Below are positions 1 through 64,000 of a stretch of DNA of 64,000 nucleotides, one piece after another. The DNA comes from Pseudomonas putida (GTDB lineage Bacteria > Pseudomonadota > Gammaproteobacteria > Pseudomonadales > Pseudomonadaceae), in assembly GCF_001636055.1 (NCBI RefSeq), contig NZ_CP011789.1:1116001-1180000 (forward strand), written 5' to 3'. Under the pieces are notes generated by a model. It was not told the DNA's origin and did no database searches. It saw only the letters and a program-made list of their open reading frames with translations. How positions within the stretch are numbered: position 1 is the first letter of the stretch; every line of letters begins with the position of its first letter. The position numbers were made by a program, and so were the translations under genes.

Positions 1-795
1 CTCAGCGGCTGGCTGGGCAGCCAGTGGGTCGATCCGGTATTCGAAACCCCGGGCAGCTTCACGCCCGAGCAGGTGCTGCTCAGCGTCTATGGCTACAGCT
101 TCCTGATCTATTTCAACTTCAGCGGCTATACCAACCTGGTCACCGGCATCGCCCTGCTGCTGGGTTTTCGCCTGCCGGAGAACTTCAACGCGCCTTATGC
201 CGCGCGCAACCTCAAGGAGTTCTGGGGGCGCTGGCACATCAGCCTGTCGCGCTTCATTCGTGACTACATCTACATCCCCCTGGGCGGCAATCGCAAAGGG
301 GTGTGGCGCGGCAACCTGAACATGCTGTTGGCCATGCTGATCTCCGGGCTGTGGCACGGCGCGAGTCTGAATTTCATTCTCTGGGGTGCGCTGCATGGGG
401 TGGGGCTGGCGCTGTACAAGCTGTTCGAGCAGTTGTGCCCAGGCTTTGTGCGCCTGCCGGGCAGCGGGCTGCTGGCGCGCCTGCTGACGTTCCACTACGT
501 CGCCTTCGCCTGGATCTTCTTCCGCAGCCCAACCCTGGATGGCGCCTGGGAGATGCTTGGCGATATCGCCCAGGTCAGCCTGGCCGGGCTCGACTCGGCC
601 ACCGGTGTAGCGCTGCTGGCCTGTGTGTTGTACGTCGCCACGTATCCACAGTGGCTGGCGTCCCTGCGCCAGGGCTTCGTAGCTAGCCAGCGCCTGCCCT
701 GGCAACTGTACCCACTGCCACTGGCGATCTTCGTGTCGCTGGTGATCTTCGCGTCGCAATCGGGTGTGCCGGGGTTCATCTATGCAAGCTTCTGA
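1..795 (+). CDS. MBOAT-family membrane O-acyltransferase (AlgI-like), 5' end outside window
   Basis: The reading frame is open from base 1, so only the C-terminal 264 residues are present. Two MBOAT hallmarks are visible: WGRWHISLSRF followed by IYIPLGGNR near codons 75-100, and the GLWHGAS motif with the presumed catalytic His near codon 119, followed by hydrophobic helices. This is the arrangement of AlgI, which moves acetyl groups across the inner membrane to acetylate polysaccharides. The next gene starts inside its last 14 bases, and two SGNH proteins follow, as expected for a surface-glycan acetylation cluster. The glycan is unknown because the upstream genes are missing. Family assignment is firm; substrate is inferred. 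Confidence 0.9.
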   Translation, partial: LSGWLGSQWVDPVFETPGSFTPEQVLLSVYGYSFLIYFNFSGYTNLVTGIALLLGFRLPENFNAPYAARNLKEFWGRWHISLSRFIRDYIYIPLGGNRKGVWRGNLNMLLAMLISGLWHGASLNFILWGALHGVGLALYKLFEQLCPGFVRLPGSGLLARLLTFHYVAFAWIFFRSPTLDGAWEMLGDIAQVSLAGLDSATGVALLACVLYVATYPQWLASLRQGFVASQRLPWQLYPLPLAIFVSLVIFASQSGVPGFIYASF

Positions 796-1912
796 TATCC
801 GTCAGCTGGTCCGGGTGCAGATGGGCGCGGCGCGCACGCTGTATGCCATGGTGGTCGCCACAGGCCTGCTGTTCTGGCTGAACCAGGACTCGATCAGCCT
901 GTATTGCCAGCAGAAGTATCACGACAGTTGCGAACTGCCGGTGCTGGGGCAGTTGCCAGCCTGGCGCCTGGGCGCGGGCCTGACCACAGCGCTGGAGCAG
1001 GGCCGTGACAGCTTCCTCGACAGCCTCAACGGGCAGGTTGCGGTGGCGAGTACAGAGCCTGTGGTGGAACTGCCGCCGCCGATGCCGGTGGTGAGTGTCG
1101 ATCTGCAGGCGCCTGTGGCCAGGCCTGAGCATGTCGCTGCAGCTGCCCCGCACCCTGTCGCACCGGCACCGGCACCGGCACCGGCACCGGCGCCACCGCC
1201 CGCTGCCGTGGTCGTGAAGCCACCGCTGCCGCAGATGGTGGCACCGGGCACCCTGGCGTCGTTGGCGGCGGGCGATGAAGTGTTCCTGGTGGGGGACTCG
1301 CTGATGCAGGGCGTCGCCCCGCACCTGGCCAACAGCCTGCGCAAGCGCTACCAGATCCACACCATCAACCTCAGTCGGCAGAGCACCGGGCTTGCCTACC
1401 CGGGCTTCTTCAACTGGCCGAAGACCGTGGCCGACACGCTCGCCAGCGCGCCGAAGGTCCGCCTGATGGTGGTATTCCTCGGCCCTAACGACCCGTGGGA
1501 CATGCCCCAGGGCAAGGGCAAGCCGTTCCTGCGTTTCAAGTCGCCGGAGTGGGAAGTGGCCTACCGTGAGCGCATCGACGCGATCCTCGAGCAGGCCCGC
1601 GAGCACAATGTCCAGGTGATCTGGGTCGGCCCGCCGAACATGGAGAAGTCGCGGCTGTCGACGGCGATGAGCTACCTCAGTGGCCTTTATCAGGAGCGCA
1701 CCAAGCAATTCGGCCAGCACTACGTCTCGGCCAACCCGATTCTCGGCTATCCCGACGAGCAGTTCTCGTATACGGTGCAGACGCCGGAGGGCAAGCGGGT
1801 CAAGGTCCGGGTCGACGACGGCATTCATTTCACCATCACGGGCCAGAAGATGATCGCCGCGCAGGTACTGTCACTGATCAGCTTCCCGGTCCTGACTGCA
1901 ACAGGACATTGA
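782..1912 (+). CDS. DUF459-type SGNH hydrolase, membrane anchored, periplasmic
   Basis: I chose the ATG at 782 (MQASDIRQL) over a GTG 18 bases upstream; either overlaps the MBOAT gene, suggesting coupled translation. One membrane segment lies at about residues 17-35, then a Pro/Ala-rich linker at 100-150, then an SGNH domain with GDSLMQG (about 170-176), GPND (about 235) and DGIHFT (about 345, catalytic His). Such domains act as periplasmic acetyltransferases or esterases beside MBOAT proteins. The linker is encoded by five perfect GCACCG units. Likely partner of the upstream acyltransferase; the acetylated polymer is not identified. Confidence 0.82.
   Translation: MQASDIRQLVRVQMGAARTLYAMVVATGLLFWLNQDSISLYCQQKYHDSCELPVLGQLPAWRLGAGLTTALEQGRDSFLDSLNGQVAVASTEPVVELPPPMPVVSVDLQAPVARPEHVAAAAPHPVAPAPAPAPAPAPPPAAVVVKPPLPQMVAPGTLASLAAGDEVFLVGDSLMQGVAPHLANSLRKRYQIHTINLSRQSTGLAYPGFFNWPKTVADTLASAPKVRLMVVFLGPNDPWDMPQGKGKPFLRFKSPEWEVAYRERIDAILEQAREHNVQVIWVGPPNMEKSRLSTAMSYLSGLYQERTKQFGQHYVSANPILGYPDEQFSYTVQTPEGKRVKVRVDDGIHFTITGQKMIAAQVLSLISFPVLTATGH
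1160..1189 (+). repeat. five-unit GCACCG hexanucleotide repeat inside the SGNH linker
   Basis: Five perfect tandem copies of GCACCG encode an Ala-Pro linker. Because the unit is 6 bp, copy-number change would alter linker length without shifting the frame. Confidence 0.9.
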
Positions 1913-1913
1913 G

Positions 1914-3104
1914 ATGCGCCTATGGCATCACCTGCTGGGCGTGGCGCTGCTGATCAGCGCCTTGCCCGCGTGCAGCACCGGCGCCAGCGCGCCACCCCAG
2001 CCTGCGGCCAAGCCCGCCGTTGTCGCCAATGTGCGCGACGACGGCAACCTCGCGCTGCTCGCCGGCAAGTTCCGCAACGCCGGCCGTGCGCCCATTTCCA
2101 TCGTCCAGCTGGGTGATTCGCACACCGCTGCCGACCTGTTCAGCGGTGAGTTGCGCAAGCTGCTGCAGGCCCGCTATGGCGACGGTGGCATTGGCCTGGT
2201 GCCGGCTTCGCCCGTGCCGGGAATTCGCAACGACCGCGTGATCGTCACCAGCGAGCGCCGTCAGTGGGAACTGGTTTCTGCGCGCAACCAGCAGAGCAGC
2301 CAGTTTCCGTTGGGTGGCTACTTGTCGTTGCCGGTGGTCGATCGCCCCGGCGTGAAGATCCAGGCCCGCGACCCCGACGCACAACGCTACCGGATCTCGG
2401 CCCTGTATCAGGCAACGCGCAGCAGCACGTTGGTGGCCAACGGCAGCCAGCGCCGCATGCTGCCGGCCACCAACGGTGAGTGGCGCTTCAGCCCAGCCTT
2501 CATCAATCTCGGCCTGCCGGTGCAACTGAGTGTGGAGGGTGTCCAGGGCGTGGCGCTGGGTGGTTGGTATATCCAGGGCCAGAAAAACGCCGGGGTCACC
2601 TATTCGTCGCTGGGTATCAACGGCGCACGGCTGGAGGTGGTCGACAAGTGGCAGGCGGGTTGGCAAGGCACGCTTAAGGCGCTGCGGCCTGACCTGGTGA
2701 TCCTGGCCTATGGCACCAACGAAGCCTTCGACGACAAGCTCGATCTTGCCCTGTACCAGTCGCAGTTGGAGGCCACCTTGGCCCGGTTGCGCCAGGAAAT
2801 GCCCAAGGCGGCGATCCTGCTGGTCGGGCCGCCCGATTCGATCAAGCAGCGCAAGGCCGCCAGTTGCGCTGCGCGCCAGCCACAGCCGCTGGCGAGCGTG
2901 ATCCGCATCCAGCGCCAGGCGGCGCAGAAGTACAAGGCACTGTTCTGGGATTGGCAGGCAGAGATGGGCGGGCCGTGCTCGATTGTCGCCTGGCAGGCCA
3001 GCGGCCTGGGGCGACCAGACCTGGTGCACCTGACTGCCGAGGGTTATCGCAAGAGTGCGGCGATGTTGTACGCCTATCTCAAGGGGCAACTGGGGCTGCG
3101 CTGA
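1914..3104 (+). CDS. SGNH/GDSL-family lipoprotein of the O-acetylation cluster
   Basis: The N-terminus is a lipoprotein-type signal with the lipobox ending ALPAC at about residue 20. An SGNH hydrolase domain follows: LGDSHTA with the nucleophile near residue 68, YGTNEAF (block III, about 265) and DLVHLTAEGY with the catalytic His near 371. The start lies directly after the preceding stop, so the genes are probably one operon. It could be a periplasmic acetyltransferase acting on the same glycan as the two upstream proteins, or an esterase editing it. The large insert between blocks I and III resembles the layout of PatB-type enzymes, but I cannot confirm this by eye. Confidence 0.8.
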   Translation: MRLWHHLLGVALLISALPACSTGASAPPQPAAKPAVVANVRDDGNLALLAGKFRNAGRAPISIVQLGDSHTAADLFSGELRKLLQARYGDGGIGLVPASPVPGIRNDRVIVTSERRQWELVSARNQQSSQFPLGGYLSLPVVDRPGVKIQARDPDAQRYRISALYQATRSSTLVANGSQRRMLPATNGEWRFSPAFINLGLPVQLSVEGVQGVALGGWYIQGQKNAGVTYSSLGINGARLEVVDKWQAGWQGTLKALRPDLVILAYGTNEAFDDKLDLALYQSQLEATLARLRQEMPKAAILLVGPPDSIKQRKAASCAARQPQPLASVIRIQRQAAQKYKALFWDWQAEMGGPCSIVAWQASGLGRPDLVHLTAEGYRKSAAMLYAYLKGQLGLR

Positions 3105-3112
3105 GTGCTGTA

Positions 3113-3145
3113 CTGGTAGGAGCGGGGCAAGCCCGCCCCTACCAA
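3113..3145. repeat. REP-like palindrome between the acetylation cluster and ribB
   Basis: GGTAGGAGCGGGG and CCCGCCCCTACC flank a short loop. The stem could end transcription from both converging genes. The core resembles the Pseudomonas REP elements seen elsewhere in the window. Confidence 0.6.
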
Positions 3146-3161
3146 AGAGCAGCGCCGCAGA

Positions 3162-3812
3162 TCAGGCGGGTTGTGCCTCAAGCTCCAGCATCGCTTCGCG
3201 ATAGCGCGCCAGCTCCTCGATGGTCACTACCGGCAGGTTGTACTGGCGCGCATACACGGCCACCTGCTCGCCCCGGGCCATGCTGCCGTCGGGGTTCATC
3301 AGCTCGCACAGCACCGCGGCTGGCCGCAACCCGGCCAGCCGCGCCAGGTCCACCGAGCCTTCGGTATGGCCGCGACGGGTCAGCACCCCGCCATCACGCG
3401 CACGCAATGGGAACACATGGCCAGGGCTGACGATGTGACGTTGCTCGGCGGTCGAGCGCAGTGCGGCCTCGATGGTGGTGATCCGGTCCTGGGCCGACAC
3501 GCCGGTGCTCACACCCTCGGCCGCCTCGATGGTGACGGTGAAGCCGGTGCCGTGGCGGGCCTGGTTGTTCTGCACCATGGGCGCGAGCTGCAACGCATCG
3601 ACCGTAGCTTCATCCAGGCACAGGCAGACGATGCCGCTGCAATCGCGAATCATCATGGCCATGGTCTGCAGCGACAGGTTTTCGGCAGCGGCAACGATAT
3701 CGGCTTCGTCCTCGCGATCGTCGTCGTCGAGCAGCAGCACGGGGCGCCCGGCCTGGAAGGCGGCGATGGCGGCGGTGACGTTGGGGAATTTCGAGTGGTG
3801 CAAGGTGGACAT
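3162..3812 (-). CDS. ribB: 3,4-dihydroxy-2-butanone 4-phosphate synthase
   Basis: This enzyme converts ribulose 5-phosphate to the four-carbon unit used for riboflavin. The 216-residue product has the acidic metal site [12 protein letters not shown] near residues 30-41, RHGTGFT in the middle, and [20 protein letters not shown] carrying catalytic His and Asp residues. The ATG at 3812 is preceded by GAGGAG at good spacing, so I prefer it to a start 15 codons upstream. It is the stand-alone form without a GTP cyclohydrolase II domain, as is typical of FMN-riboswitch-controlled ribB copies. The riboswitch lies immediately upstream. Confidence 0.96.
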
Positions 3813-3854
3813 GAAACGCTCCTCGTGAATGATCGATGAACGTCTCGGGGCGAA

Positions 3855-3897
3855 CAAAATGCGCGCGCAAGGGCGCCCGATGGCCCCGCGCTTGCGC
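3855..3897 (-). terminator. probable expression-platform hairpin of the ribB riboswitch
   Basis: Read on the minus strand, GCGCAAG and CTTGCGC bracket a GC-rich loop, followed by CGCGCATTTTG. It lies between aptamer and ribB, where a riboswitch-controlled terminator or start-sequestering stem would be expected. The T-run is short. Confidence 0.5.
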
Positions 3898-4030
3898 CTT
3901 CTTTCATCCGGACTATGACCGTCGGCTCTGGAGTCTCACCAGATCTGCTGACCCCCGGCATGGCCGGGGCGCTCGCGGGCTCATCTTTCGATTTACCGCC
4001 GGTGGGGACTTTCACCCCGCCCTGAAGACC
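3897..4030 (-). promoter_or_regulatory. FMN riboswitch (RFN element)
   Basis: On the minus strand the element opens with TCTTCAGGGCGGGGTGAAAG, continues with TCCCCACCGGCGGTAAAT, and closes with GACTCCAGAGCCGACGGTC and CCGGATGAAAGAAG. These are the conserved blocks of the RFN aptamer. It would repress ribB when FMN is plentiful. Confidence 0.95.
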
Positions 4031-4231
4031 GGGGGAGCATACCGCAAACCGACCGTTTGCTGGCAAGCCCTGCTTAAGTCGATGCCCGCCTTTCCCTTGA
4101 TCCCTTTAGCAGCGGCGGTTCGGCGTCCCGACTTGTCCCGCGGTCGGGCGCGCAGCGGCCGTAAAACCAGGCCCCGAGGTGTTTCAGGAAGCATTTGATT
4201 TCAGATTGGGAAACGTCCTACGGCCTAGCTG

Positions 4232-5821
4232 TCACCCCTGACCCTTCACCTGCTGCCAATCCAGCCCGAATCGCGCCAGGTACTTTCTCAGGCGATCGGC
4301 GTCGTTGGGGTTGGCCTTCTCCTGGCGCGACACCGCGAACAATTGGCGCCCGGCCTCGGACAGGCTTGCTGCGCGGCGACAAACGTCGATCACCGCCTGC
4401 AACTGCACCTGGTCGAACAGGTCCAGTTCGCGCCCGGCCAGTACCGGCTCGCTCTCGCCCTCCAGCCCCCAGGCATGACGCAAACGCTCGATCTCCTCTG
4501 CCACCAGGGCTTCGTCTATTCGCCCGCTGTCGGCCAGTGTCGCCATGCGCGTGATCGAGGCCGACAGCTCGCGAAAGTTTCCGGCCCAGCGGGCTTCGCT
4601 GGCGTGGGCGAACGCCAGGTAGCTGCGTTTGGCCTCCAGGTTGAAACGTACCTGCCGGCCTTGTTCGCGGGCATGGCGCTGCAACTCGAAGTCCAGGTTC
4701 GGCTCGATGTCTTCGCGCCGCTGCGCAAGCCCCGGCAGGGCGAAGGTCCACAGGTTGATACGGGCGAACAGGTCTTCGCGAAACGAGCCTTCGGCGACCT
4801 TGGCGCGCAGGTCGCGATGGGTGCCGGCGATCAGTTGGAAGTCGCTCTGCACTTCGCGGTCCGAGCCCAGCGGGAAGAAGCGCTTCTCTTCGATGGCCTT
4901 GAGCAGCATGGCCTGCTCGTCGGCGCCAAGCTCGCCGATCTCGTCGAGAAACAGCATGCCGCCGTCGGCAGCGCGCAGCAGGCCATCGCGGGCGTTCTGC
5001 GCACCGGTAAAGGCGCCCTTGGCATGGCCGAACAGGGCCGACATCGCGCCATCGCCTCGCAAGGTCGCGCAGTTGACCTCGATGAACCGCCCCTGCAACT
5101 GGTGCCGGCCGCGCTTGAGCTCGTGAATGCGCCGGGCCAGGAACGACTTGCCGGCGCCGGTAGGCCCGACCAGCAGGATCGGTGCCTTCGAGCGCAGGGC
5201 GACGCGCTCGATCTGTTCGATGGTGCGGTTGAATGCCGCGTTGCGCGTGGCAATGCCGGACTTGAGCAGCGACTGCGCCTCGACCTGCTCGTGGCGAAAG
5301 CGCGAAGCGATCAGGTCGTAGCGCGACAGGTCAAGGTCGATCAGCGTGGCAATACCGGCCGGGTCGCTGGCTTCGTCGTGCTTGCGTGAGGGCGAGGTCT
5401 GCACCAGGCGTGCGGGCAGGTAGCGCGCTTCGGTGAGCAGGAACCAGCAGATCTGCGCGACATGGGTGCCGGTGGTGATGTGCACGAGATAGTCCTCGCG
5501 CTCGGTGTCGAAGGGGTAGCCGCTGGAGAAGTCGTGCAGGGCGCCATAGACCTCTTCGAAATCCCATGGGTTACGCAGGCTGAGCGGGTGCAGTCGCACC
5601 TCGGTGTGGGGTGACACCTGCTGGACGTCGGCACGGATGCGTTCGGCCAGGCTGACGTCACGTACGCCGGGGCCGTGAATCAGCTCCAGGCGATCGAGCG
5701 GCAGGTCTGGCTGGCGGCACAGGCCGATCGTGGGGCGCCAGCGGTTCCAGCGTGCGGCGCCCTTGCCATTGCGGTCGAGGGTGGTGCCGAGAAAACCGAT
5801 GGCAACACGGGCTTTGCTCAT
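4232..5821 (-). CDS. rtcR: RtcR, sigma-54-dependent activator of the RNA-repair operon
   Basis: The 529-residue protein has an N-terminal RtcR/CARF-like sensor domain (about 1-180), a sigma-54 AAA+ domain with Walker A GPTGAGKS near 220 and the sigma-54 contact loop GAFTGA near 268, and a short C-terminal DNA-binding region. RtcR proteins respond to RNA-damage signals, and removal of the sensor domain is known to make the E. coli protein constitutive. It is divergent from the SPFH-rtcB-RlaP genes, whose start region carries a sigma-54 promoter and two palindromes suitable as activator sites. The sensor ligand cannot be deduced here. Confidence 0.95.
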   Translation of the reverse strand: MSKARVAIGFLGTTLDRNGKGAARWNRWRPTIGLCRQPDLPLDRLELIHGPGVRDVSLAERIRADVQQVSPHTEVRLHPLSLRNPWDFEEVYGALHDFSSGYPFDTEREDYLVHITTGTHVAQICWFLLTEARYLPARLVQTSPSRKHDEASDPAGIATLIDLDLSRYDLIASRFRHEQVEAQSLLKSGIATRNAAFNRTIEQIERVALRSKAPILLVGPTGAGKSFLARRIHELKRGRHQLQGRFIEVNCATLRGDGAMSALFGHAKGAFTGAQNARDGLLRAADGGMLFLDEIGELGADEQAMLLKAIEEKRFFPLGSDREVQSDFQLIAGTHRDLRAKVAEGSFREDLFARINLWTFALPGLAQRREDIEPNLDFELQRHAREQGRQVRFNLEAKRSYLAFAHASEARWAGNFRELSASITRMATLADSGRIDEALVAEEIERLRHAWGLEGESEPVLAGRELDLFDQVQLQAVIDVCRRAASLSEAGRQLFAVSRQEKANPNDADRLRKYLARFGLDWQQVKGQG

Positions 5822-5905
5822 GGAGTTATCCCAGAAGATAAAGTCTTATCCAACTATATATGAATGACCGGGTTTCCTGCGGCCACTAAAATTGCCAGCA
5901 AACCA

Positions 5906-5922
5906 GATTTAAAAAATAAATC
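5906..5922. promoter_or_regulatory. A/T-rich inverted repeat, candidate RtcR upstream site 1
   Basis: GATTTA-AAAAA-TAAATC is a perfect 6-bp-arm inverted repeat, centred about 82 bases before the predicted sigma-54 transcription start. It shares the ATTTA/TAAAT core with the second palindrome. Confidence 0.5.
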
Positions 5923-5932
5923 GTTAAAAATC

Positions 5933-5951
5933 AGTTATTTAATAAATAACT
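5933..5951. promoter_or_regulatory. perfect 19-bp palindrome, candidate RtcR upstream site 2
   Basis: AGTTATTTAATAAATAACT has two 9-bp arms around one A. Its centre is 28 bp from that of the other A/T palindrome and just upstream of the sigma-54 promoter, as expected for enhancer-binding-protein sites. It lies in the only strongly AT-rich stretch of this region. Confidence 0.6.
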
Positions 5952-5969
5952 CGAGCAGTCTCCAAAAGC

Positions 5970-5985
5970 TGGCATGCCGCTCGCA
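5970..5985 (+). promoter_or_regulatory. sigma-54 promoter of the RNA-repair operon
   Basis: TGGCATGCCGCTCGCA matches TGGCAC-N5-TTGCA with the invariant GG and GC separated by exactly 10 bases. It is oriented toward the SPFH gene and divergent from rtcR. Transcription would begin near 5996-5998, leaving an untranslated leader of about 415 bases. Confidence 0.75.
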
Positions 5986-5995
5986 ATATCCCTCT

Positions 5996-6400
5996 CGACC
6001 GAATCGCCAGGCAGGCCCAAGGGCAAGGGGTTGAGACCCCGCTGGTGCACGTACCCACTCAGGTGTCGGTGTCGTGCATGCCGCCGCTGCAACGACCGGT
6101 CGCCCTGTGCAGTACCCGTGAAACGGCTGCGCAGACGCTCGCCGGGAAGCCCCGGCACTACCCTCCTACGGTAGCTGTGAACGTAACACCCGCTGGTGCG
6201 GTGCAGGTCAGGCAAGCAGGGCCAGGATGGCCCCTCGACGGCCACGGACGTCTGCACCACCGCCGGCCCACCCGGCCTGCCGGCCGGACCTGGCGCAACG
6301 AAGGACGCCGCCTGAGCCTTGCTCACGGTGCCTGACTCCGCCAGGTCTCGCCCGCAGTGCCCGGTGTGCCGGCACCACCGGCAACCCTGGATATGGATGA
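5996..6400 (+). ncRNA. long, multi-hairpin untranslated leader RNA of the RtcR-controlled operon
   Basis: No convincing coding region occupies this stretch. Helices I can pair by eye: 6027-6030/6037-6040; 6045-6051/6073-6079 with inner 6053-6058/6063-6070; 6109-6112/6127-6130 with 6116-6119/6123-6126; 6141-6146/6151-6156; 6158-6162/6170-6174 with a 7-nt loop; 6187-6190/6195-6198; 6200-6206/6252-6258 enclosing 6219-6224/6228-6233; 6272-6277/6282-6287; 6288-6295/6339-6346 enclosing 6313-6317/6321-6325; 6367-6372/6378-6383. Several are perfect 6-8 bp stems. It could be a 5' UTR regulator, a processed small RNA, or a substrate of the repair enzymes. RtcR operons elsewhere can carry Y-like RNAs, but I see no clear Y-RNA or tRNA signature. 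Confidence 0.6.
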
Positions 6401-6413
6401 AAAGGATAGAAAG

Positions 6414-7544
6414 ATGAAATTGTTCAAACGCTTTGTCGTGAAGAAGAACGAACGTGGCCTGCTGCTCGATGAAGGCGACTTCGAGGCCATCCTCGAGCCT
6501 GGGCAGTATTCGCGTGTCGACTGGCGCGACCGGCTGACGGTGCAGACCTTCAGCCTCAATTCCCCGCTGTTCGACCATCCGCTGGCAGGCTACCTGCGTC
6601 AGCACCAGCCGCAGTTGGTCGAGCAGTATTTCGAGCGCATGGACCTGGGCGAACATGAGCTGGGCCTGCGTTTCGAGGACGGTCGGCTGGTCGAGCTGCT
6701 GGCACCGGACAGCCGTCGCCTGTACTGGAAGGGCCAGGCCCGGCAGACCCTGGAGCGAGTCGACCTGAGTGGCGGACGGCGCGTGGCGCCTGCATTGCTC
6801 GCACGCTTGAACCGTCCAGGCATGGCCGGCCTTGAGCATGTACTGCTGGTGAGCGTGCCGGCGTTCCATGTCGGTGTGCTGAAGATCGACGGCGCCGTGT
6901 TCGACTTGCTCGAAGCCGGGCAGTATGGCTTCTGGCGCTGCGGCAGCCAGGTGACGGTGGAAACCGTCGATACCCGTGTGCAGGCGCTGGAGGTCGGCGG
7001 CCAGGAAATCCTTACCCGCGACAAGGTGAACCTGCGTCTGAACCTGGTCGCCAACTGGCGCTACGCCGACGTGCTGATGGCCCATGCACGCTTCAGCAAA
7101 CCGGTGGAGCACCTGTACCGTGAACTGCAATTCGGTCTGCGCGCCGCAGTGGGGACTCGGACCCTGGATGAGTTGCTGGAAGACAAGCAGTTCATCGACG
7201 ACAGCATCAGCCGCCACCTGCAGACGCAACTGCCGGGCAGCGGTCTGGAAATCAGCAGCCTCGGGGTGCGCGACATCATCCTGCCGGGCGAGATGAAGAC
7301 CCTGCTGGCGCAAGTAGTGGAGGCGGAAAAGGCGGCGCAGGCCAACGTGATTCGTCGCCGTGAGGAAACCCAGGCGACGCGCTCGCTGCTCAACACCGCC
7401 AAGGTGATGGAAGGTAGCCCGACGGCCCTGCGCCTGAAGGAGCTGGAAACCCTGGAGCGGGTGGCCGAACGCATCGACCGGATCTCGGTATTCGGTGGTC
7501 TGGATCAGGTATTGAATGGCTTGGTTAGCCTCAAGGCAGGCTGA
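6414..7544 (+). CDS. SPFH/slipin-family protein of the RtcB operon
   Basis: The start MKLFKRFVVKKNERG follows AAGGATAGAAAG, a good ribosome site. The 376-residue protein has SPFH-type sequence and a C-terminal helical, charged region (about 290-360). There is no signal peptide or obvious membrane hairpin, unlike classical stomatins. Residues about 10-48 and 150-190 look like two copies of one module: compare GLLLDEGDFEAILEPGQY with GVLKIDGAVFDLLEAGQY. Slipin-like proteins are recurrent RtcB-operon partners, but their role in RNA repair is not settled. First gene after the structured leader. Confidence 0.85.
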   Translation: MKLFKRFVVKKNERGLLLDEGDFEAILEPGQYSRVDWRDRLTVQTFSLNSPLFDHPLAGYLRQHQPQLVEQYFERMDLGEHELGLRFEDGRLVELLAPDSRRLYWKGQARQTLERVDLSGGRRVAPALLARLNRPGMAGLEHVLLVSVPAFHVGVLKIDGAVFDLLEAGQYGFWRCGSQVTVETVDTRVQALEVGGQEILTRDKVNLRLNLVANWRYADVLMAHARFSKPVEHLYRELQFGLRAAVGTRTLDELLEDKQFIDDSISRHLQTQLPGSGLEISSLGVRDIILPGEMKTLLAQVVEAEKAAQANVIRRREETQATRSLLNTAKVMEGSPTALRLKELETLERVAERIDRISVFGGLDQVLNGLVSLKAG

Positions 7545-7565
7545 TCGAACGCGAGGAACAAGGAC

Positions 7566-8771
7566 ATGAACCTGTTGGAAGTGGCCGGCGGCAAGCCGAT
7601 CAAACTGTGGACCGATGGCGTGCCGGTCGAGGACGACGCGCGTCGGCAACTGATGAACACCGCACGCATGCCGTTCATCTTCAAGCACCTTGCGGTGATG
7701 CCGGACGTGCACCTGGGCAAGGGTTCGACCATCGGCAGTGTGATCCCCACCGTGGGTGCGATCATCCCGGCAGCGGTTGGTGTCGACATCGGTTGCGGCA
7801 TGATCGCCGCACGCACCTCGCTGCACGCGCGCGACCTGCCGGACAACCTGCATGGCCTGCGCAGTGCCATCGAGAAGGCCGTGCCCCATGGCAAGACGTT
7901 CGGTCGTCGTGACCAGGGCGCTTGGGGCGAAGTGCCGAGCCAGGCCGACCAGACCTGGGGCCGCCTGGCCGGACGTTTCAAGGTGATCACCGACAAGCAT
8001 CCGCAGTTGGAGAAGACCAACAACCGCAGCCACCTCGGTACCCTGGGCGGCGGCAACCACTTCATCGAAGTCTGCCTGGACGAGGCCGACCGGGTCTGGT
8101 TCATGCTGCACAGCGGTTCGCGTGGGGTGGGCAATGCTATTGGCAACCTGTTCATCGGGCTGGCCCAGGCCGACATGCGTCAGCACCTGGCCAACCTGCC
8201 GGACAAGGACCTGGCCTATTTCGAGGAAGGTAGCCGGCATTTTGCCGACTATGTCGAGGCGGTGGAGTGGGCGCAGGACTTTGCCCGGCAAAATCGCGAA
8301 CTGATGATGCAGGCGGTGGTGGCAGCGACCCGCAAGGTGCTGGGCAGGCCTTTCGAGGCCAGCCTGGAGGCGGTCAATTGCCATCACAACTATGTGCAGC
8401 GTGAGCAACACTTCGGGCGCGAAGTGCTGGTGACCCGCAAGGGCGCGGTATCGGCGCAGAAGGGTGAGCTGGGCATCATTCCCGGCTCCATGGGCGCGAA
8501 GAGCTTCATCGTCCGTGGGTTGGGCAATGAAGAGGCTTTTTGCTCGTGCAGCCACGGTGCAGGGCGGGTGATGAGCCGGACCAAAGCCAAGAACCTGTTC
8601 ACCGTCGAGGACCAGCAGCGTGCCACGGCCCATGTGGAGTGCCGCAAGGACAAAAGTGTGATCGACGAGATTCCGATGGCCTACAAGGATATCGATGCGG
8701 TCATGCAGGCCCAGCGCGAGCTGGTCGAGGTTGTGCACACCCTGCGTCAGGTGGTGTGTGTGAAAGGTTGA
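7566..8771 (+). CDS. rtcB: RNA ligase RtcB
   Basis: RtcB joins RNA 2',3'-cyclic-phosphate or 3'-phosphate ends to 5'-OH ends with GTP and Mn2+. Visible motifs are MPDVHLGKG (about 46-54), GVDIGCGM with the metal-binding Cys (about 72-79), LGGGNHFIE (about 161-169), HSGSRGVG (about 182), GSMGAKSFIVRG (about 308) and HGAGRVMSR (about 330), whose His is the expected guanylylation site. At 401 residues it matches the short bacterial type. It lies 21 bases after the SPFH gene, with AACAAGGA as ribosome site. No rtcA cyclase gene follows. Confidence 0.97.
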   Translation: MNLLEVAGGKPIKLWTDGVPVEDDARRQLMNTARMPFIFKHLAVMPDVHLGKGSTIGSVIPTVGAIIPAAVGVDIGCGMIAARTSLHARDLPDNLHGLRSAIEKAVPHGKTFGRRDQGAWGEVPSQADQTWGRLAGRFKVITDKHPQLEKTNNRSHLGTLGGGNHFIEVCLDEADRVWFMLHSGSRGVGNAIGNLFIGLAQADMRQHLANLPDKDLAYFEEGSRHFADYVEAVEWAQDFARQNRELMMQAVVAATRKVLGRPFEASLEAVNCHHNYVQREQHFGREVLVTRKGAVSAQKGELGIIPGSMGAKSFIVRGLGNEEAFCSCSHGAGRVMSRTKAKNLFTVEDQQRATAHVECRKDKSVIDEIPMAYKDIDAVMQAQRELVEVVHTLRQVVCVKG

Positions 8772-8808
8772 AGCAGGCGCCAGGGGCGCCCTGACAAGGA
8801 GTGAAAGT

Positions 8809-9618
8809 ATGTACCAGGACGACCCACATCCACTGTCCGACGCCATGCGCATGCGGGTGCTCGAAGAACTGCAGCGCATCGAGCGCGAGCATGACGTGAC
8901 TGTGCTGTACGCCTGCGAGTCCGGCAGCCGCGCCTGGGGCTTCGCCTCGCCGGACAGCGACTACGACGTGCGTTTCGTCTATGTGCAGCGTGCCGAGTGG
9001 TACCTGCGCGTGGAGGAACCGCGCGATGTGATCGAGCGGCCCCTGAGCGATGAGCTGGACGTCAGTGGCTGGGAGTTGCGCAAGGCACTGCGTTTGCTGC
9101 GAGGTGCCAATCCGAGCCTGCTCGAATGGCTGGGCTCGCCGTTGGTGTACCGGGCCGACGAGCAGGCCCGTGAGCAACTGGGCGCGCTGGCTCGTGCGTT
9201 CTATTCGCCACGCGCTGTGCGCCACCACTACCTGTCGATGGCCCGCAAGAACCTGCGCGGCTATCTGTCGGGTGACACGGTGCGGCTGAAGAAGTACCTC
9301 TACGTGATCCGCCCGTTGCTGGCGGTGCGCTGGATCGACCAGGGCCTGGGTATGCCTCCGACTGCGTTCACGGCACTGCTCGAGCGAACCGTCGATGAGG
9401 TAGATGTGCGCCAGGCGATCGATCAGTTGCTCGAGCGCAAGCGCCGGGCGGGCGAGGCGCAGCACGGGCCGCGGGATGACGTGCTGCACCGGTTCATCGA
9501 GGCCGAGCTGGCGCGGGCCGATACGGTGGAGGTGGCGCGTGGCGAGCGCAGCGACACTGGAGTGCTGGATCGCTTTCTGCTGGAGACGGTCGGGCGGTTT
9601 CAGGCGCAGTACGGTTGA
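8809..9618 (+). CDS. RlaP-type nucleotidyltransferase of the RNA-repair operon
   Basis: The 269-residue protein carries the polymerase-beta-like signature GSRAWGF (about 39-45) followed by DSDYDVRF (about 50-57), whose Asp residues bind metal. This is the PF10127/RlaP type, previously predicted to act in RNA repair next to RtcB. The ATG follows AAGGAGTGAAAGT. Gene spacing of 37 bases supports one operon. It may add or replace nucleotides at damaged RNA ends before ligation; this is inference from family and context. The substrate is unknown. Confidence 0.85.
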   Translation: MYQDDPHPLSDAMRMRVLEELQRIEREHDVTVLYACESGSRAWGFASPDSDYDVRFVYVQRAEWYLRVEEPRDVIERPLSDELDVSGWELRKALRLLRGANPSLLEWLGSPLVYRADEQAREQLGALARAFYSPRAVRHHYLSMARKNLRGYLSGDTVRLKKYLYVIRPLLAVRWIDQGLGMPPTAFTALLERTVDEVDVRQAIDQLLERKRRAGEAQHGPRDDVLHRFIEAELARADTVEVARGERSDTGVLDRFLLETVGRFQAQYG

Positions 9619-9647
9619 GCCTGTGATTTCGAGGCTGGCGCAGCATC

Positions 9648-9733
9648 TGTGGGAGCGGGCTTGCCCGCGAAAAGGACACCGCGCTGCCTGGCACGGGCTC
9701 CGCCCGTGTTCGCGGGCAAGCCCGCTCCCACAG
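9648..9733. repeat. pair of inverted Pseudomonas REP elements (BIME-like)
   Basis: CTGTGGGAGCGGGCTTGCCC followed by GCGAA occurs at the left end, and its reverse complement at the right end, with an inner GGCACGGGCTCCGCCCGTG hairpin. It sits between convergent genes and could serve both as terminator. Confidence 0.85.
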
Positions 9734-9774
9734 GGGTTGGGCGGATCTTTGGGTTTTGAGCAAGACAGTTGCTG

Positions 9775-11253
9775 CTACACGTGTCGGGTCGGGTTGTGAG
9801 TGCTCATTCCATGCAGCGGCTCCCAGGCACGGATGCCGCTGTTGATGTTCACGCTGCGCTCCAGGCAAACCCGTTCGCCTGCAAAGCTCAGGTACACCCG
9901 ATCGCGGAATGCCGAGCGCGGGTACACCCATTCCAGCTCCAGTCGATCTGCCGCCACCCAGCGCGCCGTCGCCACCACCGGTGCATCACGCAGTGCATAG
10001 CCATGGTGCAGTTGTGCCCCCGGCAACGAGCTGGTGCCCGCGACCCAATGATCGATCCCGGCTTCGATGCGCTCGCTGCCCGTCGCCTCTACCCACTCCA
10101 TTACCAACCGCTCGCCCGCCTGCAACAGGTTCAGCGTTTCGATGCCATACGGATTGGCCTCGAGCGCAAAACTCATCCGTGCAGGGAGCGGCTGGGTCGG
10201 ACGTGCGAGCGAGCGCAGTGGTTGCTCTTCGGCGAAACGCTGTAGCACCTCGCGTAGTCGTTCGTCACCTGCGGCCCCAGCTTGTTCACCGCGCAGCGCC
10301 GCGCTCAGATGACGATCGATGAAGGGCGTCACCTGCGCCGACTTCTCCATCGCGCCGAATACCGTCAGCGTGGCGCGCTCGCCGGGGATCACGGCGGCCA
10401 TCTGGGCGAACACGCCCACGGCGCTGTAGCCGTTCGCCGGGCGGTCGGTCCACCAGTGATAGCCATAGCGGCTGCCCTCGCCACCCTGGGCGCGCGTTGC
10501 CGCCTCCACCCACGCCTGCGGCAGAACCTGCTCGCCGTTCCAGCGCCCGCCGTCGCGGTGCAGCATGGCCAGCTTGAGAACATCCACAGGCCGCGCCGTC
10601 AGGCCGTTGCCGCCGGGGCTGATGCCTTCCGGGCTGATGTCCCAGTGCTGCTCCTCGAAGCCCAGCGGCTCGAGCAGGCGCGGCTTGAGGTAGTCATGCA
10701 GGGTGACGCCAGCAACCTGGGTCAGCACCGCCGAGAGCATGTAGCTGGCGGCGCTGGTGTAGACGAAGTCGGTGCCCGGCGCGCTGGTCAACGGAATGCG
10801 GAAGAACTCTTCGACCCAACTGCCATCGATGCCGCGCCAGATCGAGCCGGAGGTGTTGCCGCCGTGGCCGGTGCGCATGGTCAGCAGGTGCTCGACGGTG
10901 ATTTGCGCGGCGCGTGGGTCGGTGGCGCCTGCCGCCGCTTGCGGGAAGAACTTTGTCAGAGGGTCGTCCAGGCGCAGCAGCCCTTCGTCGATGGCCAGGC
11001 CGATGGCGCAGGCGGTGAAGCTCTTGGTGATCGAGTGGGTCACCCGTGGCGTCAGCGAATCGTACGGCCAGCGCCAGGCGTCCACCACCAGCACGCCGTC
11101 GCGCTCGAGCATCACCCCGTGCAGTTCGAGCCCGGCCTGTTGCACCGCCTCGAGAAAGGCGGCGACCTCGAAGCCGTCGATGCCGACGCTGGAGGGCAGC
11201 CCACGGGGCAGGTCATGGGTGGCAGGCTGATCGGCGGTGATTGGCTGGGGCAT
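9775..11253 (-). CDS. serine hydrolase of the beta-lactamase/class C family
   Basis: The 492-residue protein shows the SxxK motif SITKSF (about residue 97) and YTSAASY as the likely second motif, with extra C-terminal sequence after about 350. There is no clear signal peptide, so it is probably cytoplasmic. Relatives include D-aminopeptidases, esterases and 6-aminohexanoate-dimer hydrolases, so amide, peptide or ester substrates are all possible. It starts 28 bases after the LysR gene on the same strand, and divergent from a peptide ABC importer it probably serves. Family certain, substrate unknown. Confidence 0.85.
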   Translation of the reverse strand: MPQPITADQPATHDLPRGLPSSVGIDGFEVAAFLEAVQQAGLELHGVMLERDGVLVVDAWRWPYDSLTPRVTHSITKSFTACAIGLAIDEGLLRLDDPLTKFFPQAAAGATDPRAAQITVEHLLTMRTGHGGNTSGSIWRGIDGSWVEEFFRIPLTSAPGTDFVYTSAASYMLSAVLTQVAGVTLHDYLKPRLLEPLGFEEQHWDISPEGISPGGNGLTARPVDVLKLAMLHRDGGRWNGEQVLPQAWVEAATRAQGGEGSRYGYHWWTDRPANGYSAVGVFAQMAAVIPGERATLTVFGAMEKSAQVTPFIDRHLSAALRGEQAGAAGDERLREVLQRFAEEQPLRSLARPTQPLPARMSFALEANPYGIETLNLLQAGERLVMEWVEATGSERIEAGIDHWVAGTSSLPGAQLHHGYALRDAPVVATARWVAADRLELEWVYPRSAFRDRVYLSFAGERVCLERSVNINSGIRAWEPLHGMSTHNPTRHV

Positions 11254-11281
11254 GGGTATTCCTCATGATGCGGGGCGTTGT

Positions 11282-12199
11282 TCAGTCGGCGGTGCGCGGG
11301 TGGACCAATCGGCTGTAGGACACCAGCATGCCGATGAAGACCTGGGCCACGCTGGTCAGCGTCGCGTTCTTGCGGGTGATCAGGGCCACGTCGCGGTGGC
11401 TCAGGCGCTCCTCGATGGGGATCTTCACCAGCGAGGAGGAGAACAGTTTCAGCGACGGAATGATCGCCGGCTCGATGGTCAGGTAGTCGGTCTCGGCGAC
11501 GATGTGCAGGGTCTCGAGCAGCGATTCGGTGGTGATGCCGATCTTCGGCATGCCCAGCCCGTGGGCGCGGAACAGCTCGATCAGGCGGCCCTCGGTGCCG
11601 CCGACCAGGCCGTCGCGGCGCACGCTGATCCATTTGCACTGGGTCAGGTCGCGTACCGAGCGGGCATCACGCAGCGGGTGATCCTTGCGTGCGATCACCC
11701 CGGCGCGGGACGCGTGCAGGCGCTGGATGGACAGGTCGATTTCATCGACGTGGGCGGGCAGGGCGCACAGGGCGAAGTCCAGGCGGCCTTCGCGCAGTTT
11801 CTCGATGAGGATCTTGGTCGAACCGCTGGTCACCTCGAGGCGGGTCTGCGGGTGCTGCGAGGTAAAGCTTTCGAACACCGGCACCAGCAGTTCGGCCAAC
11901 GGTTCGGAGGTGACGCCCAGGGCTACATGGCCCTGGGGTTCGACCAGGGCACGGACGTCAGCCACGGCGCGGTCGCAGTCCATCAGGATGGCGCGGGCGT
12001 GGGCGATGAAGCGCTGGCCGGAGTCGCTGAGGCGGATGCCCTGGTTGGTGCGGTGCAGCAACGGGCCGCCGAGCTCGCGCTCCAGCGCCTGGACCGACTG
12101 GGTGAGGGTGCTTTGCGCGATGTTCAGTGCGCGGGCCGCAGCCCGGAAGCTGCCCATGTCGACCACGGAGCAGAAGGCGCGCAGGTGGGTCAGGGTCAT
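11282..12199 (-). CDS. LysR-family transcriptional regulator
   Basis: The 305-residue protein has an N-terminal winged helix (LRAFCSVVDMGSFRAAARAL, then STLTQSVQALE at about 30-42) and a typical effector-binding domain. It is divergent from the solute-binding protein gene across a 416-bp gap and upstream of the serine hydrolase. It most likely controls both transcripts in response to the imported compound or a breakdown product. Confidence 0.93.
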   Translation of the reverse strand: MTLTHLRAFCSVVDMGSFRAAARALNIAQSTLTQSVQALERELGGPLLHRTNQGIRLSDSGQRFIAHARAILMDCDRAVADVRALVEPQGHVALGVTSEPLAELLVPVFESFTSQHPQTRLEVTSGSTKILIEKLREGRLDFALCALPAHVDEIDLSIQRLHASRAGVIARKDHPLRDARSVRDLTQCKWISVRRDGLVGGTEGRLIELFRAHGLGMPKIGITTESLLETLHIVAETDYLTIEPAIIPSLKLFSSSLVKIPIEERLSHRDVALITRKNATLTSVAQVFIGMLVSYSRLVHPRTAD

Positions 12200-12288
12200 T
12201 ATTGTTCGAACTCCGCAGGGTGCGTGGGGGCCGTGCTTGATGCGGCCATGTTAGAGAGCGATCGAATTTGCCGTCAGTGCGCTTTTGC

Positions 12289-12313
12289 TGATCCCGATAG
12301 CTTTATTGGATCA
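12289..12313. promoter_or_regulatory. candidate LysR operator in the 12200-12615 divergent gap
   Basis: TGATCC-N13-GGATCA is a perfect interrupted inverted repeat, 90 bases before the LysR start. LysR sites are usually interrupted dyads of similar size. The remainder of this 416-bp gap holds no gene I can support. The downstream gene uses a TTG start with a strong GAGGGG ribosome site, so most of the gap is leader and control DNA. Confidence 0.4.
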
Positions 12314-12615
12314 GGTGTTTCCGGGCGAAGAGCCCGTTATGACCAGCGCAGCATGGCCTTTGCCGAACGATTTTGGCAGGGGTGCACGGCAAGTCTGCGA
12401 TCAGCGTGATTGGCTATGTCACTCATGATCGGAATTTATGTGCTTACGCAGCGACGCCACCTGAGACAGGATGCGCCAGGCATCGCTACCGGGCCTCGGG
12501 CGTACGTCACCCCAGAGCCACGGTCATAACAACAACAACGAGTTCCCGGATCGGGGCGCAACCTTTCACGACTCTGCCGCCGACTGCATTGGATCTCGAG
12601 CCCGAGGGGAATAAC

Positions 12616-14172
12616 TTGAACAAGACTCTGATTCTGATGACTGGCCTGATGGCCTCCATCTGCGCCAACGCTCAGACACAAAACACCCTGAATGTCGCCC
12701 TCAACGCCGACATCCGCAGCACCCAGCCAGGCGTGAACCGCGACACCAACTCCGATGCGGTGGTGCTGCACCTGTTCGAAGGCCTGGTCGCCTTCCGCGA
12801 AGACGCAAGCGTCGGCCCGCTGCTGGCCAAGGAAGTCGTCACTTCCGACGACGGCCTGACCTACACCTTCAAGCTGCGCGACGGCGTCACCTTCCACAAC
12901 GGCAAGCCGCTGACCTCAAAGGAAGTGCTGTGGACCTGGCAGCGCTACATGGACCCGGCCACCCAGTGGCGCTGCACCGCGTCGTTCGACGGCCACAGCG
13001 GCGCGAAGATCGTCGATATCAAGGCCCCTGACGCGCAGACCGTGGTCTTCACCCTCGACCAGCCCAACGCCCTGTTCCTGGCCAGCATGGCGCTGCCCGA
13101 GTGCGGTGGCAGCGGCATCATGCACCCCGACTCGGTGGTCAATGGTGAGTGGACCACGCCGATCGGCACCGGCCCTTTCAAGCTGGCGACCTGGAAACCG
13201 GGTCAATACGTCGACCTGGACCGTTTCGCCGAATACAAGGCGCGTGACGAGGCTGCCGATGGCTATACCGGCAACAAGTCGACCACCCTCGACCGCGTGC
13301 ACATGACCATCATCCCGGATCCGGCCGCCGCCAAGGCTGCGCTGCTGTCGCGCAACGTCGACATGCTCAACGACGTCAGTGCCCTGGAAGCCAAGGAGCT
13401 CGAAGCGCTGCCTGGCGTGCGTATCTCGGCGAGCACCACCATGTCGACCAGCGCCGTGCTGTTCCAGACCAAGGACCCGCTGTTTTCCGACGTGCGCATG
13501 CGCCAGGCATTGGCCCACGCGCTGGACACCAGCACCATCGTCACCGCGCTGACCGAAGGCCGCTCCAAGCCCAACCCTTCGATGGTCGCCTTGGGCAGCC
13601 GTTACCACACCGCGGCGCAGGACAAGGGCTGGGGCTACTCGCCCGAAGAAAGCAAACGGCTGCTCAAGGAGGCCGGCTACAAAGGCCAGCCGATCCAGCT
13701 GATCACCAACAAGCGCTACCCGAACATGTTCGACATCGCCGTCTATGTGCAGGCCATGGCCAGCCAGGTCGGCCTGAACATCCAGTTGCAGACCATGGAA
13801 TGGGGCACCCAGCTCGAGCGCTACCAGAGCGGTAACTACCAAGTGATGGTTTCCACCTATTCCGAGCGCCTGGACCCGGCGCTGAACTACGATGCTGCCG
13901 CCGGCGACAAGAGCAAGGAGCCGCGCAAGGTCTGGGATGACGCCAAGGCCCGCGAACTGATCGCCGAAGCCCGCCGCGAAGGCGAGCCGGCCAAGCGCCA
14001 GGCGCTGTTCGACGAGCTGCACAAGGACATGCTGCGCGACCTGCCGCTGATCCCGCTGTACAACGGCAATGCCATCACCGTGACCCGCGAGTACGTGCAG
14101 GGCCAGCGCCCATGGCCGGTGTCCAAGCCGCGCCTGTGGATGCTCAGCCTCGATAACCAGGGGAAGAGCTGA
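12616..14172 (+). CDS. ABC transporter solute-binding protein, peptide/opine (DppA) type
   Basis: I place the start at the TTG at 12616 because GAGGGG lies 6 bases upstream and a proper signal peptide follows (NKTLILMTGLMASICANAQ, cleavage near 20). The mature protein has the family-5 extracellular binding fold: LNADIRSTQPGVNRDTNSD near the start and the LKDGVTFHNGKP-like LRDGVTFHNGKP at about 100. The product is about 518 residues, normal for this family. It is the first gene of an import operon with two permeases and a fused ATPase. Ligand likely a peptide or acylated amino acid. Confidence 0.92.
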   Translation: MNKTLILMTGLMASICANAQTQNTLNVALNADIRSTQPGVNRDTNSDAVVLHLFEGLVAFREDASVGPLLAKEVVTSDDGLTYTFKLRDGVTFHNGKPLTSKEVLWTWQRYMDPATQWRCTASFDGHSGAKIVDIKAPDAQTVVFTLDQPNALFLASMALPECGGSGIMHPDSVVNGEWTTPIGTGPFKLATWKPGQYVDLDRFAEYKARDEAADGYTGNKSTTLDRVHMTIIPDPAAAKAALLSRNVDMLNDVSALEAKELEALPGVRISASTTMSTSAVLFQTKDPLFSDVRMRQALAHALDTSTIVTALTEGRSKPNPSMVALGSRYHTAAQDKGWGYSPEESKRLLKEAGYKGQPIQLITNKRYPNMFDIAVYVQAMASQVGLNIQLQTMEWGTQLERYQSGNYQVMVSTYSERLDPALNYDAAAGDKSKEPRKVWDDAKARELIAEARREGEPAKRQALFDELHKDMLRDLPLIPLYNGNAITVTREYVQGQRPWPVSKPRLWMLSLDNQGKS

Positions 14173-14173
14173 C

Positions 14174-15115
14174 ATGTTTCGGTACATCCTTCAGCGGCTG
14201 GGCATGGCGATCCCGACCCTGCTGCTGATCGCGGTAGCGGTGTTCACCATCATTCGGCTGATTCCGGGCGACCCGGCCCTGCTGATGCTCGGTGACATGG
14301 CCGACGAACAGAGCCTGGCGAGCACTCGCCAGGCCCTGGGGCTCGACCAGCCGATGGCCGTGCAGTTCGTGATCTGGTTCAAGGCCGTGCTCAGTGGCGA
14401 CCTGGGCCACTCCATCACCACCCGCGAAGCAGTGCTGCCGATGATGCTCGAGCGCTTCGGCGTCAGCTCCAGCATCGTGCTGATCGCCGTGCTGCTCGCC
14501 AGCCTGATCGCGGTGCCCGCCGGCATGCTGGCGGCCTGGAAACAGAACGGCTCGCTCGACCTGTCGGTGGTGGCGGTGGCCACCCTGCTGCTGTCGATCC
14601 CGTCGTTCTGGCTGGGCCTGCTGCTGCTCTATGGTTTCGGCATCAAGCTGGGCTGGTTGCCGATCGTGGGCTACGTGAGCTTCGACCAGGACGCCTGGCA
14701 GTCGATGCGCTACATGATCCTGCCGGTGGCGACCCTGACCCTGGTGGAGATCGGTGCGATCACCCGCATGGCCCGGGCCAATGCCATCGAGGTGCTGCGC
14801 CTGGAATACATCACCCATGCCCGGGCCAAGGGCCTGTCGGAAAGCGCAGTGCTGTGGAAGCACGCCCTGCGCAACGCCTTTGCCCCGACCATGACCCTGA
14901 TCGGGCTGATCCTGGGCAACTTGCTGGGCGGTATCGCGGTGCTGGAAACGGTGTTCACCTTGCCTGGCATCGGGCGCCTGATGGTCGATGCGATCTTCGG
15001 TCGCGACTATCCCGTGCTGCAGGGCTGCCTGTTGCTGGTCACCTTCATCTTCGTACTGGTCAACCTGCTGGTGGACCTGCTGTACCCACTGTTCGACCCA
15101 AGGGTGAAGCTATGA
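14174..15115 (+). CDS. ABC transporter permease, DppB type
   Basis: The 313-residue inner-membrane protein has about six transmembrane helices and the EAA coupling loop YITHARAKGLSESAV (about 215-230). Its start is one base past the binding-protein stop and its end overlaps the next start (ATGA), showing tight translational coupling. The sequence RLIPGDPA near residue 35 is typical of dipeptide, oligopeptide and nickel permeases. Confidence 0.93.
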   Translation: MFRYILQRLGMAIPTLLLIAVAVFTIIRLIPGDPALLMLGDMADEQSLASTRQALGLDQPMAVQFVIWFKAVLSGDLGHSITTREAVLPMMLERFGVSSSIVLIAVLLASLIAVPAGMLAAWKQNGSLDLSVVAVATLLLSIPSFWLGLLLLYGFGIKLGWLPIVGYVSFDQDAWQSMRYMILPVATLTLVEIGAITRMARANAIEVLRLEYITHARAKGLSESAVLWKHALRNAFAPTMTLIGLILGNLLGGIAVLETVFTLPGIGRLMVDAIFGRDYPVLQGCLLLVTFIFVLVNLLVDLLYPLFDPRVKL

Positions 15116-16002
15116 GCAAGCCTCAGACTCCGACCCTGTCCCCTGCGGACATGTCATCCACGCCAGCACCGCGCGCTCGTCGCCGTCGGCCGCTGCAACT
15201 GAACGCGCTGGTCGGCCTGACCCTGCTGGCGATCCTGACCCTGGTGGCCTTGCTCGGCTTGGTCTGGACGCCCCACGACCCGGTGCGACTGGACCTGTTG
15301 ACGCGCCTGCAGCCACCTTCGGCCGCGCACTGGCTGGGCACCGACGAATACGGCCGCGATGTGCTCAGCCGCCTGATGGTCGGCGCACACACCAGCCTGT
15401 GGGTGAGCCTGCTGACGGTGATCGTCGCGGTGACCTGCGGCACCATTCTCGGTCTGCTCGCCGGCTACCTGCGCGGCAACGTCGACCGGGTGCTGATGAT
15501 GATCAACGACACCCTGCTGGCCTTCCCGGGGATTCTCATGGCGCTGGCGCTGATGGCGATCATCGGCCCGAGCCAGTACGGCATCATCCTGGCCCTGAGC
15601 ATCGCCTACACGCCGTCGGTGGTGCGTGTGGTGCGCAGCAGCGTGCTGTCGTTGCGCGAGCGCGAGTTCGTCGAGGCCTCGCGGGTGATCGGCAACTCCG
15701 AGCTGTACACCATGCTGCGCCATGTCGCGCCCAATTGCGTGGCGCCGGTGTGTGTGATCGCCACCAGCATGTTCGGCTGGACCATCCTCGCCGAAAGCTC
15801 GCTGAGCTTCCTCGGCCTGGGCGTGCCGCCACCCGCTGCGACCTGGGGCAACATGCTTGCCGCCAGCCGTCCCTTCATTGCCTCCGCGGGCTGGCTGGGG
15901 CTGTTCCCCGGCATGTGCATTGCCCTTTCGCTGTTGGCCTTCAACCTTGCCGGCGACGCCCTGCGCGACCGCCTCGATCCGCGCATGAGGACGCTGCAAT
16001 GA
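15112..16002 (+). CDS. ABC transporter permease, DppC type
   Basis: The ATG at 15112 overlaps the upstream TGA by four bases and gives 296 residues. An Arg-rich cytoplasmic N-terminus precedes the first helix. HWLGTDEYGRDVLSRL (about 65-80) and the EAA loop REFVEASRVIGNSELY (about 185) are hallmark DppC/OppC sequences. It pairs with the preceding permease to form the channel. Confidence 0.93.
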   Translation: MSKPQTPTLSPADMSSTPAPRARRRRPLQLNALVGLTLLAILTLVALLGLVWTPHDPVRLDLLTRLQPPSAAHWLGTDEYGRDVLSRLMVGAHTSLWVSLLTVIVAVTCGTILGLLAGYLRGNVDRVLMMINDTLLAFPGILMALALMAIIGPSQYGIILALSIAYTPSVVRVVRSSVLSLREREFVEASRVIGNSELYTMLRHVAPNCVAPVCVIATSMFGWTILAESSLSFLGLGVPPPAATWGNMLAASRPFIASAGWLGLFPGMCIALSLLAFNLAGDALRDRLDPRMRTLQ

Positions 16003-17636
16003 GCCAGACCCAACCCTTGCTGGCCGTCGAGGGCCTGAAGATCCGTGCCGGTGTCGATGGCCCGGTGGTGGTCGATGACCTGGCGTTCGACATCGCCCCG
16101 GGCCAGATCGTGGCGCTGGTGGGCGAGTCCGGCAGCGGCAAGACCATGGCCGCGCGTGCCGCCATCGGCCTGTTGCCGCCGCCGATGCGGGTATGCGGTG
16201 GCAGCATCCGCTTCCAGGGCCAGGACCTTGGCAGCCTGAGCCCGCAAGCCCTGCGCGAGATTCGCGGGGCGAAGATCGGCATGGTGTTCCAGGAACCCAT
16301 GGTGTCGCTCAACCCGGCACTGCGCATCGGCGAGCAGATGGCCGAAGGCATGCGCCTGCACACCGAGTTCGACGAGCAGACCATTCGCCAGAAATGCCTG
16401 CAGATGCTCGGCGACATCGGCATCCGCGACGCCGAGCGCTGCCTGCAGGCCTACCCGCACGAGTTTTCTGGCGGCATGCGTCAGCGCATCATGCTCGCCT
16501 CGGTCATGCTGCTGCGCCCGGCGCTGCTGATTGCCGACGAGCCGACCACCGCGCTCGACTGCCTGGCCCAGCTCGATGTGCTCAAGCTGATGCTCGAGCT
16601 GACCGCCAAGCAGGGCACCGCGGTGCTGTTCATCAGCCACGACCTGTCGCTGGTCGCACGCTATGCACACAAGGTGGTGGTGATGCGCAATGGCAAGGAG
16701 GTCGAGCAGGGCCCGATCGACCAGGTACTGCTCAACCCCCGTGCCGAGTACACCCGTCAGTTGCTCGAAGCGCTGCCCAGCCGTGGTGAGTTGCCGCCAC
16801 TGCCGCAGGCCAACGCGCCGCTGTTGCAGATCGATGGCGTGCAGATCGCCTATCCCGGCCCGCGTCGGATGTGGCGCAAGAGCGAGGCGCGGCCCGTGGT
16901 GCATGGCGCCAACCTGCACATCGCGCCGGGCGAGACGCTGGCGCTGGTGGGCGGCAGTGGTTCGGGCAAGACTACCCTGGGTCGGGCCATCGTCGGGCTG
17001 GTCAAGCCCAGCGCTGGCGAGATCCGTTTCCAGGGCCACGACATTGCCCAGGCGGCCAATCGCAGCCATCGCCTGCAATGCCAGATGATCTTCCAGGACC
17101 CGTTCTCCTCGCTTAACCCGCGCATGAGCATTGGCCAGATTCTCGCCGAGCCGCTGCGCCACGTGCCGGACATGAGCCCGGCCCAGCGTCGCGCACGGGT
17201 GTTGGCGACGCTGAACGACATCAACCTGCCGGAGCGCCTGATCGACCGCTTGCCGCACGAGCTGTCCGGCGGCCAGCGCCAGCGTGTGGCAATCGGCCGG
17301 GCGCTGGTGCGCAGGCCCAGCCTGGTGGTGGCCGACGAGCCGATCTCGGCGTTGGACATGACCGTGCAGAAGCAGATCCTCGAGCTGTTCGAGCGCCTGC
17401 AGAAGCAGTACGGATTCGCCTGCCTGTTCATCTCCCACGACCTGGCAGCGGTGGAGCGCATCGCTCACCGGGTCGCGGTGATGTGCCAGGGCGATGTGGT
17501 GGAAATCGGGCCGCGCGACGAGATCTTCGATCGCCCTCAGCATGCCTATACCCGGCAATTGCTGGCAGCGTCGTGCCCGTTGGAGAAGCTCGAAGGTGGC
17601 GGTTTCAGGCTGCGCCAGACGCCTGCGACGAGCTGA
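15999..17636 (+). CDS. fused double ATPase of the peptide ABC importer (DppD-DppF)
   Basis: A 545-residue protein with two complete nucleotide-binding domains. The first has GESGSGKT (about 40), FSGGMRQR (about 160) and IADEPTTALD. The second has GGSGSGKT (about 320), LSGGQRQR (about 422) and VADEPISALD. Separate D and F subunits are thus one polypeptide, which fixes the heterodimer. Its start overlaps the DppC-type stop (ATGA). Both Walker sets look intact, so both sites may hydrolyse ATP. Confidence 0.93.
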   Translation: MSQTQPLLAVEGLKIRAGVDGPVVVDDLAFDIAPGQIVALVGESGSGKTMAARAAIGLLPPPMRVCGGSIRFQGQDLGSLSPQALREIRGAKIGMVFQEPMVSLNPALRIGEQMAEGMRLHTEFDEQTIRQKCLQMLGDIGIRDAERCLQAYPHEFSGGMRQRIMLASVMLLRPALLIADEPTTALDCLAQLDVLKLMLELTAKQGTAVLFISHDLSLVARYAHKVVVMRNGKEVEQGPIDQVLLNPRAEYTRQLLEALPSRGELPPLPQANAPLLQIDGVQIAYPGPRRMWRKSEARPVVHGANLHIAPGETLALVGGSGSGKTTLGRAIVGLVKPSAGEIRFQGHDIAQAANRSHRLQCQMIFQDPFSSLNPRMSIGQILAEPLRHVPDMSPAQRRARVLATLNDINLPERLIDRLPHELSGGQRQRVAIGRALVRRPSLVVADEPISALDMTVQKQILELFERLQKQYGFACLFISHDLAAVERIAHRVAVMCQGDVVEIGPRDEIFDRPQHAYTRQLLAASCPLEKLEGGGFRLRQTPATS

Positions 17637-17755
17637 TCCACAAACCTTGATTCACCTTCCTCGGATGGCGCCAACCCCCGGTTGAGCGCCCAGGGGGAAG
17701 TCATGCCTTCAAAACATCCAACAACGAAAAAAGCAAGAAGGTGGGGAGCACAGAC

Positions 17756-19003
17756 ATGAACCGAGATTTCAAGAAAATCCTGATGGGCGCGAGCGTCGTC
17801 ACGGTCCTGCCGGGGGCGGCCATGGCCGACTTCTTCAAGGACTCCAGCGCCAACCTGGATACCAAGAACTACTACTTCAACCGCGATTACCGCGAGGCCG
17901 CCAAGCAGTCCAAGCGTGACGAATGGGCGCAGGGTTTCACCTTCAATTTCATCTCCGGCTACACCCCAGGCACCGTCGGCTTCGGCCTGGATGTCACCGG
18001 CATGCTGGGTGTGAAGCTGGACTCCAGCCCCGACCGTTCCGGCACCGGCCTGCTGCCCAAGGGCAGTGACGGACGTGCCGCCGACGAGTACTCCAAGCTC
18101 GGCGTGGCCGGCAAGGTGCGCATCAGCAAGACCGAGCTGCGCGTCGGCGAGCAGGTGCCCAAGCTGCCGGTGTTGCAACCCAACACCAGCCGTCTGTTCC
18201 CGCAGACCTTCCAGGGCGCGACCGTCAGCTCCAAGGACATTTCCAACCTGACCTTGGGTCTGGGCCAGTTCGACCGCATGCGTGACCGCGAGTCGACCGA
18301 CCGCGAAACCATGAGCATGACCGCCCAGAACGGCGCCTACAAAGCCGCCACCAGCAATCAGTTCCGCTACGCGGGCGGTGACTACAACCTGCTGCCGGAT
18401 CTGCAGCTGAGCTACTACTACGGCGAGCTCGAGCGCCTCTACCAGCAGCACTTCTTCGGCCTCAAGCATGCCTTCAAGTTCGGCCCCGGCACCGTGCGCA
18501 GCGAGTTGCGCTACTGGGATGCCGACAAGGACGGCGTAGGCCTGGCCGGCAAGGTCGACAACCGCGCGCTGAGCACTCGCTTCAGCTATGAGTGGGCTGG
18601 CCACAACTTCGGCGTGGGCTACCAGAAGCAGTACGGCGACACCCCGTTCCCGTATGTCGATGGCGCCAACACCTACCTGTTCACCGAGTATCAATTGGTC
18701 AACTTCTCGCAGACCAACGAGCGTGCCTGGCATGCCCGCTACGAGTACGACTTCGCCGCCCTCGGCGTGCCGGGCCTGACCTTCGGCATGCGCTACGCCC
18801 AGGGCTGGGGCATCGAAACCACCAAGCTGGTCGGCGAGCAGGGCCGTGAGTGGGAGCGCGACCTGGATATCGGCTACGTGGTGCAGTCCGGCCTGGTCAA
18901 GGGCTTGTCCTTGCGCTGGCGCAACGCCCAGCTCAACTCCAGCTATGCCAACGACATCAACGAGAACCGCTTCATCGTGGGGTACACCTGGGCGCTCTGG
19001 TAG
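17756..19003 (+). CDS. OprD-family outer-membrane porin
   Basis: The ATG at 17756 follows AAGGTGGGGAG. A signal peptide (about 1-23, ending GAAMA) precedes a beta-rich protein of about 390 residues with alternating aromatic strands, ending in the C-terminal pattern GYTWALW with a final aromatic residue, as required for outer-membrane insertion. FKDSSANLDTKNYYFNRDYR at the mature start is an OprD family mark. It lies 120 bases after the ABC ATPase and likely brings the same small substrate across the outer membrane. Confidence 0.93.
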   Translation: MNRDFKKILMGASVVTVLPGAAMADFFKDSSANLDTKNYYFNRDYREAAKQSKRDEWAQGFTFNFISGYTPGTVGFGLDVTGMLGVKLDSSPDRSGTGLLPKGSDGRAADEYSKLGVAGKVRISKTELRVGEQVPKLPVLQPNTSRLFPQTFQGATVSSKDISNLTLGLGQFDRMRDRESTDRETMSMTAQNGAYKAATSNQFRYAGGDYNLLPDLQLSYYYGELERLYQQHFFGLKHAFKFGPGTVRSELRYWDADKDGVGLAGKVDNRALSTRFSYEWAGHNFGVGYQKQYGDTPFPYVDGANTYLFTEYQLVNFSQTNERAWHARYEYDFAALGVPGLTFGMRYAQGWGIETTKLVGEQGREWERDLDIGYVVQSGLVKGLSLRWRNAQLNSSYANDINENRFIVGYTWALW

Positions 19004-19076
19004 CGCCGGGTTTCCCGCGGGAGGTGGCTTGCCTTCTGCTTCATGAACGACGCCGCCCGCGGCCATGGAATTCTGT

Positions 19077-20195
19077 ATGAAACGAATCGCACATCCACTG
19101 CTCACTGCCACCCACGGCACCCAACGCGAGATCGTCAGCGAGCACTTTGGGCCGGACGTCTACACCAGGAAGGTGTACATCCAGGCCTGCCTGCACGCCG
19201 ACGAAACGCCGGCGATGCTGGTCGCCACCGACCTGCGCCAGCGCCTACTGGCGCTGGAGGCGGCTGGCCGGCTGACGGCACAGATCGTCCTGGTGCCGGT
19301 GGCCAACCCGGCAGGGCTCGCCCAGTTCGTCATGGGCGCGCCGAGCGGACGTTTCGAACTGGCCAGCGGGCGCAACTACAACCGTGATTTTCCCTTCCCG
19401 CTCGAGGCGATCCTGCAGCGGGTGGAAGGGGAACTCACCGACGATTCCCAACACAACCTCAAGGCTGTGCGCGCCGCCTGGCAGCAAAGCCTGGAGGCGA
19501 TCGCCCCGCGCGATGAAATGGCGTCGCTGCAGCGTCGGCTGATGCTGCTGGCACACGATGCCGACCTGGTCCTGGACCTGCACTGCTCGCGTGAGGCGGT
19601 GATGCACCTGTACACCTCCGAGTGGAGCTGGGAGCAGGTCGAGCCGCTGGCCCGCTACATTGGCGCGAAGGCTTCGCTGCTGTCGGTGGACTCCCAGGCG
19701 CTGTCGTTCGACGAGGCGCTGAGTCTGATCTGGTGGCGCCTGCGCGAGCGTCTGCAAGGCGCCTACCCGATCCCGCTGGGTAATGCCTGCGTGACCGTCG
19801 AGCACCGTGGCCAGCGCGACGTCGATAGCGCCCTGGCGCAACAGGATGCCAGCGCGATCATCGACTACCTGTGCCATGCCGGCTTCATCAGCGGCGAGCC
19901 GGCAGCGCTGCCGGAACTGCGGTGGCCGGGCACCCCGCTGGCTGGCAGCGAGCAGTTCATCGCCCCGGTCGGTGGCGTGCTGGTGCACCGCGTTGCCCTG
20001 GGCACCCAGGTGCAGCCGGGCGAACCGATGTTCGACCTGATCGACCCGCTCAGCGGCGAGGTGACCACGGTCCGCAGCGCCACCGCTGGCGTGTTGTACA
20101 TGCGCCGCGACGTGCGCTTCGTGCGCCCTGGCGATCCGCTGGGACGCGTCACCGGCACCACCCCCATTCGCACCGGCAAGCTGCTCAGCGCCTGA
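19077..20195 (+). CDS. AstE/AspA-like zinc-dependent deacylase (succinylglutamate desuccinylase/aspartoacylase family)
   Basis: The family removes acyl groups from N-acyl amino acids. Here HADETPAML (about 38-46) supplies metal-binding His and Glu, GRNYNRDF (about 100) the substrate-binding Arg/Asn, and LDLHCSRE the third metal ligand. A C-terminal beta domain ends the protein. The start is uncertain: ATG at 19077 and at 19065 both lack a strong ribosome site. It lies between a porin gene and an ornithine-type aminotransferase gene, so an N-acylated ornithine or similar compound is a plausible substrate; that is inference. Confidence 0.8.
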   Translation: MKRIAHPLLTATHGTQREIVSEHFGPDVYTRKVYIQACLHADETPAMLVATDLRQRLLALEAAGRLTAQIVLVPVANPAGLAQFVMGAPSGRFELASGRNYNRDFPFPLEAILQRVEGELTDDSQHNLKAVRAAWQQSLEAIAPRDEMASLQRRLMLLAHDADLVLDLHCSREAVMHLYTSEWSWEQVEPLARYIGAKASLLSVDSQALSFDEALSLIWWRLRERLQGAYPIPLGNACVTVEHRGQRDVDSALAQQDASAIIDYLCHAGFISGEPAALPELRWPGTPLAGSEQFIAPVGGVLVHRVALGTQVQPGEPMFDLIDPLSGEVTTVRSATAGVLYMRRDVRFVRPGDPLGRVTGTTPIRTGKLLSA

Positions 20196-20207
20196 TCAGG
20201 AGTTTTC

Positions 20208-21398
20208 ATGAACATCACCCGTATCATCGACCGTGAACAGCGCTTCGGCGCCAACAATTACTCGCCGCTGCCGGTGGCCATCAGCCGTGCCCAGGGTGTC
20301 TGGGTCGAGGACTGCGACGGCAAGCGCTACCTGGACATGATGTCGGCCTACTCGGCGGTCAGCCATGGCCACGCCCACCCGCGCATCGTCGCTGCCGCCA
20401 TCGCCCAGTTGCAGAAGGTCAGCGTGGTATCGCGAGCCTTCCACTCCGAAACCCTCGGTCACTTCCTCGAAGCCCTGTGCGAGATCGCCGGCTTCGAGGC
20501 CGCCTTGCCGATGAACAGCGGTGCCGAGGCGGTGGAGACCGCGATCAAGGCCGCGCGTCGCTGGGGCTATCGGGTCAAGGGCATCGCCCGTGACAAGGCG
20601 CGTATCGTCACTGCCACCGACAACTTCCATGGTCGCACCACTACCATCGTCGGGTTCTCCACCGAGCCGCAGTACAAGGATGGCTTCGGCCCGTTCAGCG
20701 ACGGTTTCGACACGGCGACCTTCGGCGATATCGATAGCTTCCGTGCAGCCATCGGTCCGGATACCTGCGCCGTGCTGATCGAGCCGATCCAGGGCGAGGC
20801 CGGCATTCGCGTGCCGCCACAGGGGTTCCTGCGTCAGTTGCGCGAGCTGTGCGACGCCACCAACACCCTGCTGATTCTTGACGAGATCCAGTCCGGCCTT
20901 GGGCGTACCGGCAAGACCTTCGCCTTCGAGCACGAGGGCATTCGCCCGGATGGCCTGATCGTCGGCAAGGCGCTGGGCGGCGGGATCCTGCCGGTCTCGG
21001 CGTTCATCGCCGATCACGCATTGATGGACCTGTTCGATGCCGGCAGCCATGGTTCGACCTTCGGCGGCAATCCGCTGGCGGCAGCGGTAGGCCTGGAGGC
21101 GCTGCGCGTGCTGGAAGACGAGCAACTGGCGCACAACAGTGCCGAGCTTGGCGCCTACCTGCAACAGCGCTTGCGTGAGATGGCCGTGCCGTTCGTGCGT
21201 GATATCCGTGGCCGTGGGCTGTGGGTCGGGATCGAGCTGGATCGCCCGGCGCGGCCATACTGCGAGGCACTGATGGCGCTGGGCGTGCTGGCCAAGGAAA
21301 CCCACGAGACCGTGCTGCGCATCGCGCCGCCGCTGTGCATCAGCCGCGAGGAGCTGGACTGGGGGCTGGAGCGCATCCAGCAGGTCCTGCTGGGCTGA
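20208..21398 (+). CDS. rocD: class-III aminotransferase, ornithine aminotransferase type
   Basis: The 396-residue PLP enzyme carries NNYSPLPVAISRAQGVWVED and YLDMMSAYSAVSHGHAHP, close to ornithine delta-aminotransferase signatures, and VGKALGGGILPVSAF with the PLP lysine (about 250). AGGAG precedes the ATG. Ornithine aminotransferases form glutamate-5-semialdehyde from ornithine. It follows the deacylase by 12 bases, so the last pathway step probably deaminates the freed amino acid. A related diamine or lysine substrate cannot be excluded. Confidence 0.78.
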   Translation: MNITRIIDREQRFGANNYSPLPVAISRAQGVWVEDCDGKRYLDMMSAYSAVSHGHAHPRIVAAAIAQLQKVSVVSRAFHSETLGHFLEALCEIAGFEAALPMNSGAEAVETAIKAARRWGYRVKGIARDKARIVTATDNFHGRTTTIVGFSTEPQYKDGFGPFSDGFDTATFGDIDSFRAAIGPDTCAVLIEPIQGEAGIRVPPQGFLRQLRELCDATNTLLILDEIQSGLGRTGKTFAFEHEGIRPDGLIVGKALGGGILPVSAFIADHALMDLFDAGSHGSTFGGNPLAAAVGLEALRVLEDEQLAHNSAELGAYLQQRLREMAVPFVRDIRGRGLWVGIELDRPARPYCEALMALGVLAKETHETVLRIAPPLCISREELDWGLERIQQVLLG

Positions 21399-21479
21399 GG
21401 TATCGACCCTGTCGCGGGGGCCTCCGTCCTTTGTGGGTGCGACGGTTCGGCGCCCCGACTTGTCCGCAAAGAGGCCCGC

Positions 21480-22181
21480 TCAGGCAAGCACATTGTCCAG
21501 GGTGCTGCCATCGCGGCTCAGCGCCGCCAGCACCACCGCGGTGGCGGCGGTACGGGTTTCCACCCCCAGCTTGATGTACACATGCTCCAGGTGCTTGTTC
21601 ACGGTGCGTGGGCTCAGGTCGAGGATGGTACCGATGTCGCGGTTGGTCTTGCCGCAGGCCACCCAGCGCAGCACCTCGACTTCGCGTCCGGTCAACTGGA
21701 AACGCGCCGACAGCAACCGGCTGGCCGGCGCATCGTCCAGGCTCAGGGTTGCAGGCTGCGAGGCTGCGCGTGCCGACAGCAACGAGCGAGAGGTGCGCAG
21801 ATGGGCGGCAACGCGGGCCAATACTTCGTCGATGCGGATCGGCTTGGTCACGTAGTCGCTGCCACCGACTTCGAAGCCTTGCACCACATGTGCGCTTTCG
21901 GTGAGGGCGGTCATGAACAGCACCGGGATGTCGCTGCTGGCGGGCTGCGCCTTGATGCGCCGGCAGGTCTCGAAACCGTCCAGGCCCGGCATCATCGCAT
22001 CGAGCAGGATCAGGTCCGGGCGTCGGCGTTCGATGCGGTTCAATGCGCTCAGGCCATCGAGGGCGACCAGCACCATGTGTCCGGCGTCGTTGAGGGCGTC
22101 GGACAACAGCGCGAGGTTGTCCGGGGTGTCGTCTACGATCAGCACGACGCCAGGTTCAGGGGCGGTGGTCAGCGCATTCAT
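21480..22181 (-). CDS. response regulator with LuxR-type DNA-binding domain
   Basis: Start at ATG 22181 with the strong ribosome site AAGGAGG. The 233-residue protein has a receiver domain (VVLIVDDTPDNLALL with acidic pocket; LILLDAMMPGLDG with the phospho-acceptor Asp; the conserved Lys in VTKPIR) and a C-terminal LuxR helix-turn-helix (LTGREVEVLRWVACGKTNRDI). It overlaps the end of the permease-kinase gene by 26 bases, so the two are a coupled two-component system. It is the likely binder of the TACGTC-N4-GACGTA palindromes before the importer and formamidase genes. Confidence 0.93.
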   Translation of the reverse strand: MNALTTAPEPGVVLIVDDTPDNLALLSDALNDAGHMVLVALDGLSALNRIERRRPDLILLDAMMPGLDGFETCRRIKAQPASSDIPVLFMTALTESAHVVQGFEVGGSDYVTKPIRIDEVLARVAAHLRTSRSLLSARAASQPATLSLDDAPASRLLSARFQLTGREVEVLRWVACGKTNRDIGTILDLSPRTVNKHLEHVYIKLGVETRTAATAVVLAALSRDGSTLDNVLA

Positions 22182-25100
22182 CTTCGGCCTCCTTGAGAGT
22201 GCGGGTGAGTTCGTCCAGGCGAAATTGCCGCAGCAGCGGGCGTAGCGTGTCGAGGAAGGCTGCCGTCTCGGGCGCCTCGGCCTGGATTGCATCGAGCCGG
22301 GCCTTGATGCCATGCACATGGCCGATGGCGCTGAGCTCGCCCAGGGCCACCAGCTCGGCGTAGGCCGGCAACACGCGTTGCGTGCAGGCGCCTGTGGCCT
22401 GGCGGCGGCGCCACTGCAGGCCGAGCTGGCGCTGGATGCGCTCGAGCAGGTCGGGGGTGCGCACGGGCTTTGCCAGGTAGTCGTTGCAGGTGCTGGCCAG
22501 GGCGCGCTCGTCGTTGAGGGCGTTGGCCGAGATGACGATGATCGGAGCCTTGGACAAGGCGTTGCGACGGATCAGCCGACTGGTGTCCCAGCCATCCATG
22601 CCGGGCATCGACAGGTCCATGAGGATCAGGTCCGGGCCGAGCAGGGCGACCTGGCGGATCGCTTCATGGCCATTACTGGCCTGCACCACCTCGAACCCCA
22701 GCGGCGTGAGCATGCCGCTGAGCACCTTGCGGTGGTCGACGTGGTCGTCCACCACCAGCACGCGCTGCGGGGGGCCGTCGTAGCCGATGATGTCGTGGGC
22801 CACATGCACCACCGCCTGCGGTGCGCGCACCTGGGGCAGATACAGGCGCACCTGGAAGCAGGTGCCTTTGTCCCGCTCGCTGCGCACCTGCAGTTCGCCG
22901 CCCATCAGCGAGGTGAGCATGCGGGTGATGGTCAGGCCCAGGCCAACCCCCTTGTCCTGGCGCATCAGGTCGCCGCGCTCGAATGGCTGGAAGAGTCGCT
23001 CGAGCTGGCCAGGGTCGATGCCGATGCCGGTGTCGATGATTTCGAAGGTCGCAGTTTCGCGCAGGTAGCCCACACGCAGACGCACTTCACCGCTGTCGGT
23101 GAAGTTGACCGCATTGCCGAGCAGGTTGATGAGGATCTGCCGCACTCGTTTCTCGTCGCCGCGTACCACCGCCGGTAGCGCACCGAGCGGCTCCAGGTGA
23201 AAGCGCAGGCCTTTGTCGCGTGCTTGCGGGGTGAACATCAGCTCCAGGTCGTGGAGCAGTTCGGGGAAGGGGATCTCGGTTTGCTCCAGGCGCAGCTTGC
23301 CGGCCTCGATCTTGGCCACGTCGAGCAGGCCGTCGATCAGCGACAACAGGTGCGAGCCGCTGCGCAGGATGGTCGCCAGAGCATCCTGGTGCTGGGCCGG
23401 CATGGCCGCGTCACGCTGCAGGACCTGGGTGAAACCGAGGATGCTGTTGAGCGGCGTGCGCAGCTCGTGGGACAACCCGGTGATGTAGCGACTCTTGGCC
23501 GCGTTGGCGGCCTCGGAGGCTTCCTTGGCGTCCTGCAGGGCCTGGTCGGTGACCCGGTGCGCGGCGATCTCCTGCATCAGTAACTGTGTCTGGCGGTTCG
23601 ACTCTTCCTGGGCCACGTGGCGGCTCTCGCGGGTCAGCACGGTCCACCAGGCGAGGATCGCCGCCAGCACCGACAGCACCAGAAAGGCCTTGAAGAACGC
23701 TTGCTGCAGGGTGGCCTGGGCCGAGACGGGCAGGGGCTGCGAGGCCTGGCCGTAGATCAGTGCGAGGGCGCCACTGAGCAGCAGGATCAACACCAGCAGC
23801 AGGCCGAGATAGTGCATCAGGCGCGTGTGCAGGCGCGGCAGTTCGGTGTTGGGCAGCAGCCAGCGCAGCAGGCTCTCGAACTGTGCCGACAGCCGTGCCT
23901 GTGGAGATTTGCAGCGGTCGCCACAACGGGCGTCCAGCGAACAGCACAACGAGCAGATCGGCGTGGCGTAGGCTGGGCAGAACGCCAGGTCGGCGCTTTC
24001 GAACGGGTTGCTGCACAGGCCGCAGGTGACCTGGGTGAGCGGTGTCAGAGGCTGCAACTGCAGCGGGTCGCTGCTGCGGGCGACGTAGTAGCGGCTGCGC
24101 GTGAGCACCGCCAGCACGGGGGTCGCCAGCAGCGCCGTGGCCAGGGCGATGAGCGGCGGCGCGGCCTGGGCCAGGGCGCCGAACAGGCCGACGTGGGCGA
24201 GCATGGACAGCAGTGAGGCAATCAGCATCGAACCGACGCCCACCGGGTTGATGTCGTACAGGTGCGCGCGTTTGAACTCGATGTGTTTCGGTGACAGCCC
24301 CAGGGGTTTGTTGATCACCAGGTCGGCGACCACCGAGCCGATCCAGGCCGTGGCGATATTGGCGTAGAGCCCGAGTACCTGCTCGATGGCATCGAACACG
24401 CCCAGTTCCATCAGCATCAGGGCGATCGCCACGTTGAACACCAGCCATACCACGCGCCCAGGGTGGCTGTGGGTGACCCGGGCGAAGAAGTTCGACCAGG
24501 CCAGGGAGCCGGCATAGGCGTTGGTCAGGTTGATCTTCATCTGCGAGACGAACACGAACAGTACCATCGCCCCCAGTGCCCACTCCGGTGAGGCGAACAC
24601 GTAATGAAAGGCCACCAGGTACATCTGCGTGGGTTCGGCGGCGTGCTCGATGGGGATCTCGTGCTGCAGGGCAAGAAACGCCAGGAAGGCGCCGCCGGCC
24701 ATCTTCAGCGCGCCCGGGACGATCCAGCCGGGGCCGGCACACAGCAGTGCGGCCCACCAGCGCTTTCGGTTGGCCGCGGTCTTTTCGGGGAGAAAGCGCA
24801 GGTAGTCGACCTGCTCGCCGATCTGCGTCACCAGCGACAGCGCCACGGTACAGGCGGCGCAGAACGCCAGCAGATTGAAATCGCCGCCGCTGGCGCTACG
24901 GCCCTGGAAGCTGGTCCAGTCGCTGAAGGCCTGGGGGTTTTTCAGCAGCACGAACAGGTAGGGCAGCACCAGCAGCACCAGCCACAGGGGCTGGGTCCAC
25001 AGTTGCAGGCGGCTGATCAGGGTCACGCCATAGGCGACCAGCGGAATCACCAGCAGCGAGCAGATGACATAGGCGAAGGCCAGCGGGATGTGGAAGTACA

Positions 25101-25533
25101 TCTCCAGGGCCAGTGCCATGATCGCCGCTTCCAGGGCGAAGAACAGGAAGGTGAAGCTGGCATAGATCAGCGAGGTGATGGTCGAGCCGATGTAACCGAA
25201 GCCGGCGCCCCGGGTCAGGAGGTCCATGTCCACACCGTAGCGGGCGGCGTAGTAGCTGATGGGCAGGCCGGTGAAGAAGATCACCAGGCTCGCCGCCAGG
25301 ATCGCCCAGAAGGTGTTGGTGAAGCCATAGCTCAGCGCCAGTACCCCGCCGATCGCTTCCAGGGCCAGGAACGACACCGCGCCCAGGGCGGTGTTGGCGA
25401 TGCGGGTTTCCGACCATTTGCGAAACGACTTGGGGGTGTAGCGCAGGGCGTAGTCCTCCATGGTCTCGTCGGCGACCCAGCGGTTGTAGTCGCGGCGGAT
25501 CTTGGCGATGCGCTGGGTACCGGGGGCTGGCAC
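22156..25533 (-). CDS. hybrid histidine kinase with N-terminal NCS1 permease and a cysteine-rich module
   Basis: Approximately 1125 residues from the GTG at 25533, 10 bases after AGGAG; a TTG 21 codons upstream is possible. Order: NCS1 nucleobase/cation-symporter-like membrane domain (about 20-490, some 12 helices), a Cys cluster (about 500-545: CGLC, then a lone Cys, CSLCC and CGDRC) that looks like a zinc-binding module, two further helices (about 575-640), a His-kinase core (SHELRTPLNS about 690, then ATPase with NLLGNAVNF and GVGLGL), a receiver (LVVDDH; LMDLSMPGMDG) and a helical tail without a clear Hpt His. It is divergent from the urtA-type importer, so a nitrogen compound is the probable signal. 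Confidence 0.92.
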   Translation of the reverse strand: MPAPGTQRIAKIRRDYNRWVADETMEDYALRYTPKSFRKWSETRIANTALGAVSFLALEAIGGVLALSYGFTNTFWAILAASLVIFFTGLPISYYAARYGVDMDLLTRGAGFGYIGSTITSLIYASFTFLFFALEAAIMALALEMYFHIPLAFAYVICSLLVIPLVAYGVTLISRLQLWTQPLWLVLLVLPYLFVLLKNPQAFSDWTSFQGRSASGGDFNLLAFCAACTVALSLVTQIGEQVDYLRFLPEKTAANRKRWWAALLCAGPGWIVPGALKMAGGAFLAFLALQHEIPIEHAAEPTQMYLVAFHYVFASPEWALGAMVLFVFVSQMKINLTNAYAGSLAWSNFFARVTHSHPGRVVWLVFNVAIALMLMELGVFDAIEQVLGLYANIATAWIGSVVADLVINKPLGLSPKHIEFKRAHLYDINPVGVGSMLIASLLSMLAHVGLFGALAQAAPPLIALATALLATPVLAVLTRSRYYVARSSDPLQLQPLTPLTQVTCGLCSNPFESADLAFCPAYATPICSLCCSLDARCGDRCKSPQARLSAQFESLLRWLLPNTELPRLHTRLMHYLGLLLVLILLLSGALALIYGQASQPLPVSAQATLQQAFFKAFLVLSVLAAILAWWTVLTRESRHVAQEESNRQTQLLMQEIAAHRVTDQALQDAKEASEAANAAKSRYITGLSHELRTPLNSILGFTQVLQRDAAMPAQHQDALATILRSGSHLLSLIDGLLDVAKIEAGKLRLEQTEIPFPELLHDLELMFTPQARDKGLRFHLEPLGALPAVVRGDEKRVRQILINLLGNAVNFTDSGEVRLRVGYLRETATFEIIDTGIGIDPGQLERLFQPFERGDLMRQDKGVGLGLTITRMLTSLMGGELQVRSERDKGTCFQVRLYLPQVRAPQAVVHVAHDIIGYDGPPQRVLVVDDHVDHRKVLSGMLTPLGFEVVQASNGHEAIRQVALLGPDLILMDLSMPGMDGWDTSRLIRRNALSKAPIIVISANALNDERALASTCNDYLAKPVRTPDLLERIQRQLGLQWRRRQATGACTQRVLPAYAELVALGELSAIGHVHGIKARLDAIQAEAPETAAFLDTLRPLLRQFRLDELTRTLKEAEDECADHRP

Positions 25534-25659
25534 GGTGAGGTGGCTCCTGCGGTGGTGGCGGTCCGTGCCTGGCGGGTGTGGTTGGGAATCGAGCAAGTTT
25601 CATGCCCCGGGATTGTCGGGGCCGCGACCACAGGTACCCCGCAGGCTCCGAAATCAGCG

Positions 25660-25692
25660 GGGTACCTGTGGGAGCGGGTTTACCCGCGAAGA
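25660..25692. repeat. Pseudomonas putida-type REP palindrome
   Basis: CTGTGGGAGCGGGTTTACCC runs into GCGAAGAGGCC; this is the reverse complement of the REP consensus I know from P. putida. It lies in the gap between the kinase and urtA-type genes. Confidence 0.85.
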
Positions 25693-25756
25693 GGCCGCCA
25701 CTGACTCACAAAGACAGTCGCCCCGGCATCCTGCCCCATGCTGGTGCAATTCACCC

Positions 25757-25772
25757 TACGTCAAATGACGTA
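25757..25772. promoter_or_regulatory. palindromic operator A before the amide/urea importer
   Basis: TACGTCAAATGACGTA is a perfect palindrome with 7-bp arms (TACGTCA-AA-TGACGTA), about 80 bases before the importer ATG. It follows the TACGTC-N4-GACGTA pattern also found before fmdA. Confidence 0.65.
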
Positions 25773-25778
25773 CGCCGC

Positions 25779-25794
25779 TACGTCAGGCTGCGTA
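25779..25794. promoter_or_regulatory. second, weaker operator copy
   Basis: TACGTCAGGCTGCGTA has matching outer TACG/CGTA arms with the same 16-bp size, centred 22 bp from operator A, about two helical turns, as expected for cooperative dimers. Confidence 0.5.
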
Positions 25795-25851
25795 TACCTG
25801 TCGCTGTCGTGCAGCTCCATGCTGGTGCCACCACCGCATAGGAGTAGCAGC

Positions 25852-27096
25852 ATGGAACCACGATTGATCCGCACCAAAGGTCTGTTGCCGCGCCGCCTGG
25901 CGCTGGGCGCCGCCGCGCTGTCGCTGCTGGCGGCGAGCGTGTTCAGCCAGGGCGCACTGGCCGACGAGGCCAATAGCACCGGCCTGGCCGTTACTGCCAC
26001 CGAAGTCACGGTCGGTCAGTTGCATTCGGCCACCGGCACCATGGCGATTTCCGAAACCGGTTCGATCCAGGCCGAGCGCCTGGCCATCGAGCAGATCAAC
26101 GCCGCAGGCGGCGTGCTGGGTCGGCAGATCAAGGTGGTTCAGGAAGACGGCGCCTCCGATTGGCCGACCTTCGCCGAAAAAGCCAAGAAGCTGCTGGTCA
26201 ACGACAAGGTCGCCACGGTGTTTGGCTGCTGGACCTCGGCCTCGCGCAAGGCCGTGCTGCCGATCTTCGAGAAAGAGAACGGCTTGCTGTACTACCCGAC
26301 CTTCTACGAAGGCCTGGAACAGTCCAAGAACGTCATCTACACCGGCCAGGAGGCGACCCAGCAGATCCTCGCCAGCCTCGACTGGATCGCCAAGACCAAG
26401 GGCGCCAAGACCTTCTACCTGGTCGGTTCGGACTACATCTGGCCACGCACCTCGATGAAGATCGCGCGCAAGCACATCGAGAACGTGCTGAACGGCACGG
26501 TGGTCGGCGAGGACTACTACCCACTGGGCAACACCCAGTTCGGCTCGCTGATCAACAAGGTCAAGCTGAAGAAGCCCGACGTGGTGTTCGCCGCCGTGGT
26601 CGGTGGCTCCAACGTGGCCTTCTACAAGCAGCTCAACGCCGCCGGCGTGAACGCGGCCAAGCAGACCCTGCTGACCCTGTCGGTGACCGAGGACGAACTG
26701 CTGGGGATCGGCGGCGAGAACATGGCCGGTTTCTACGCCTCGATGAAGTACTTCCAGAGCCTCGACAACCCCAACAACAAAGCCTTCGTCGAGGCCTTCA
26801 AGGCCAAGTACGGCAAGGACGCGGTGATCGGCGACGTGACCCAGGCCGCCTACCTCGGCCCATGGCTGTGGAAGGCCGCGGTGGAGAAGGCCGGCAGCTT
26901 CGACGTCGACAAGGTGGTCGCCGCCTCGCCAGGCATCGAGCTCACCACTGCACCGGAAGGCTACGTGAAGGTGCACGAGAACCATCACCTGTGGAGCAAG
27001 ACGCGCATCGGCGAAGTGCAGCCCAACGGCCAGTTCAAGGTGGTCTACGAGTCCGACCTGATCGAGCCGAACCCCTTCCCCAAGGGCTACCAGTAA
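25852..27096 (+). CDS. urtA: urea/short-chain-amide ABC transporter binding protein (UrtA type)
   Basis: AGGAG precedes the ATG at 25852. A long signal peptide contains LPRRLALGAAALSLLAA, possibly Tat-like, and ends near ADEA. The mature part has LHSATGTMAISE, EDGASDWPTFAEKAKKL and VFGCWTSASRKAVLP, strongly typical of UrtA/FmdD branched-chain-type receptors. First gene of a five-gene importer. Because formamidase and aliphatic amidase genes follow, the real ligand may be formamide, acetamide or urea. No urease genes are in the window. Confidence 0.92.
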   Translation: MEPRLIRTKGLLPRRLALGAAALSLLAASVFSQGALADEANSTGLAVTATEVTVGQLHSATGTMAISETGSIQAERLAIEQINAAGGVLGRQIKVVQEDGASDWPTFAEKAKKLLVNDKVATVFGCWTSASRKAVLPIFEKENGLLYYPTFYEGLEQSKNVIYTGQEATQQILASLDWIAKTKGAKTFYLVGSDYIWPRTSMKIARKHIENVLNGTVVGEDYYPLGNTQFGSLINKVKLKKPDVVFAAVVGGSNVAFYKQLNAAGVNAAKQTLLTLSVTEDELLGIGGENMAGFYASMKYFQSLDNPNNKAFVEAFKAKYGKDAVIGDVTQAAYLGPWLWKAAVEKAGSFDVDKVVAASPGIELTTAPEGYVKVHENHHLWSKTRIGEVQPNGQFKVVYESDLIEPNPFPKGYQ

Positions 27097-27162
27097 TCCC
27101 TCGGCCCTCGCCCTGGCATGCCGGGGCGCGGCGCTCCCATCCCACAGCAGGAGACCATCATC

Positions 27163-28080
27163 ATGGAATGGCTATCGGAATTTGGTGCCATCGCGGCGAT
27201 GCAGGGGTTCAACGGCCTGTCCGTGTTCTGCGTGCTGCTGTTGATGGCACTGGGGCTGGCGATCATCTTTGGCCAGATGGGGGTCATCAACATGGCCCAC
27301 GGCGAGTTCCTGACCATCGGCGCCTACACCACCTACGTCTGCTCCAGCCTGACCAGCCACTTCGCCCCGGGCTTCCAGCCGTACTACTTTTTCTTCGCCA
27401 TCGCCCTGTCGTTCCTGGTCGCCGGTGCCATCGGCTGGCTGGTGGAGTGGGCGATGATCAGCCGCTTGTACAAGCGCCCGCTCGATACGCTGCTGGCGAC
27501 CTGGGGCCTGTCGCTGGTCATGCAGCAGACCTTCCGTTCGGTGTTCGGTGCCCGTGAGGTCAGTGCGACGCCGCCGGATTGGCTGATGGGCTCGTTCAAC
27601 CTCACCGACGCCATCGAGATCCCGCGCAACGGCCTGTTCATGATCGCCCTGACCGTGTTGCTGACGGCGGCCATCTTCGTGCTGCTGTATCGCTCACGCT
27701 GGGGCCTGCATGTGCGCGCCACGGTGCAGAACCGCCTGATGAGCCGGGCGGTGGGCATCAACACGCGCAAGGTCGACCGCATGACGTTCGCCCTGGGTTG
27801 CGGCGTGGCCGGGGTGGCGGGCGCGGCCTTCACCACCATCGGCTCCACTGGCCCCACCTCGGGCGCGCAGTACATCGTCGACACCTTCCTGGTGGTGGTC
27901 TTCGGCGGCGCGCAGAGCCTGTTCGGGACCATGGCCTCGGCCTTCGTCATCGCCCAGACCCAATCGATCTCGGAGTTCTTCCTCAGCGGCTCGATGGCCA
28001 AGGTGCTGACCCTCTCCGGGGTGATCCTGATCCTGATGCTGCGCCCGCAAGGGTTGTTCTCCATCAAAGTGCGCAAGTAG
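27163..28080 (+). CDS. urtB: urea/amide ABC transporter permease (UrtB type)
   Basis: The ATG at 27163 follows CAGGAG. The 305-residue LivH-like membrane protein has GQMGVINMAHGEFLTIGAY at about 38-56, a family hallmark, and about eight helices. It pairs with the UrtC-type subunit encoded 10 bases downstream. Confidence 0.93.
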   Translation: MEWLSEFGAIAAMQGFNGLSVFCVLLLMALGLAIIFGQMGVINMAHGEFLTIGAYTTYVCSSLTSHFAPGFQPYYFFFAIALSFLVAGAIGWLVEWAMISRLYKRPLDTLLATWGLSLVMQQTFRSVFGAREVSATPPDWLMGSFNLTDAIEIPRNGLFMIALTVLLTAAIFVLLYRSRWGLHVRATVQNRLMSRAVGINTRKVDRMTFALGCGVAGVAGAAFTTIGSTGPTSGAQYIVDTFLVVVFGGAQSLFGTMASAFVIAQTQSISEFFLSGSMAKVLTLSGVILILMLRPQGLFSIKVRK

Positions 28081-28090
28081 AGGCGAGCCG

Positions 28091-29278
28091 ATGAACGTTC
28101 TGGACAAAATGCTGGCAGGCAAGCCCAACCTGCTGGGCGTGGCGCTGCTGGCGCTGCTGATTTTCGTGGTGTTCCCGCTGACCCTGGACGCCTTCCGCCT
28201 GAACATGGTGGGCAAGTACCTGACCTATGCCTTCGTTGCCGTGGGCCTGGTGTTGTGCTGGGGCTACGGCGGCATCCTCAGCCTGGGGCAGGGGGTGTTC
28301 TTCGGCGTGGGCGGGTACTGCATGGCGATGTTTCTCAAGCTTGAAGCCTCCGACCCGGTCAGCACCAAGATCCAGACCACGCCGGGCATCCCCGACTTCA
28401 TGGACTGGAACCAGCTCACCGAGCTGCCGCTGTTCTGGGTGCCGTTCAACAGCTTCGGTTTCACCCTGCTGGCGGTGATCCTGGTGCCGGTGCTGCTGGC
28501 CTTCGTGATTGGCATGGCGCTGTTCAAGCGGCGGGTGGGCGACGTGTACTTCTCCATCGTCACCCAGGCCATCGCGCTGATCCTCACCGTGCTGATCATC
28601 GGTCAGCAGGGCCTGACCGGTGGCGTCAACGGCATCACCGACCTCAAGACCCTGATGGGCTGGGACCTGCGTACCGACAGCGCCAAGCTGATCCTGTACT
28701 TCATCAACGCCGCGCTGCTGTTCGGCTGCATCTTCATTGGCCGCTTCGTGCTGAGGTCCAAGCTGGGCCGGCTGTTGATGGCGATGCGCGACAAGGAGGA
28801 GCGGGTCCGGTTCTCCGGTTACGACGTGGCGACCTTCAAGATCTTCGTGTTCTGCATCGCTGCGGCGTTCTCGGCCATTGGCGGGGCGATGTTCGCCCTG
28901 CAGGTCGGCTTCATGTCGCCCTCGTTCGTCGGCATCGTGCCTTCTATCGAGATGGTCATCTTCACCGCCGTCGGCGGGCGCATGTCGCTGCTGGGCGCGG
29001 TGTATGGCGCGTTGCTGGTGAACTACGGCAAGACCTACTTTTCCGAGTCGCTCCCCGAGCTGTGGTTGTACCTGATGGGCGGGCTGTTCATCGCCGTGGT
29101 CATGTACTTCCCCAACGGCCTGGCCGGGCTGTGGGACAGCCACGGGCGCCAGGCCCTGGCACGTTGGCTGCGGCGTACACCACGACCGGCACCTGTGCCC
29201 GAGGCCGTGGCGCAGGCGAGCCGCCCTGCCACGCCGAGCGCTGCACCTGAACCTGCTTCCCTGGAGACCCAGCCATGA
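28091..29278 (+). CDS. urtC: urea/amide ABC transporter permease (UrtC type)
   Basis: A LivM-like permease of 395 residues with GYGGILSLGQGVFFGVGGY near residue 57, the UrtC mark, and an unusually proline- and alanine-rich tail after about 355. Its stop overlaps the next ATG (ATGA). The tail composition differs from the membrane part and looks disordered. Confidence 0.93.
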   Translation: MNVLDKMLAGKPNLLGVALLALLIFVVFPLTLDAFRLNMVGKYLTYAFVAVGLVLCWGYGGILSLGQGVFFGVGGYCMAMFLKLEASDPVSTKIQTTPGIPDFMDWNQLTELPLFWVPFNSFGFTLLAVILVPVLLAFVIGMALFKRRVGDVYFSIVTQAIALILTVLIIGQQGLTGGVNGITDLKTLMGWDLRTDSAKLILYFINAALLFGCIFIGRFVLRSKLGRLLMAMRDKEERVRFSGYDVATFKIFVFCIAAAFSAIGGAMFALQVGFMSPSFVGIVPSIEMVIFTAVGGRMSLLGAVYGALLVNYGKTYFSESLPELWLYLMGGLFIAVVMYFPNGLAGLWDSHGRQALARWLRRTPRPAPVPEAVAQASRPATPSAAPEPASLETQP

Positions 29279-30033
29279 GCCCCATCGGTTTCGAGATGAA
29301 GAAGCCGGTCCTGGCCATCGAGGGCCTGACCGTATCCTTCGACGGCTTCAAGGCCGTGGACAACCTCAACCTGTACATCGACCGCAACGAAGTGCGCGTG
29401 GTGATCGGCCCCAACGGAGCCGGCAAGACCACGGTCCTCGATCTGATCTGCGGCAAGACCCGCGCCACCAGCGGCAGCATCCTGTTCGACGGCAAGGAGC
29501 TGACCCGCATGCGCGAGTTCAACATCGTGCGCGCCGGGGTCGGGCGCAAGTTCCAGAACCCGTCGATCTACGAAAACCTCACGGTGTTCGAGAACCTCGA
29601 GATGTCGTATCCGGCCGGGCGCAAGGTGTTCGGCGCGCTGTTCTTCAAGCGCAGTGCGGCGGTCGTGGCGCGGGTCGAGGAGGTGGCGCGGGAGATCTTT
29701 CTCGGTGACCTGCTCGAGCAGCAGGCCGACCTGCTGTCCCACGGCCAGAAGCAATGGCTGGAGATCGGCATGCTGCTGATGCAGGACCCGGACCTGCTGA
29801 TGCTCGACGAGCCGGTCGCCGGCATGAGCGTAGGCGAGCGGGTACAGACCGCCGAGCTGCTCAAGCGCATCAGCCAGGGCCGGTCGGTGCTGGTCATCGA
29901 GCACGACATGGAGTTCGTCAAGAGCATCGCGCACAAGGTCACCGTGCTGCACCAGGGCAAGGTCCTGGCCGAAGGCAGCATGGAGGCGGTGCAGAACAAC
30001 CCGAAGGTCGTCGAAGTCTATCTGGGCCACTGA
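29275..30033 (+). CDS. urtD: urea/amide ABC transporter ATPase (UrtD type)
   Basis: The LivG-like ATPase of 252 residues has GPNGAGKTT (Walker A, about 45), a Q-loop FQNPSIYENL, LSHGQKQWLEIGM as signature region and LLMLDEPVAGM as Walker B. The variant signature LSHGQKQ is normal for UrtD. Translationally coupled to the upstream permease by an ATGA overlap. Confidence 0.94.
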   Translation: MSPIGFEMKKPVLAIEGLTVSFDGFKAVDNLNLYIDRNEVRVVIGPNGAGKTTVLDLICGKTRATSGSILFDGKELTRMREFNIVRAGVGRKFQNPSIYENLTVFENLEMSYPAGRKVFGALFFKRSAAVVARVEEVAREIFLGDLLEQQADLLSHGQKQWLEIGMLLMQDPDLLMLDEPVAGMSVGERVQTAELLKRISQGRSVLVIEHDMEFVKSIAHKVTVLHQGKVLAEGSMEAVQNNPKVVEVYLGH

Positions 30034-30043
30034 GGAAGCCGGC

Positions 30044-30733
30044 ATGTTCAACGTCAAGCAACTGTCCTGTGGCTACGGCCAGAGCCAGATCCTCCACGAC
30101 CTAGACCTGGCGGTGGCCAGGCGCGAAATCGTCGCCGTGATGGGGCGTAACGGCATGGGCAAGACTACGCTGTTCAAGAGCCTGATGGGGCTGCTGCCAC
30201 AGTGGCGCGGCCAAGTCAGCGTCGATGGCCGGGAAGTCTCCGGCCTGGACACCCATGAACGGGTCGAGCACGGCATTGCCTACGTGCCCCAGGGACGGAT
30301 GATCTTCCCCAGCATGACCGTGCTGGAAAACATCCAGACCGGTCTGCCTGCCTCGGCCAAGGGCCAGGTGCCCGAGGACCTCTATGCACTGTTTCCGGTG
30401 CTTCATGACATGCGCGCACGCAAGGGCGGCAACCTCTCCGGCGGACAACAGCAGCAGTTGGCGATTGCCCGTGCCCTGGCGACCAACCCCAAGGTGCTGC
30501 TGCTCGATGAGCCGACCGAGGGCATCCAGCCGTCGATCATCAAGGACATCGCCCGCGCCCTGAAAGAGATCCGCGACCTGCGCGACCTGACCATCGTGGT
30601 CTCCGAGCAGGTGCTGTCGTTCACCCTCGAGATTGCCGACCGCTTTTTGGTGATCGAGAAGGGCCGCTTCGTGATCGAGGAGACCCGCGCCAACGTCGAC
30701 GAAGCCACCATCAGCCGTTACCTCTCGGTGTAG
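30044..30733 (+). CDS. urtE: urea/amide ABC transporter ATPase (UrtE type)
   Basis: The LivF-like ATPase of 229 residues has GRNGMGKTT (Walker A with Met, a UrtE trait), YVPQGRMIFPSMTVLENI, LSGGQQQQLAIARAL and LLLDEPTEGIQPSII. It is the last importer gene; formamidase follows after a 94-bp gap containing another operator copy. Confidence 0.94.
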   Translation: MFNVKQLSCGYGQSQILHDLDLAVARREIVAVMGRNGMGKTTLFKSLMGLLPQWRGQVSVDGREVSGLDTHERVEHGIAYVPQGRMIFPSMTVLENIQTGLPASAKGQVPEDLYALFPVLHDMRARKGGNLSGGQQQQLAIARALATNPKVLLLDEPTEGIQPSIIKDIARALKEIRDLRDLTIVVSEQVLSFTLEIADRFLVIEKGRFVIEETRANVDEATISRYLSV

Positions 30734-30742
30734 CGGGCCTGC

Positions 30743-30758
30743 TACGTCATCCGACGTA
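30743..30758. promoter_or_regulatory. palindromic operator before fmdA
   Basis: TACGTCATCCGACGTA fits TACGTC-N4-GACGTA, the same 16-bp dyad as before urtA. It lies about 70 bases before the fmdA start, so the importer and enzyme genes probably share a regulator. Confidence 0.65.
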
Positions 30759-30827
30759 TTGGCCGATCCGCACCTGCGTTCAAGACTGTCAGCAATGCAC
30801 TAAACCTTACTGTCCAGGAGCTTTGCC

Positions 30828-32057
30828 ATGACCGATACCCTGATCAAAGTCGACCTCAACCAGCCCGCCACCGAAAACGAGCAGATCCACAACCGCTGGC
30901 ACCCGGACATCCCCATGGCTTGCTGGGTCAAGCCGGGCGATGACTTCATCCTCGAGACCTACGACTGGACCGCCGGGGCGATCAAGAACAACGACGATGC
31001 CTCGGATGTGCGCGATGTCGACCTGTCGACCGTGCACTACCTGTCCGGCCCGGTGGGCGTGCAGGGCGCCGAGCCGGGTGACCTGCTGGTCGTCGACCTG
31101 CTCGACATCGGCGCCAAGGCCGACTCGATGTGGGGCTTCAATGGCTTCTTCTCGCGGCAGAACGGCGGCGGTTTCCTCACCGATCACTTCCCCAGCGCAC
31201 AAAAGGCGATCTGGGATTTCAAGGGTATGTTCACCAGCTCCCGGCACATCCCTGGGGTGAATTTCGCCGGCCTGATCCACCCCGGGCTGATCGGTTGCCT
31301 GCCGGACCCGGTGATGCTCGCCGCCTGGAACCGCCGCGAGCAGGAACTGATCGACACCAACCCCACCCGCGTACCGCCACTGGCCAACCCGCCGCTGGCC
31401 GCCACCGCGCACATGGGCAAGCTCAAGGGCCAGGCCCGTGACGATGCCGCCGCCACCGGCGCGCGCACCGTGCCGCCGCGCGAGCATGGCGGCAACTGCG
31501 ATATCAAGGACCTGTCGCGGGGCTCGAAGATTTTCTTCCCGGTGTACGTCAAGGGTGCCGGGCTGTCGGTGGGCGACCTGCACTTCAGCCAGGGCGATGG
31601 CGAGATTACCTTCTGCGGCGCCATCGAGATGGCCGGCTGGGTGCACATGAAAGTCGAGCTGATCAAGGGCGGCATGGCCAAGTACGGCATCAGGAACCCG
31701 GTGTTCAAGCCCAGCCCGATCACCCCGAACTACAAGAACTACCTGATCTTCGAGGGCATCTCGGTGGATGAAAGCGGCCAGCAGCACTACCTGGACGTCA
31801 ACGTCGCCTATCGCCAGGCTTGCCTGAACGCCATCAATTACCTGACCAAGTTCGGCTATTCCCCGGCCCAGGGCTACGCCTTGCTGGGCTCGGCGCCGGT
31901 GCAGGGGCACATCAGCGGCGTGGTGGACATCCCCAACGCCTGCGCCACCCTGTGGCTGCCGACCGAGATCTTCGATTTCGACATCAATCCCAGCGCCAGC
32001 GGCCCGACCAGGCACCTGGACGGCAGCGTCGATCTGCCGATCGCCCCGGACCTGTAA
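30828..32057 (+). CDS. fmdA: formamidase (acetamidase/formamidase family)
   Basis: The enzyme hydrolyses formamide to formate and ammonia. The 409-residue product begins TLIKVDLNQPATENEQIHNR and has HYLSGPVGVQGAEPGDLLVV and GFFSRQNGGGFLTDHFP, all typical of Methylophilus-type FmdA. AGGAG lies before the ATG. It is followed by fmdB, as in the known fmd operon. Cytoplasmic, no signal peptide. Confidence 0.95.
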   Translation: MTDTLIKVDLNQPATENEQIHNRWHPDIPMACWVKPGDDFILETYDWTAGAIKNNDDASDVRDVDLSTVHYLSGPVGVQGAEPGDLLVVDLLDIGAKADSMWGFNGFFSRQNGGGFLTDHFPSAQKAIWDFKGMFTSSRHIPGVNFAGLIHPGLIGCLPDPVMLAAWNRREQELIDTNPTRVPPLANPPLAATAHMGKLKGQARDDAAATGARTVPPREHGGNCDIKDLSRGSKIFFPVYVKGAGLSVGDLHFSQGDGEITFCGAIEMAGWVHMKVELIKGGMAKYGIRNPVFKPSPITPNYKNYLIFEGISVDESGQQHYLDVNVAYRQACLNAINYLTKFGYSPAQGYALLGSAPVQGHISGVVDIPNACATLWLPTEIFDFDINPSASGPTRHLDGSVDLPIAPDL

Positions 32058-32069
32058 GGAGGCGCCGCC

Positions 32070-32414
32070 ATGCCGACCTACGAATATGCCTGCCCCGAGT
32101 GCGGCACCTTCAGCATGCTGCGACCGATCGCCCAGCGCCACGAGCCGTGCCAGTGCCCGTATTGCGGCACGGCCGCCGGCGGATTGCAGGTATCGGCGCC
32201 GGCACTGGCCACCCTGTCCGCCAGCCAGCGCCAGGCCATCGCCACCAACGAACGCAGCGCCCATGCGCCGCAGACCGTCGCCGAGTACCAGCAGCGGCGC
32301 CATCCGGCCGGCTGTGGTTGTTGTTCGCCAAGCAAGGCGGTGGAGCCGACCAAGGCCAACCCACTCGGCCTCAAGAGCAAGACCGGGCCGCGGCCCTGGA
32401 TGATCAGCCACTGA
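32070..32414 (+). CDS. fmdB: FmdB-family zinc-ribbon protein
   Basis: A 114-residue protein with the FmdB ribbon: YEYACPECGTFSML, then CQCPYCG (about 28-34), giving paired CxxC knuckles. A C-terminal CGCCSP adds further cysteines. Members are proposed regulators or assembly factors of FmdA; in Methylophilus the gene is next to fmdA. AAGGAGG precedes the start. Its actual role is not established. Confidence 0.88.
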   Translation: MPTYEYACPECGTFSMLRPIAQRHEPCQCPYCGTAAGGLQVSAPALATLSASQRQAIATNERSAHAPQTVAEYQQRRHPAGCGCCSPSKAVEPTKANPLGLKSKTGPRPWMISH

Positions 32415-32429
32415 ACGAGGTTCGTTTTC

Positions 32430-33473
32430 ATGCGCCACGGCGATATTTCCAGCAGCCCCGACACCGTCGGCGTTGCTGTCGTGAACTACAAGATGCCGCG
32501 CCTGCACAGCAAGGCCGAAGTCATCGATAACGCCCGCAAGATCGGCGAAATGATCAAGGGCATGAAACAGGGGTTGCCAGGCATGGACCTGGTGGTCTTC
32601 CCCGAGTACAGCACCATGGGCATCCTCTACGACCACGACGAGATGATGGCCACTGCCGCGAGCATACCGGGCGAGGAAACTGCGATCTTCTCGGCGGCCT
32701 GCCGCGAAGCCAACACCTGGGGGGTGTTTTCCCTGACCGGCGAGCGTCACGAGGAACACCCGCACAAGGCGCCGTACAACACCCTGGTGCTGATCGACAA
32801 CCAGGGGCAGATCGTCCAGCGCTATCGCAAGTGCATCCCCTGGTGCCCCATCGAGGGCTGGTACCCGGGCGATCGCACCTACGTCTGCGACGGCCCCAAG
32901 GGCATGAAGATCAGCCTGATCATCTGCGACGACGGCAACTATCCGGAGATCTGGCGCGATTGCGCGATGAAGGGTGCCGAACTGATCGTACGCTGCCAAG
33001 GCTACATGTACCCGGCCAAGGAGCAGCAGGTGCAGATGTCCAAGAGCATGGCCTGGGCCAACAACTGCTACGTCGCGGTGGCCAACGCCGCGGGGTTCGA
33101 TGGCGTGTACTCGTACTTTGGCCATTCGGCGATCATCGGCTTCGATGGCCGTACCCTGGGGGAGTGTGGTGAAGAGGAGATGGGTATCCAGTACGCCCAG
33201 TTGTCGATCTCGCAGATCCGCGATGCACGTGCCAACGACCAGTCGCAGAACCACCTGTTCAAGTTGCTGCACCGCGGCTACACCGGGGTGTTCGACTCTG
33301 GCGACGGCGACAAGGGCGTGGCCGACTGCCCCTTCGAGTTCTACCGCACCTGGGTACTGGATGCGCAGAAAGCCCAGGAGAATGTCGAGCGCATCACCCG
33401 GCGTACGGTCGGCGTAGCCGATTGCCCGGTGGGGCAGTTGCCCCACGAAGGCCAAGAACGCAGCGTGGGTTGA
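32430..33473 (+). CDS. amiE: aliphatic amidase
   Basis: The 347-residue nitrilase-superfamily enzyme opens [20 protein letters not shown], nearly identical to P. aeruginosa AmiE as I recall it. The Glu-Lys-Cys triad is visible: VVFPEYS (about 59), YRKCIPWCP (about 134) and [11 protein letters not shown] (about 166). It releases ammonia from acetamide and propionamide. It shares the operon with formamidase, so two unrelated amidase folds cover short amides. The usual amiC and amiR regulator genes are absent; a kinase/regulator pair upstream probably replaces them. Confidence 0.96.
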
Positions 33474-33476
33474 GGC

Positions 33477-34454
33477 ATGTCGTCTCTGCAGGCGTGTGCG
33501 CCGGTCTCGCGTTTCGTGTTCGAGCCGCAGCAGGTGATGAGCCTGCTGCGCCAGCGTATCGTCGGCCAGGAGGTGGCGCTGGCGGCCGTGGAGGCGCAGC
33601 TCAAGGTGCTCAAGGCCGACATCAGCGACCCTGGGCGCCCGCTCGGCGTGAACCTGTTCATGGGCCCGACCGGGGTCGGCAAGACCGAGATCGTGCGCCT
33701 GCTCGCCCAGGCCATCCATGGCCGCCCCGACGCGTTGTGTCGCATCGACATGCAGACCTTGGCCCAGGAGCATTACGCCGCGTCGTTGACCGGCGCGCCG
33801 CCGGGCTACGTGGGCAGCAAGGAAGGCATCAGCCTGTTCGACGAGACACTGATTGCCGGCAGCTACAGCCGCCCTGGCATCGTGTTGTTCGATGAATTGG
33901 AAAAAGCCAGCGACCAGGTGCTGCGCAGCCTGCTGGGCATCCTCGAAAGCGGCCGCCTGACCCTGGCGGGCGGCACCCGCACCCTGGACTTTCGCAACAG
34001 CCTGATTTTCATGACCAGCAACGTGGGGGCCCGTGAGGCCGGGCAGCGGATGCGTCGGGGATGGCGGCGATGGCTGGCGCTGTTCGGCGAGTCCGAGGCG
34101 CAGGTGCTCGAGCGCGCGCTGCACCAGTGTTTCGAGCCGGAGTTTCTCAATCGCATCGACCGCATCCTCATGTTCGAGCGCATCGAAGGGCGCTGGCTGG
34201 AAGCGTTGCTGGATATCGAGTTGGCCAGGCTGGCGCAGCGCCTGGGGCCTCAACGCCGCGTGCAGTTGGACGAGTCGGCGCGGGCCTGGCTGATCGCTGG
34301 GTACGACGTACGTTTCGGGGCCAGGGCCCTTGGGCGACGCGTGCGGGTGATGCTGGAGCCAGCGATTGCCGACTGTCTGCTGGACGCTGACGGGAAAGGG
34401 GATATGAAGGTGACACTGCGCGGCGAACGGCTACTGGTCACGCGCTGCGCCTGA
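33477..34454 (+). CDS. amiB: AmiB-like AAA+ ClpA/B-type ATPase
   Basis: The 325-residue protein starts four bases after amiE. It has GPTGVGKTE (Walker A, about 62), GAPPGYVGSKEG (pore-loop region), VLFDELEKAS (Walker B) and a ClpB D2-small-type C-terminus (FEPEFLNRIDRIL). Only one AAA+ ring domain is present, without N-terminal or M domains. In P. aeruginosa the amiB gene directly follows amiE and encodes such an ATPase, of unsettled function; chaperone or transport roles have been suggested. Confidence 0.88.
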   Translation: MSSLQACAPVSRFVFEPQQVMSLLRQRIVGQEVALAAVEAQLKVLKADISDPGRPLGVNLFMGPTGVGKTEIVRLLAQAIHGRPDALCRIDMQTLAQEHYAASLTGAPPGYVGSKEGISLFDETLIAGSYSRPGIVLFDELEKASDQVLRSLLGILESGRLTLAGGTRTLDFRNSLIFMTSNVGAREAGQRMRRGWRRWLALFGESEAQVLERALHQCFEPEFLNRIDRILMFERIEGRWLEALLDIELARLAQRLGPQRRVQLDESARAWLIAGYDVRFGARALGRRVRVMLEPAIADCLLDADGKGDMKVTLRGERLLVTRCA

Positions 34455-34763
34455 GCAGGGGCAGGGCCGTGGTAGCGAGTCTACCCGCGTAGCAGACGAC
34501 GCGAAGGGCAAGGATTGCGCGCTGGATTTCGGGCAGTAAAAAGCCGGCTTGTGGCCGGCTCTCGGGGACGGGCTTGGCTAATTTTTGGTAAGCCGCAACC
34601 GCCTTAACAGGTTGGCCATCGAGGCCTGAAAAAGATGACAAACGGCCGTGTGGGGCGTCGTCAGGTGCTCTGGGATGCGGCTTGTGCCGACCCTCGGCTA
34701 AATGTGCCGCGTAGCATACTAGGGCTCGCCAGGGATGCCCAGCGAAAATTGGCACCGGGTGTT
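34455..34763 (-). other. 309-bp gap: possible small-RNA-sized transcript region on the minus strand
   Basis: No coding region is supported. On the minus strand TAGTATGCT near 34720-34712 could be a -10 element with no clear -35. The transcript would run through the degenerate repressor's 3' region to the terminator at 34540-34560, giving about 150-170 nt. An alternative is that this is merely the long 3' tail of the repressor mRNA. Confidence 0.3.
34537..34560 (-). terminator. intrinsic terminator, minus-strand orientation
   Basis: AGCCGGC-CACA-AGCCGGCT-like stem (minus strand AGCCGGCCACAAGCCGGCT) is followed by TTTTTAC. The stem is strong, but it sits about 200 bases past the nearest minus-strand gene end. 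Confidence 0.75.
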
Positions 34764-35450
34764 TCATGCGGGCCGCTGACGGCTGAACCATGACCACCAG
34801 AATACCCAACCCAGTACCTGCATGCCCTGGGCGTGGCGCTGGGCCGGGGTATAGCGCTCGACGGCGTAGTTGCGTCGGTCGTGGCTGTGCAGGCACAGCG
34901 TGCCGTTATGGTTCAGGCTGAGGCTGTGCACCCGCAACCGGCCCTCGTGCATCAGCGCGTAGGTCTGCCCGTCGACCACGCGGGTCAGGCTGCGGTCGAT
35001 GGCCAGGGCGGCGCCAATGGGGATCAGCGGTGCCATGTTAGCGTCTGGCATGTCCAGGCAAATGGCGTTTTCCGGGAGGATGCCGAGCGTCTCCAATGCC
35101 TGCGCCGACACCAGCAGGTGGCGCTCCGGATCCGATATGAGCTGGCCGTCGAGCAGGCGGTGGAAATCGACGCAGATCTGCCTGCCGCCATGACCTGGGG
35201 GCGCGGTTTCGGGCTGTGGCAGGCCGGGGCGCAGGATCGGGCTCGGGTGCTTGGGGCCTTCGCCGCTGCGCAGCCAGTGGCGATAGACGCAGAACAGGTC
35301 GGCGATTTCGTCCAGGCGCGCCAGGGGAATACCCCGTTTGAACCAGTTGTTCACGTGCTGGGGTGTGACATTGCGCTGGGCGGCGAAGTCGGAAGGGGTC
35401 AGGCCACATTCCTGCAGGAGTGTCTTGAGACGGTCACCGGAATTGTTCAT
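34764..35450 (-). CDS. CI-like helix-turn-helix regulator with degenerate S24 domain
   Basis: The 228-residue protein has an N-terminal HTH (SDFAAQRNVTPQHVNNWFKR, about 19-38) and a C-terminal S24/LexA-like domain. The usual GDSM nucleophile motif reads DANMAP (about 140), so the catalytic Ser is Asn, and no Lys is seen in the EGRLRVHSL segment where the partner Lys normally lies. It therefore probably cannot self-cleave and may be a constitutive or ligand-controlled repressor. No phage genes surround it, so it may be a domesticated prophage regulator. Confidence 0.75.
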   Translation of the reverse strand: MNNSGDRLKTLLQECGLTPSDFAAQRNVTPQHVNNWFKRGIPLARLDEIADLFCVYRHWLRSGEGPKHPSPILRPGLPQPETAPPGHGGRQICVDFHRLLDGQLISDPERHLLVSAQALETLGILPENAICLDMPDANMAPLIPIGAALAIDRSLTRVVDGQTYALMHEGRLRVHSLSLNHNGTLCLHSHDRRNYAVERYTPAQRHAQGMQVLGWVFWWSWFSRQRPA

Positions 35451-35625
35451 GGCGGCGAGTCTAGATTGTGGTGCGAGGAGAGGAAATAAACAGGGTGTTT
35501 ATGCTAAGGGTGGGAATCTGAGGCTGTTGTCCGCTGCTTCTGCAGGCTGATGTGGGATTTCTCTTTTATTTTTGGATGAGACATTTGATAAACCTGCAAG
35601 AAAACGGTGTTTGTATCCGAGAGGC

Positions 35626-35660
35626 ATAAAAAAGCCCGGCACAGATGGCCGGGCTTTTTC
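35626..35660 (-). terminator. bidirectional-looking terminator after ppa
   Basis: AAAAAAGCCCGGC-ACAGAT-GGCCGGGCTTTTT has an 8-bp GC stem flanked by A and T runs, so it works in both directions. It lies 16 bases past the ppa stop on the minus strand. Confidence 0.9.
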
Positions 35661-35675
35661 ATGGCAAGGCAGTCA

Positions 35676-36203
35676 TCAGCCCTTGTAGGCGGCAACCGAC
35701 TTGGTGATCGCGGCGCGGGCGGCGTCAGCGCCTTCCCAGCCTTCGATCTTGACCCACTTGCCCTTCTCCAGATCCTTGTAGTTGGCGAAGAAGTGCTCGA
35801 TCTGCTGGATCAGCAGAGCCGGCAGGTCGGTGTACTCTTTCACGTCGACGTACAGCTGCGACAGCTTGTCGTGCGGTACGGCGATGACCTTGGCGTCGCC
35901 GCCGCCGTCGTCGGTCATGTTCAGTACGCCGACCGGACGGGCGCGGATCACCGAGCCTGGGGCGACCGGGTACGGGGTGACGACCAGCACGTCCAGCGGA
36001 TCACCGTCGTCGGCCAGGGTGTTGGGGATGAAGCCGTAGTTGGCTGGGTAGAACATCGGGGTCGCCATGAAACGGTCGACGAACAGGGTATCGCTGTCCT
36101 TGTCGATCTCGTATTTGATCGGCGCGTGGTTGGCAGGGATCTCGATGGCGACGTAGATGTCGTTCGGCAGGTCCTTGCCCGCAGGAATCTTGCTGTAGCT
36201 CAT
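35676..36203 (-). CDS. ppa: inorganic pyrophosphatase
   Basis: This cytoplasmic family-I enzyme hydrolyses pyrophosphate. The 175-residue product has [18 protein letters not shown] and [10 protein letters not shown], which contains the Asp cluster for Mg2+. Length is standard for the family. Monocistronic with its own terminator. Conserved neighbour of mtfA in Pseudomonas. Confidence 0.98.
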
Positions 36204-36296
36204 TGGGCTTTGCCCCCGTGATTGACCAAAAAAGTGGCGGCGATTATAGGCACATTCCGCCAGCGCATGCCACGGTCGGCCTGATGTGCGGGCGTA

Positions 36297-37112
36297 TCAG
36301 GCGGGGGCGTCGCGGTACTGCGGGTGTTCGGCCTGCAGGCGCGTCAGGCGGGCCAGCGGGTCCTGGCGATAGAACAGCGACAATTGCCGGTACACCTGTG
36401 GATAACTCTCGTGCAGCAGGTCTGGAGCACTGAAGAAGTATTCACTGGTCACGGCGAAGAATTCGGCCGGATTTTCCGCAGCGTAGGGATCGATGGGCGT
36501 TTCCAGGTCAGGGTTGGCGTCGAGCTGGCGGTTGAGGTCGTCGTAGGCCTGCTGCATGGCGTGGGCCCAGGCATTGACGTCCATGCCCGGGTGCAGGGGC
36601 GGCAGGCCGTTGGCGTCGCCGTTGAGCATGTCGAGCTTGTGCGCCAGCTCGTGGATCACCAGGTTGTAGGCTTCCCAACCGCCGCTGGCCTCGACGCCGG
36701 CCCAGGCCATGATCACCGGGCCCTGCTGCCAGGCCTCGCCGCTGTGTTCGCCGTCCCACACATGCTCGACACCACTGGCATCGCGGTGGCGCTGGGGGCT
36801 CTTGAAGTCGTCGGGGTAGAGGATGATCTCGTGAAAGCCCTGGTACCAGTTCAGCTCGCCCAGGTGCAGCAGTGGAAGCTGGGCCTGGGCCGCGAGGAAC
36901 AGGCGCTGCTCGTCGTCCAGCTCGACGCCGGGCAGGGTAGTGAGGTGCTTGTCGTACAGAAACAGCACGCTGGCCTCGCGCAGCCAGCGGTCTTCCTCGT
37001 CGCTGATGCCGTCGAGCAGGGGCAGGCGGTCACGGATCGCCTGCCACAGCGCTTGATCGACCTGGTAGCGCGCCAGGGTGCGCTTGCGCCGCCAGGCGCT
37101 AAACGACCACAT
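36297..37112 (-). CDS. mtfA: MtfA-type zinc peptidase (M90)
   Basis: The 271-residue cytoplasmic metallopeptidase has the zinc motif HELAHKLD (about 152-159), and AENPAEFFAVTSEYFF with a third ligand Glu further on. In E. coli MtfA binds the repressor Mlc and regulates glucose-PTS genes; Pseudomonas lacks that Mlc system in the same form, so the target here is unclear. It lies 7 bases after the DedA stop, so they may be cotranscribed. Confidence 0.92.
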   Translation of the reverse strand: MWSFSAWRRKRTLARYQVDQALWQAIRDRLPLLDGISDEEDRWLREASVLFLYDKHLTTLPGVELDDEQRLFLAAQAQLPLLHLGELNWYQGFHEIILYPDDFKSPQRHRDASGVEHVWDGEHSGEAWQQGPVIMAWAGVEASGGWEAYNLVIHELAHKLDMLNGDANGLPPLHPGMDVNAWAHAMQQAYDDLNRQLDANPDLETPIDPYAAENPAEFFAVTSEYFFSAPDLLHESYPQVYRQLSLFYRQDPLARLTRLQAEHPQYRDAPA

Positions 37113-37118
37113 GGACGG

Positions 37119-37766
37119 TCAGTGGGCCTTGGCGGTACGGCCCAGTCGGCCACGCAGCAGGCCCAGGATCATCGGCACCAGCGACAGGACGATGATGGCC
37201 ACGACCATCAGCGACAGGTGCTGCTTGATGAATGGCACGTTACCGAAGAAGTAGCCCAGGGTGACCAGGCCGCCAACCCACAGCAGGGTGCCGGCGACGC
37301 TGAAACCGAGGAAACGCGGGTAGTGCATGTGGGCAATGCCGGCGACGAACGGGGCGAAGGTGCGCAGGATGGGCAGGAAGCGGGCAAGGGTGACGGTCTT
37401 GCCGCCGTGGCGTTCGTAGAATTCGTGGGTGCGCTGCAGGTAGTCGCGGCGGAAGATCTTCGAGTTCGGGTTGCGGAACAGGCGTTCCCCGGCCGTTCGT
37501 CCGATCACGTAGTTGGTGCTGTCGCCGAGGATCGCGGCGACCATCAGCAGGCCGGCGAGCAGTACCGGATCCATGCCTCCGCCCGCGGCCACGGCGCCGG
37601 CGATGAACAGCAGCGAATCGCCCGGCAGGAAGGGCATGACCACAAGGCCGGTCTCGCAGAAGATCACCGCGAACAGGATGGCGTAGATCCAGGGACCATA
37701 GTTGGTCACCAGCAGGTCGAGGTAGGCATCGAGATGCAGGATAAGGTCCAGCGGGTTGAATTCCAT
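37119..37766 (-). CDS. DedA-family membrane protein
   Basis: A 215-residue inner-membrane protein with the DedA signatures ETGLVVMPFLPGDSLLF (about 40-56) and GRTAGERLFRN, then FYERHGGKTVTLARFLPILR (about 104-124), including the conserved Arg residues. ATG at 37766 has AGGTG upstream; a CTG three codons earlier is less likely. DedA proteins are linked to lipid or undecaprenyl-phosphate flipping and membrane charge balance. A second DedA domain occurs at 53457 fused to a phosphatase. Confidence 0.93.
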   Translation of the reverse strand: MEFNPLDLILHLDAYLDLLVTNYGPWIYAILFAVIFCETGLVVMPFLPGDSLLFIAGAVAAGGGMDPVLLAGLLMVAAILGDSTNYVIGRTAGERLFRNPNSKIFRRDYLQRTHEFYERHGGKTVTLARFLPILRTFAPFVAGIAHMHYPRFLGFSVAGTLLWVGGLVTLGYFFGNVPFIKQHLSLMVVAIIVLSLVPMILGLLRGRLGRTAKAH

Positions 37767-37921
37767 GTACAGCACCTGTTGTCTTGACCCGCTTCCACGG
37801 GCGCGCGATGACGGACGACGTCATTTTGCGTGGGCATGTTCACCGGTGGATGGGTAACTTTTCACACATGACGAATGGGGCATTATACGGCGAAGTCGTG
37901 AAGATGCCCGGGGAGTTTGTA

Positions 37922-37957
37922 GCGGGGGGTTACGGGGCGGCGTAAGCCGTCCCCCGC
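37922..37957. repeat. stem-loop in the gap between DedA and GNAT genes
   Basis: GCGGGGG...CCCCCGC and the inner TTACG...CGTAA form a two-part stem. It is in the 279-bp gap between two minus-strand genes. I see no further gene there. Confidence 0.6.
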
Positions 37958-38045
37958 AGGGTGGACGGCACTGGCCTTCAGATCTGAACAGGACTGTTGC
38001 TTGCAATAGGAGGCACGTCAAGCAATTTCAGATGAGCCCGGTCGG

Positions 38046-38504
38046 TCAATCCTGGCTGATCGGCAGGACGTAGTTCTCGAACTCGGTATCCTTGCGAAAG
38101 CCCATGGACTCGTAGGTCTTCATCGCTACCTCGTTGTCGCTGCTGGTGGATACGCGCATGCGCACGGCGTTGGTTTCCTTCGCCATCTTCTTGGCTTCGC
38201 GCATCAGGTGGTCGGCCACCAGCATGCGTCGGGAATCCTCGGCAACGTAGATATCGTTGAGGATCCACACACGTTTGAGCGACAGCGAGGAAAAACTCGG
38301 GTAGAGCTGGCAGAAACCCAGCAGCTTGCTGTTGTCGTCATCCGGCAGGGCCAGGTAGATCACCGATTCACCGCGTTTGAGGCGCTTCTCGAGAAAACTG
38401 CGCGAGGTGTCCGGGTAGGGCAGTTGCCCATAGAACTCGCGATAGGTGACGAACAGCGGGGTGAGCAGGTCGAGGTGTTCCAGGGTTGCCTTGATGATGC
38501 GCAT
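38046..38504 (-). CDS. GNAT-family N-acetyltransferase
   Basis: A 152-residue protein with the acetyl-CoA site in SRRMLVADHLMREAKKMAKE (about 89-108, an R/Q-x-x-G/A-like pattern) and the beta-4 strand YPSFSSLSLKRVWILNDIYV. No specific substrate can be assigned. It sits downstream of eutC but 108 bases away, so operon membership is unsure. Its neighbour in P. aeruginosa is similar. Confidence 0.85.
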   Translation of the reverse strand: MRIIKATLEHLDLLTPLFVTYREFYGQLPYPDTSRSFLEKRLKRGESVIYLALPDDDNSKLLGFCQLYPSFSSLSLKRVWILNDIYVAEDSRRMLVADHLMREAKKMAKETNAVRMRVSTSSDNEVAMKTYESMGFRKDTEFENYVLPISQD

Positions 38505-38612
38505 GAGCAGGCCTCAGAGTCCATGTGGGAACGGGGGGATGCAAGCTGCCTCGTACCGGCATGCTGCCCCAAGGCAGCCTAGAAGCGCAATCCGCCTTGG
38601 GTTACATGTTTT

Positions 38613-39431
38613 CTACCCTTCACCGAGCAGGAAGTTTCCGCATTTGCTGGACGAGTTTTCGCTGTCGATGCTGTGGACCTCGGCTTCATCCTTCAGGTTC
38701 ACCCCTGAAAGCTGTCGGCGACAGGCCTCGCGCATCAGGTACAGCAGGCGATGCGCGGCCATGCCGTAGCTCAGGCCTTCCAGGCGCACGTTGGAGATGC
38801 AGTTGCGGTAGGCGTCGGTCAGGCCCACTTTCGGGGCGTAGGTGAAGTACAGGCCCAGGCTGTCGGGCGAGCTCAGGCCAGGGCGTTCGCCGATCAGCAT
38901 CACGGTCATCCGCGCACCGAGCAGCTCGCCGACTTCGTCGGCCACCGCGACTCGGCCCTGTTCCACCAGGATCACCGGGGCGCTGCTCCAGCCATCGGCG
39001 GCGGCCTGTTCCTCGAAGCGGCTCAGCAAGGGCAGCGTGTGGCGATGCACGGCCAATGCCGAGAGGCCGTCGGCCACCACGATTGCCAGATCGACGCCGC
39101 CCGGGTTGGCCTGGGCGTGTTCACGCAGTTTCAGTGCCGAGTCGTCGCTCAGGCGCCGCCCAAGGTCAGGACGCTGCAGATACTGGTGACGATCGGCGGC
39201 GGCGCTGTGCAGCAACAGGCTGTCACGGCCACGGTCGCTCAGTTGCTGGCGCAGGCCGGCATGGTCGAAGGGCAGGTGCACCGCATCGCGGGCCTGGGCG
39301 TGGGCGAACTGGAAATCCAGCTGCGCCCCGGTCGGCAGGCTGGTACCGGTACGGCCCAGGGCGATGCGCGCGGGCGTCAGGTTGCGCAGGGCCAGCCAGG
39401 GGTTGTCATGCGTGGGGGTAGGTCGGTCCAT
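38613..39431 (-). CDS. eutC: ethanolamine ammonia-lyase small subunit
   Basis: EutC with EutB splits ethanolamine into acetaldehyde and ammonia using adenosylcobalamin. The 272-residue protein has [34 protein letters not shown] and [20 protein letters not shown], which are EutC hallmarks. It is encoded 8 bases after eutB. No microcompartment genes are near, so the aldehyde is handled in the cytosol by ExaC. Confidence 0.97.
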
Positions 39432-39439
39432 GGTCGTCC

Positions 39440-40834
39440 CTATGCGAGCTGCGCCAACGCGTGGCGGAAGGCCGGAGGCAGGTTGTCGCCGAAGCGTACC
39501 CGGCCGTCGGCCTGGGTGAAGATGCCGGTGCGTTCCAGCCAGGCCTCGAATTCCGGGCCGGGTTTCAGGCCGAGCGTCTGGCGCGCGTAAAGCGCGTCGT
39601 GGAACGAGGTGGTCTGGTAGTTGAGCATGATGTCGTCGGAGCCTGGGATGCCCATGATGAAGTTGATCCCGGCGACACCGAGCAGGGTCAGCAAGGTGTC
39701 CATGTCATCCTGGTCGGCTTCGGCGTGGTTGGTGTAGCAGATGTCGCAACCCATCGGCACGCCGAGCAGCTTGCCGCAGAAGTGGTCTTCCAGGCCGGCG
39801 CGGATGATCTGCTTGCCGTTGTACAGATACTCCGGGCCGATGAAACCGACCACGGTGTTGACCAGGAATGGCTTGAAATGCCGGGCCACGGCGTAGGCGC
39901 GGGTCTCGCAGGTCTGTTGATCGACGCCGTGGTGGGCGTTGGCCGACAGCGCGCTGCCCTGGCCGGTCTCGAAGTACATGAGGTTCTGCCCGAGGGTGCC
40001 GCGCTTGAGCGATAGCCCTGCCTCGTAGCCTTCCTGGAGTACGTTGAGGTTGATGCCGAAGCCAGCGTTGGCGGCCTCGGTGCCGGCGATGGACTGGAAC
40101 ACCAGGTCCAGCGGCACGCCGCGGTTGATCGCCTCGATCGAGGTGGTGACGTGGGTGAGCACGCAGGCCTGGGTGGGAATGTCGTAGCGCTGGATGATCG
40201 CGTCGAGCATTTCCAGCAGGGCGCAGATCGAGGCGATGCTGTCGGTCGCCGGGTTGATGCCGATCATGGCGTCGCCGTTGCCGTACAGCAGGCCGTCGAG
40301 GATGCTGGCGGCGATGCCGGCGGGCTCGTCGGTGGGGTGGTTGGGCTGCAGACGGGTCGACAGCCGCCCGCGCAGGCCCATGGTGCCGCGAAACGCGGTG
40401 ACCACGCGGATCTTCTGTGCCACCAGCACCAGGTCCTGGACGCGCATGATCTTCGACACGGCGGCGGCCATTTCCGGCGTCAGGCCGGGGGCCAGGGCGC
40501 GCAGGCTGGCTTCGTCGGCCGCTTCGCTGAGCAGCCAGTCACGCAGGCCGCCGACGGTGAGGTGGCTGACCGGGGCGAACGCGGCGGCGTCATGGGTGTC
40601 GATGATCAGCCGGGTGATCTCGTCCTGTTCGTAGGGGATCAGCGCTTCGCTGAGAAAGTGACTGAGCGGGATGTTGGCCAGGGCCATCTGCGCGGCGACC
40701 CGTTCGCCGTCGTTGGCGGCGGCGACGCCGGCCAGGAAGTCGCCCGAACGCGCCGGGCTGGCCTTGGCCATGACTTCCTTGAGGCTGTCGAAGCGGTAGA
40801 CCAGATTGCCTACCGTGTGTACGAAACTTGCCAT
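39440..40834 (-). CDS. eutB: ethanolamine ammonia-lyase large subunit
   Basis: The 464-residue start at ATG 40834 ([15 protein letters not shown]) gives the normal length. Visible are the substrate region [24 protein letters not shown] ([20 protein letters not shown]), [20 protein letters not shown] and the C-terminal [18 protein letters not shown]. It forms the catalytic barrel of the B12 enzyme. It is preceded by the permease gene, forming permease-eutB-eutC. Confidence 0.97.
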
Positions 40835-40883
40835 ACAGAATCTCCAGAGCGCCGCAGGGCTGGCCTGCGGCGTAAGTCGGCGA

Positions 40884-42332
40884 TCAGTGCAAGGCCTCTT
40901 CGGCCTTCTGGATCGCGGCGAATTCCTCTTCCGGCGTCCCGGCCACCAGATGGTGACGACTGTAGAAAGCAAAGTAGGCAATTAATACCGCATAGATCAC
41001 GGCAGCGCCAATCACCACGCGTGGGTCGACCAGGAAGCCGGCGACCACGGCGATGCAGGCCAGCACCAGGGCCACGCCCGAGGTGAAGATGCCGCCGGGG
41101 GTACGGTACGGGCGCTCCATCTTCGGCCGACGGATGCGCAGGGTGATGTGCGCGGCCATCATCAGCACGTAGGACAGGGTGGCACCGAACACCGCGACCA
41201 GGATCAGCAGGTCACCCTGGCCAGTCAGCGACAGGGCGAAACCGATGATGCCGGGGATCACCAGGGCCAGTACCGGCGCCTTGCTCTTGTTGGTTTGCGA
41301 GAGCTTGCGCGGCAGGTAGCCCGCGCGCGAAAGCGCGAAGATCTGCCGCGAATAGGCGTAGATGATCGAGAAGAAGCTGGCGATCAGCCCAGCCAGGCCG
41401 ACCAGGTTGACGAAGCCGCCCATCCAGGTCGAGCCGCCGTACGCCTTCGACAGTGCCTCGACCAGCGGGTTGCCCGAAGCCTTGAGCGCTTCGGAGCCGG
41501 CGCCGCCGGGGCCGACCACCAGGATCAGCAAGGCGAAGGCCAGCAGCACCAGCATCGCGCCGATCAGGCCGCGGGGCAGGTCGCGCTTGGGGTTCTTGGT
41601 CTCTTCGGCGGCCAGGGGCACGCCTTCGACGGCGAGGAAGAACCAGATCGCATAGGGGATCGCCGCCCAGATGCCGACATAGCCGAATGGCAGGAAGCTG
41701 CTGGCGCCGACGGCGTCGGTCTTGGCGATGTCGAACAGGTTGGCTGCATCAAAATGGGGCACCATGCCGATCAGGAACACCGCCAGTGCAATCGCAGCGA
41801 CGGCGGTGATGATGAACATCAGCTTCAGCGCCTCGCCGACCCCGAAGATGTGGATGCCGATAAAGACGATGTAGAACGCCAGGTAGATCATCCAGCCGCC
41901 GATGCCGAACAGCGATTGGCAGTAGGCGCCGATGAACACGGCGATGGCGGCGGGGGCGATGGCGTATTCGATGAGGATCGCCGTGCCGGTGAGAAAGCCG
42001 CCCCAGGGCCCGAACGCGCTGCGGGCGAAGCCGTAGCCACCGCCAGCGGTGGGGATCATCGAGGACAGCTCGGCCAGCGAGAAGCACATGCACAGGTACA
42101 TGGTGGCCATCAGCAGCGTGGCCAGGAACATGCCGCCCCAGCCACCTTGGGCGAGGCCGAAGTTCCAGCCGGCGTAGTCGCCGGAAATCACGTAGGCCAC
42201 GCCCAGGCCCACCAGCAGGACCCAGCCTGCGGCGCCTTTTTTCAGTTCACGCTGCTGGAAATAGTCGGAGCCGACTTTCTCGAAATCTACGGAGGAGCTT
42301 GCCGGCGTGCCGGCGGATTGATCGCTTGGCAT
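40884..42332 (-). CDS. eat: ethanolamine permease (APC family)
   Basis: The ATG at 42332 with AGGTG upstream gives 482 residues and about twelve helices. Start FEKVGSDYFQQRELKKGAAG and SGDYAGWNFGL are typical of the ethanolamine permease clade. A sigma-54 promoter sits 60 bases upstream, matching control by EatR. It supplies substrate to EutBC. Confidence 0.93.
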   Translation of the reverse strand: MPSDQSAGTPASSSVDFEKVGSDYFQQRELKKGAAGWVLLVGLGVAYVISGDYAGWNFGLAQGGWGGMFLATLLMATMYLCMCFSLAELSSMIPTAGGGYGFARSAFGPWGGFLTGTAILIEYAIAPAAIAVFIGAYCQSLFGIGGWMIYLAFYIVFIGIHIFGVGEALKLMFIITAVAAIALAVFLIGMVPHFDAANLFDIAKTDAVGASSFLPFGYVGIWAAIPYAIWFFLAVEGVPLAAEETKNPKRDLPRGLIGAMLVLLAFALLILVVGPGGAGSEALKASGNPLVEALSKAYGGSTWMGGFVNLVGLAGLIASFFSIIYAYSRQIFALSRAGYLPRKLSQTNKSKAPVLALVIPGIIGFALSLTGQGDLLILVAVFGATLSYVLMMAAHITLRIRRPKMERPYRTPGGIFTSGVALVLACIAVVAGFLVDPRVVIGAAVIYAVLIAYFAFYSRHHLVAGTPEEEFAAIQKAEEALH

Positions 42333-42391
42333 GGATTCACCTGTTGTTTTTTTGCGGGCCGGAAGGGGTTCCGGACCTTGGTGATTGTGTT

Positions 42392-42406
42392 GCAGGAAGC
42401 GAGCCA
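42392..42406 (-). promoter_or_regulatory. sigma-54 promoter of the eat-eutBC operon
   Basis: Minus strand TGGCTCGCTTCCTGC matches TGGCAC-N5-TTGC with GG and GC exactly 10 bases apart. Start of transcription would be near 42381, about 50 bases before the ATG. A 7-bp inverted repeat CGGTTGG-N6-CCAACCG lies directly upstream at 42410-42429. Confidence 0.65.
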
Positions 42407-42460
42407 GAGCGGTTGGAGCGCGCCAACCGGCCTGAAATCTGGTGGATGCAGGTCGGGCCT

Positions 42461-42511
42461 CTTCGCGGGCACGTCGCAGCGGCGGTTCGCCGCTGCGACG
42501 TGCCCGCGAAG
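42461..42511. repeat. perfect 24-bp inverted repeat downstream of exaC
   Basis: Arms CTTCGCGGGCACGTCGCAGC plus GGCG and their exact complement flank a 3-nt GTT loop. It sits 14 bases past the exaC stop, and likely ends exaC transcription; its ends also resemble Pseudomonas REP sequence (TTCGCGGGC). Confidence 0.9.
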
Positions 42512-42524
42512 GGCGCACCTCGGT

Positions 42525-44045
<1,521 letters not shown>

Positions 44046-44093
44046 GGTGTGTCTCCTGGCTATTGTGTTTGTTGGGGAGTTGGAAAGCGTAGA

Positions 44094-44108
44094 GCAAAGG
44101 TCGGGCCA
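44094..44108 (-). promoter_or_regulatory. sigma-54 promoter of exaC
   Basis: Minus strand TGGCCCGACCTTTGC matches TGGCAC-N5-TTGC at 9 of 10 key positions, with the correct spacing of the GG and GC. Transcription would begin near 44083, leaving about 38 bases of leader. Confidence 0.75.
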
Positions 44109-44196
44109 GTGCTTTGCAGCCCTTTGCGATCAATGACTTGGATCAGTTGTCGAGCGACTTCGAGCGGGTGTTGTGCCGAGAGCGGTACAGGCAGGG

Positions 44197-44211
44197 TGAC
44201 ACTTTGTGCCA
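44197..44211. promoter_or_regulatory. candidate EatR activator site between exaC and eatR
   Basis: TGACAC-TTT-GTGCCA is a near-perfect dyad about 90 bases upstream of the exaC sigma-54 promoter. A related TTGTGCC half-site occurs at 44171-44177. Confidence 0.4.
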
Positions 44212-44310
44212 TTGGCGAGACGCTGCTGACTCGGCGGTCGGGCCGTCATTGCAAAGCGTTCCCGGGAGGAGGATGCTGGCGGGACGCTTCATCTGCGGAG
44301 AACAACAAAA

Positions 44311-46275
44311 ATGCAGAGCAACGCTTTCAGTCGCCATGCCCAGCAGGTGCTCACGGTCGCTCGCGGGCAGCCCCACGGCCCGGCCAGCGACCCGTCCATC
44401 GCGCGCTCCTGGCTGCGCTGCCTCGAGGACTATCACCTCGACCCTGCGCTGGCCCAGGCTCCGGTGGTGCTCGAGCACGGGCGCCTGCTGGAGAGTCGCG
44501 AACGCCTGCAGCAGGTGCTGCAGATCGCCGATGGCGAGATGAACAGCCTGCATCAGCAGTTGTCCGGCTCGGGCCACGCGGTGCTGCTTACCGATGCCCG
44601 CGGCGTGATCCTCAACTGCGTCACCGCGCCCAGCGAGCGACGGATCTTCGAGCGTGCCGGGCTGTGGCTCGGTGCAGACTGGAGCGAGGCGCGCGAGGGC
44701 ACCAATGGCATCGGCACCTGCCTGGTCGAGCGCCAGGCCCTGACCATTCACCAGGACGAACACTTTCGTGGCCGCCATACCGGGCTGACCTGCTCGGCCA
44801 GCCCGGTGTTCGATCCGCACGGCGAGCTGCTGGCCGTGCTAGATGTATCCTCGGCGCGCCCGGATGTCTCGCGCCAGAGCCAGTTCCATACCATGGCGCT
44901 GGTCAACCTCTCGGCGAAGATGATCGAGAGTTGCTATTTCCTGCGGCACTTCGAGCATCACTGGTTGTTGCGCTTTCATCTGCAGGCCGAGTCAGTCGGG
45001 CTGTTCAGCGAGGGGCTGCTGGCCTTTGACGGCGATGGCCGGGTCTGTGCGGTCAACCAGAGCGCGCTGAACCTGTTGGGCAGCATTCGTGGCGGGGTGC
45101 TGGGCAAGTCGGTTGGGCGCTTCTTCGCCTGCAGTCACGACGAGCTGTTCAGCCGCGCCACGACGCAAGGCAGTGCGGCCTGGCCGCTGCGTACCCATGA
45201 CGGACGTCAGGTCTTTGCCAGCGTGCGCGGGCAGGCGCACAAGCCGGTGTGGTCGGTGCCAGCGTCCTTGCCGCTGGCCACCCCGCGTGCCGAGCCTGGC
45301 ATCTGCCTGCTCGACCCGGCCCTGCAACGGGATTTTCATCGTGCGTTGCGGGTTTACCAGCGCGATGTGCCGTTATTGCTGCGTGGCGAAACCGGTTGCG
45401 GCAAGGAGGCGTTTGCCCAGGCCGTGCACCAGGCCAGCGAACGTAGCGCCAAGCCGTTCGTGGCGATCAACTGCGCATCGATTCCGGAAAGCCTGATCGA
45501 GAGTGAACTGTTCGGCTATCGCGGCGGCAGTTTCACCGGGGCGCGCAAGGAAGGGATGCGCGGCAAGCTGCTGCAAGCGGATGGTGGCACCTTGATGCTG
45601 GACGAGATCGGCGACATGCCGCTGGCCCTGCAGACCCGCCTGCTGCGAGTGCTGGAGGAGCGTCAGGTGGTGCCGATCGGGGGTGAGCCGCAGGCGGTGG
45701 ACCTGCGCATCGTCAGCGCCACTCACCGGGATCTGCTGGAGCGGGTGGCGCAGGGGGCGTTCCGTGAGGATCTGTATTACCGGCTCAATGGGCTGGAAGT
45801 TGCGCTGCCAGCGGTGCGTGAGCGCAGCGACAAGGCTCAGTTGCTGGATTTCCTGCTGAGTCAGGAGGCCGAAGGGCAGGCCATCGAGATCGCGCCCGAG
45901 GCGCGTGAGGCGTTGTTGGGCTTTGCCTGGCCGGGGAACGTACGGCAGATGCGCAATGTGCTGCGCACCTTGGTGGCGTTGTGCGATGGTCAGCGCATCG
46001 AGTTGTCTGACCTTCCCCAGACTGTTGTGGGAATGGGATTGCCCCGCGCTGGCTCAAGCGGGGGCAGCGATGTTGACTGTGCTGACGCCATCGCGGGACA
46101 AGCCCGCTCCTATAGAAATGATCGTGCACCGCTGGAAAGTGCCGAGCGCGATGCACTGTTGAAGGTACTGGAGGCAAACCGCTGGCACATGACCCGCGTC
46201 GCTGAACACTTGGGCATCAGCCGCAATACCTTGTATCGAAAACTGCGCAAACACGGTATCGCCAGGGCCAGTTGA
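44311..46275 (+). CDS. eatR: sigma-54 activator of ethanolamine catabolism (AcoR/EatR type)
   Basis: The 654-residue protein has a GAF domain (about 75-200), a PAS-like region (about 230-290), an AAA+ domain with GETGCGKE (Walker A) and GSFTGA (about 405, variant of GAFTGA), and a Fis-type HTH (about 625-654, MTRVAEHLGISRNTLYRKLR). It is divergent from exaC and equivalent to PA4021 by synteny as I recall. Residues about 593-602 are encoded by a REP-like palindrome, making the AAA-HTH linker unusual. Both neighbouring catabolic promoters are sigma-54 type. Confidence 0.93.
   Translation: MQSNAFSRHAQQVLTVARGQPHGPASDPSIARSWLRCLEDYHLDPALAQAPVVLEHGRLLESRERLQQVLQIADGEMNSLHQQLSGSGHAVLLTDARGVILNCVTAPSERRIFERAGLWLGADWSEAREGTNGIGTCLVERQALTIHQDEHFRGRHTGLTCSASPVFDPHGELLAVLDVSSARPDVSRQSQFHTMALVNLSAKMIESCYFLRHFEHHWLLRFHLQAESVGLFSEGLLAFDGDGRVCAVNQSALNLLGSIRGGVLGKSVGRFFACSHDELFSRATTQGSAAWPLRTHDGRQVFASVRGQAHKPVWSVPASLPLATPRAEPGICLLDPALQRDFHRALRVYQRDVPLLLRGETGCGKEAFAQAVHQASERSAKPFVAINCASIPESLIESELFGYRGGSFTGARKEGMRGKLLQADGGTLMLDEIGDMPLALQTRLLRVLEERQVVPIGGEPQAVDLRIVSATHRDLLERVAQGAFREDLYYRLNGLEVALPAVRERSDKAQLLDFLLSQEAEGQAIEIAPEAREALLGFAWPGNVRQMRNVLRTLVALCDGQRIELSDLPQTVVGMGLPRAGSSGGSDVDCADAIAGQARSYRNDRAPLESAERDALLKVLEANRWHMTRVAEHLGISRNTLYRKLRKHGIARAS
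46091..46115 (+). repeat. REP-like palindrome inside the eatR coding region
   Basis: TCGCGGGACAAGCCCGCTCC followed by TATAG matches the core of the Pseudomonas REP family, yet lies within an open frame. It codes for the linker between the AAA+ domain and HTH. Confidence 0.75.
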
Positions 46276-46341
46276 GCGAAACAGCGGGTGCGATTTCCCT
46301 CGCCCTGGGCTACCCTGCCTCGATGTTTTGCGAGGTCGATC

Positions 46342-47691
46342 ATGCACATTCACATTCTCGGTATTTGCGGCACTTTCATGGGTTCGCTGGCGGTGCTCGC
46401 CAAGGAGCTCGGCCATCGCGTCACCGGTTCCGACGCCAACGTCTATCCGCCGATGAGCACTCAGCTCGAGGCTCAGGGCATCGAGCTCACCCAAGGCTAC
46501 GATCCGGCCCAGCTGGAGCCGGCTCCTGACCTTGTGGTCATCGGCAACGCCATGTCGCGTGGCAACCCTGCCGTGGAATACGTGCTGAACAAAGGCCTGC
46601 CTTATGTCTCCGGCCCGCAGTGGCTGGCCGACCATGTGCTGCAGGGCCGCTGGGTGCTGGCCGTGGCCGGTACCCATGGCAAGACCACCACCAGCAGCAT
46701 GCTGGCCTGGGTACTGGAGCATGCGGGCATGAGCCCGGGCTTCCTGATCGGCGGCGTGCCGCAGAACTTCTCGGTCTCGGCGCGCCTGGGCGGCACGCCG
46801 TTCTTCGTGGTCGAGGCCGACGAATACGACAGCGCCTTCTTCGATAAGCGTTCGAAGTTCGTGCATTACCACCCGCGCACCGCGATCCTCAACAACCTTG
46901 AGTTCGATCATGCGGATATCTTCCCGGATCTGGCGTCCATCGAGCGGCAGTTCCACCATCTGGTTCGGACCATTCCGAGTGAGGGGCTGGTCATCCACCC
47001 GACCACCGAGCAGGCGCTCGAGCGGGTCATCGGCATGGGCTGCTGGACTCCGGTGCAAACCACTGGCGAAGGTGGCCAGTGGCAGGCGCGCCTGCTGAGT
47101 CCGGACGGTTCGCGCTTCGAAGTGCTGTTCGACGGTGAGGCACAAGGGGTGGTGGACTGGGCCTTGACTGGCCAGCACAACGTCGCCAATGCCCTGGCCA
47201 CGCTCGCCGCCGCGCGCCATGTCGGCGTGGTGCCGGCCATGGGCATCGATGGCCTCAGCGCCTTCAAGAGCGTCAAGCGGCGCATGGAGAAGGTCGCCGA
47301 GGTGCAGGGTGTGACCATCTACGACGATTTCGCCCACCACCCCACCGCCATCGCCACCACCCTCGACGGCCTGCGCAAGCGTGTGGGCGAGGCACCGGTG
47401 ATTGCGGTGATCGAGCCGCGCTCCAACTCCATGAAACTGGGCGCCCACCGTGATGGCCTGCCGGAAAGTGTCAACGACGCCGACCAAGTGATCTGGTACG
47501 CCCCGGCCAACCTGGGCTGGGACCTGGCCGCCACGGCGGCGCAGTGCTCGGTGCCGAGCGTGGTGGCGGACAGCCTCGAGGCGATCATCGAGCGGATCAA
47601 GGGCCAGGCACGTCCGGGCACCCATGTGGTGATCATGAGCAATGGCGGCTTCGGCGGTCTGCACGGCAAGCTGGCCGAGGCCCTGAAGTGA
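46342..47691 (+). CDS. mpl: UDP-N-acetylmuramate:L-alanyl-gamma-D-glutamyl-meso-diaminopimelate ligase
   Basis: Mpl reattaches the recycled murein tripeptide to UDP-MurNAc. Start [17 protein letters not shown] after GAGG; 449 residues. Walker-type [12 protein letters not shown] (about 112-123) and [20 protein letters not shown] fit Mur-ligase folds, and [16 protein letters not shown] is an Mpl mark. Its stop overlaps the ubiX GTG start. Confidence 0.97.
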
Positions 47692-48317
47692 GCGGCCCGG
47701 AGCGCATCACCCTGGCGATGACCGGCGCCTCCGGGGCGCAATACGGCCTGCGCCTGCTCGATTGCCTGGTGCGTGAGGACCGTGAGGTGCACTTCCTCAT
47801 CTCCAAGGCGGCGCAACTGGTGATGTCCACCGAAACCGACGTGCTGCTGCCGCCCAAGCCGCAGGCGATGCAGGCCTTCCTGACCGAATACACCGGTGCT
47901 GCCGATGGGCAGATTCGCGTGTATGGCAAGGAAGACTGGATGTCGCCGGTGGCTTCGGGCTCCGGCGCCCCGGCGGCGATGGTGGTTGTGCCCTGTTCGA
48001 CCGGCACGCTGTCGGCAATCGCCACCGGTGCTTGCAACAACTTGATCGAGCGGGCGGCGGACGTGACGCTCAAGGAGCGCCGGCAACTGATCCTGGTGCC
48101 GCGTGAAGCGCCGTTCTCCACTATCCACCTGGAGAACATGCTCAAGCTCTCGCAGATGGGCGCGGTGATCCTGCCGGCGGCGCCGGGCTTCTATCACCAG
48201 CCGCAGACCATCGATGACCTGGTGGACTTCGTTGTCGCGCGAGTGCTCAACCTGCTGAACATCCCCCAGGACATGTTGCCGCGCTGGGGCGAGCATCATT
48301 ACGGGGTCGATGATTGA
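47688..48317 (+). CDS. ubiX: flavin prenyltransferase UbiX
   Basis: UbiX makes prenylated FMN for the UbiD decarboxylase of ubiquinone synthesis. GTG start overlaps the mpl stop (GTGA); 209 residues. [15 protein letters not shown] (nucleotide site), [17 protein letters not shown] and [17 protein letters not shown] carry the expected FMN-site residues. Confidence 0.97.
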
Positions 48318-48601
48318 AGCGCGTGCTGACAGGCTTGCTGCTGCTGGGCTGCCTGAGTGGTTGCGCGACAGTGCGAACGCTGGATGCCAACCAGCCGGGG
48401 GCGCCAGTGGTGTATGCCGGCACTCGGCTGGACCTGTATGTGATGAATGGCGGGTGCTGCCCTGAGGATCGCTTCGGGGCCAAGGCACCGGGCTATCCTG
48501 CGCTGGATCTGCCCGGGAGCATGTTGCTCGATACACTGCTGCTGCCGCTATCGGTGCTGACGGCGCTGGGGGTTGGATTCAACGCCAGTGGCGGCCTGTA
48601 A
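48314..48601 (+). CDS. YceK/YidQ-family small lipoprotein
   Basis: The 95-residue protein begins with a TTG overlapping the ubiX stop. Lipobox LSGC is at residues 14-17. The body has [18 protein letters not shown] and a hydrophobic C-terminal segment [15 protein letters not shown], like YceK relatives. Function unknown. The tight overlap argues for real translation despite small size. Confidence 0.75.
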
Positions 48602-48603
48602 CG

Positions 48604-48634
48604 GCCCTTTCGCGGGTTTACCCGCGAAGAGGCC
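48604..48634. repeat. REP palindrome after ubiX operon
   Basis: GGCCCTTTCGCGGGTTTACC runs on as CGCGAAGAGGCC, a P. putida-type REP core in a gap between convergent genes. Confidence 0.75.
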
Positions 48635-48647
48635 TTGGAAGGTATTG

Positions 48648-49292
48648 CTATTTCTTGCCCAGCTTGCGCAACTCGTCAGACTCGACCACGCGGATCCCGT
48701 CCTCTTCCTCCAGTGCCAGGCGCCACAGCGCGCGGGCCAGGGTGCAGGCCTCGATACCTTTGTACTTGCCGGGAATCAGCCGGGCGAATGGCCCGGCCAG
48801 TCGCTCGGCCAGCCGTGGTTCGAGCCGTTCGCCCAGCAGCAGCGACGGCCGTACGATGGTCAACTGCGGCCAGTCCTGAGCCTTGAGCGCCTCTTCCATC
48901 TCGCCCTTGACCCGGTTGTAGAAGATCGATGATTTAGGGTCTGCACCGATTGCACTGATCACCAGCAGATGGCGTGCGCCCAGCTCGCGTGCGCGCTTGC
49001 TGAAGGCCACGACCATGTCCAGGTCGACTGCACGGAAGGCGGTTTCGGAGCCGGCCTGCTTGAGTGTGGTGCCCAGGCAGCAGAAGGCGATATCGACGCG
49101 CCCGGCCAGTTGCGGGAGAAACACCGCCGGGTCACCCACCGGGTTTTCCAGGTGCGGATGCTCGGCCAGCGGCCTGCGGGTAGGCGCCAGCACACGGCTG
49201 ATGGTGGGTTCGTTGAGCAGGCGGTCGAGCAGGTGTTCACCCGTAAGACCCGTGGCTCCGGCAAGCAGGACATGCTGAGGCGTCAAGTACAT
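48648..49292 (-). CDS. NAD(P)-binding Rossmann oxidoreductase (HTATIP2-like)
   Basis: A 214-residue protein with the dinucleotide motif [11 protein letters not shown] (about 12-22), an active-site-like [11 protein letters not shown] (YxxxK, about 144-154) and the atypical-SDR fold. Relatives are broad NAD(P)H-dependent enzymes or sensors of redox state; no specific substrate is known. Confidence 0.85.
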
Positions 49293-49319
49293 GATGTCTC
49301 TCCCTTGTTACAGCTCAGC

Positions 49320-51053
49320 TTAGCGGGTTCCAGGCTTTTTTGCCTGCTCCGGCGCGGCTGGCTGGGCCTTGTTCTTCAAGGCCTCCTCGGCTTGTTGCCG
49401 ACGCAGGCGCTGCCAGTGCGCGAGCACCTGTGGCGGTGCCCAGATCTGCGGTTCGGAGGCCTCGAAACCTTCCCTTCGTTCCCGTTCGGCAACGCTGTTG
49501 CGCGCCAGTTCAAACGCTTGTTTCAGGTCGTCGGTCTGGTTCAGTGCCTGGGCGAACAGGGCATCGCCGAAATAGGTGAAGTCGGCTTCTTCGGAGCAGC
49601 CGAACGAGACTCGGTCGGGGCGCGCTGCCGTCATGATCAGCGTGCGTTCATCCTTGAGCGGGGCGATGTAGCCACCTGAATAGCAGGCGGAGATGACAAT
49701 CACCTTGTCGCGATCTTTCAGGGGGGAGAGGGCGTTGGCCAGTTCGTCGGCTGACAGGTCTGCCAGTTGCAGGCGCGGCTGGTCGAGTACCAGTTGGTGG
49801 TCATGGCTGCCGTGGCTGGTCAGGTAGACGAACACGATATCTTCCGGGCCACTGCGTTCGGCCAGTGTACGGGCTGCACGGGTGAGGTTCTCGCGGGTGG
49901 CCATCGGGCGGTCGGCCAGGTGGTCGCGGTGATTGACCAGGGTGACCTGACCGCGGGCGCCGAAACGCACCCTGAGCATGTTGCTGACATAGTCGGCTTC
50001 GCGCAGGAACACGCTCTGCTGGCCATCGCCGGCCAGGACCAGGCTGTACAGCTGGATGGGTGGGGCCGAGCGCGGTACTTTGGCCAGGGCCTCGTCGAGC
50101 AGCTTGCCCTGGTTGAGCAGGGCAAGGTCCAGCGGGTCGGGCAGCAGCGTGCCCTTGTCGTCGCGCACGCGCACGCCATTGATCCACTGGCCGGCCTCGA
50201 CGCGGCCATCGGCTTGGATCAGCCGACCGCTACCCTGGTAGACGTCGTTGGCGAAGCCGCCAATGTACTGGCTGCCGTCCGCCAGGTGCAGATGGCCTTT
50301 GCCTGAGAAGCGCCAGTCCTGGAAGCCGCCCTTGTAGCGGCTGCCGTCGCTGCCCAGCAACTCGCCCTGGCCGCTGAGCGCACCATCCTTGAAGTCGCCG
50401 ATCCACACATCGCCGTCGGCGTTTTCGTAGCGGCCGCGGCCTTCGAGGCGGTTTTCCTTGAATTCGCCGATGTACTGCTCGCCTTCGACGCTGTCGAAGG
50501 TGCCGGCACCTTCGAGTTGACCATCGATGAAGTGGCCGCTGAACTGGTTGCCGCTGGCATCGCTGCGCACTCCGGCGCCATTGGGCTTGCCCTTGGCGAA
50601 CAGGCCCTGGTAGCGGCTGCCGTCAGCCAGTTCGAGCTGGCCGGCGCCCTCGTACAGATCATCCTTGAACTGGCCGCGGTAGGTCTGGTCGTGCTGCTTG
50701 AGGGTGCCTTCGCCGTCGCGCCGGCCATGCTTGAAGGTGCCGGCATAGTGGCTGCCAGGGGTGGTCAGGTCGCCCAGGCCTTCGAACAGCCCGGCGGCGA
50801 ATTGGCCGCGATAGACCTCGCCATTGCTGCCGTGCCACTCACCCTGGCCATGCCACTGACCGTCCTTGAACGTGCCCGCATACCAGCTGCCGTTGGGATA
50901 GTCGATGCGGCCTTCGCCCTGCAGCAGACCATTGACCACCTCACCCCGGTAGCGCCCGCCGTCGGGCAGGCGCGCGTCCGGCGGCGACAGCGGTTCGCCT
51001 TCGCCGCAGGCAGCGAGCAGCAGGATCAGGGTCAGGGGCAGCAGCGGGCGCAT
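49320..51053 (-). CDS. lipoprotein with MORN repeats and a C13/caspase-like peptidase domain
   Basis: Start ATG 51053 gives 577 residues. A lipoprotein signal (lipobox LLAAC about 14-18) is followed by roughly 11 MORN repeats of about 23 residues (about 35-305, pattern YxGxFxxGxxxGxG), then a caspase-fold domain (about 340-520) with the His in YLTSHGSHDHQ (about 415) and Cys in VISACYSGGY (about 455). A charged tail follows. Catalytic dyad looks intact. MORN repeats often mediate membrane or protein contacts. Biological target unknown; a protease with envelope attachment is likely. Confidence 0.9.
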   Translation of the reverse strand: MRPLLPLTLILLLAACGEGEPLSPPDARLPDGGRYRGEVVNGLLQGEGRIDYPNGSWYAGTFKDGQWHGQGEWHGSNGEVYRGQFAAGLFEGLGDLTTPGSHYAGTFKHGRRDGEGTLKQHDQTYRGQFKDDLYEGAGQLELADGSRYQGLFAKGKPNGAGVRSDASGNQFSGHFIDGQLEGAGTFDSVEGEQYIGEFKENRLEGRGRYENADGDVWIGDFKDGALSGQGELLGSDGSRYKGGFQDWRFSGKGHLHLADGSQYIGGFANDVYQGSGRLIQADGRVEAGQWINGVRVRDDKGTLLPDPLDLALLNQGKLLDEALAKVPRSAPPIQLYSLVLAGDGQQSVFLREADYVSNMLRVRFGARGQVTLVNHRDHLADRPMATRENLTRAARTLAERSGPEDIVFVYLTSHGSHDHQLVLDQPRLQLADLSADELANALSPLKDRDKVIVISACYSGGYIAPLKDERTLIMTAARPDRVSFGCSEEADFTYFGDALFAQALNQTDDLKQAFELARNSVAERERREGFEASEPQIWAPPQVLAHWQRLRRQQAEEALKNKAQPAAPEQAKKPGTR

Positions 51054-51147
51054 GGCGTAATCCGAGCACAAAGGTGCGCCGAGTATGCCGCAGAATCGGG
51101 GTGTGAGACAGCCGTGGCCGGGGCCGGTGAACGGCCCCGGTGCTGCC

Positions 51148-51603
51148 TCAGACGAAGCAGAGCGACAGTGGCTCGGCGATGTAGGCCGGTTTTTCCTGGC
51201 CTTCGATCTCGAGGGTGACGGTGGCCTTGAGCAGCCATTGGCCGGGCTTCTTCTCGGTCGCGTCGGTGAGGTCCACCTTCAGGCGCACGCGGCTGTCGAC
51301 TTTCACCGGCTGGATGAAGCGCACGCTGTCCAGCCCGTAGTTGACCACCATCTTCAAGCCCTCGGGCAGCACGAGGATGTCTTCCATCAGCTTGGGAATC
51401 AGCGACAGGCTGAGGAAGCCGTGGGCGATGGTGGAGCCGAAGGGGGTCTTGGCGGCTTTCTCCGGATCGACATGAATGAACTGGAAATCGCCGGTGGCCT
51501 CGGCGAACAGGTTGATGCGCTGCTGATCGATCTTCAGCCATTCGGAACGTCCCAGTTCCTTTCCAACGTACTGCGAAAGCTCTGCAACAGGTACATAGGG
51601 CAT
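51148..51603 (-). CDS. MaoC-family hotdog dehydratase
   Basis: The 151-residue start at ATG 51603 fits the usual size. FAEATGDFQFIHVDPEKA (about 36-53) holds the catalytic Asp/His, and TPFGSTIAHGFLSLSL the second loop. MaoC enzymes hydrate enoyl-CoA. No fatty-acid genes are adjacent, so substrate chain is unknown. Confidence 0.93.
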   Translation of the reverse strand: MPYVPVAELSQYVGKELGRSEWLKIDQQRINLFAEATGDFQFIHVDPEKAAKTPFGSTIAHGFLSLSLIPKLMEDILVLPEGLKMVVNYGLDSVRFIQPVKVDSRVRLKVDLTDATEKKPGQWLLKATVTLEIEGQEKPAYIAEPLSLCFV

Positions 51604-51718
51604 CGCGACTCTCCGGGTTGTCTTTTGGTACGAAGGTGCAAGATCACCACGGTGCACCGTTGCGGTCAAGTTCTTCCCTTTTCGGCGAATATCGCCTTAT
51701 ACAGGCAGGACGCATGCT

Positions 51719-51724
51719 TATAAT
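51719..51724 (+). promoter_or_regulatory. probable -10 box upstream of lrgA
   Basis: TATAAT lies 28 bases before the lrgA ATG and just past the divergent MaoC gene; a weak -35 is present upstream. Confidence 0.4.
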
Positions 51725-51751
51725 GGCGCGCGATGCCCCAAGGAGATGCTT

Positions 51752-52114
51752 ATGCTGTTGCGTGGATTGACCTGGCTGGTGGTGTTCCAGTTGCTGGGCA
51801 CGGCGATCAATCACCTGGTACTGCCCATGTTGCCGGGCCCGATCATCGGCCTGCTGTTGCTGCTGGCCTGCCTGATGATCCGCGGCGAAGTTGGCAAACC
51901 GCTCAACGAGGCCGCCAGCAGCCTGCTGCGTTACCTGCCGTTGCTGCTGGTGCCGCCAGCCGTCGGCGTGATGGTCTATGCCCGCGACATCGCCGCCGAC
52001 TTCTGGGCCATTGCCGGTGCGCTGGTGATCTCCTGCCTGGTCACCCTGGTGTTCGTCGGCGTACTGATGCAGAAGCTGATCCATCGCCACGGCAAGCACG
52101 AGGAACAGCCATGA
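51752..52114 (+). CDS. lrgA: LrgA/CidA-family holin-like protein
   Basis: AGGAG at 51741-51745 decides the start at 51752 (MLLRGLTW). The 120-residue protein has four hydrophobic helices and LPMLPGPIIGLLLL (conserved PxPGPIxGL), YLPLLLVPPAVGVMVY. LrgA and LrgB modulate murein hydrolase export or act as pyruvate transport. lrgB overlaps by four bases. Confidence 0.9.
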   Translation: MLLRGLTWLVVFQLLGTAINHLVLPMLPGPIIGLLLLLACLMIRGEVGKPLNEAASSLLRYLPLLLVPPAVGVMVYARDIAADFWAIAGALVISCLVTLVFVGVLMQKLIHRHGKHEEQP

Positions 52115-52827
52115 GCCTCGACTGGCAGGGTGCACTGCAAGCCGTCATTCACCACCCCTTGTTCGGGATTGGTATCACGCTTGGGGTTTACCAACTGGTG
52201 CTCGCCGGCTACGAGCGCACCCGTTGGATCTTCCTGCAACCGGTATTGGTGTCGATGCTGGTCCTGATCGGTGTGCTGCTGGCGTGTGGCATCGACTACA
52301 GCGAGTACAAGCGCAGCACCGAAATCCTCAATATTCTCCTCGGGCCGGCCACCGTGGCCCTGGCGGTCCCGCTCTATCTCAACCTGAGGCGTATCCGCCA
52401 ACTGTTCTGGCCGATCTTTACTACGCTGGTAATCGGGGGAGTGTTCGCCACCTTGGCCTGCGTGACGCTAGGCTGGTGGTTCGGCGCCGAACACATGATC
52501 CTGATGACCATGGCGCCCAAGTCGGTGACCTCGCCCATCGCCATGCTGGTGGCCGAGCAGATCGGTGGCGTAGCGGCACTGGCGGCGGTATTCGTGCTGA
52601 TCACCGGGGTGATCGGCGCCATCTTCGGCCCGGCCCTGCTGACGCGCTGTGGTGTGCTCAGCCCCGAGGCGCGGGGTATGGCCCTGGGCGTCACCGCACA
52701 CGCGGTGGGCACCTCGGCGGCCTTGCAGGAAAGTGATGAATGCGGCGCTTTCGCCGCGCTGGCGATGAGCCTGATGGGCGTGGCCACGGCGGTGTTCCTG
52801 CCGCTGGCAGTCAGTCTGGTGGCTTGA
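52111..52827 (+). CDS. lrgB: LrgB-family membrane protein
   Basis: ATGA overlap with lrgA. The 238-residue, multi-helix protein has LGPATVALAVPLY, MAPKSVTSPIAM and GVTAHAVGTSAALQ, all LrgB/YohK hallmarks. Forms the pair with LrgA. Confidence 0.93.
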   Translation: MSLDWQGALQAVIHHPLFGIGITLGVYQLVLAGYERTRWIFLQPVLVSMLVLIGVLLACGIDYSEYKRSTEILNILLGPATVALAVPLYLNLRRIRQLFWPIFTTLVIGGVFATLACVTLGWWFGAEHMILMTMAPKSVTSPIAMLVAEQIGGVAALAAVFVLITGVIGAIFGPALLTRCGVLSPEARGMALGVTAHAVGTSAALQESDECGAFAALAMSLMGVATAVFLPLAVSLVA

Positions 52828-52836
52828 GGAGTCGAG

Positions 52837-53427
52837 ATGACGTTACCGCTGTTCCCCCTCAATACCGTGCTGTTTCCCGGCTGCTTGCTCGACTTGCAGA
52901 TCTTCGAGGCGCGCTACCTGGACATGATCGGCCGCTGCATGAAGCAGGGCGAAGGTTTCGGGGTGGTGTGCATTCTTGAGGGCGATCAAGTGGGGAAGGC
53001 TCCGGCAGGCATCGCTGAGTTCGGCTGCGAGGCGCTGATACGCGACTTCGTGCAGCAGGACAACGGCCTGCTGGGCATCCGTGTCGAAGGTGTGCGGCGC
53101 TTCAGGGTGGAGCAGACCGACGTGCTCAGGGACCAGTTGATGGTCGGTGAGGTGCAGTGGCTGGTCGATCAGGCGGACAGCCCGCTGGGCGAGCAGGACG
53201 ATGACCTGCTGGCGCTGCTGGTGGCCCTGGGCGAGCACCCGATGGTCGAGGCGCTGGACATGCCGCGCGAGGTGGACGGGCGCCAGTCGCTGGCCAACCA
53301 GCTGGCGTACCTGCTGCCGTTCATGGAAGAGGACAAGGTCGACCTGCTGGCGATCGACTCGCCAGTGCAGCGGCTGGAGGCGATCCAGACGCTGCTGGAG
53401 CGTATCCAGGGCGAGTTGTTTGCCTGA
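52837..53427 (+). CDS. LON-substrate-binding-domain protein
   Basis: The 196-residue protein begins LPLFPLNTVLFPGCLLDLQI and IFEARYLDMIGRC, the N-terminal domain of Lon protease, but lacks any AAA+ or peptidase part. RBS GAGGAGTCGAG precedes ATG. It could bind protein substrates without degrading them; function unknown. It ends near the convergent DedA-PAP2 gene. Confidence 0.88.
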   Translation: MTLPLFPLNTVLFPGCLLDLQIFEARYLDMIGRCMKQGEGFGVVCILEGDQVGKAPAGIAEFGCEALIRDFVQQDNGLLGIRVEGVRRFRVEQTDVLRDQLMVGEVQWLVDQADSPLGEQDDDLLALLVALGEHPMVEALDMPREVDGRQSLANQLAYLLPFMEEDKVDLLAIDSPVQRLEAIQTLLERIQGELFA

Positions 53428-53456
53428 GGTCGCGGGCGTAACTCGCGCGCATCGCT

Positions 53457-54773
53457 TCAATACTGATAACGCAGCAACGCCTTGGGCAGCGAATGCATGG
53501 CGAAGAACGCCAGCAGCGCGATACACGCCGGCAAGATCAGCCACCACACCTTTTGCGGCAGTGCTCTCAATGGCTCGCGATACTGCACCAGCGTCAGGCT
53601 GGCCGCACACACGCAGCATGCCAGCAGGGCGCCGGCCAGGATGTCGGTCGGCCAGTGTGCGCCCAGGTACACCCGTGACAGGGCGATCGACAGCGCTGGC
53701 AGCACTCCCAATAGCACCCAGGTCAGGCGCATGCGCGGCGGCTGGCCGCGACCGGCCAACACCGCCAGCACCAGGAAGAACGCAAAGGATGCCGAGCTGT
53801 GCCCGCTGGGCATGCTGTAGCTGGTCAGCGGATCGACCAGCACTTCCGGGCGTGCCCGGGCGAACAGCCATTTCAGCGAGCCGTTGCACAGCGCGGTACC
53901 GATCAGTGCGCCGCCGGCGAACAGCGCATGGCGCCACTGCCGTGCCAGTAGCAGGAGGCCGGTCAGCAGGCCACCGAGGAAGAACTGGGTCTTGAAGTCG
54001 CCCAGGCGGGTGACGATGACCACGGCACCGTCGATGGCCTTGCTGCGATGCTCCTGCACCAGGGTCATCACGCCCTGGTCGAATTCGTGCAGGTAGGGCC
54101 AGCCGAGGAACACGCCCGCCAGGGCCACCAGGCTCAGGCCTGCGATCAAGCGGGTGCCGTGGCGCTGGTCGCGAATGCTTGCGTTGAAACTCAGGCCCAC
54201 CAGCACGGCCAGACCACCGGCGATGATCCCCGCGTCCAGCCAGAACCCTTCAGGCAGGGGCAGGCGCATCGCTGCGCCCGTGGCCCAGCCGGGCAGCAGG
54301 TAGGCCACCGACCAGCCGGCACCGGCCACCAGGCTCACGGCGATGAAACGCGGCAATGGCATGTCGAACATGCCGGCGACCATCGGCAGCATCGGCCGCA
54401 GCGGGCCGATGAAGCGGCCCACCAGCAGGCTGGCGATACCGTAGCGCTGGAAGTAGGTTTCGGCGCTGCCGATCCATTCAGGGTGGTGGCGCAGCAGCGG
54501 CAGGCGCCGGATATTCTGGTGGAAGTACTTGCCGATGGCGTACGACATGGCGTCACCGAGCATGCCGCCGAGAAAACCCAGCAGCAGCGTTTCGCCCAGG
54601 CTGAAGGTGCCGCTGCCGGCCAGCACCGCCACAGCGAACAGCAGCACCGTACCGGGCACGATGATGCCGGCGATGGCCAGGCATTCGATGCAGGCGATCA
54701 GGAAAATGGCCAGGCCAAGCCACTGCGGGTTGGCGCTGAGCCAGCTGGTCAGGCTGTCGAGCCATTGGCTCAT
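53457..54773 (-). CDS. DedA-PAP2 fusion membrane protein
   Basis: A 438-residue fusion: a DedA domain (about 1-205; IIVPGTVLLF, GDAMSYAIGK, VGRFIGPLRP) joined to a PAP2-type phosphatase with KWLFARARP (about 300), PSGHSS (about 322) and SRVYLGAHWPTD (about 367-378). This pairs a putative lipid flipping domain with undecaprenyl-pyrophosphate or phosphatidate phosphatase activity. All PAP2 catalytic residues are visible. Confidence 0.93.
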   Translation of the reverse strand: MSQWLDSLTSWLSANPQWLGLAIFLIACIECLAIAGIIVPGTVLLFAVAVLAGSGTFSLGETLLLGFLGGMLGDAMSYAIGKYFHQNIRRLPLLRHHPEWIGSAETYFQRYGIASLLVGRFIGPLRPMLPMVAGMFDMPLPRFIAVSLVAGAGWSVAYLLPGWATGAAMRLPLPEGFWLDAGIIAGGLAVLVGLSFNASIRDQRHGTRLIAGLSLVALAGVFLGWPYLHEFDQGVMTLVQEHRSKAIDGAVVIVTRLGDFKTQFFLGGLLTGLLLLARQWRHALFAGGALIGTALCNGSLKWLFARARPEVLVDPLTSYSMPSGHSSASFAFFLVLAVLAGRGQPPRMRLTWVLLGVLPALSIALSRVYLGAHWPTDILAGALLACCVCAASLTLVQYREPLRALPQKVWWLILPACIALLAFFAMHSLPKALLRYQY

Positions 54774-54777
54774 GGTG

Positions 54778-55464
54778 TCAGTTTCCTTGTTCCAGAATGA
54801 AGAAATCCCGTCCTTCGACCTGGCCCCGACGCAGCGGGTTCCGGGTGCAGAAACGGGCGAATTCGGCGTCCACGAAGCGGTACGGCAGGTGTTCGTCGCG
54901 GCCGTGGGGGATGCCCAGGCGGGTGGTCTGGATCACACGCGGCACGCTGACGGCGCAATCTTCGACGTAGAGCCGCTGCGGGTCGAAACGGCGGGCGTCC
55001 CAGTCCGGCACCTTCAGGCCCAGAGCGCGGCACAGCAGGGTCTGACCGGCGCACAGGCGCTCTGCCGGGCGCAGGTTGCCGCTGGCATCCGGGTTGTTCA
55101 ACTGCATCTGCGCCAGGCTGTTGTCATCGGAGAGTGCGTCGACCCAGGGATAGGCCGACTTGATCAGCACGGCGTTGCCCGGCCCGTGGGCGCTGAAGTT
55201 CAACGAGTCGCCGCCGCGGGCGTAATACATGTAGATGTGTCCGCCGTCGAGGAACAGCGCCTTGCGCTTATCCGTATAGCCGAGCGAGGCGTGGCTGCCT
55301 TTGTCGGTAAGGTAGTAGGCCTCGGTCTCGATGATGCGGGCGGCCAGCCACAGGTCGCCGTGGCGGTGGCGGATGACCTTGCCCAGCAGCGCGCGGGCGA
55401 GGGTCTGGGCGTCGCGGTCGAAGAAGCTGTCGGGCAGGGCAAGGGCCGGGCAGGGGGCGGGCAT
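54778..55464 (-). CDS. 3-methyladenine DNA glycosylase (AAG/MPG family)
   Basis: The 228-residue start at ATG 55464 (MPAPCPALALPDSFF) matches family length. RALLGKVIRH and IIETEAYYLTDKGSHAS carry the catalytic Glu environment. It excises alkylated purines. The loop MYYARGGDSLNF departs from the eukaryotic YGMHYCLN type but is typical of bacterial relatives. A REP element lies upstream. Confidence 0.92.
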   Translation of the reverse strand: MPAPCPALALPDSFFDRDAQTLARALLGKVIRHRHGDLWLAARIIETEAYYLTDKGSHASLGYTDKRKALFLDGGHIYMYYARGGDSLNFSAHGPGNAVLIKSAYPWVDALSDDNSLAQMQLNNPDASGNLRPAERLCAGQTLLCRALGLKVPDWDARRFDPQRLYVEDCAVSVPRVIQTTRLGIPHGRDEHLPYRFVDAEFARFCTRNPLRRGQVEGRDFFILEQGN

Positions 55465-55587
55465 ATTCGCGGTTCGTGGTGGTGAGGGCAGGGATGATAG
55501 CAATGAACGGCTTAATCGAGGCTGAACCATGTTGTAACCGGGTGGATCTTCCCGGGGGGACGCCCGCTTCTGCCCAGGCCACGCCAC

Positions 55588-55617
55588 GCCTGGCAGGAGC
55601 GGGCTTGCCCGCGAAAG
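55588..55617. repeat. REP element in the proA/glycosylase gap (55465-55772)
   Basis: TGGCAGGAGCGGGCTTGCCC continues with GCGAAAGAG. The gap otherwise contains the glycosylase promoter region and a -10-like TATAAT at 55733-55738, about 35 bases before proA. No gene is supported in this 308-bp stretch. Confidence 0.75.
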
Positions 55618-55732
55618 AGTCGACGCCATAAACGGCCAGTTCCGATACTGGTAGTTACATCTTTCCTACATATTTCCGCTGCCATCTTCTACCATCCGCC
55701 ACCCGCCGCTGGGCGTACCCGAGCGCGGCAGT

Positions 55733-55738
55733 TATAAT
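55733..55738 (+). promoter_or_regulatory. probable -10 box of proA
   Basis: Perfect TATAAT, 35 bases before the proA ATG. No close -35 match is seen at 17 bp. Confidence 0.45.
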
Positions 55739-55772
55739 CAGCCGATTTCCCCTTCGCCAAGACACCGAACCC

Positions 55773-57038
55773 ATGACCGAGTCCGTTCTTGACTACATGA
55801 CCCGCCTGGGTCGCGCCGCCCGTGAGGCCTCGCGGGTGATCGGCCGCGCCAGCACTGCGCAGAAGAATCGCGCCCTGCAGGCCGCCGCCGACGCGCTCGA
55901 CGCAGGCCGCGCCGAGCTGACCGCAGCCAACGAACAGGACCTCGCCGCAGGCCGTGCCAATGGCCTTGAGCCAGCGCTGCTGGACCGTCTGGCGCTCACC
56001 CCGGCGCGTATCGACGGCATGATCACCGGCCTGCGCCAGGTCGCTGCGCTGCCGGATCCTGTCGGTGCGATCCGCGACATGAGCTACCGTCCGTCGGGCA
56101 TTCAGGTCGGCAAAATGCGCGTCCCCCTCGGTGTGATCGGCATCATCTACGAGTCGCGTCCGAACGTCACCATCGACGCCGCCAGCCTGTGCCTGAAGTC
56201 CGGCAACGCCACCATCCTGCGTGGCGGCTCGGAGGCCATCCACTCCAATCGCGCCATCGCTGCCTGCATCCAGCGCGGCCTGGCCGAGGCCGACCTGCCG
56301 CCAGCCGTGGTGCAGGTGGTCGAAACCACCGACCGCGAAGCCGTCGGTGCGCTGATCAGCATGCCCGAGTTCGTCGATGTCATCGTTCCGCGTGGTGGCC
56401 GTGGCCTGATCGAACGCATCAGCCGCGATGCTCGCGTGCCGGTGATCAAGCACCTGGACGGCATCTGTCACATTTATGTCGATGCGCACGCCGACCTGGA
56501 GAAGGCCGCGCGCATTGCCTTCAACGCCAAGACCTACCGCTACGGCATCTGTGGCGCCATGGAGACGCTGCTGGTCGATGCCAGCGTGGCCCAGGCGTTC
56601 TTGCCAGATATGGCCCGCCGCTTCGAAGAGAAGGGCGTCGAGCTGCGTGGCTGCGAGCGTACCCAGGCGATCATCGCCGCCAAGCCGGCCACCGAGGACG
56701 ACTGGCACACCGAGTACCTGGATGCGATCCTGTCGATCCGCATCGTCGATGGCCTGGATCCGGCCATCGAGCACATCAATCACTATGGCTCGCACCACAC
56801 CGACTCGATCGCCACCGAGCACCAGGGTAATGCCCGGCGCTTCATGGCCGAGGTCGATTCGGCGTCGGTCATGCTCAACACCCCGACCTGCTTTGCCGAT
56901 GGCTTCGAGTATGGCCTGGGCGCGGAGATCGGCATTTCCACCGACAAGCTGCACGCCCGCGGTCCGGTCGGCCTTGAAGGGCTGACCTGCGAAAAATACG
57001 TGGTGATCGGCGACGGTCAGCTGCGCGGGTCCTGCTGA
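55773..57038 (+). CDS. proA: gamma-glutamyl phosphate reductase
   Basis: ProA reduces glutamyl phosphate to glutamate-5-semialdehyde for proline. The 421-residue protein shows [54 protein letters not shown] with the catalytic Cys (about 260) and [10 protein letters not shown]. Head of a tight seven-gene downstream run. Confidence 0.97.
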
Positions 57039-57039
57039 G

Positions 57040-57699
57040 TTGAGCAAGCCCCCGGCAGTCCGGCGTATCGGCATTCTCGGCGGCACCTTCGACCCGGTGC
57101 ACATCGGCCACCTGCGCAGCGCGCTGGAAGTGGCCGAGTTCATGGGGCTGGACGAGTTGCGCCTGCTGCCCAACGCCCGGCCGCCGCACCGCGACACACC
57201 GCAGGTGGCCGCCACCGACCGGCTGGCCATGGTGCGCAGTGCGGTACAAGGGGTCGAGGGCTTGAGCGTGGATGCCCGTGAGCTGGCGCGCGACAAACCG
57301 TCGTACACCATCGACACCCTGGAGTCGATCCGCAGCGAACTGAACGCGCACGACCAGCTCTACCTGGTGCTGGGCTGGGATGCCTTCTGTGGTCTCCCGG
57401 GCTGGCACCGCTGGGAAGAGCTGCTGCAACACTGTCACATCCTGGTGCTGCAACGCCCGGATGCCGATGTCGAACCCCCCGATGAGCTGCGCAACCTTCT
57501 GGCTGCGCGCTCGCAGAGCGATCCCACCGCCATGTCCGGCCCGGCGGGGAACATTTCGTTCGTCTGGCAGACGCCGCTTGCGGTGTCCGCCACACAGATC
57601 CGGCAGCTGCTGGCCAGCGGCAAGTCGGTTCGGTTCCTGGTGCCGGACGCAGTACTGGCCTACATCGAGGCGCACGGTCTGTACCGTGTGTCCAACTGA
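57040..57699 (+). CDS. nadD: nicotinate-nucleotide adenylyltransferase
   Basis: TTG start at 57040, one base after the proA stop. The 219-residue protein has [16 protein letters not shown] (nucleotide-binding HxGH variant) and [17 protein letters not shown]. NadD forms deamido-NAD. Conserved Pseudomonas order proA-nadD-rsfS. Confidence 0.96.
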
Positions 57700-57744
57700 G
57701 GGCGCTGCAGGGCGCCTCATTACAACGAGTTGAACGAGTTTTAT

Positions 57745-58167
57745 ATGACCAAGCAGAAAATCAATGGCGAAGAACTGGTCGAACTGACCAAGGCCGCGCT
57801 GGAAGACGTCAAGGCCCAGGATATCCAGGTCATCGACGTGCGCGACAAGCACAGCCTCACCGACTACATGATCATTGCCACCGGTACCTCCAACCGCCAG
57901 ATCAACGCGATGCTGGAAAAGGTCCGTGAGGCCGTCAAGGCCAAGGGCGCGCAGCCGCTGGGCGAAGAAGGCAAGGGCGACAGCGACTGGGTGCTGCTGG
58001 ACCTGAACGACGTCATCGTGCACATGATGACCGCCGCTGCCCGTCAGTTCTACGACCTGGAGCGCCTGTGGCTGGGCGCCGAGCAGAGCCGTGCTGCTGA
58101 TGCCAAGCACCACAGCCCGGAAAACGCCAGCGACTACTTCACCGACAAACTCAAGGATCGGGAATAA
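57745..58167 (+). CDS. rsfS: ribosomal silencing factor RsfS
   Basis: The ATG at 57745 (MTKQKINGEELV) gives 140 residues. ALEDVKAQDIQVIDVRDK, DYMIIATGTSNRQI and WVLLDLNDVIVHMM are the RsfS core. RsfS binds uL14 and blocks subunit joining when nutrients are low. Confidence 0.96.
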   Translation: MTKQKINGEELVELTKAALEDVKAQDIQVIDVRDKHSLTDYMIIATGTSNRQINAMLEKVREAVKAKGAQPLGEEGKGDSDWVLLDLNDVIVHMMTAAARQFYDLERLWLGAEQSRAADAKHHSPENASDYFTDKLKDRE

Positions 58168-58176
58168 GGAAGCGTC

Positions 58177-58644
58177 GTGCGTCTGCGTCTGATCGCGGTC
58201 GGCTCGCGCATGCCGAAGTGGGTCGAGGAAGGCTGGCACGAATACGCCAAGCGCCTCCCCGCCGAGCTGTCGTTGGAGCTGGTTGAAATTCCGCTGAACA
58301 CCCGTGGCAAGAACGCCGACGTTGCCCGCCTGATCCGTCAGGAGGGCGAGGCGATGCTGGCCAAGGTCCAGCCCGGTGAACGGATCGTCACGCTCGAAGT
58401 CCATGGCAAGCCGTGGAGCACCGAGCAGCTGGCGACCGAGCTGGATCGCTGGCGCCTGGATGCGCGTACGGTCAACCTGATGGTGGGCGGCCCGGAAGGG
58501 CTGGCGCCGGAAGTCTGTGCCCGCGCCGAACAGCGCTGGTCGCTGTCGCCGCTGACCCTGCCGCACCCGTTGGTGCGGATACTCATCGGTGAACAGATCT
58601 ATCGCGCCTGGACCGTGTTGTCCGGGCACCCTTACCACAAATGA
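58177..58644 (+). CDS. rlmH: 23S rRNA pseudouridine-1915 N3-methyltransferase
   Basis: GTG start after AAGGAAGC. 155 residues, SPOUT fold with the SAM loop VGGPEGL (about 107-113) and [14 protein letters not shown]. It modifies helix 69 of mature 70S ribosomes. Confidence 0.97.
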
Positions 58645-58661
58645 CTTCGTAAGCCTGTCCG

Positions 58662-60557
58662 ATGCCGCAGCAGATCCGCCTCAAGGACCACGAGAAAGAC
58701 GCCCGCCTGGTGCGCAACCGCGTCGTGGTCGGCGCGGTGGCGATCATGCTGCTCGTGTCCGTGCTGATCGCGCGCCTGTATTACCTGCAGATCATCCAGT
58801 ACGACTACCACTCGACGCTGTCGGAGAACAACCGGGTGCATGTGCAGCCGATTCCGCCGACCCGTGGGCTGATCTTCGACCGCAACGGGGTGATCGTTGC
58901 CGATAACCGGCCAAGCTTCAGCCTGACCATGACCCGCGAACGGGCAGGCAAGTGGCAGGAGGTGCTGGATACCATCATCGAGGTGCTCGAACTGAGCGAA
59001 GATGATCGTGCCCTGTTCGAGCGCCGCATGAAGCAGGGTCGTCGGCCGTTCGAGCCGGTGCCGATCCTGTTCGAACTGAGCGAGGAGCAGATCGCCCGCG
59101 TCGCGGTGAACCAGTTCCGTCTCCCCGGCGTTGAGGTGGCGGCGCAACTGGTGCGGCATTACCCACAAGGGGCGCATTTCGCCCATTCGGTGGGCTATGT
59201 CGGGCGGATCAACGAGAAGGAGCTCAAGTCCCTCGATCCGGTGAACTACAGCGGCACCCATCATATCGGCAAGACCGGTATCGAGCGCTTCTACGAGGAC
59301 GACCTGCACGGCCAGGTTGGCTACGAGGAAGTCGAGACCAACGCTCGCGGCCGTGTATTGCGGGTGCTCAAGCGCACCGACCCGATTCCTGGCAAGGATA
59401 TTGTCCTGAGCCTGGACATCAAGCTGCAGGAGGCCGCCGAAGAGGCGCTGGCCGGGCGCCGTGGTGCGATCGTCGCCCTCGATCCGCGCACCGGCGAGGT
59501 CTTGGCGATGGTCAGCCAGCCGAGCTTCGACCCCAACCTGTTCGTCACCGGCATCAGCTTCAAGGCCTATGCCGAGCTGCGCGATTCGATCGACCGCCCG
59601 CTATTCAACCGCGTGCTGCGCGGCCTGTACCCGCCGGGCTCGACCATCAAGCCGGCAGTGGCCATCGCCGGCCTGGACAGCGGCGTGGTCAATGCCAGCA
59701 GCCGGGTATTCGATCCGGGCTATTACCAACTGCCCAACTATGACCACAAGTACCGCAACTGGAACCGTACCGGCGATGGCTGGGTGGATCTGGATGTGGC
59801 GATCATGCGCTCGAACGACACCTACTTCTACGATCTTGCACACAAGATGGGGATTGATCGGTTGTCGGCCTACATGAACAAGTTCGGTATCGGCCAGAAA
59901 GTCTCGCTGGACATGTTCGAGGAGTCGCCCGGGTTGATGCCATCACGTGAGTGGAAGCGCGCCACCCGCCGCCAGGCCTGGTTCCCCGGCGAAACGCTGA
60001 TCCTGGGCATTGGCCAGGGCTACATGCAGGCAACGCCCCTGCAACTGGCCCAGGCCACCGCGCTGATCGCCAACAAGGGCAAGTGGAACCGTCCGCACCT
60101 GGCCAAGACCATCGAGGGCAAGCAGCCGGTGGATGAGAATCCGATGGAAGACATCGTGCTGCGCGACAAGAACGACTGGGCCCGGGTCACCCATGGCATG
60201 GAGCAGGTGATGCACGGCGCGCGCGGTACCGCGCGCAAGGCCGCGCTCGGGTCGCAATACCGCATCGCCGGCAAGAGCGGTACCGCGCAGGTGGTGGCGA
60301 TCAAGCAGGGCGAGAAGTACGACCGCAACAAACTCCAGGAGCGTCACCGCGACCACGCGCTGTTCGTCGCCTTCGCACCCGCCGAAGATCCGAAGATCGT
60401 GGTCTCGGTAATGGTCGAGAACGGCGAGTCCGGCTCCGGCGTCGCCGCCCCCGTGGTGCGCCAGGTCATGGACGCCTGGTTGCTCGACGAAAACGGCCGG
60501 CTCAAGCCCGAATTTGGCCCTGCCACTGCCACTGTCGCCCAGGAAACGGCCCCGTGA
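58662..60557 (+). CDS. mrdA: penicillin-binding protein 2
   Basis: The elongation-specific transpeptidase, 631 residues. One membrane segment (about 25-45), an N-terminal pedestal domain, then SxxK at GSTIKP (about 327), SND (about 385) and KSGTAQV (about 538). RodA follows with a four-base overlap. It crosslinks peptidoglycan along the rod. Confidence 0.97.
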   Translation: MPQQIRLKDHEKDARLVRNRVVVGAVAIMLLVSVLIARLYYLQIIQYDYHSTLSENNRVHVQPIPPTRGLIFDRNGVIVADNRPSFSLTMTRERAGKWQEVLDTIIEVLELSEDDRALFERRMKQGRRPFEPVPILFELSEEQIARVAVNQFRLPGVEVAAQLVRHYPQGAHFAHSVGYVGRINEKELKSLDPVNYSGTHHIGKTGIERFYEDDLHGQVGYEEVETNARGRVLRVLKRTDPIPGKDIVLSLDIKLQEAAEEALAGRRGAIVALDPRTGEVLAMVSQPSFDPNLFVTGISFKAYAELRDSIDRPLFNRVLRGLYPPGSTIKPAVAIAGLDSGVVNASSRVFDPGYYQLPNYDHKYRNWNRTGDGWVDLDVAIMRSNDTYFYDLAHKMGIDRLSAYMNKFGIGQKVSLDMFEESPGLMPSREWKRATRRQAWFPGETLILGIGQGYMQATPLQLAQATALIANKGKWNRPHLAKTIEGKQPVDENPMEDIVLRDKNDWARVTHGMEQVMHGARGTARKAALGSQYRIAGKSGTAQVVAIKQGEKYDRNKLQERHRDHALFVAFAPAEDPKIVVSVMVENGESGSGVAAPVVRQVMDAWLLDENGRLKPEFGPATATVAQETAP

Positions 60558-61699
60558 AGAACAATTTCGATCGCATGCTTTCCAGCGAGGACGTGATGCG
60601 CAGGCGCGCCAGCTTCCTGCAGCGCATCCATGTCGACGGTCCACTGCTGCTCATTCTGCTGACGCTCGCCGCCGGCAGCCTGTTCGTCCTCTATTCGGCC
60701 AGCGGCAAGAACTGGGACCTGCTGATGAAGCAGGCCAGTTCCTTCGGCATCGGCCTGGTTTCCATGTTCATCATCGCCCAGCTCGAGCCGCGCTTCATGG
60801 CGCGCTGGGTGCCGTTGGCCTACGTGGCGGGGGTGCTGTTGCTGGTGGTGGTGGACGTGATGGGCCACAACGCCATGGGCGCCACGCGCTGGATCAACAT
60901 TCCCGGGGTGATTCGCTTCCAGCCCTCGGAGTTCATGAAGATCATCATGCCGGCGACCATCGCCTGGTACCTGTCCAAGCGCACCCTGCCGCCCCATCTG
61001 AAACACGTGGCAATCAGCCTGGTGTTGATCGGTGTGCCGTTCATCCTTATCGTCCGACAACCTGACCTTGGCACGGCTTTGCTGATCCTTGCCTCCGGCG
61101 CGTTCGTGCTGTTCATGGGCGGCTTGCGCTGGCGCTGGATCATCAGCGTGGTGACGGCGGCCGTACCGGTGGCTGTGGCGATGTGGTTCTTCGTGATGCA
61201 TGACTATCAGAAGCAACGGGTCCTGACCTTCCTCGACCCCGAGAGCGATCCGCTGGGCACTGGCTGGAACATCATCCAGTCCAAGGCCGCGATCGGTTCG
61301 GGCGGCGTGTTCGGCAAGGGCTGGCTGCTGGGCACCCAGTCGCACCTGGACTTTCTGCCCGAAAGCCACACCGACTTCATCATTGCCGTACTGGGTGAGG
61401 AATTCGGCCTGGTGGGCATCTGTCTGCTGCTGATCATCTACCTGTTGCTGATCGGTCGCGGCCTGGTCATCACCGCGCAGGCTCAGACCCTGTTCGGCAA
61501 GTTGCTGGCCGGCAGCCTGACGATGACCTTCTTTGTTTATGTATTCGTCAACATCGGTATGGTGAGTGGCCTGCTGCCCGTGGTGGGTGTGCCGTTGCCC
61601 TTTATCAGCTATGGCGGAACTTCGTTGGTGACGCTGCTGTCAGCGTTTGGCGTTTTGATGTCGATCCACACGCACCGCAAATGGATCGCACAGGTTTGA
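60554..61699 (+). CDS. rodA: SEDS glycosyltransferase RodA
   Basis: GTG start overlapping the mrdA stop. The 381-residue multi-helix protein has FQPSEFMKIIMP, RQPDLGTALL and LPFISYGGTS, all SEDS hallmarks. It polymerises glycan with PBP2. The TGA ends inside the sequence before mltB. Confidence 0.97.
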   Translation: MKNNFDRMLSSEDVMRRRASFLQRIHVDGPLLLILLTLAAGSLFVLYSASGKNWDLLMKQASSFGIGLVSMFIIAQLEPRFMARWVPLAYVAGVLLLVVVDVMGHNAMGATRWINIPGVIRFQPSEFMKIIMPATIAWYLSKRTLPPHLKHVAISLVLIGVPFILIVRQPDLGTALLILASGAFVLFMGGLRWRWIISVVTAAVPVAVAMWFFVMHDYQKQRVLTFLDPESDPLGTGWNIIQSKAAIGSGGVFGKGWLLGTQSHLDFLPESHTDFIIAVLGEEFGLVGICLLLIIYLLLIGRGLVITAQAQTLFGKLLAGSLTMTFFVYVFVNIGMVSGLLPVVGVPLPFISYGGTSLVTLLSAFGVLMSIHTHRKWIAQV

Positions 61700-61716
61700 A
61701 AAAGGTGAAGAATTTC

Positions 61717-62727
61717 ATGCAAGCAGTGCGTGGCTGGGCTGCCCGTTGTATGCCGTGGATCGGCGCGATGGGGCTGCTCGGCGCTGTCCAGCAGGCCAAT
61801 GCCGGCGACTATGACGGCTCGCCCAAGGTGGCCGAATTCGTTGGCGAAATGACCCGCGACTACGGCTTTGCCGGCGAGCAACTGATGGGTGTATTCCGCG
61901 AGGTGCAGCGCAAGCAGGCGATCCTCGACGCGATCTCGCGTCCGGCCGAGCGGGTCAAGCCCTGGAAGGAATACCGCCCGATGTTCATCACCGATGCGCG
62001 CATCGCCCGCGGTGTCGACTTCTGGCGCCAGCACGAAGCCGTGCTGGCCCGCGCCGAGCAGGAATACGGCGTCCCTGCCCAGTACATCGTCGCGATCATT
62101 GGCGTGGAAACCTTCTTTGGCCGCAATACCGGCAGCTACCGGGTCATCGATGCCTTGTCGACGCTGGGCTTCGACTACCCGCCGCGCGCCGAATTCTTCC
62201 GCAAGGAGCTGCGAGAGTTCCTCCTGCTGGCGCGCGAGGAGCAACTCGACCCACTCACGCTCAAGGGGTCCTATGCTGGCGCTATGGGCCTGCCGCAGTT
62301 CATGCCGAGCAGTTTTCGCAATTACGCCGTGGATTTCGACGGCGACGGCCACATCAATATCTGGAACAACCCGGATGATGCCATCGGCAGTGTGGCCAGC
62401 TATTTCAAGCGCCACGGCTGGGTCGCCGGGCAGCCCGTGGTCAGCCGGGCCCAGGTCAGCGGTGCGCGTGTCGACGAGGGCCTGACCACCGGCATCGAGC
62501 CTGTGAAGACGGTCGGGGAGTTGCGAGCGCTGGGCTGGTCGAGTCATGATGCGCTGCGCGATGATCTGCCGGTCACGGCGTTCCGGCTCGAAGGCGACAA
62601 CGGCCCCGAATACTGGATGGGCCTGAAGAACTTCTACGCGATCACGCGTTACAACCGCAGCGTGATGTATGCCATGGCGGTGCATCAGCTCTCGCAACAG
62701 CTGGTCCAGGCACGGGGCGTCAAGTAA
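61717..62727 (+). CDS. mltB: lytic murein transglycosylase B
   Basis: I prefer the ATG at 61717 after AAGGTGAAGAATTTC, which gives 336 residues; one 12 codons upstream overlaps rodA. A signal sequence of about 35 residues ends near QANAG. The catalytic Glu is in IIGVETFFGR (about 131), and GAMGLPQFMPSSFRNYAVDF is conserved. No lipobox is visible, so this is a soluble form, as described for other pseudomonads. Confidence 0.93.
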   Translation: MQAVRGWAARCMPWIGAMGLLGAVQQANAGDYDGSPKVAEFVGEMTRDYGFAGEQLMGVFREVQRKQAILDAISRPAERVKPWKEYRPMFITDARIARGVDFWRQHEAVLARAEQEYGVPAQYIVAIIGVETFFGRNTGSYRVIDALSTLGFDYPPRAEFFRKELREFLLLAREEQLDPLTLKGSYAGAMGLPQFMPSSFRNYAVDFDGDGHINIWNNPDDAIGSVASYFKRHGWVAGQPVVSRAQVSGARVDEGLTTGIEPVKTVGELRALGWSSHDALRDDLPVTAFRLEGDNGPEYWMGLKNFYAITRYNRSVMYAMAVHQLSQQLVQARGVK

Positions 62728-63728
62728 TGCGCGAATTGTTCAAAGTCAATACCTTCAAGTTGCTGACTTGCGCCGCCATCGGCGTATTGCTGGTCAGCTG
62801 TTCTTCCAGCCGTCCGACCTCGCAGGGGGGCGGCAACACCGTTCGCTCGCAGCCGGGCCTGGACATCAACCGTGCTCACAAGGACGGTGCACCCTGGTGG
62901 GACGTGGACGTCAACAAGATTCCCGACGCTACCCCGACCGTGCACACCGGCAACTACAAGGCCAACCCGTACACCGTGCTGGGCAAAACCTATTACCCGA
63001 TGCAGGACTCGCGCAACTACCGCGCCGAGGGCACGGCGTCGTGGTACGGCACCAAGTTCCACGGGCAGAACACCGCCAACGGTGAGCTTTACGACCTCTA
63101 CGGCATGAGCGCGGCGCACAAGACCCTGCCGCTGCCGGCCTATGTGCGGGTGACCAACCTGGCCAACGGCCGCAGTGTGATCCTGCGCGTCAACGACCGC
63201 GGGCCATTCTATTCGGACCGCATCATCGACTTGTCGTACGCCGCGGCGAAGAAGCTCGGTTACGCCGAAATCGGCACCGCCCATGTGCGCGTCGAAGGCA
63301 TCGACCCGCAGCAGTGGTGGGCGCAGAAGGGCCAGCAGCCGCCATTGATGCTCAAGGAGCCGCAGGTCGCCCAGGCGCAGCCGATCCCCGCCAGCACCGG
63401 GCGTGTCGAACAATGGACCCCGCCGCCGCAGCAGCACGCTGCTCCCGTGGTGCCGGTGCAGGTGGCCGGCAACAACGTACCGGGCAACAGCGGCGGCAGC
63501 TTCCTTCAGGTCGGCGCCTTCGCCAACCCGGACGCCGCCGAGCTGTTGCGTTCGAAGTTGAGCACCATGGTCAGTGCGCCGGTGTTCATCAGTTCCATCG
63601 TGCGCAACCAGCAAACGCTGCACCGGGTACGTTTGGGGCCGATCAGCAGCCAGGGTGAAATCCAGCAGGCGCAGGACAGCATTCGCCTGGCGAACCTGGG
63701 GCAGGCCAAGCTGGTCACAGCAGACTGA
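62727..63728 (+). CDS. rlpA: rare lipoprotein A, septal lytic transglycosylase
   Basis: ATG overlaps the mltB TAA by one base. Lipobox LLVSC at about residues 17-21, then GTASWYGTKFHGQNTANGE (catalytic Glu) and VNDRGPFYSDRIIDLSYAAA (Asp) of the DPBB domain, a Pro/Gln-rich linker and a C-terminal SPOR domain (about 250-333) that binds denuded septal glycan. Standard Pseudomonas RlpA layout. Confidence 0.96.
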   Translation: MRELFKVNTFKLLTCAAIGVLLVSCSSSRPTSQGGGNTVRSQPGLDINRAHKDGAPWWDVDVNKIPDATPTVHTGNYKANPYTVLGKTYYPMQDSRNYRAEGTASWYGTKFHGQNTANGELYDLYGMSAAHKTLPLPAYVRVTNLANGRSVILRVNDRGPFYSDRIIDLSYAAAKKLGYAEIGTAHVRVEGIDPQQWWAQKGQQPPLMLKEPQVAQAQPIPASTGRVEQWTPPPQQHAAPVVPVQVAGNNVPGNSGGSFLQVGAFANPDAAELLRSKLSTMVSAPVFISSIVRNQQTLHRVRLGPISSQGEIQQAQDSIRLANLGQAKLVTAD

Positions 63729-63816
63729 CGACGCAGTACCTTCCGGCGCGGGTTTGCCCGTGAGCAAGACGATGCCGACCTGTCGGTTTGTTCATGAATT
63801 GCCAGGTCCGGCCATG

Positions 63817-63822
63817 TACAAT
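63817..63822 (+). promoter_or_regulatory. possible -10 box before dacA
   Basis: TACAAT lies about 108 bases before dacA. A partial REP-like GCGCGGGTTTGCCCGTG occurs at about 63745-63762 in the same gap; otherwise nothing is seen in 63729-63929. Confidence 0.3.
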
Positions 63823-63929
63823 GGCGGTTTTGCCCCTTGGGGCATGGGCTGTCCGCCAGCCCCGAAGCAGACTGAAACGCCGTGGTATCCCCACGGAACA
63901 TCAGACCATTAGCGATTTACGAGAGACGG

Positions 63930-64000
63930 ATGAACATCACCAACCTTGCCAAACGACTTTGCCTGCCCGTACTGCTGCTGATCGTGCCCGCTGCCTTTGC
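63930..64000 (+). CDS. dacA: D-alanyl-D-alanine carboxypeptidase (start only)
   Basis: Only a start and a signal peptide (MNITNLAKRLCLPVLLLIVP then AAFA) are visible before the window ends. GAGAGACGG precedes the ATG. Assignment rests on the conserved rlpA-dacA order and the signal peptide; no catalytic part is in view. Confidence 0.7.
   Translation, partial: MNITNLAKRLCLPVLLLIVPAAF

What the first reader, a model, noticed from the sequence alone, without database searches (positions are those of the whole stretch)
5996..6400. Long structured leader RNA between an RtcR-type sigma-54 promoter and the SPFH-rtcB-RlaP genes
Seen: a sigma-54 promoter match at 5970-5985, then about 415 bases with no gene and at least ten stems of 4-8 bp packed end to end, several of them perfect (6288-6295/6339-6346; 6200-6206/6252-6258; 6219-6224/6228-6233; 6272-6277/6282-6287). 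Known: RtcR regulates RNA-repair genes in response to damaged RNA, and some such operons carry Y-like RNAs. Inference: this leader may be a new non-coding RNA, either the damage sensor, a cleavage target, or a repair scaffold. It could be the most novel item here.
Basis: partly seen in the sequence, partly recalled or inferred. Interest (0 to 1): 0.88.

Follow-up and report, generated by a model that had tools for sequence, protein, structure and literature searches.

The report
Structured leader RNA of RNA-repair operon
The gene-free stretch in front of an RNA-repair operon encodes a large, conserved folded RNA that in most examined relatives contains transfer-RNA look-alikes but in this Pseudomonas lineage has plain hairpins instead, which suggests that it works together with the ring-forming protein encoded right behind it.

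Summary
Window 5996-6413, between a sigma-54 site and the SPFH gene, folds better than 100 of 100 shuffles (z -3.29) and has no conserved reading frame. Its 5' domain covaries across 72 Pseudomonas and mostly beta-proteobacterial leaders, its 3' domain across 27 Pseudomonas leaders. The RNA goes with SPFH: it is in 80 of 80 SPFH loci kept, 6 of 6 genome hits of its model lie beside SPFH, and it persists in loci without adjacent RtcR. In 96 of 97 leaders outside the window's group the middle has one to three T-arms of tRNA-like units. These look like mimics: 37 of 98 have a 7-nt anticodon loop with U33, 0 of 22 in Pseudomonas. The window's group (15 leaders) has hairpins there instead, consistent with one change on the SPFH tree (support 72/75). 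A tRNA-like RNA cognate to SPFH was, as I recall, predicted by Burroughs and Aravind in 2016 (not held). Best reading, inferred: RNA partner of the SPFH ring in RNA repair. New variant of a known kind.

The parts
5970..5985 (+). sigma-54 promoter element TGGCATGCCGCTCGCA
   Evidence: like element in 20 of 20 Pseudomonas loci
5996..6413 (+). leader RNA region (start inferred from the promoter; structured part ends near 6382, before the ribosome-binding site near 6400-6409)
   Evidence: fold z -3.29; covariation; no conserved frame; coordinates
5997..6101 (+). 5' domain, outer helix 5997-6001/6097-6101
   Evidence: A2 helix 1, 98.2% of cells paired but nearly invariant, so little covariation
6027..6040 (+). 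hairpin P1 (GGGG...CCCC)
   Evidence: paired in 67% of cells over 72 leaders: weak or misaligned
6044..6082 (+). helix P2, GGUGCACG/CGUGCAUGCC with inner pairs: the best conserved part of the family
   Evidence: 96-98% paired, four pairs each with 20-37 two-sided changes except one-sided ones listed; model R1 64.3 bits
6105..6134 (+). hairpin A, in the place of tRNA-like unit 1 of relatives
6141..6156 (+). hairpin B, in the place of tRNA-like unit 2 of relatives
6158..6174 (+). hairpin C (CUACC-CUCCUAC-GGUAG), which by eye also follows unit 2 in tRNA-like leaders
6192..6382 (+). 3' domain: closing helix 6192-6198/6376-6382 and long helix 6262-6295/6339-6373
   Evidence: 21 of 36 pairs with two-sided changes over 27 leaders; coordinates
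4232..5821 (-). rtcR
   Evidence: NF038308, 845.5 bits; PF06956
6414..7544 (+). SPFH/Band-7 protein gene
   Evidence: PF01145; model and fold matches
7566..8771 (+). rtcB, RNA ligase
   Evidence: PF01139
8809..9618 (+). rlaP, nucleotidyltransferase of RNA repair
   Evidence: PF10127

Best explanation
The leader is a structured non-coding RNA of about 390 nt, transcribed from the RtcR/sigma-54 promoter when RNA damage is sensed, and it belongs with the SPFH protein encoded just behind it. It has a 5' domain, a variable middle and a 3' domain. In most examined relatives the middle holds tRNA mimics that mostly cannot decode; in the window's lineage it holds plain hairpins. Most likely the RNA is the structural partner of a ring or cage built by SPFH, bringing RtcB and RlaP together with broken RNA, with the mimics as an optional docking part. 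Shown here: conserved covarying structure, linkage to SPFH, the poor anticodons of the mimics, their absence in this lineage. Inferred: transcript ends, binding to SPFH, the scaffold role.
For: Fold z -3.29. Covariation of the 5' domain over 72 leaders: score 0.340 against 0.146 shuffled and at most 0.154 slid; of the 3' domain over 27: 109 two-sided cells against 32.6 shuffled and at most 15 slid. 5' domain in 80 of 80 kept SPFH loci (64 by pattern; 16 of 16 rest by model); 6 of 398 phylum genomes ring and 6 of 6 lie beside SPFH; one hit in the own genome, this leader. Present in 10 loci without adjacent RtcR. SPFH model resembles ring and cage formers.
Against: No binding, expression or processing data. 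Linkage to SPFH fits a cis-acting leader equally well. 22 of 27 phylum genomes with RtcR above cut-off gave no hit of the 5' domain model, so the model sees only part of the family or the RNA is not general. The 5' domain model barely sees the distant gamma leaders (2 of 21 class loci, E 0.029 and 0.2). In P. aeruginosa deletion of SPFH genes had little effect in the laboratory as far as the abstract and passages say (PMC13086221).
Confidence: 0.45

Rival explanations
1. Cis-acting leader: the RNA folds within the mRNA and tunes translation or stability of SPFH in answer to damaged tRNA or another ligand.
For: It always lies directly upstream of SPFH in the loci examined, as regulatory leaders do.
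Against: The conserved structure closes at 6382, before the ribosome-binding site near 6400-6409; no terminator-like site; two large domains plus tRNA mimics are more than such switches usually need (judgement).
Confidence: 0.25
2. Decoy or sentinel: the tRNA-like units are bait for anticodon nucleases, and cut halves feed RtcR.
For: Tandem tRNA-like units lie in an RtcR-driven transcript; [quoted passage not shown]
Against: The window has no such unit. 46 of 98 units have no 7-nt loop and 0 of 22 in Pseudomonas have U33 in one. The RNA occurs without adjacent RtcR.
Confidence: 0.12
3. Processing signal: tRNA-like units are cut by RNase P and Z to free the two domains from the mRNA, and hairpins took over this job in the window's lineage.
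For: Units sit between the two conserved domains.
Against: Unit 2 has by eye a short acceptor stem that runs straight into hairpin C; the replacing hairpins are short.
Confidence: 0.1
4. The leader encodes a peptide.
For: Open frames exist, up to 96 aa from GTG at 6045.
Against: The frame is kept at 0.20-0.52 of positions in 13 of 14 relatives and 0.77 in the closest; gaps are not in threes.
Confidence: 0.02

Closest known systems
tRNA-like RNA cognate to SPFH/Band-7 modules in RNA-repair operons (Burroughs and Aravind 2016, abstract recalled; paper not held)
   Same: Association with SPFH, RtcB and RlaP; tRNA-like units in relatives.
   Different: The window's RNA has no tRNA-like unit but hairpins; whether the 2016 work described the flanking domains I cannot say.
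YrlA-type bacterial Y RNA (RF02553)
   Same: RNA in an RtcR-controlled repair operon; tRNA mimicry (PMC7790460 and PMC8394870, passages).
   Different: No Rfam hit in the window; tandem units of relatives score 26.5-42.0 bits against a cut-off of 69; partner gene is SPFH.
Anabaena trn operon under TrcR (PMC10272220, passages)
   Same: One regulator governs a tRNA operon and rtcB under translational stress; a slipin (SPFH-type) gene is also raised in the mutant.
   Different: Repressor, separate loci, tRNA genes rather than embedded mimics; no RtcR.
Vault particle with vault RNA (major vault protein)
   Different: Stomatin and HflK/C match better; the N-terminal part alone has no match at E<=0.001; no evidence of a cage or of bound RNA.

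Membership tests
SPFH-cognate tRNA-like RNA (2016, recalled) | lies with SPFH in an RtcB operon | tested here: met
SPFH-cognate tRNA-like RNA (2016, recalled) | tRNA-like fold (T-arm) | tested here: not met
   window: ARAGORN 0, no T-arm; met in 96 of 97 leaders outside its group
SPFH-cognate tRNA-like RNA (2016, recalled) | agreement with the published alignment | not testable with these tools
   paper not held
the leader RNA family described here | 5' domain with helix GGUGC...GCAUGCC | tested here: met
   64.3 bits, E 5.3e-10 in the own genome; the window is one of the 72 training rows
the leader RNA family described here | 3' domain closed by GCYGGUG/CACCRGC and a long helix | tested here: met
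   window included; tested on Pseudomonas leaders only
YrlA Y RNA (RF02553) | reaches the Rfam cut-off of 69 bits | tested here: not met
YrlA Y RNA (RF02553) | gene for Rsr/Ro60 (TROVE) beside it | tested here: inconclusive
   none among the four genes scanned with Pfam; other genes of the window were not scanned
tRNA gene | cloverleaf with anticodon | tested here: not met
RtcR-controlled sigma-54 leader | sigma-54 element with divergent rtcR | tested here: met
   activation itself not testable here
vault ribonucleoprotein | tandem vault repeats before the shoulder domain | tested here: inconclusive

The most novel reading that the evidence does not exclude
The operon builds a bacterial vault-like ribonucleoprotein: a soluble SPFH cage made only when tRNAs are being cut, for example during phage attack, whose RNA part is this leader and whose cargo is the RtcB/RlaP repair enzymes. 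The tRNA mimics are exchangeable address labels, and the window's lineage shows that the RNA can leave tRNA mimicry behind altogether.
Probability: 0.15. Interest if true: 0.92.

Novelty: new variant of a known kind. Interest (0 to 1): 0.6.

Why it matters
RtcB repair operons are widespread, and in P. aeruginosa PAK one with rtcA and rtcB was the single operon reported to rise, nearly 80-fold, on infection by phage PAK_P3 (PMC4933390, passages); yet what SPFH and the leader do is open. A covarying RNA linked to SPFH, with mostly non-decoding tRNA mimics that one lineage lacks, makes the question testable: does SPFH bind this RNA, and is the mimic needed? The window's lineage is a natural experiment in which the mimic is already gone.

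Tried and rejected
Peptide in the leader: no frame conservation. Y RNA: below the Rfam cut-off. tRNA genes in the window: none. Plasmid or phage relatives of the leader DNA: no match in 72,556 plasmid and 50,697 phage records. Second copy in the genome: none at E<=1 with the 5' domain model. Terminator-like site in 5822-6500: none by pattern. The first alignment of 20 loci failed because loci from minus-strand contigs are not turned round. A promoter pattern was too strict and was loosened. RNAalifold left the middle of the window-type leaders unpaired, so hairpins A, B and C were read from single folds and tested by strand swaps over 10 of the 15 leaders, with strands that I picked by hand from those folds. 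A vault match for the N-terminal part of SPFH alone was not found at E<=0.001.

Against my reading: hairpin A is weak in G257 (own duplex -4.0), and swapped strands did as well as the own mean in 6 of 88 (A), 16 of 84 (B) and 0 of 58 (C) swaps. The number of pairs with two-sided change in the 5' domain was no higher than in shuffles (6 against 6.2). Window-type was defined by lacking T-arms, so 0 of 15 is by construction; one change on the tree has modest support (72/75; 68% of bootstrap trees). 22 of 27 phylum genomes with RtcR above cut-off gave no hit of the 5' domain model. 37 of 98 units do have a 7-nt loop with U33, and some units may be true tRNAs (L153 at -499, called tRNA-Lys). The 98 come from 112 distinct leaders, and only units that fit my D-arm and T-arm patterns are counted.

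Rows dropped: leave out six named loci (L076, L082, L084, L086, L087, L090) judged to be the same genomes as unnamed ones from contig lengths, and three class loci (L056, L074, L075), clipped or partial. A3 leaves out two class rows and repeats of identical stretches. A4 leaves out L158 and L159, fetched after the loci it was made from.

Literature: no held paper has both 'tRNA-like' and 'SPFH', none has two of 'novel tRNA-like', 'Band-7' and 'RtcB'; the 2016 review I recall is not held, so this is weak.

Full report
Observation. The stretch 5996-6413 lies between a sigma-54 element at 5970-5985 and the start of an SPFH/Band-7 gene. RtcR is divergent; SPFH, RtcB and RlaP follow in one direction. 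The RNA folds at -204.9 kcal/mol against -183.9 (sd 6.4) in shuffles, z -3.29, 0 of 100 as good. In it there is no Rfam match at gathering score, no tRNA gene and no terminator-like site. The frame of the longest ATG/GTG/TTG reading frame lying wholly inside, 6045-6335, is kept at 0.20-0.52 of positions in 13 of 14 relatives and at 0.77 in the closest.

Relatives. A DNA search gave matches in 32 of 398 Pseudomonas genomes, many of them short. A search with SPFH found the locus in 20 of 398 genomes of the genus and in 22 of 369 of the class, the own genome counted each time. A sigma-54 element lies upstream of SPFH in 20 of 20 Pseudomonas loci.

Two domains covary. The 5' domain (GGUGC ... GCAUGCCG) aligns over 72 distinct leaders from Pseudomonas and mostly beta-proteobacteria. 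Over 15 pairs, 109 cells change on both sides against 34.0 (sd 6.5) in shuffles; the covariation score is 0.340 against 0.146 (sd 0.009), 0 of 500 as high, and at most 0.154 when slid. The number of pairs with a two-sided change did not exceed the shuffles (6 against 6.2), and hairpin P1 pairs in only 67% of cells. The 3' domain over 27 Pseudomonas leaders of both types has 21 of 36 pairs with two-sided changes against 12.6 (sd 1.7), and 109 such cells against 32.6 and at most 15 when slid. In the 15 window-type leaders alone, 14 of 72 pairs have two-sided changes against 6.8 (sd 1.6). The structures are RNAalifold's own on these alignments, ten pairs dropped by me for (one search lists nine left-hand columns); that is RNAalifold's plus P1, added by me. 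This favours them in the slide control, and relatedness can inflate the shuffle control.

It goes with SPFH. Of the 80 kept loci, 64 show the 5' domain by a motif pattern. The model built from such rows finds it in 16 of the 16 others, 14 at E<=0.002 and two at 0.007 and 0.018. In 398 genomes of the phylum it rings in 6, and 6 of 6 lie beside SPFH. In the window's genome the only hit at E<=1 is this leader. RtcR above its cut-off is in 27 of these 398 genomes: 5 of the 27 have the RNA, and so has one genome without it (G989). Ten of the 80 loci have at least 2.9 kb held upstream and no RtcR match at 1e-10, yet carry the RNA: L105, L110, L113, L124, L127, L146, L148, L151, L153 and L154. In L061, L069 and L073 the leader lies between RtcB and SPFH.

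The middle. ARAGORN calls a tRNA in the 900 nt upstream of SPFH in 49 of 80 named loci, with many anticodons or none. A T-arm pattern finds one to three in 96 of 97 leaders outside the window's group: 12 of 12 other Pseudomonas, 67 of 67 from the named scan, 17 of 18 class-level gamma; the spacing has a median of 73 nt in the 77 leaders with two. Of 98 units with D-arm and T-arm in 81 leaders, 52 have a canonical 7-nt anticodon loop, 37 of them with U33, with 18 anticodons including UUA. The other 46 have other loops, led by UUCG (9), GAAA (6) and GCAA (5). In Pseudomonas 0 of 22 units have a 7-nt loop with U33. That U33 is nearly universal in tRNAs is recalled. Unit 1 often lacks a D-arm, and unit 2 has by eye a short acceptor stem that runs into hairpin C. 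Most are thus mimics that cannot decode, though a few may be true tRNAs.

The window's variant. The 15 window-type leaders have no T-arm and show three hairpins, A, B and C, in the same place, A being weak in G257. Stems differ between species and pair best with their own partner: mean own/cross duplex energy -14.4/-8.2 for A, -8.0/-4.3 for B and -3.6/-2.7 for C over 10 leaders. On an SPFH tree of 35 rows the two types need one change, support 72/75; the rows outside Pseudomonas are tRNA-like, so the hairpin type is most likely derived. P. aeruginosa PA7 keeps one T-arm and by eye has a hairpin in the place of unit 1, which looks like a halfway state.

Mechanism. In Salmonella the RtcR CARF domain binds 5' tRNA fragments with a cyclic phosphate (PMC7790460, passages). 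In E. coli such fragments bind the CARF domain but not full-length RtcR and did not suffice to activate it (PMC9650030, passages). In P. aeruginosa PAK the operon with rtcA and rtcB rises nearly 80-fold on PAK_P3 infection, though deleting rtcB changed neither growth nor plating (PMC4933390, passages). On induction the leader RNA comes first, then SPFH. I infer that the RNA is the structural partner of SPFH in a repair particle with RtcB and RlaP. A cis-acting leader is the main rival. A nuclease decoy is less likely, since the window has no mimic and the Pseudomonas mimics have no U33 loop.

Known or new. I recall from the abstract of Burroughs and Aravind (2016) that SPFH modules were paired with a novel tRNA-like molecule; the paper is not held, so I cannot say how much of this architecture it shows. 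A 2026 paper on SPFH proteins of P. aeruginosa places PaFlo8 in the rtc locus; I saw its passages only. No held paper has both 'tRNA-like' and 'SPFH'. What seems new is the covariation of both flanking domains, the count of loops that cannot decode, and a lineage with hairpins in place of the mimics.

Noticed in passing
window 3892-4033 (-): FMN riboswitch, 111 bits, in front of the minus-strand frame 3162-3857, which looks like a riboflavin-synthesis gene (label recalled, not searched).
   Followed up: no
window 9650-9735: Inverted repeat GTGGGAGCGGGCTTGCCCGCGAA ... TTCGCGGGCAAGCCCGCTCCCAC, like a Pseudomonas REP element (label recalled; seen by eye).
   Followed up: no
L057 496-967 and 2712-3873; also L153, L155, L161: Arrays of ordinary-looking tRNA genes around the SPFH gene: 13 ARAGORN calls in L057, further ones in L153 and L155 and L161. 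Replacement tRNAs under the same control would fit.
   Followed up: no
L047/L052, L048/L051, L049/L053, L050/L054 (G102, G329, G259, G189): SPFH matches in two overlapping pieces (query 1-199/202, then 66/70-376) within one open frame, so the N-terminal part seems repeated in these species.
   Followed up: no
L072 1093-1307: A gamma relative with RtcR beside it has three tandem tRNA-like units.
   Followed up: no
L137, L152, L160, L161 near the 3' end of the leader: A recurring GCTGTAACGGCACC motif shortly before the SPFH start in several Comamonadaceae and relatives, resembling hairpin C (by eye).
   Followed up: no
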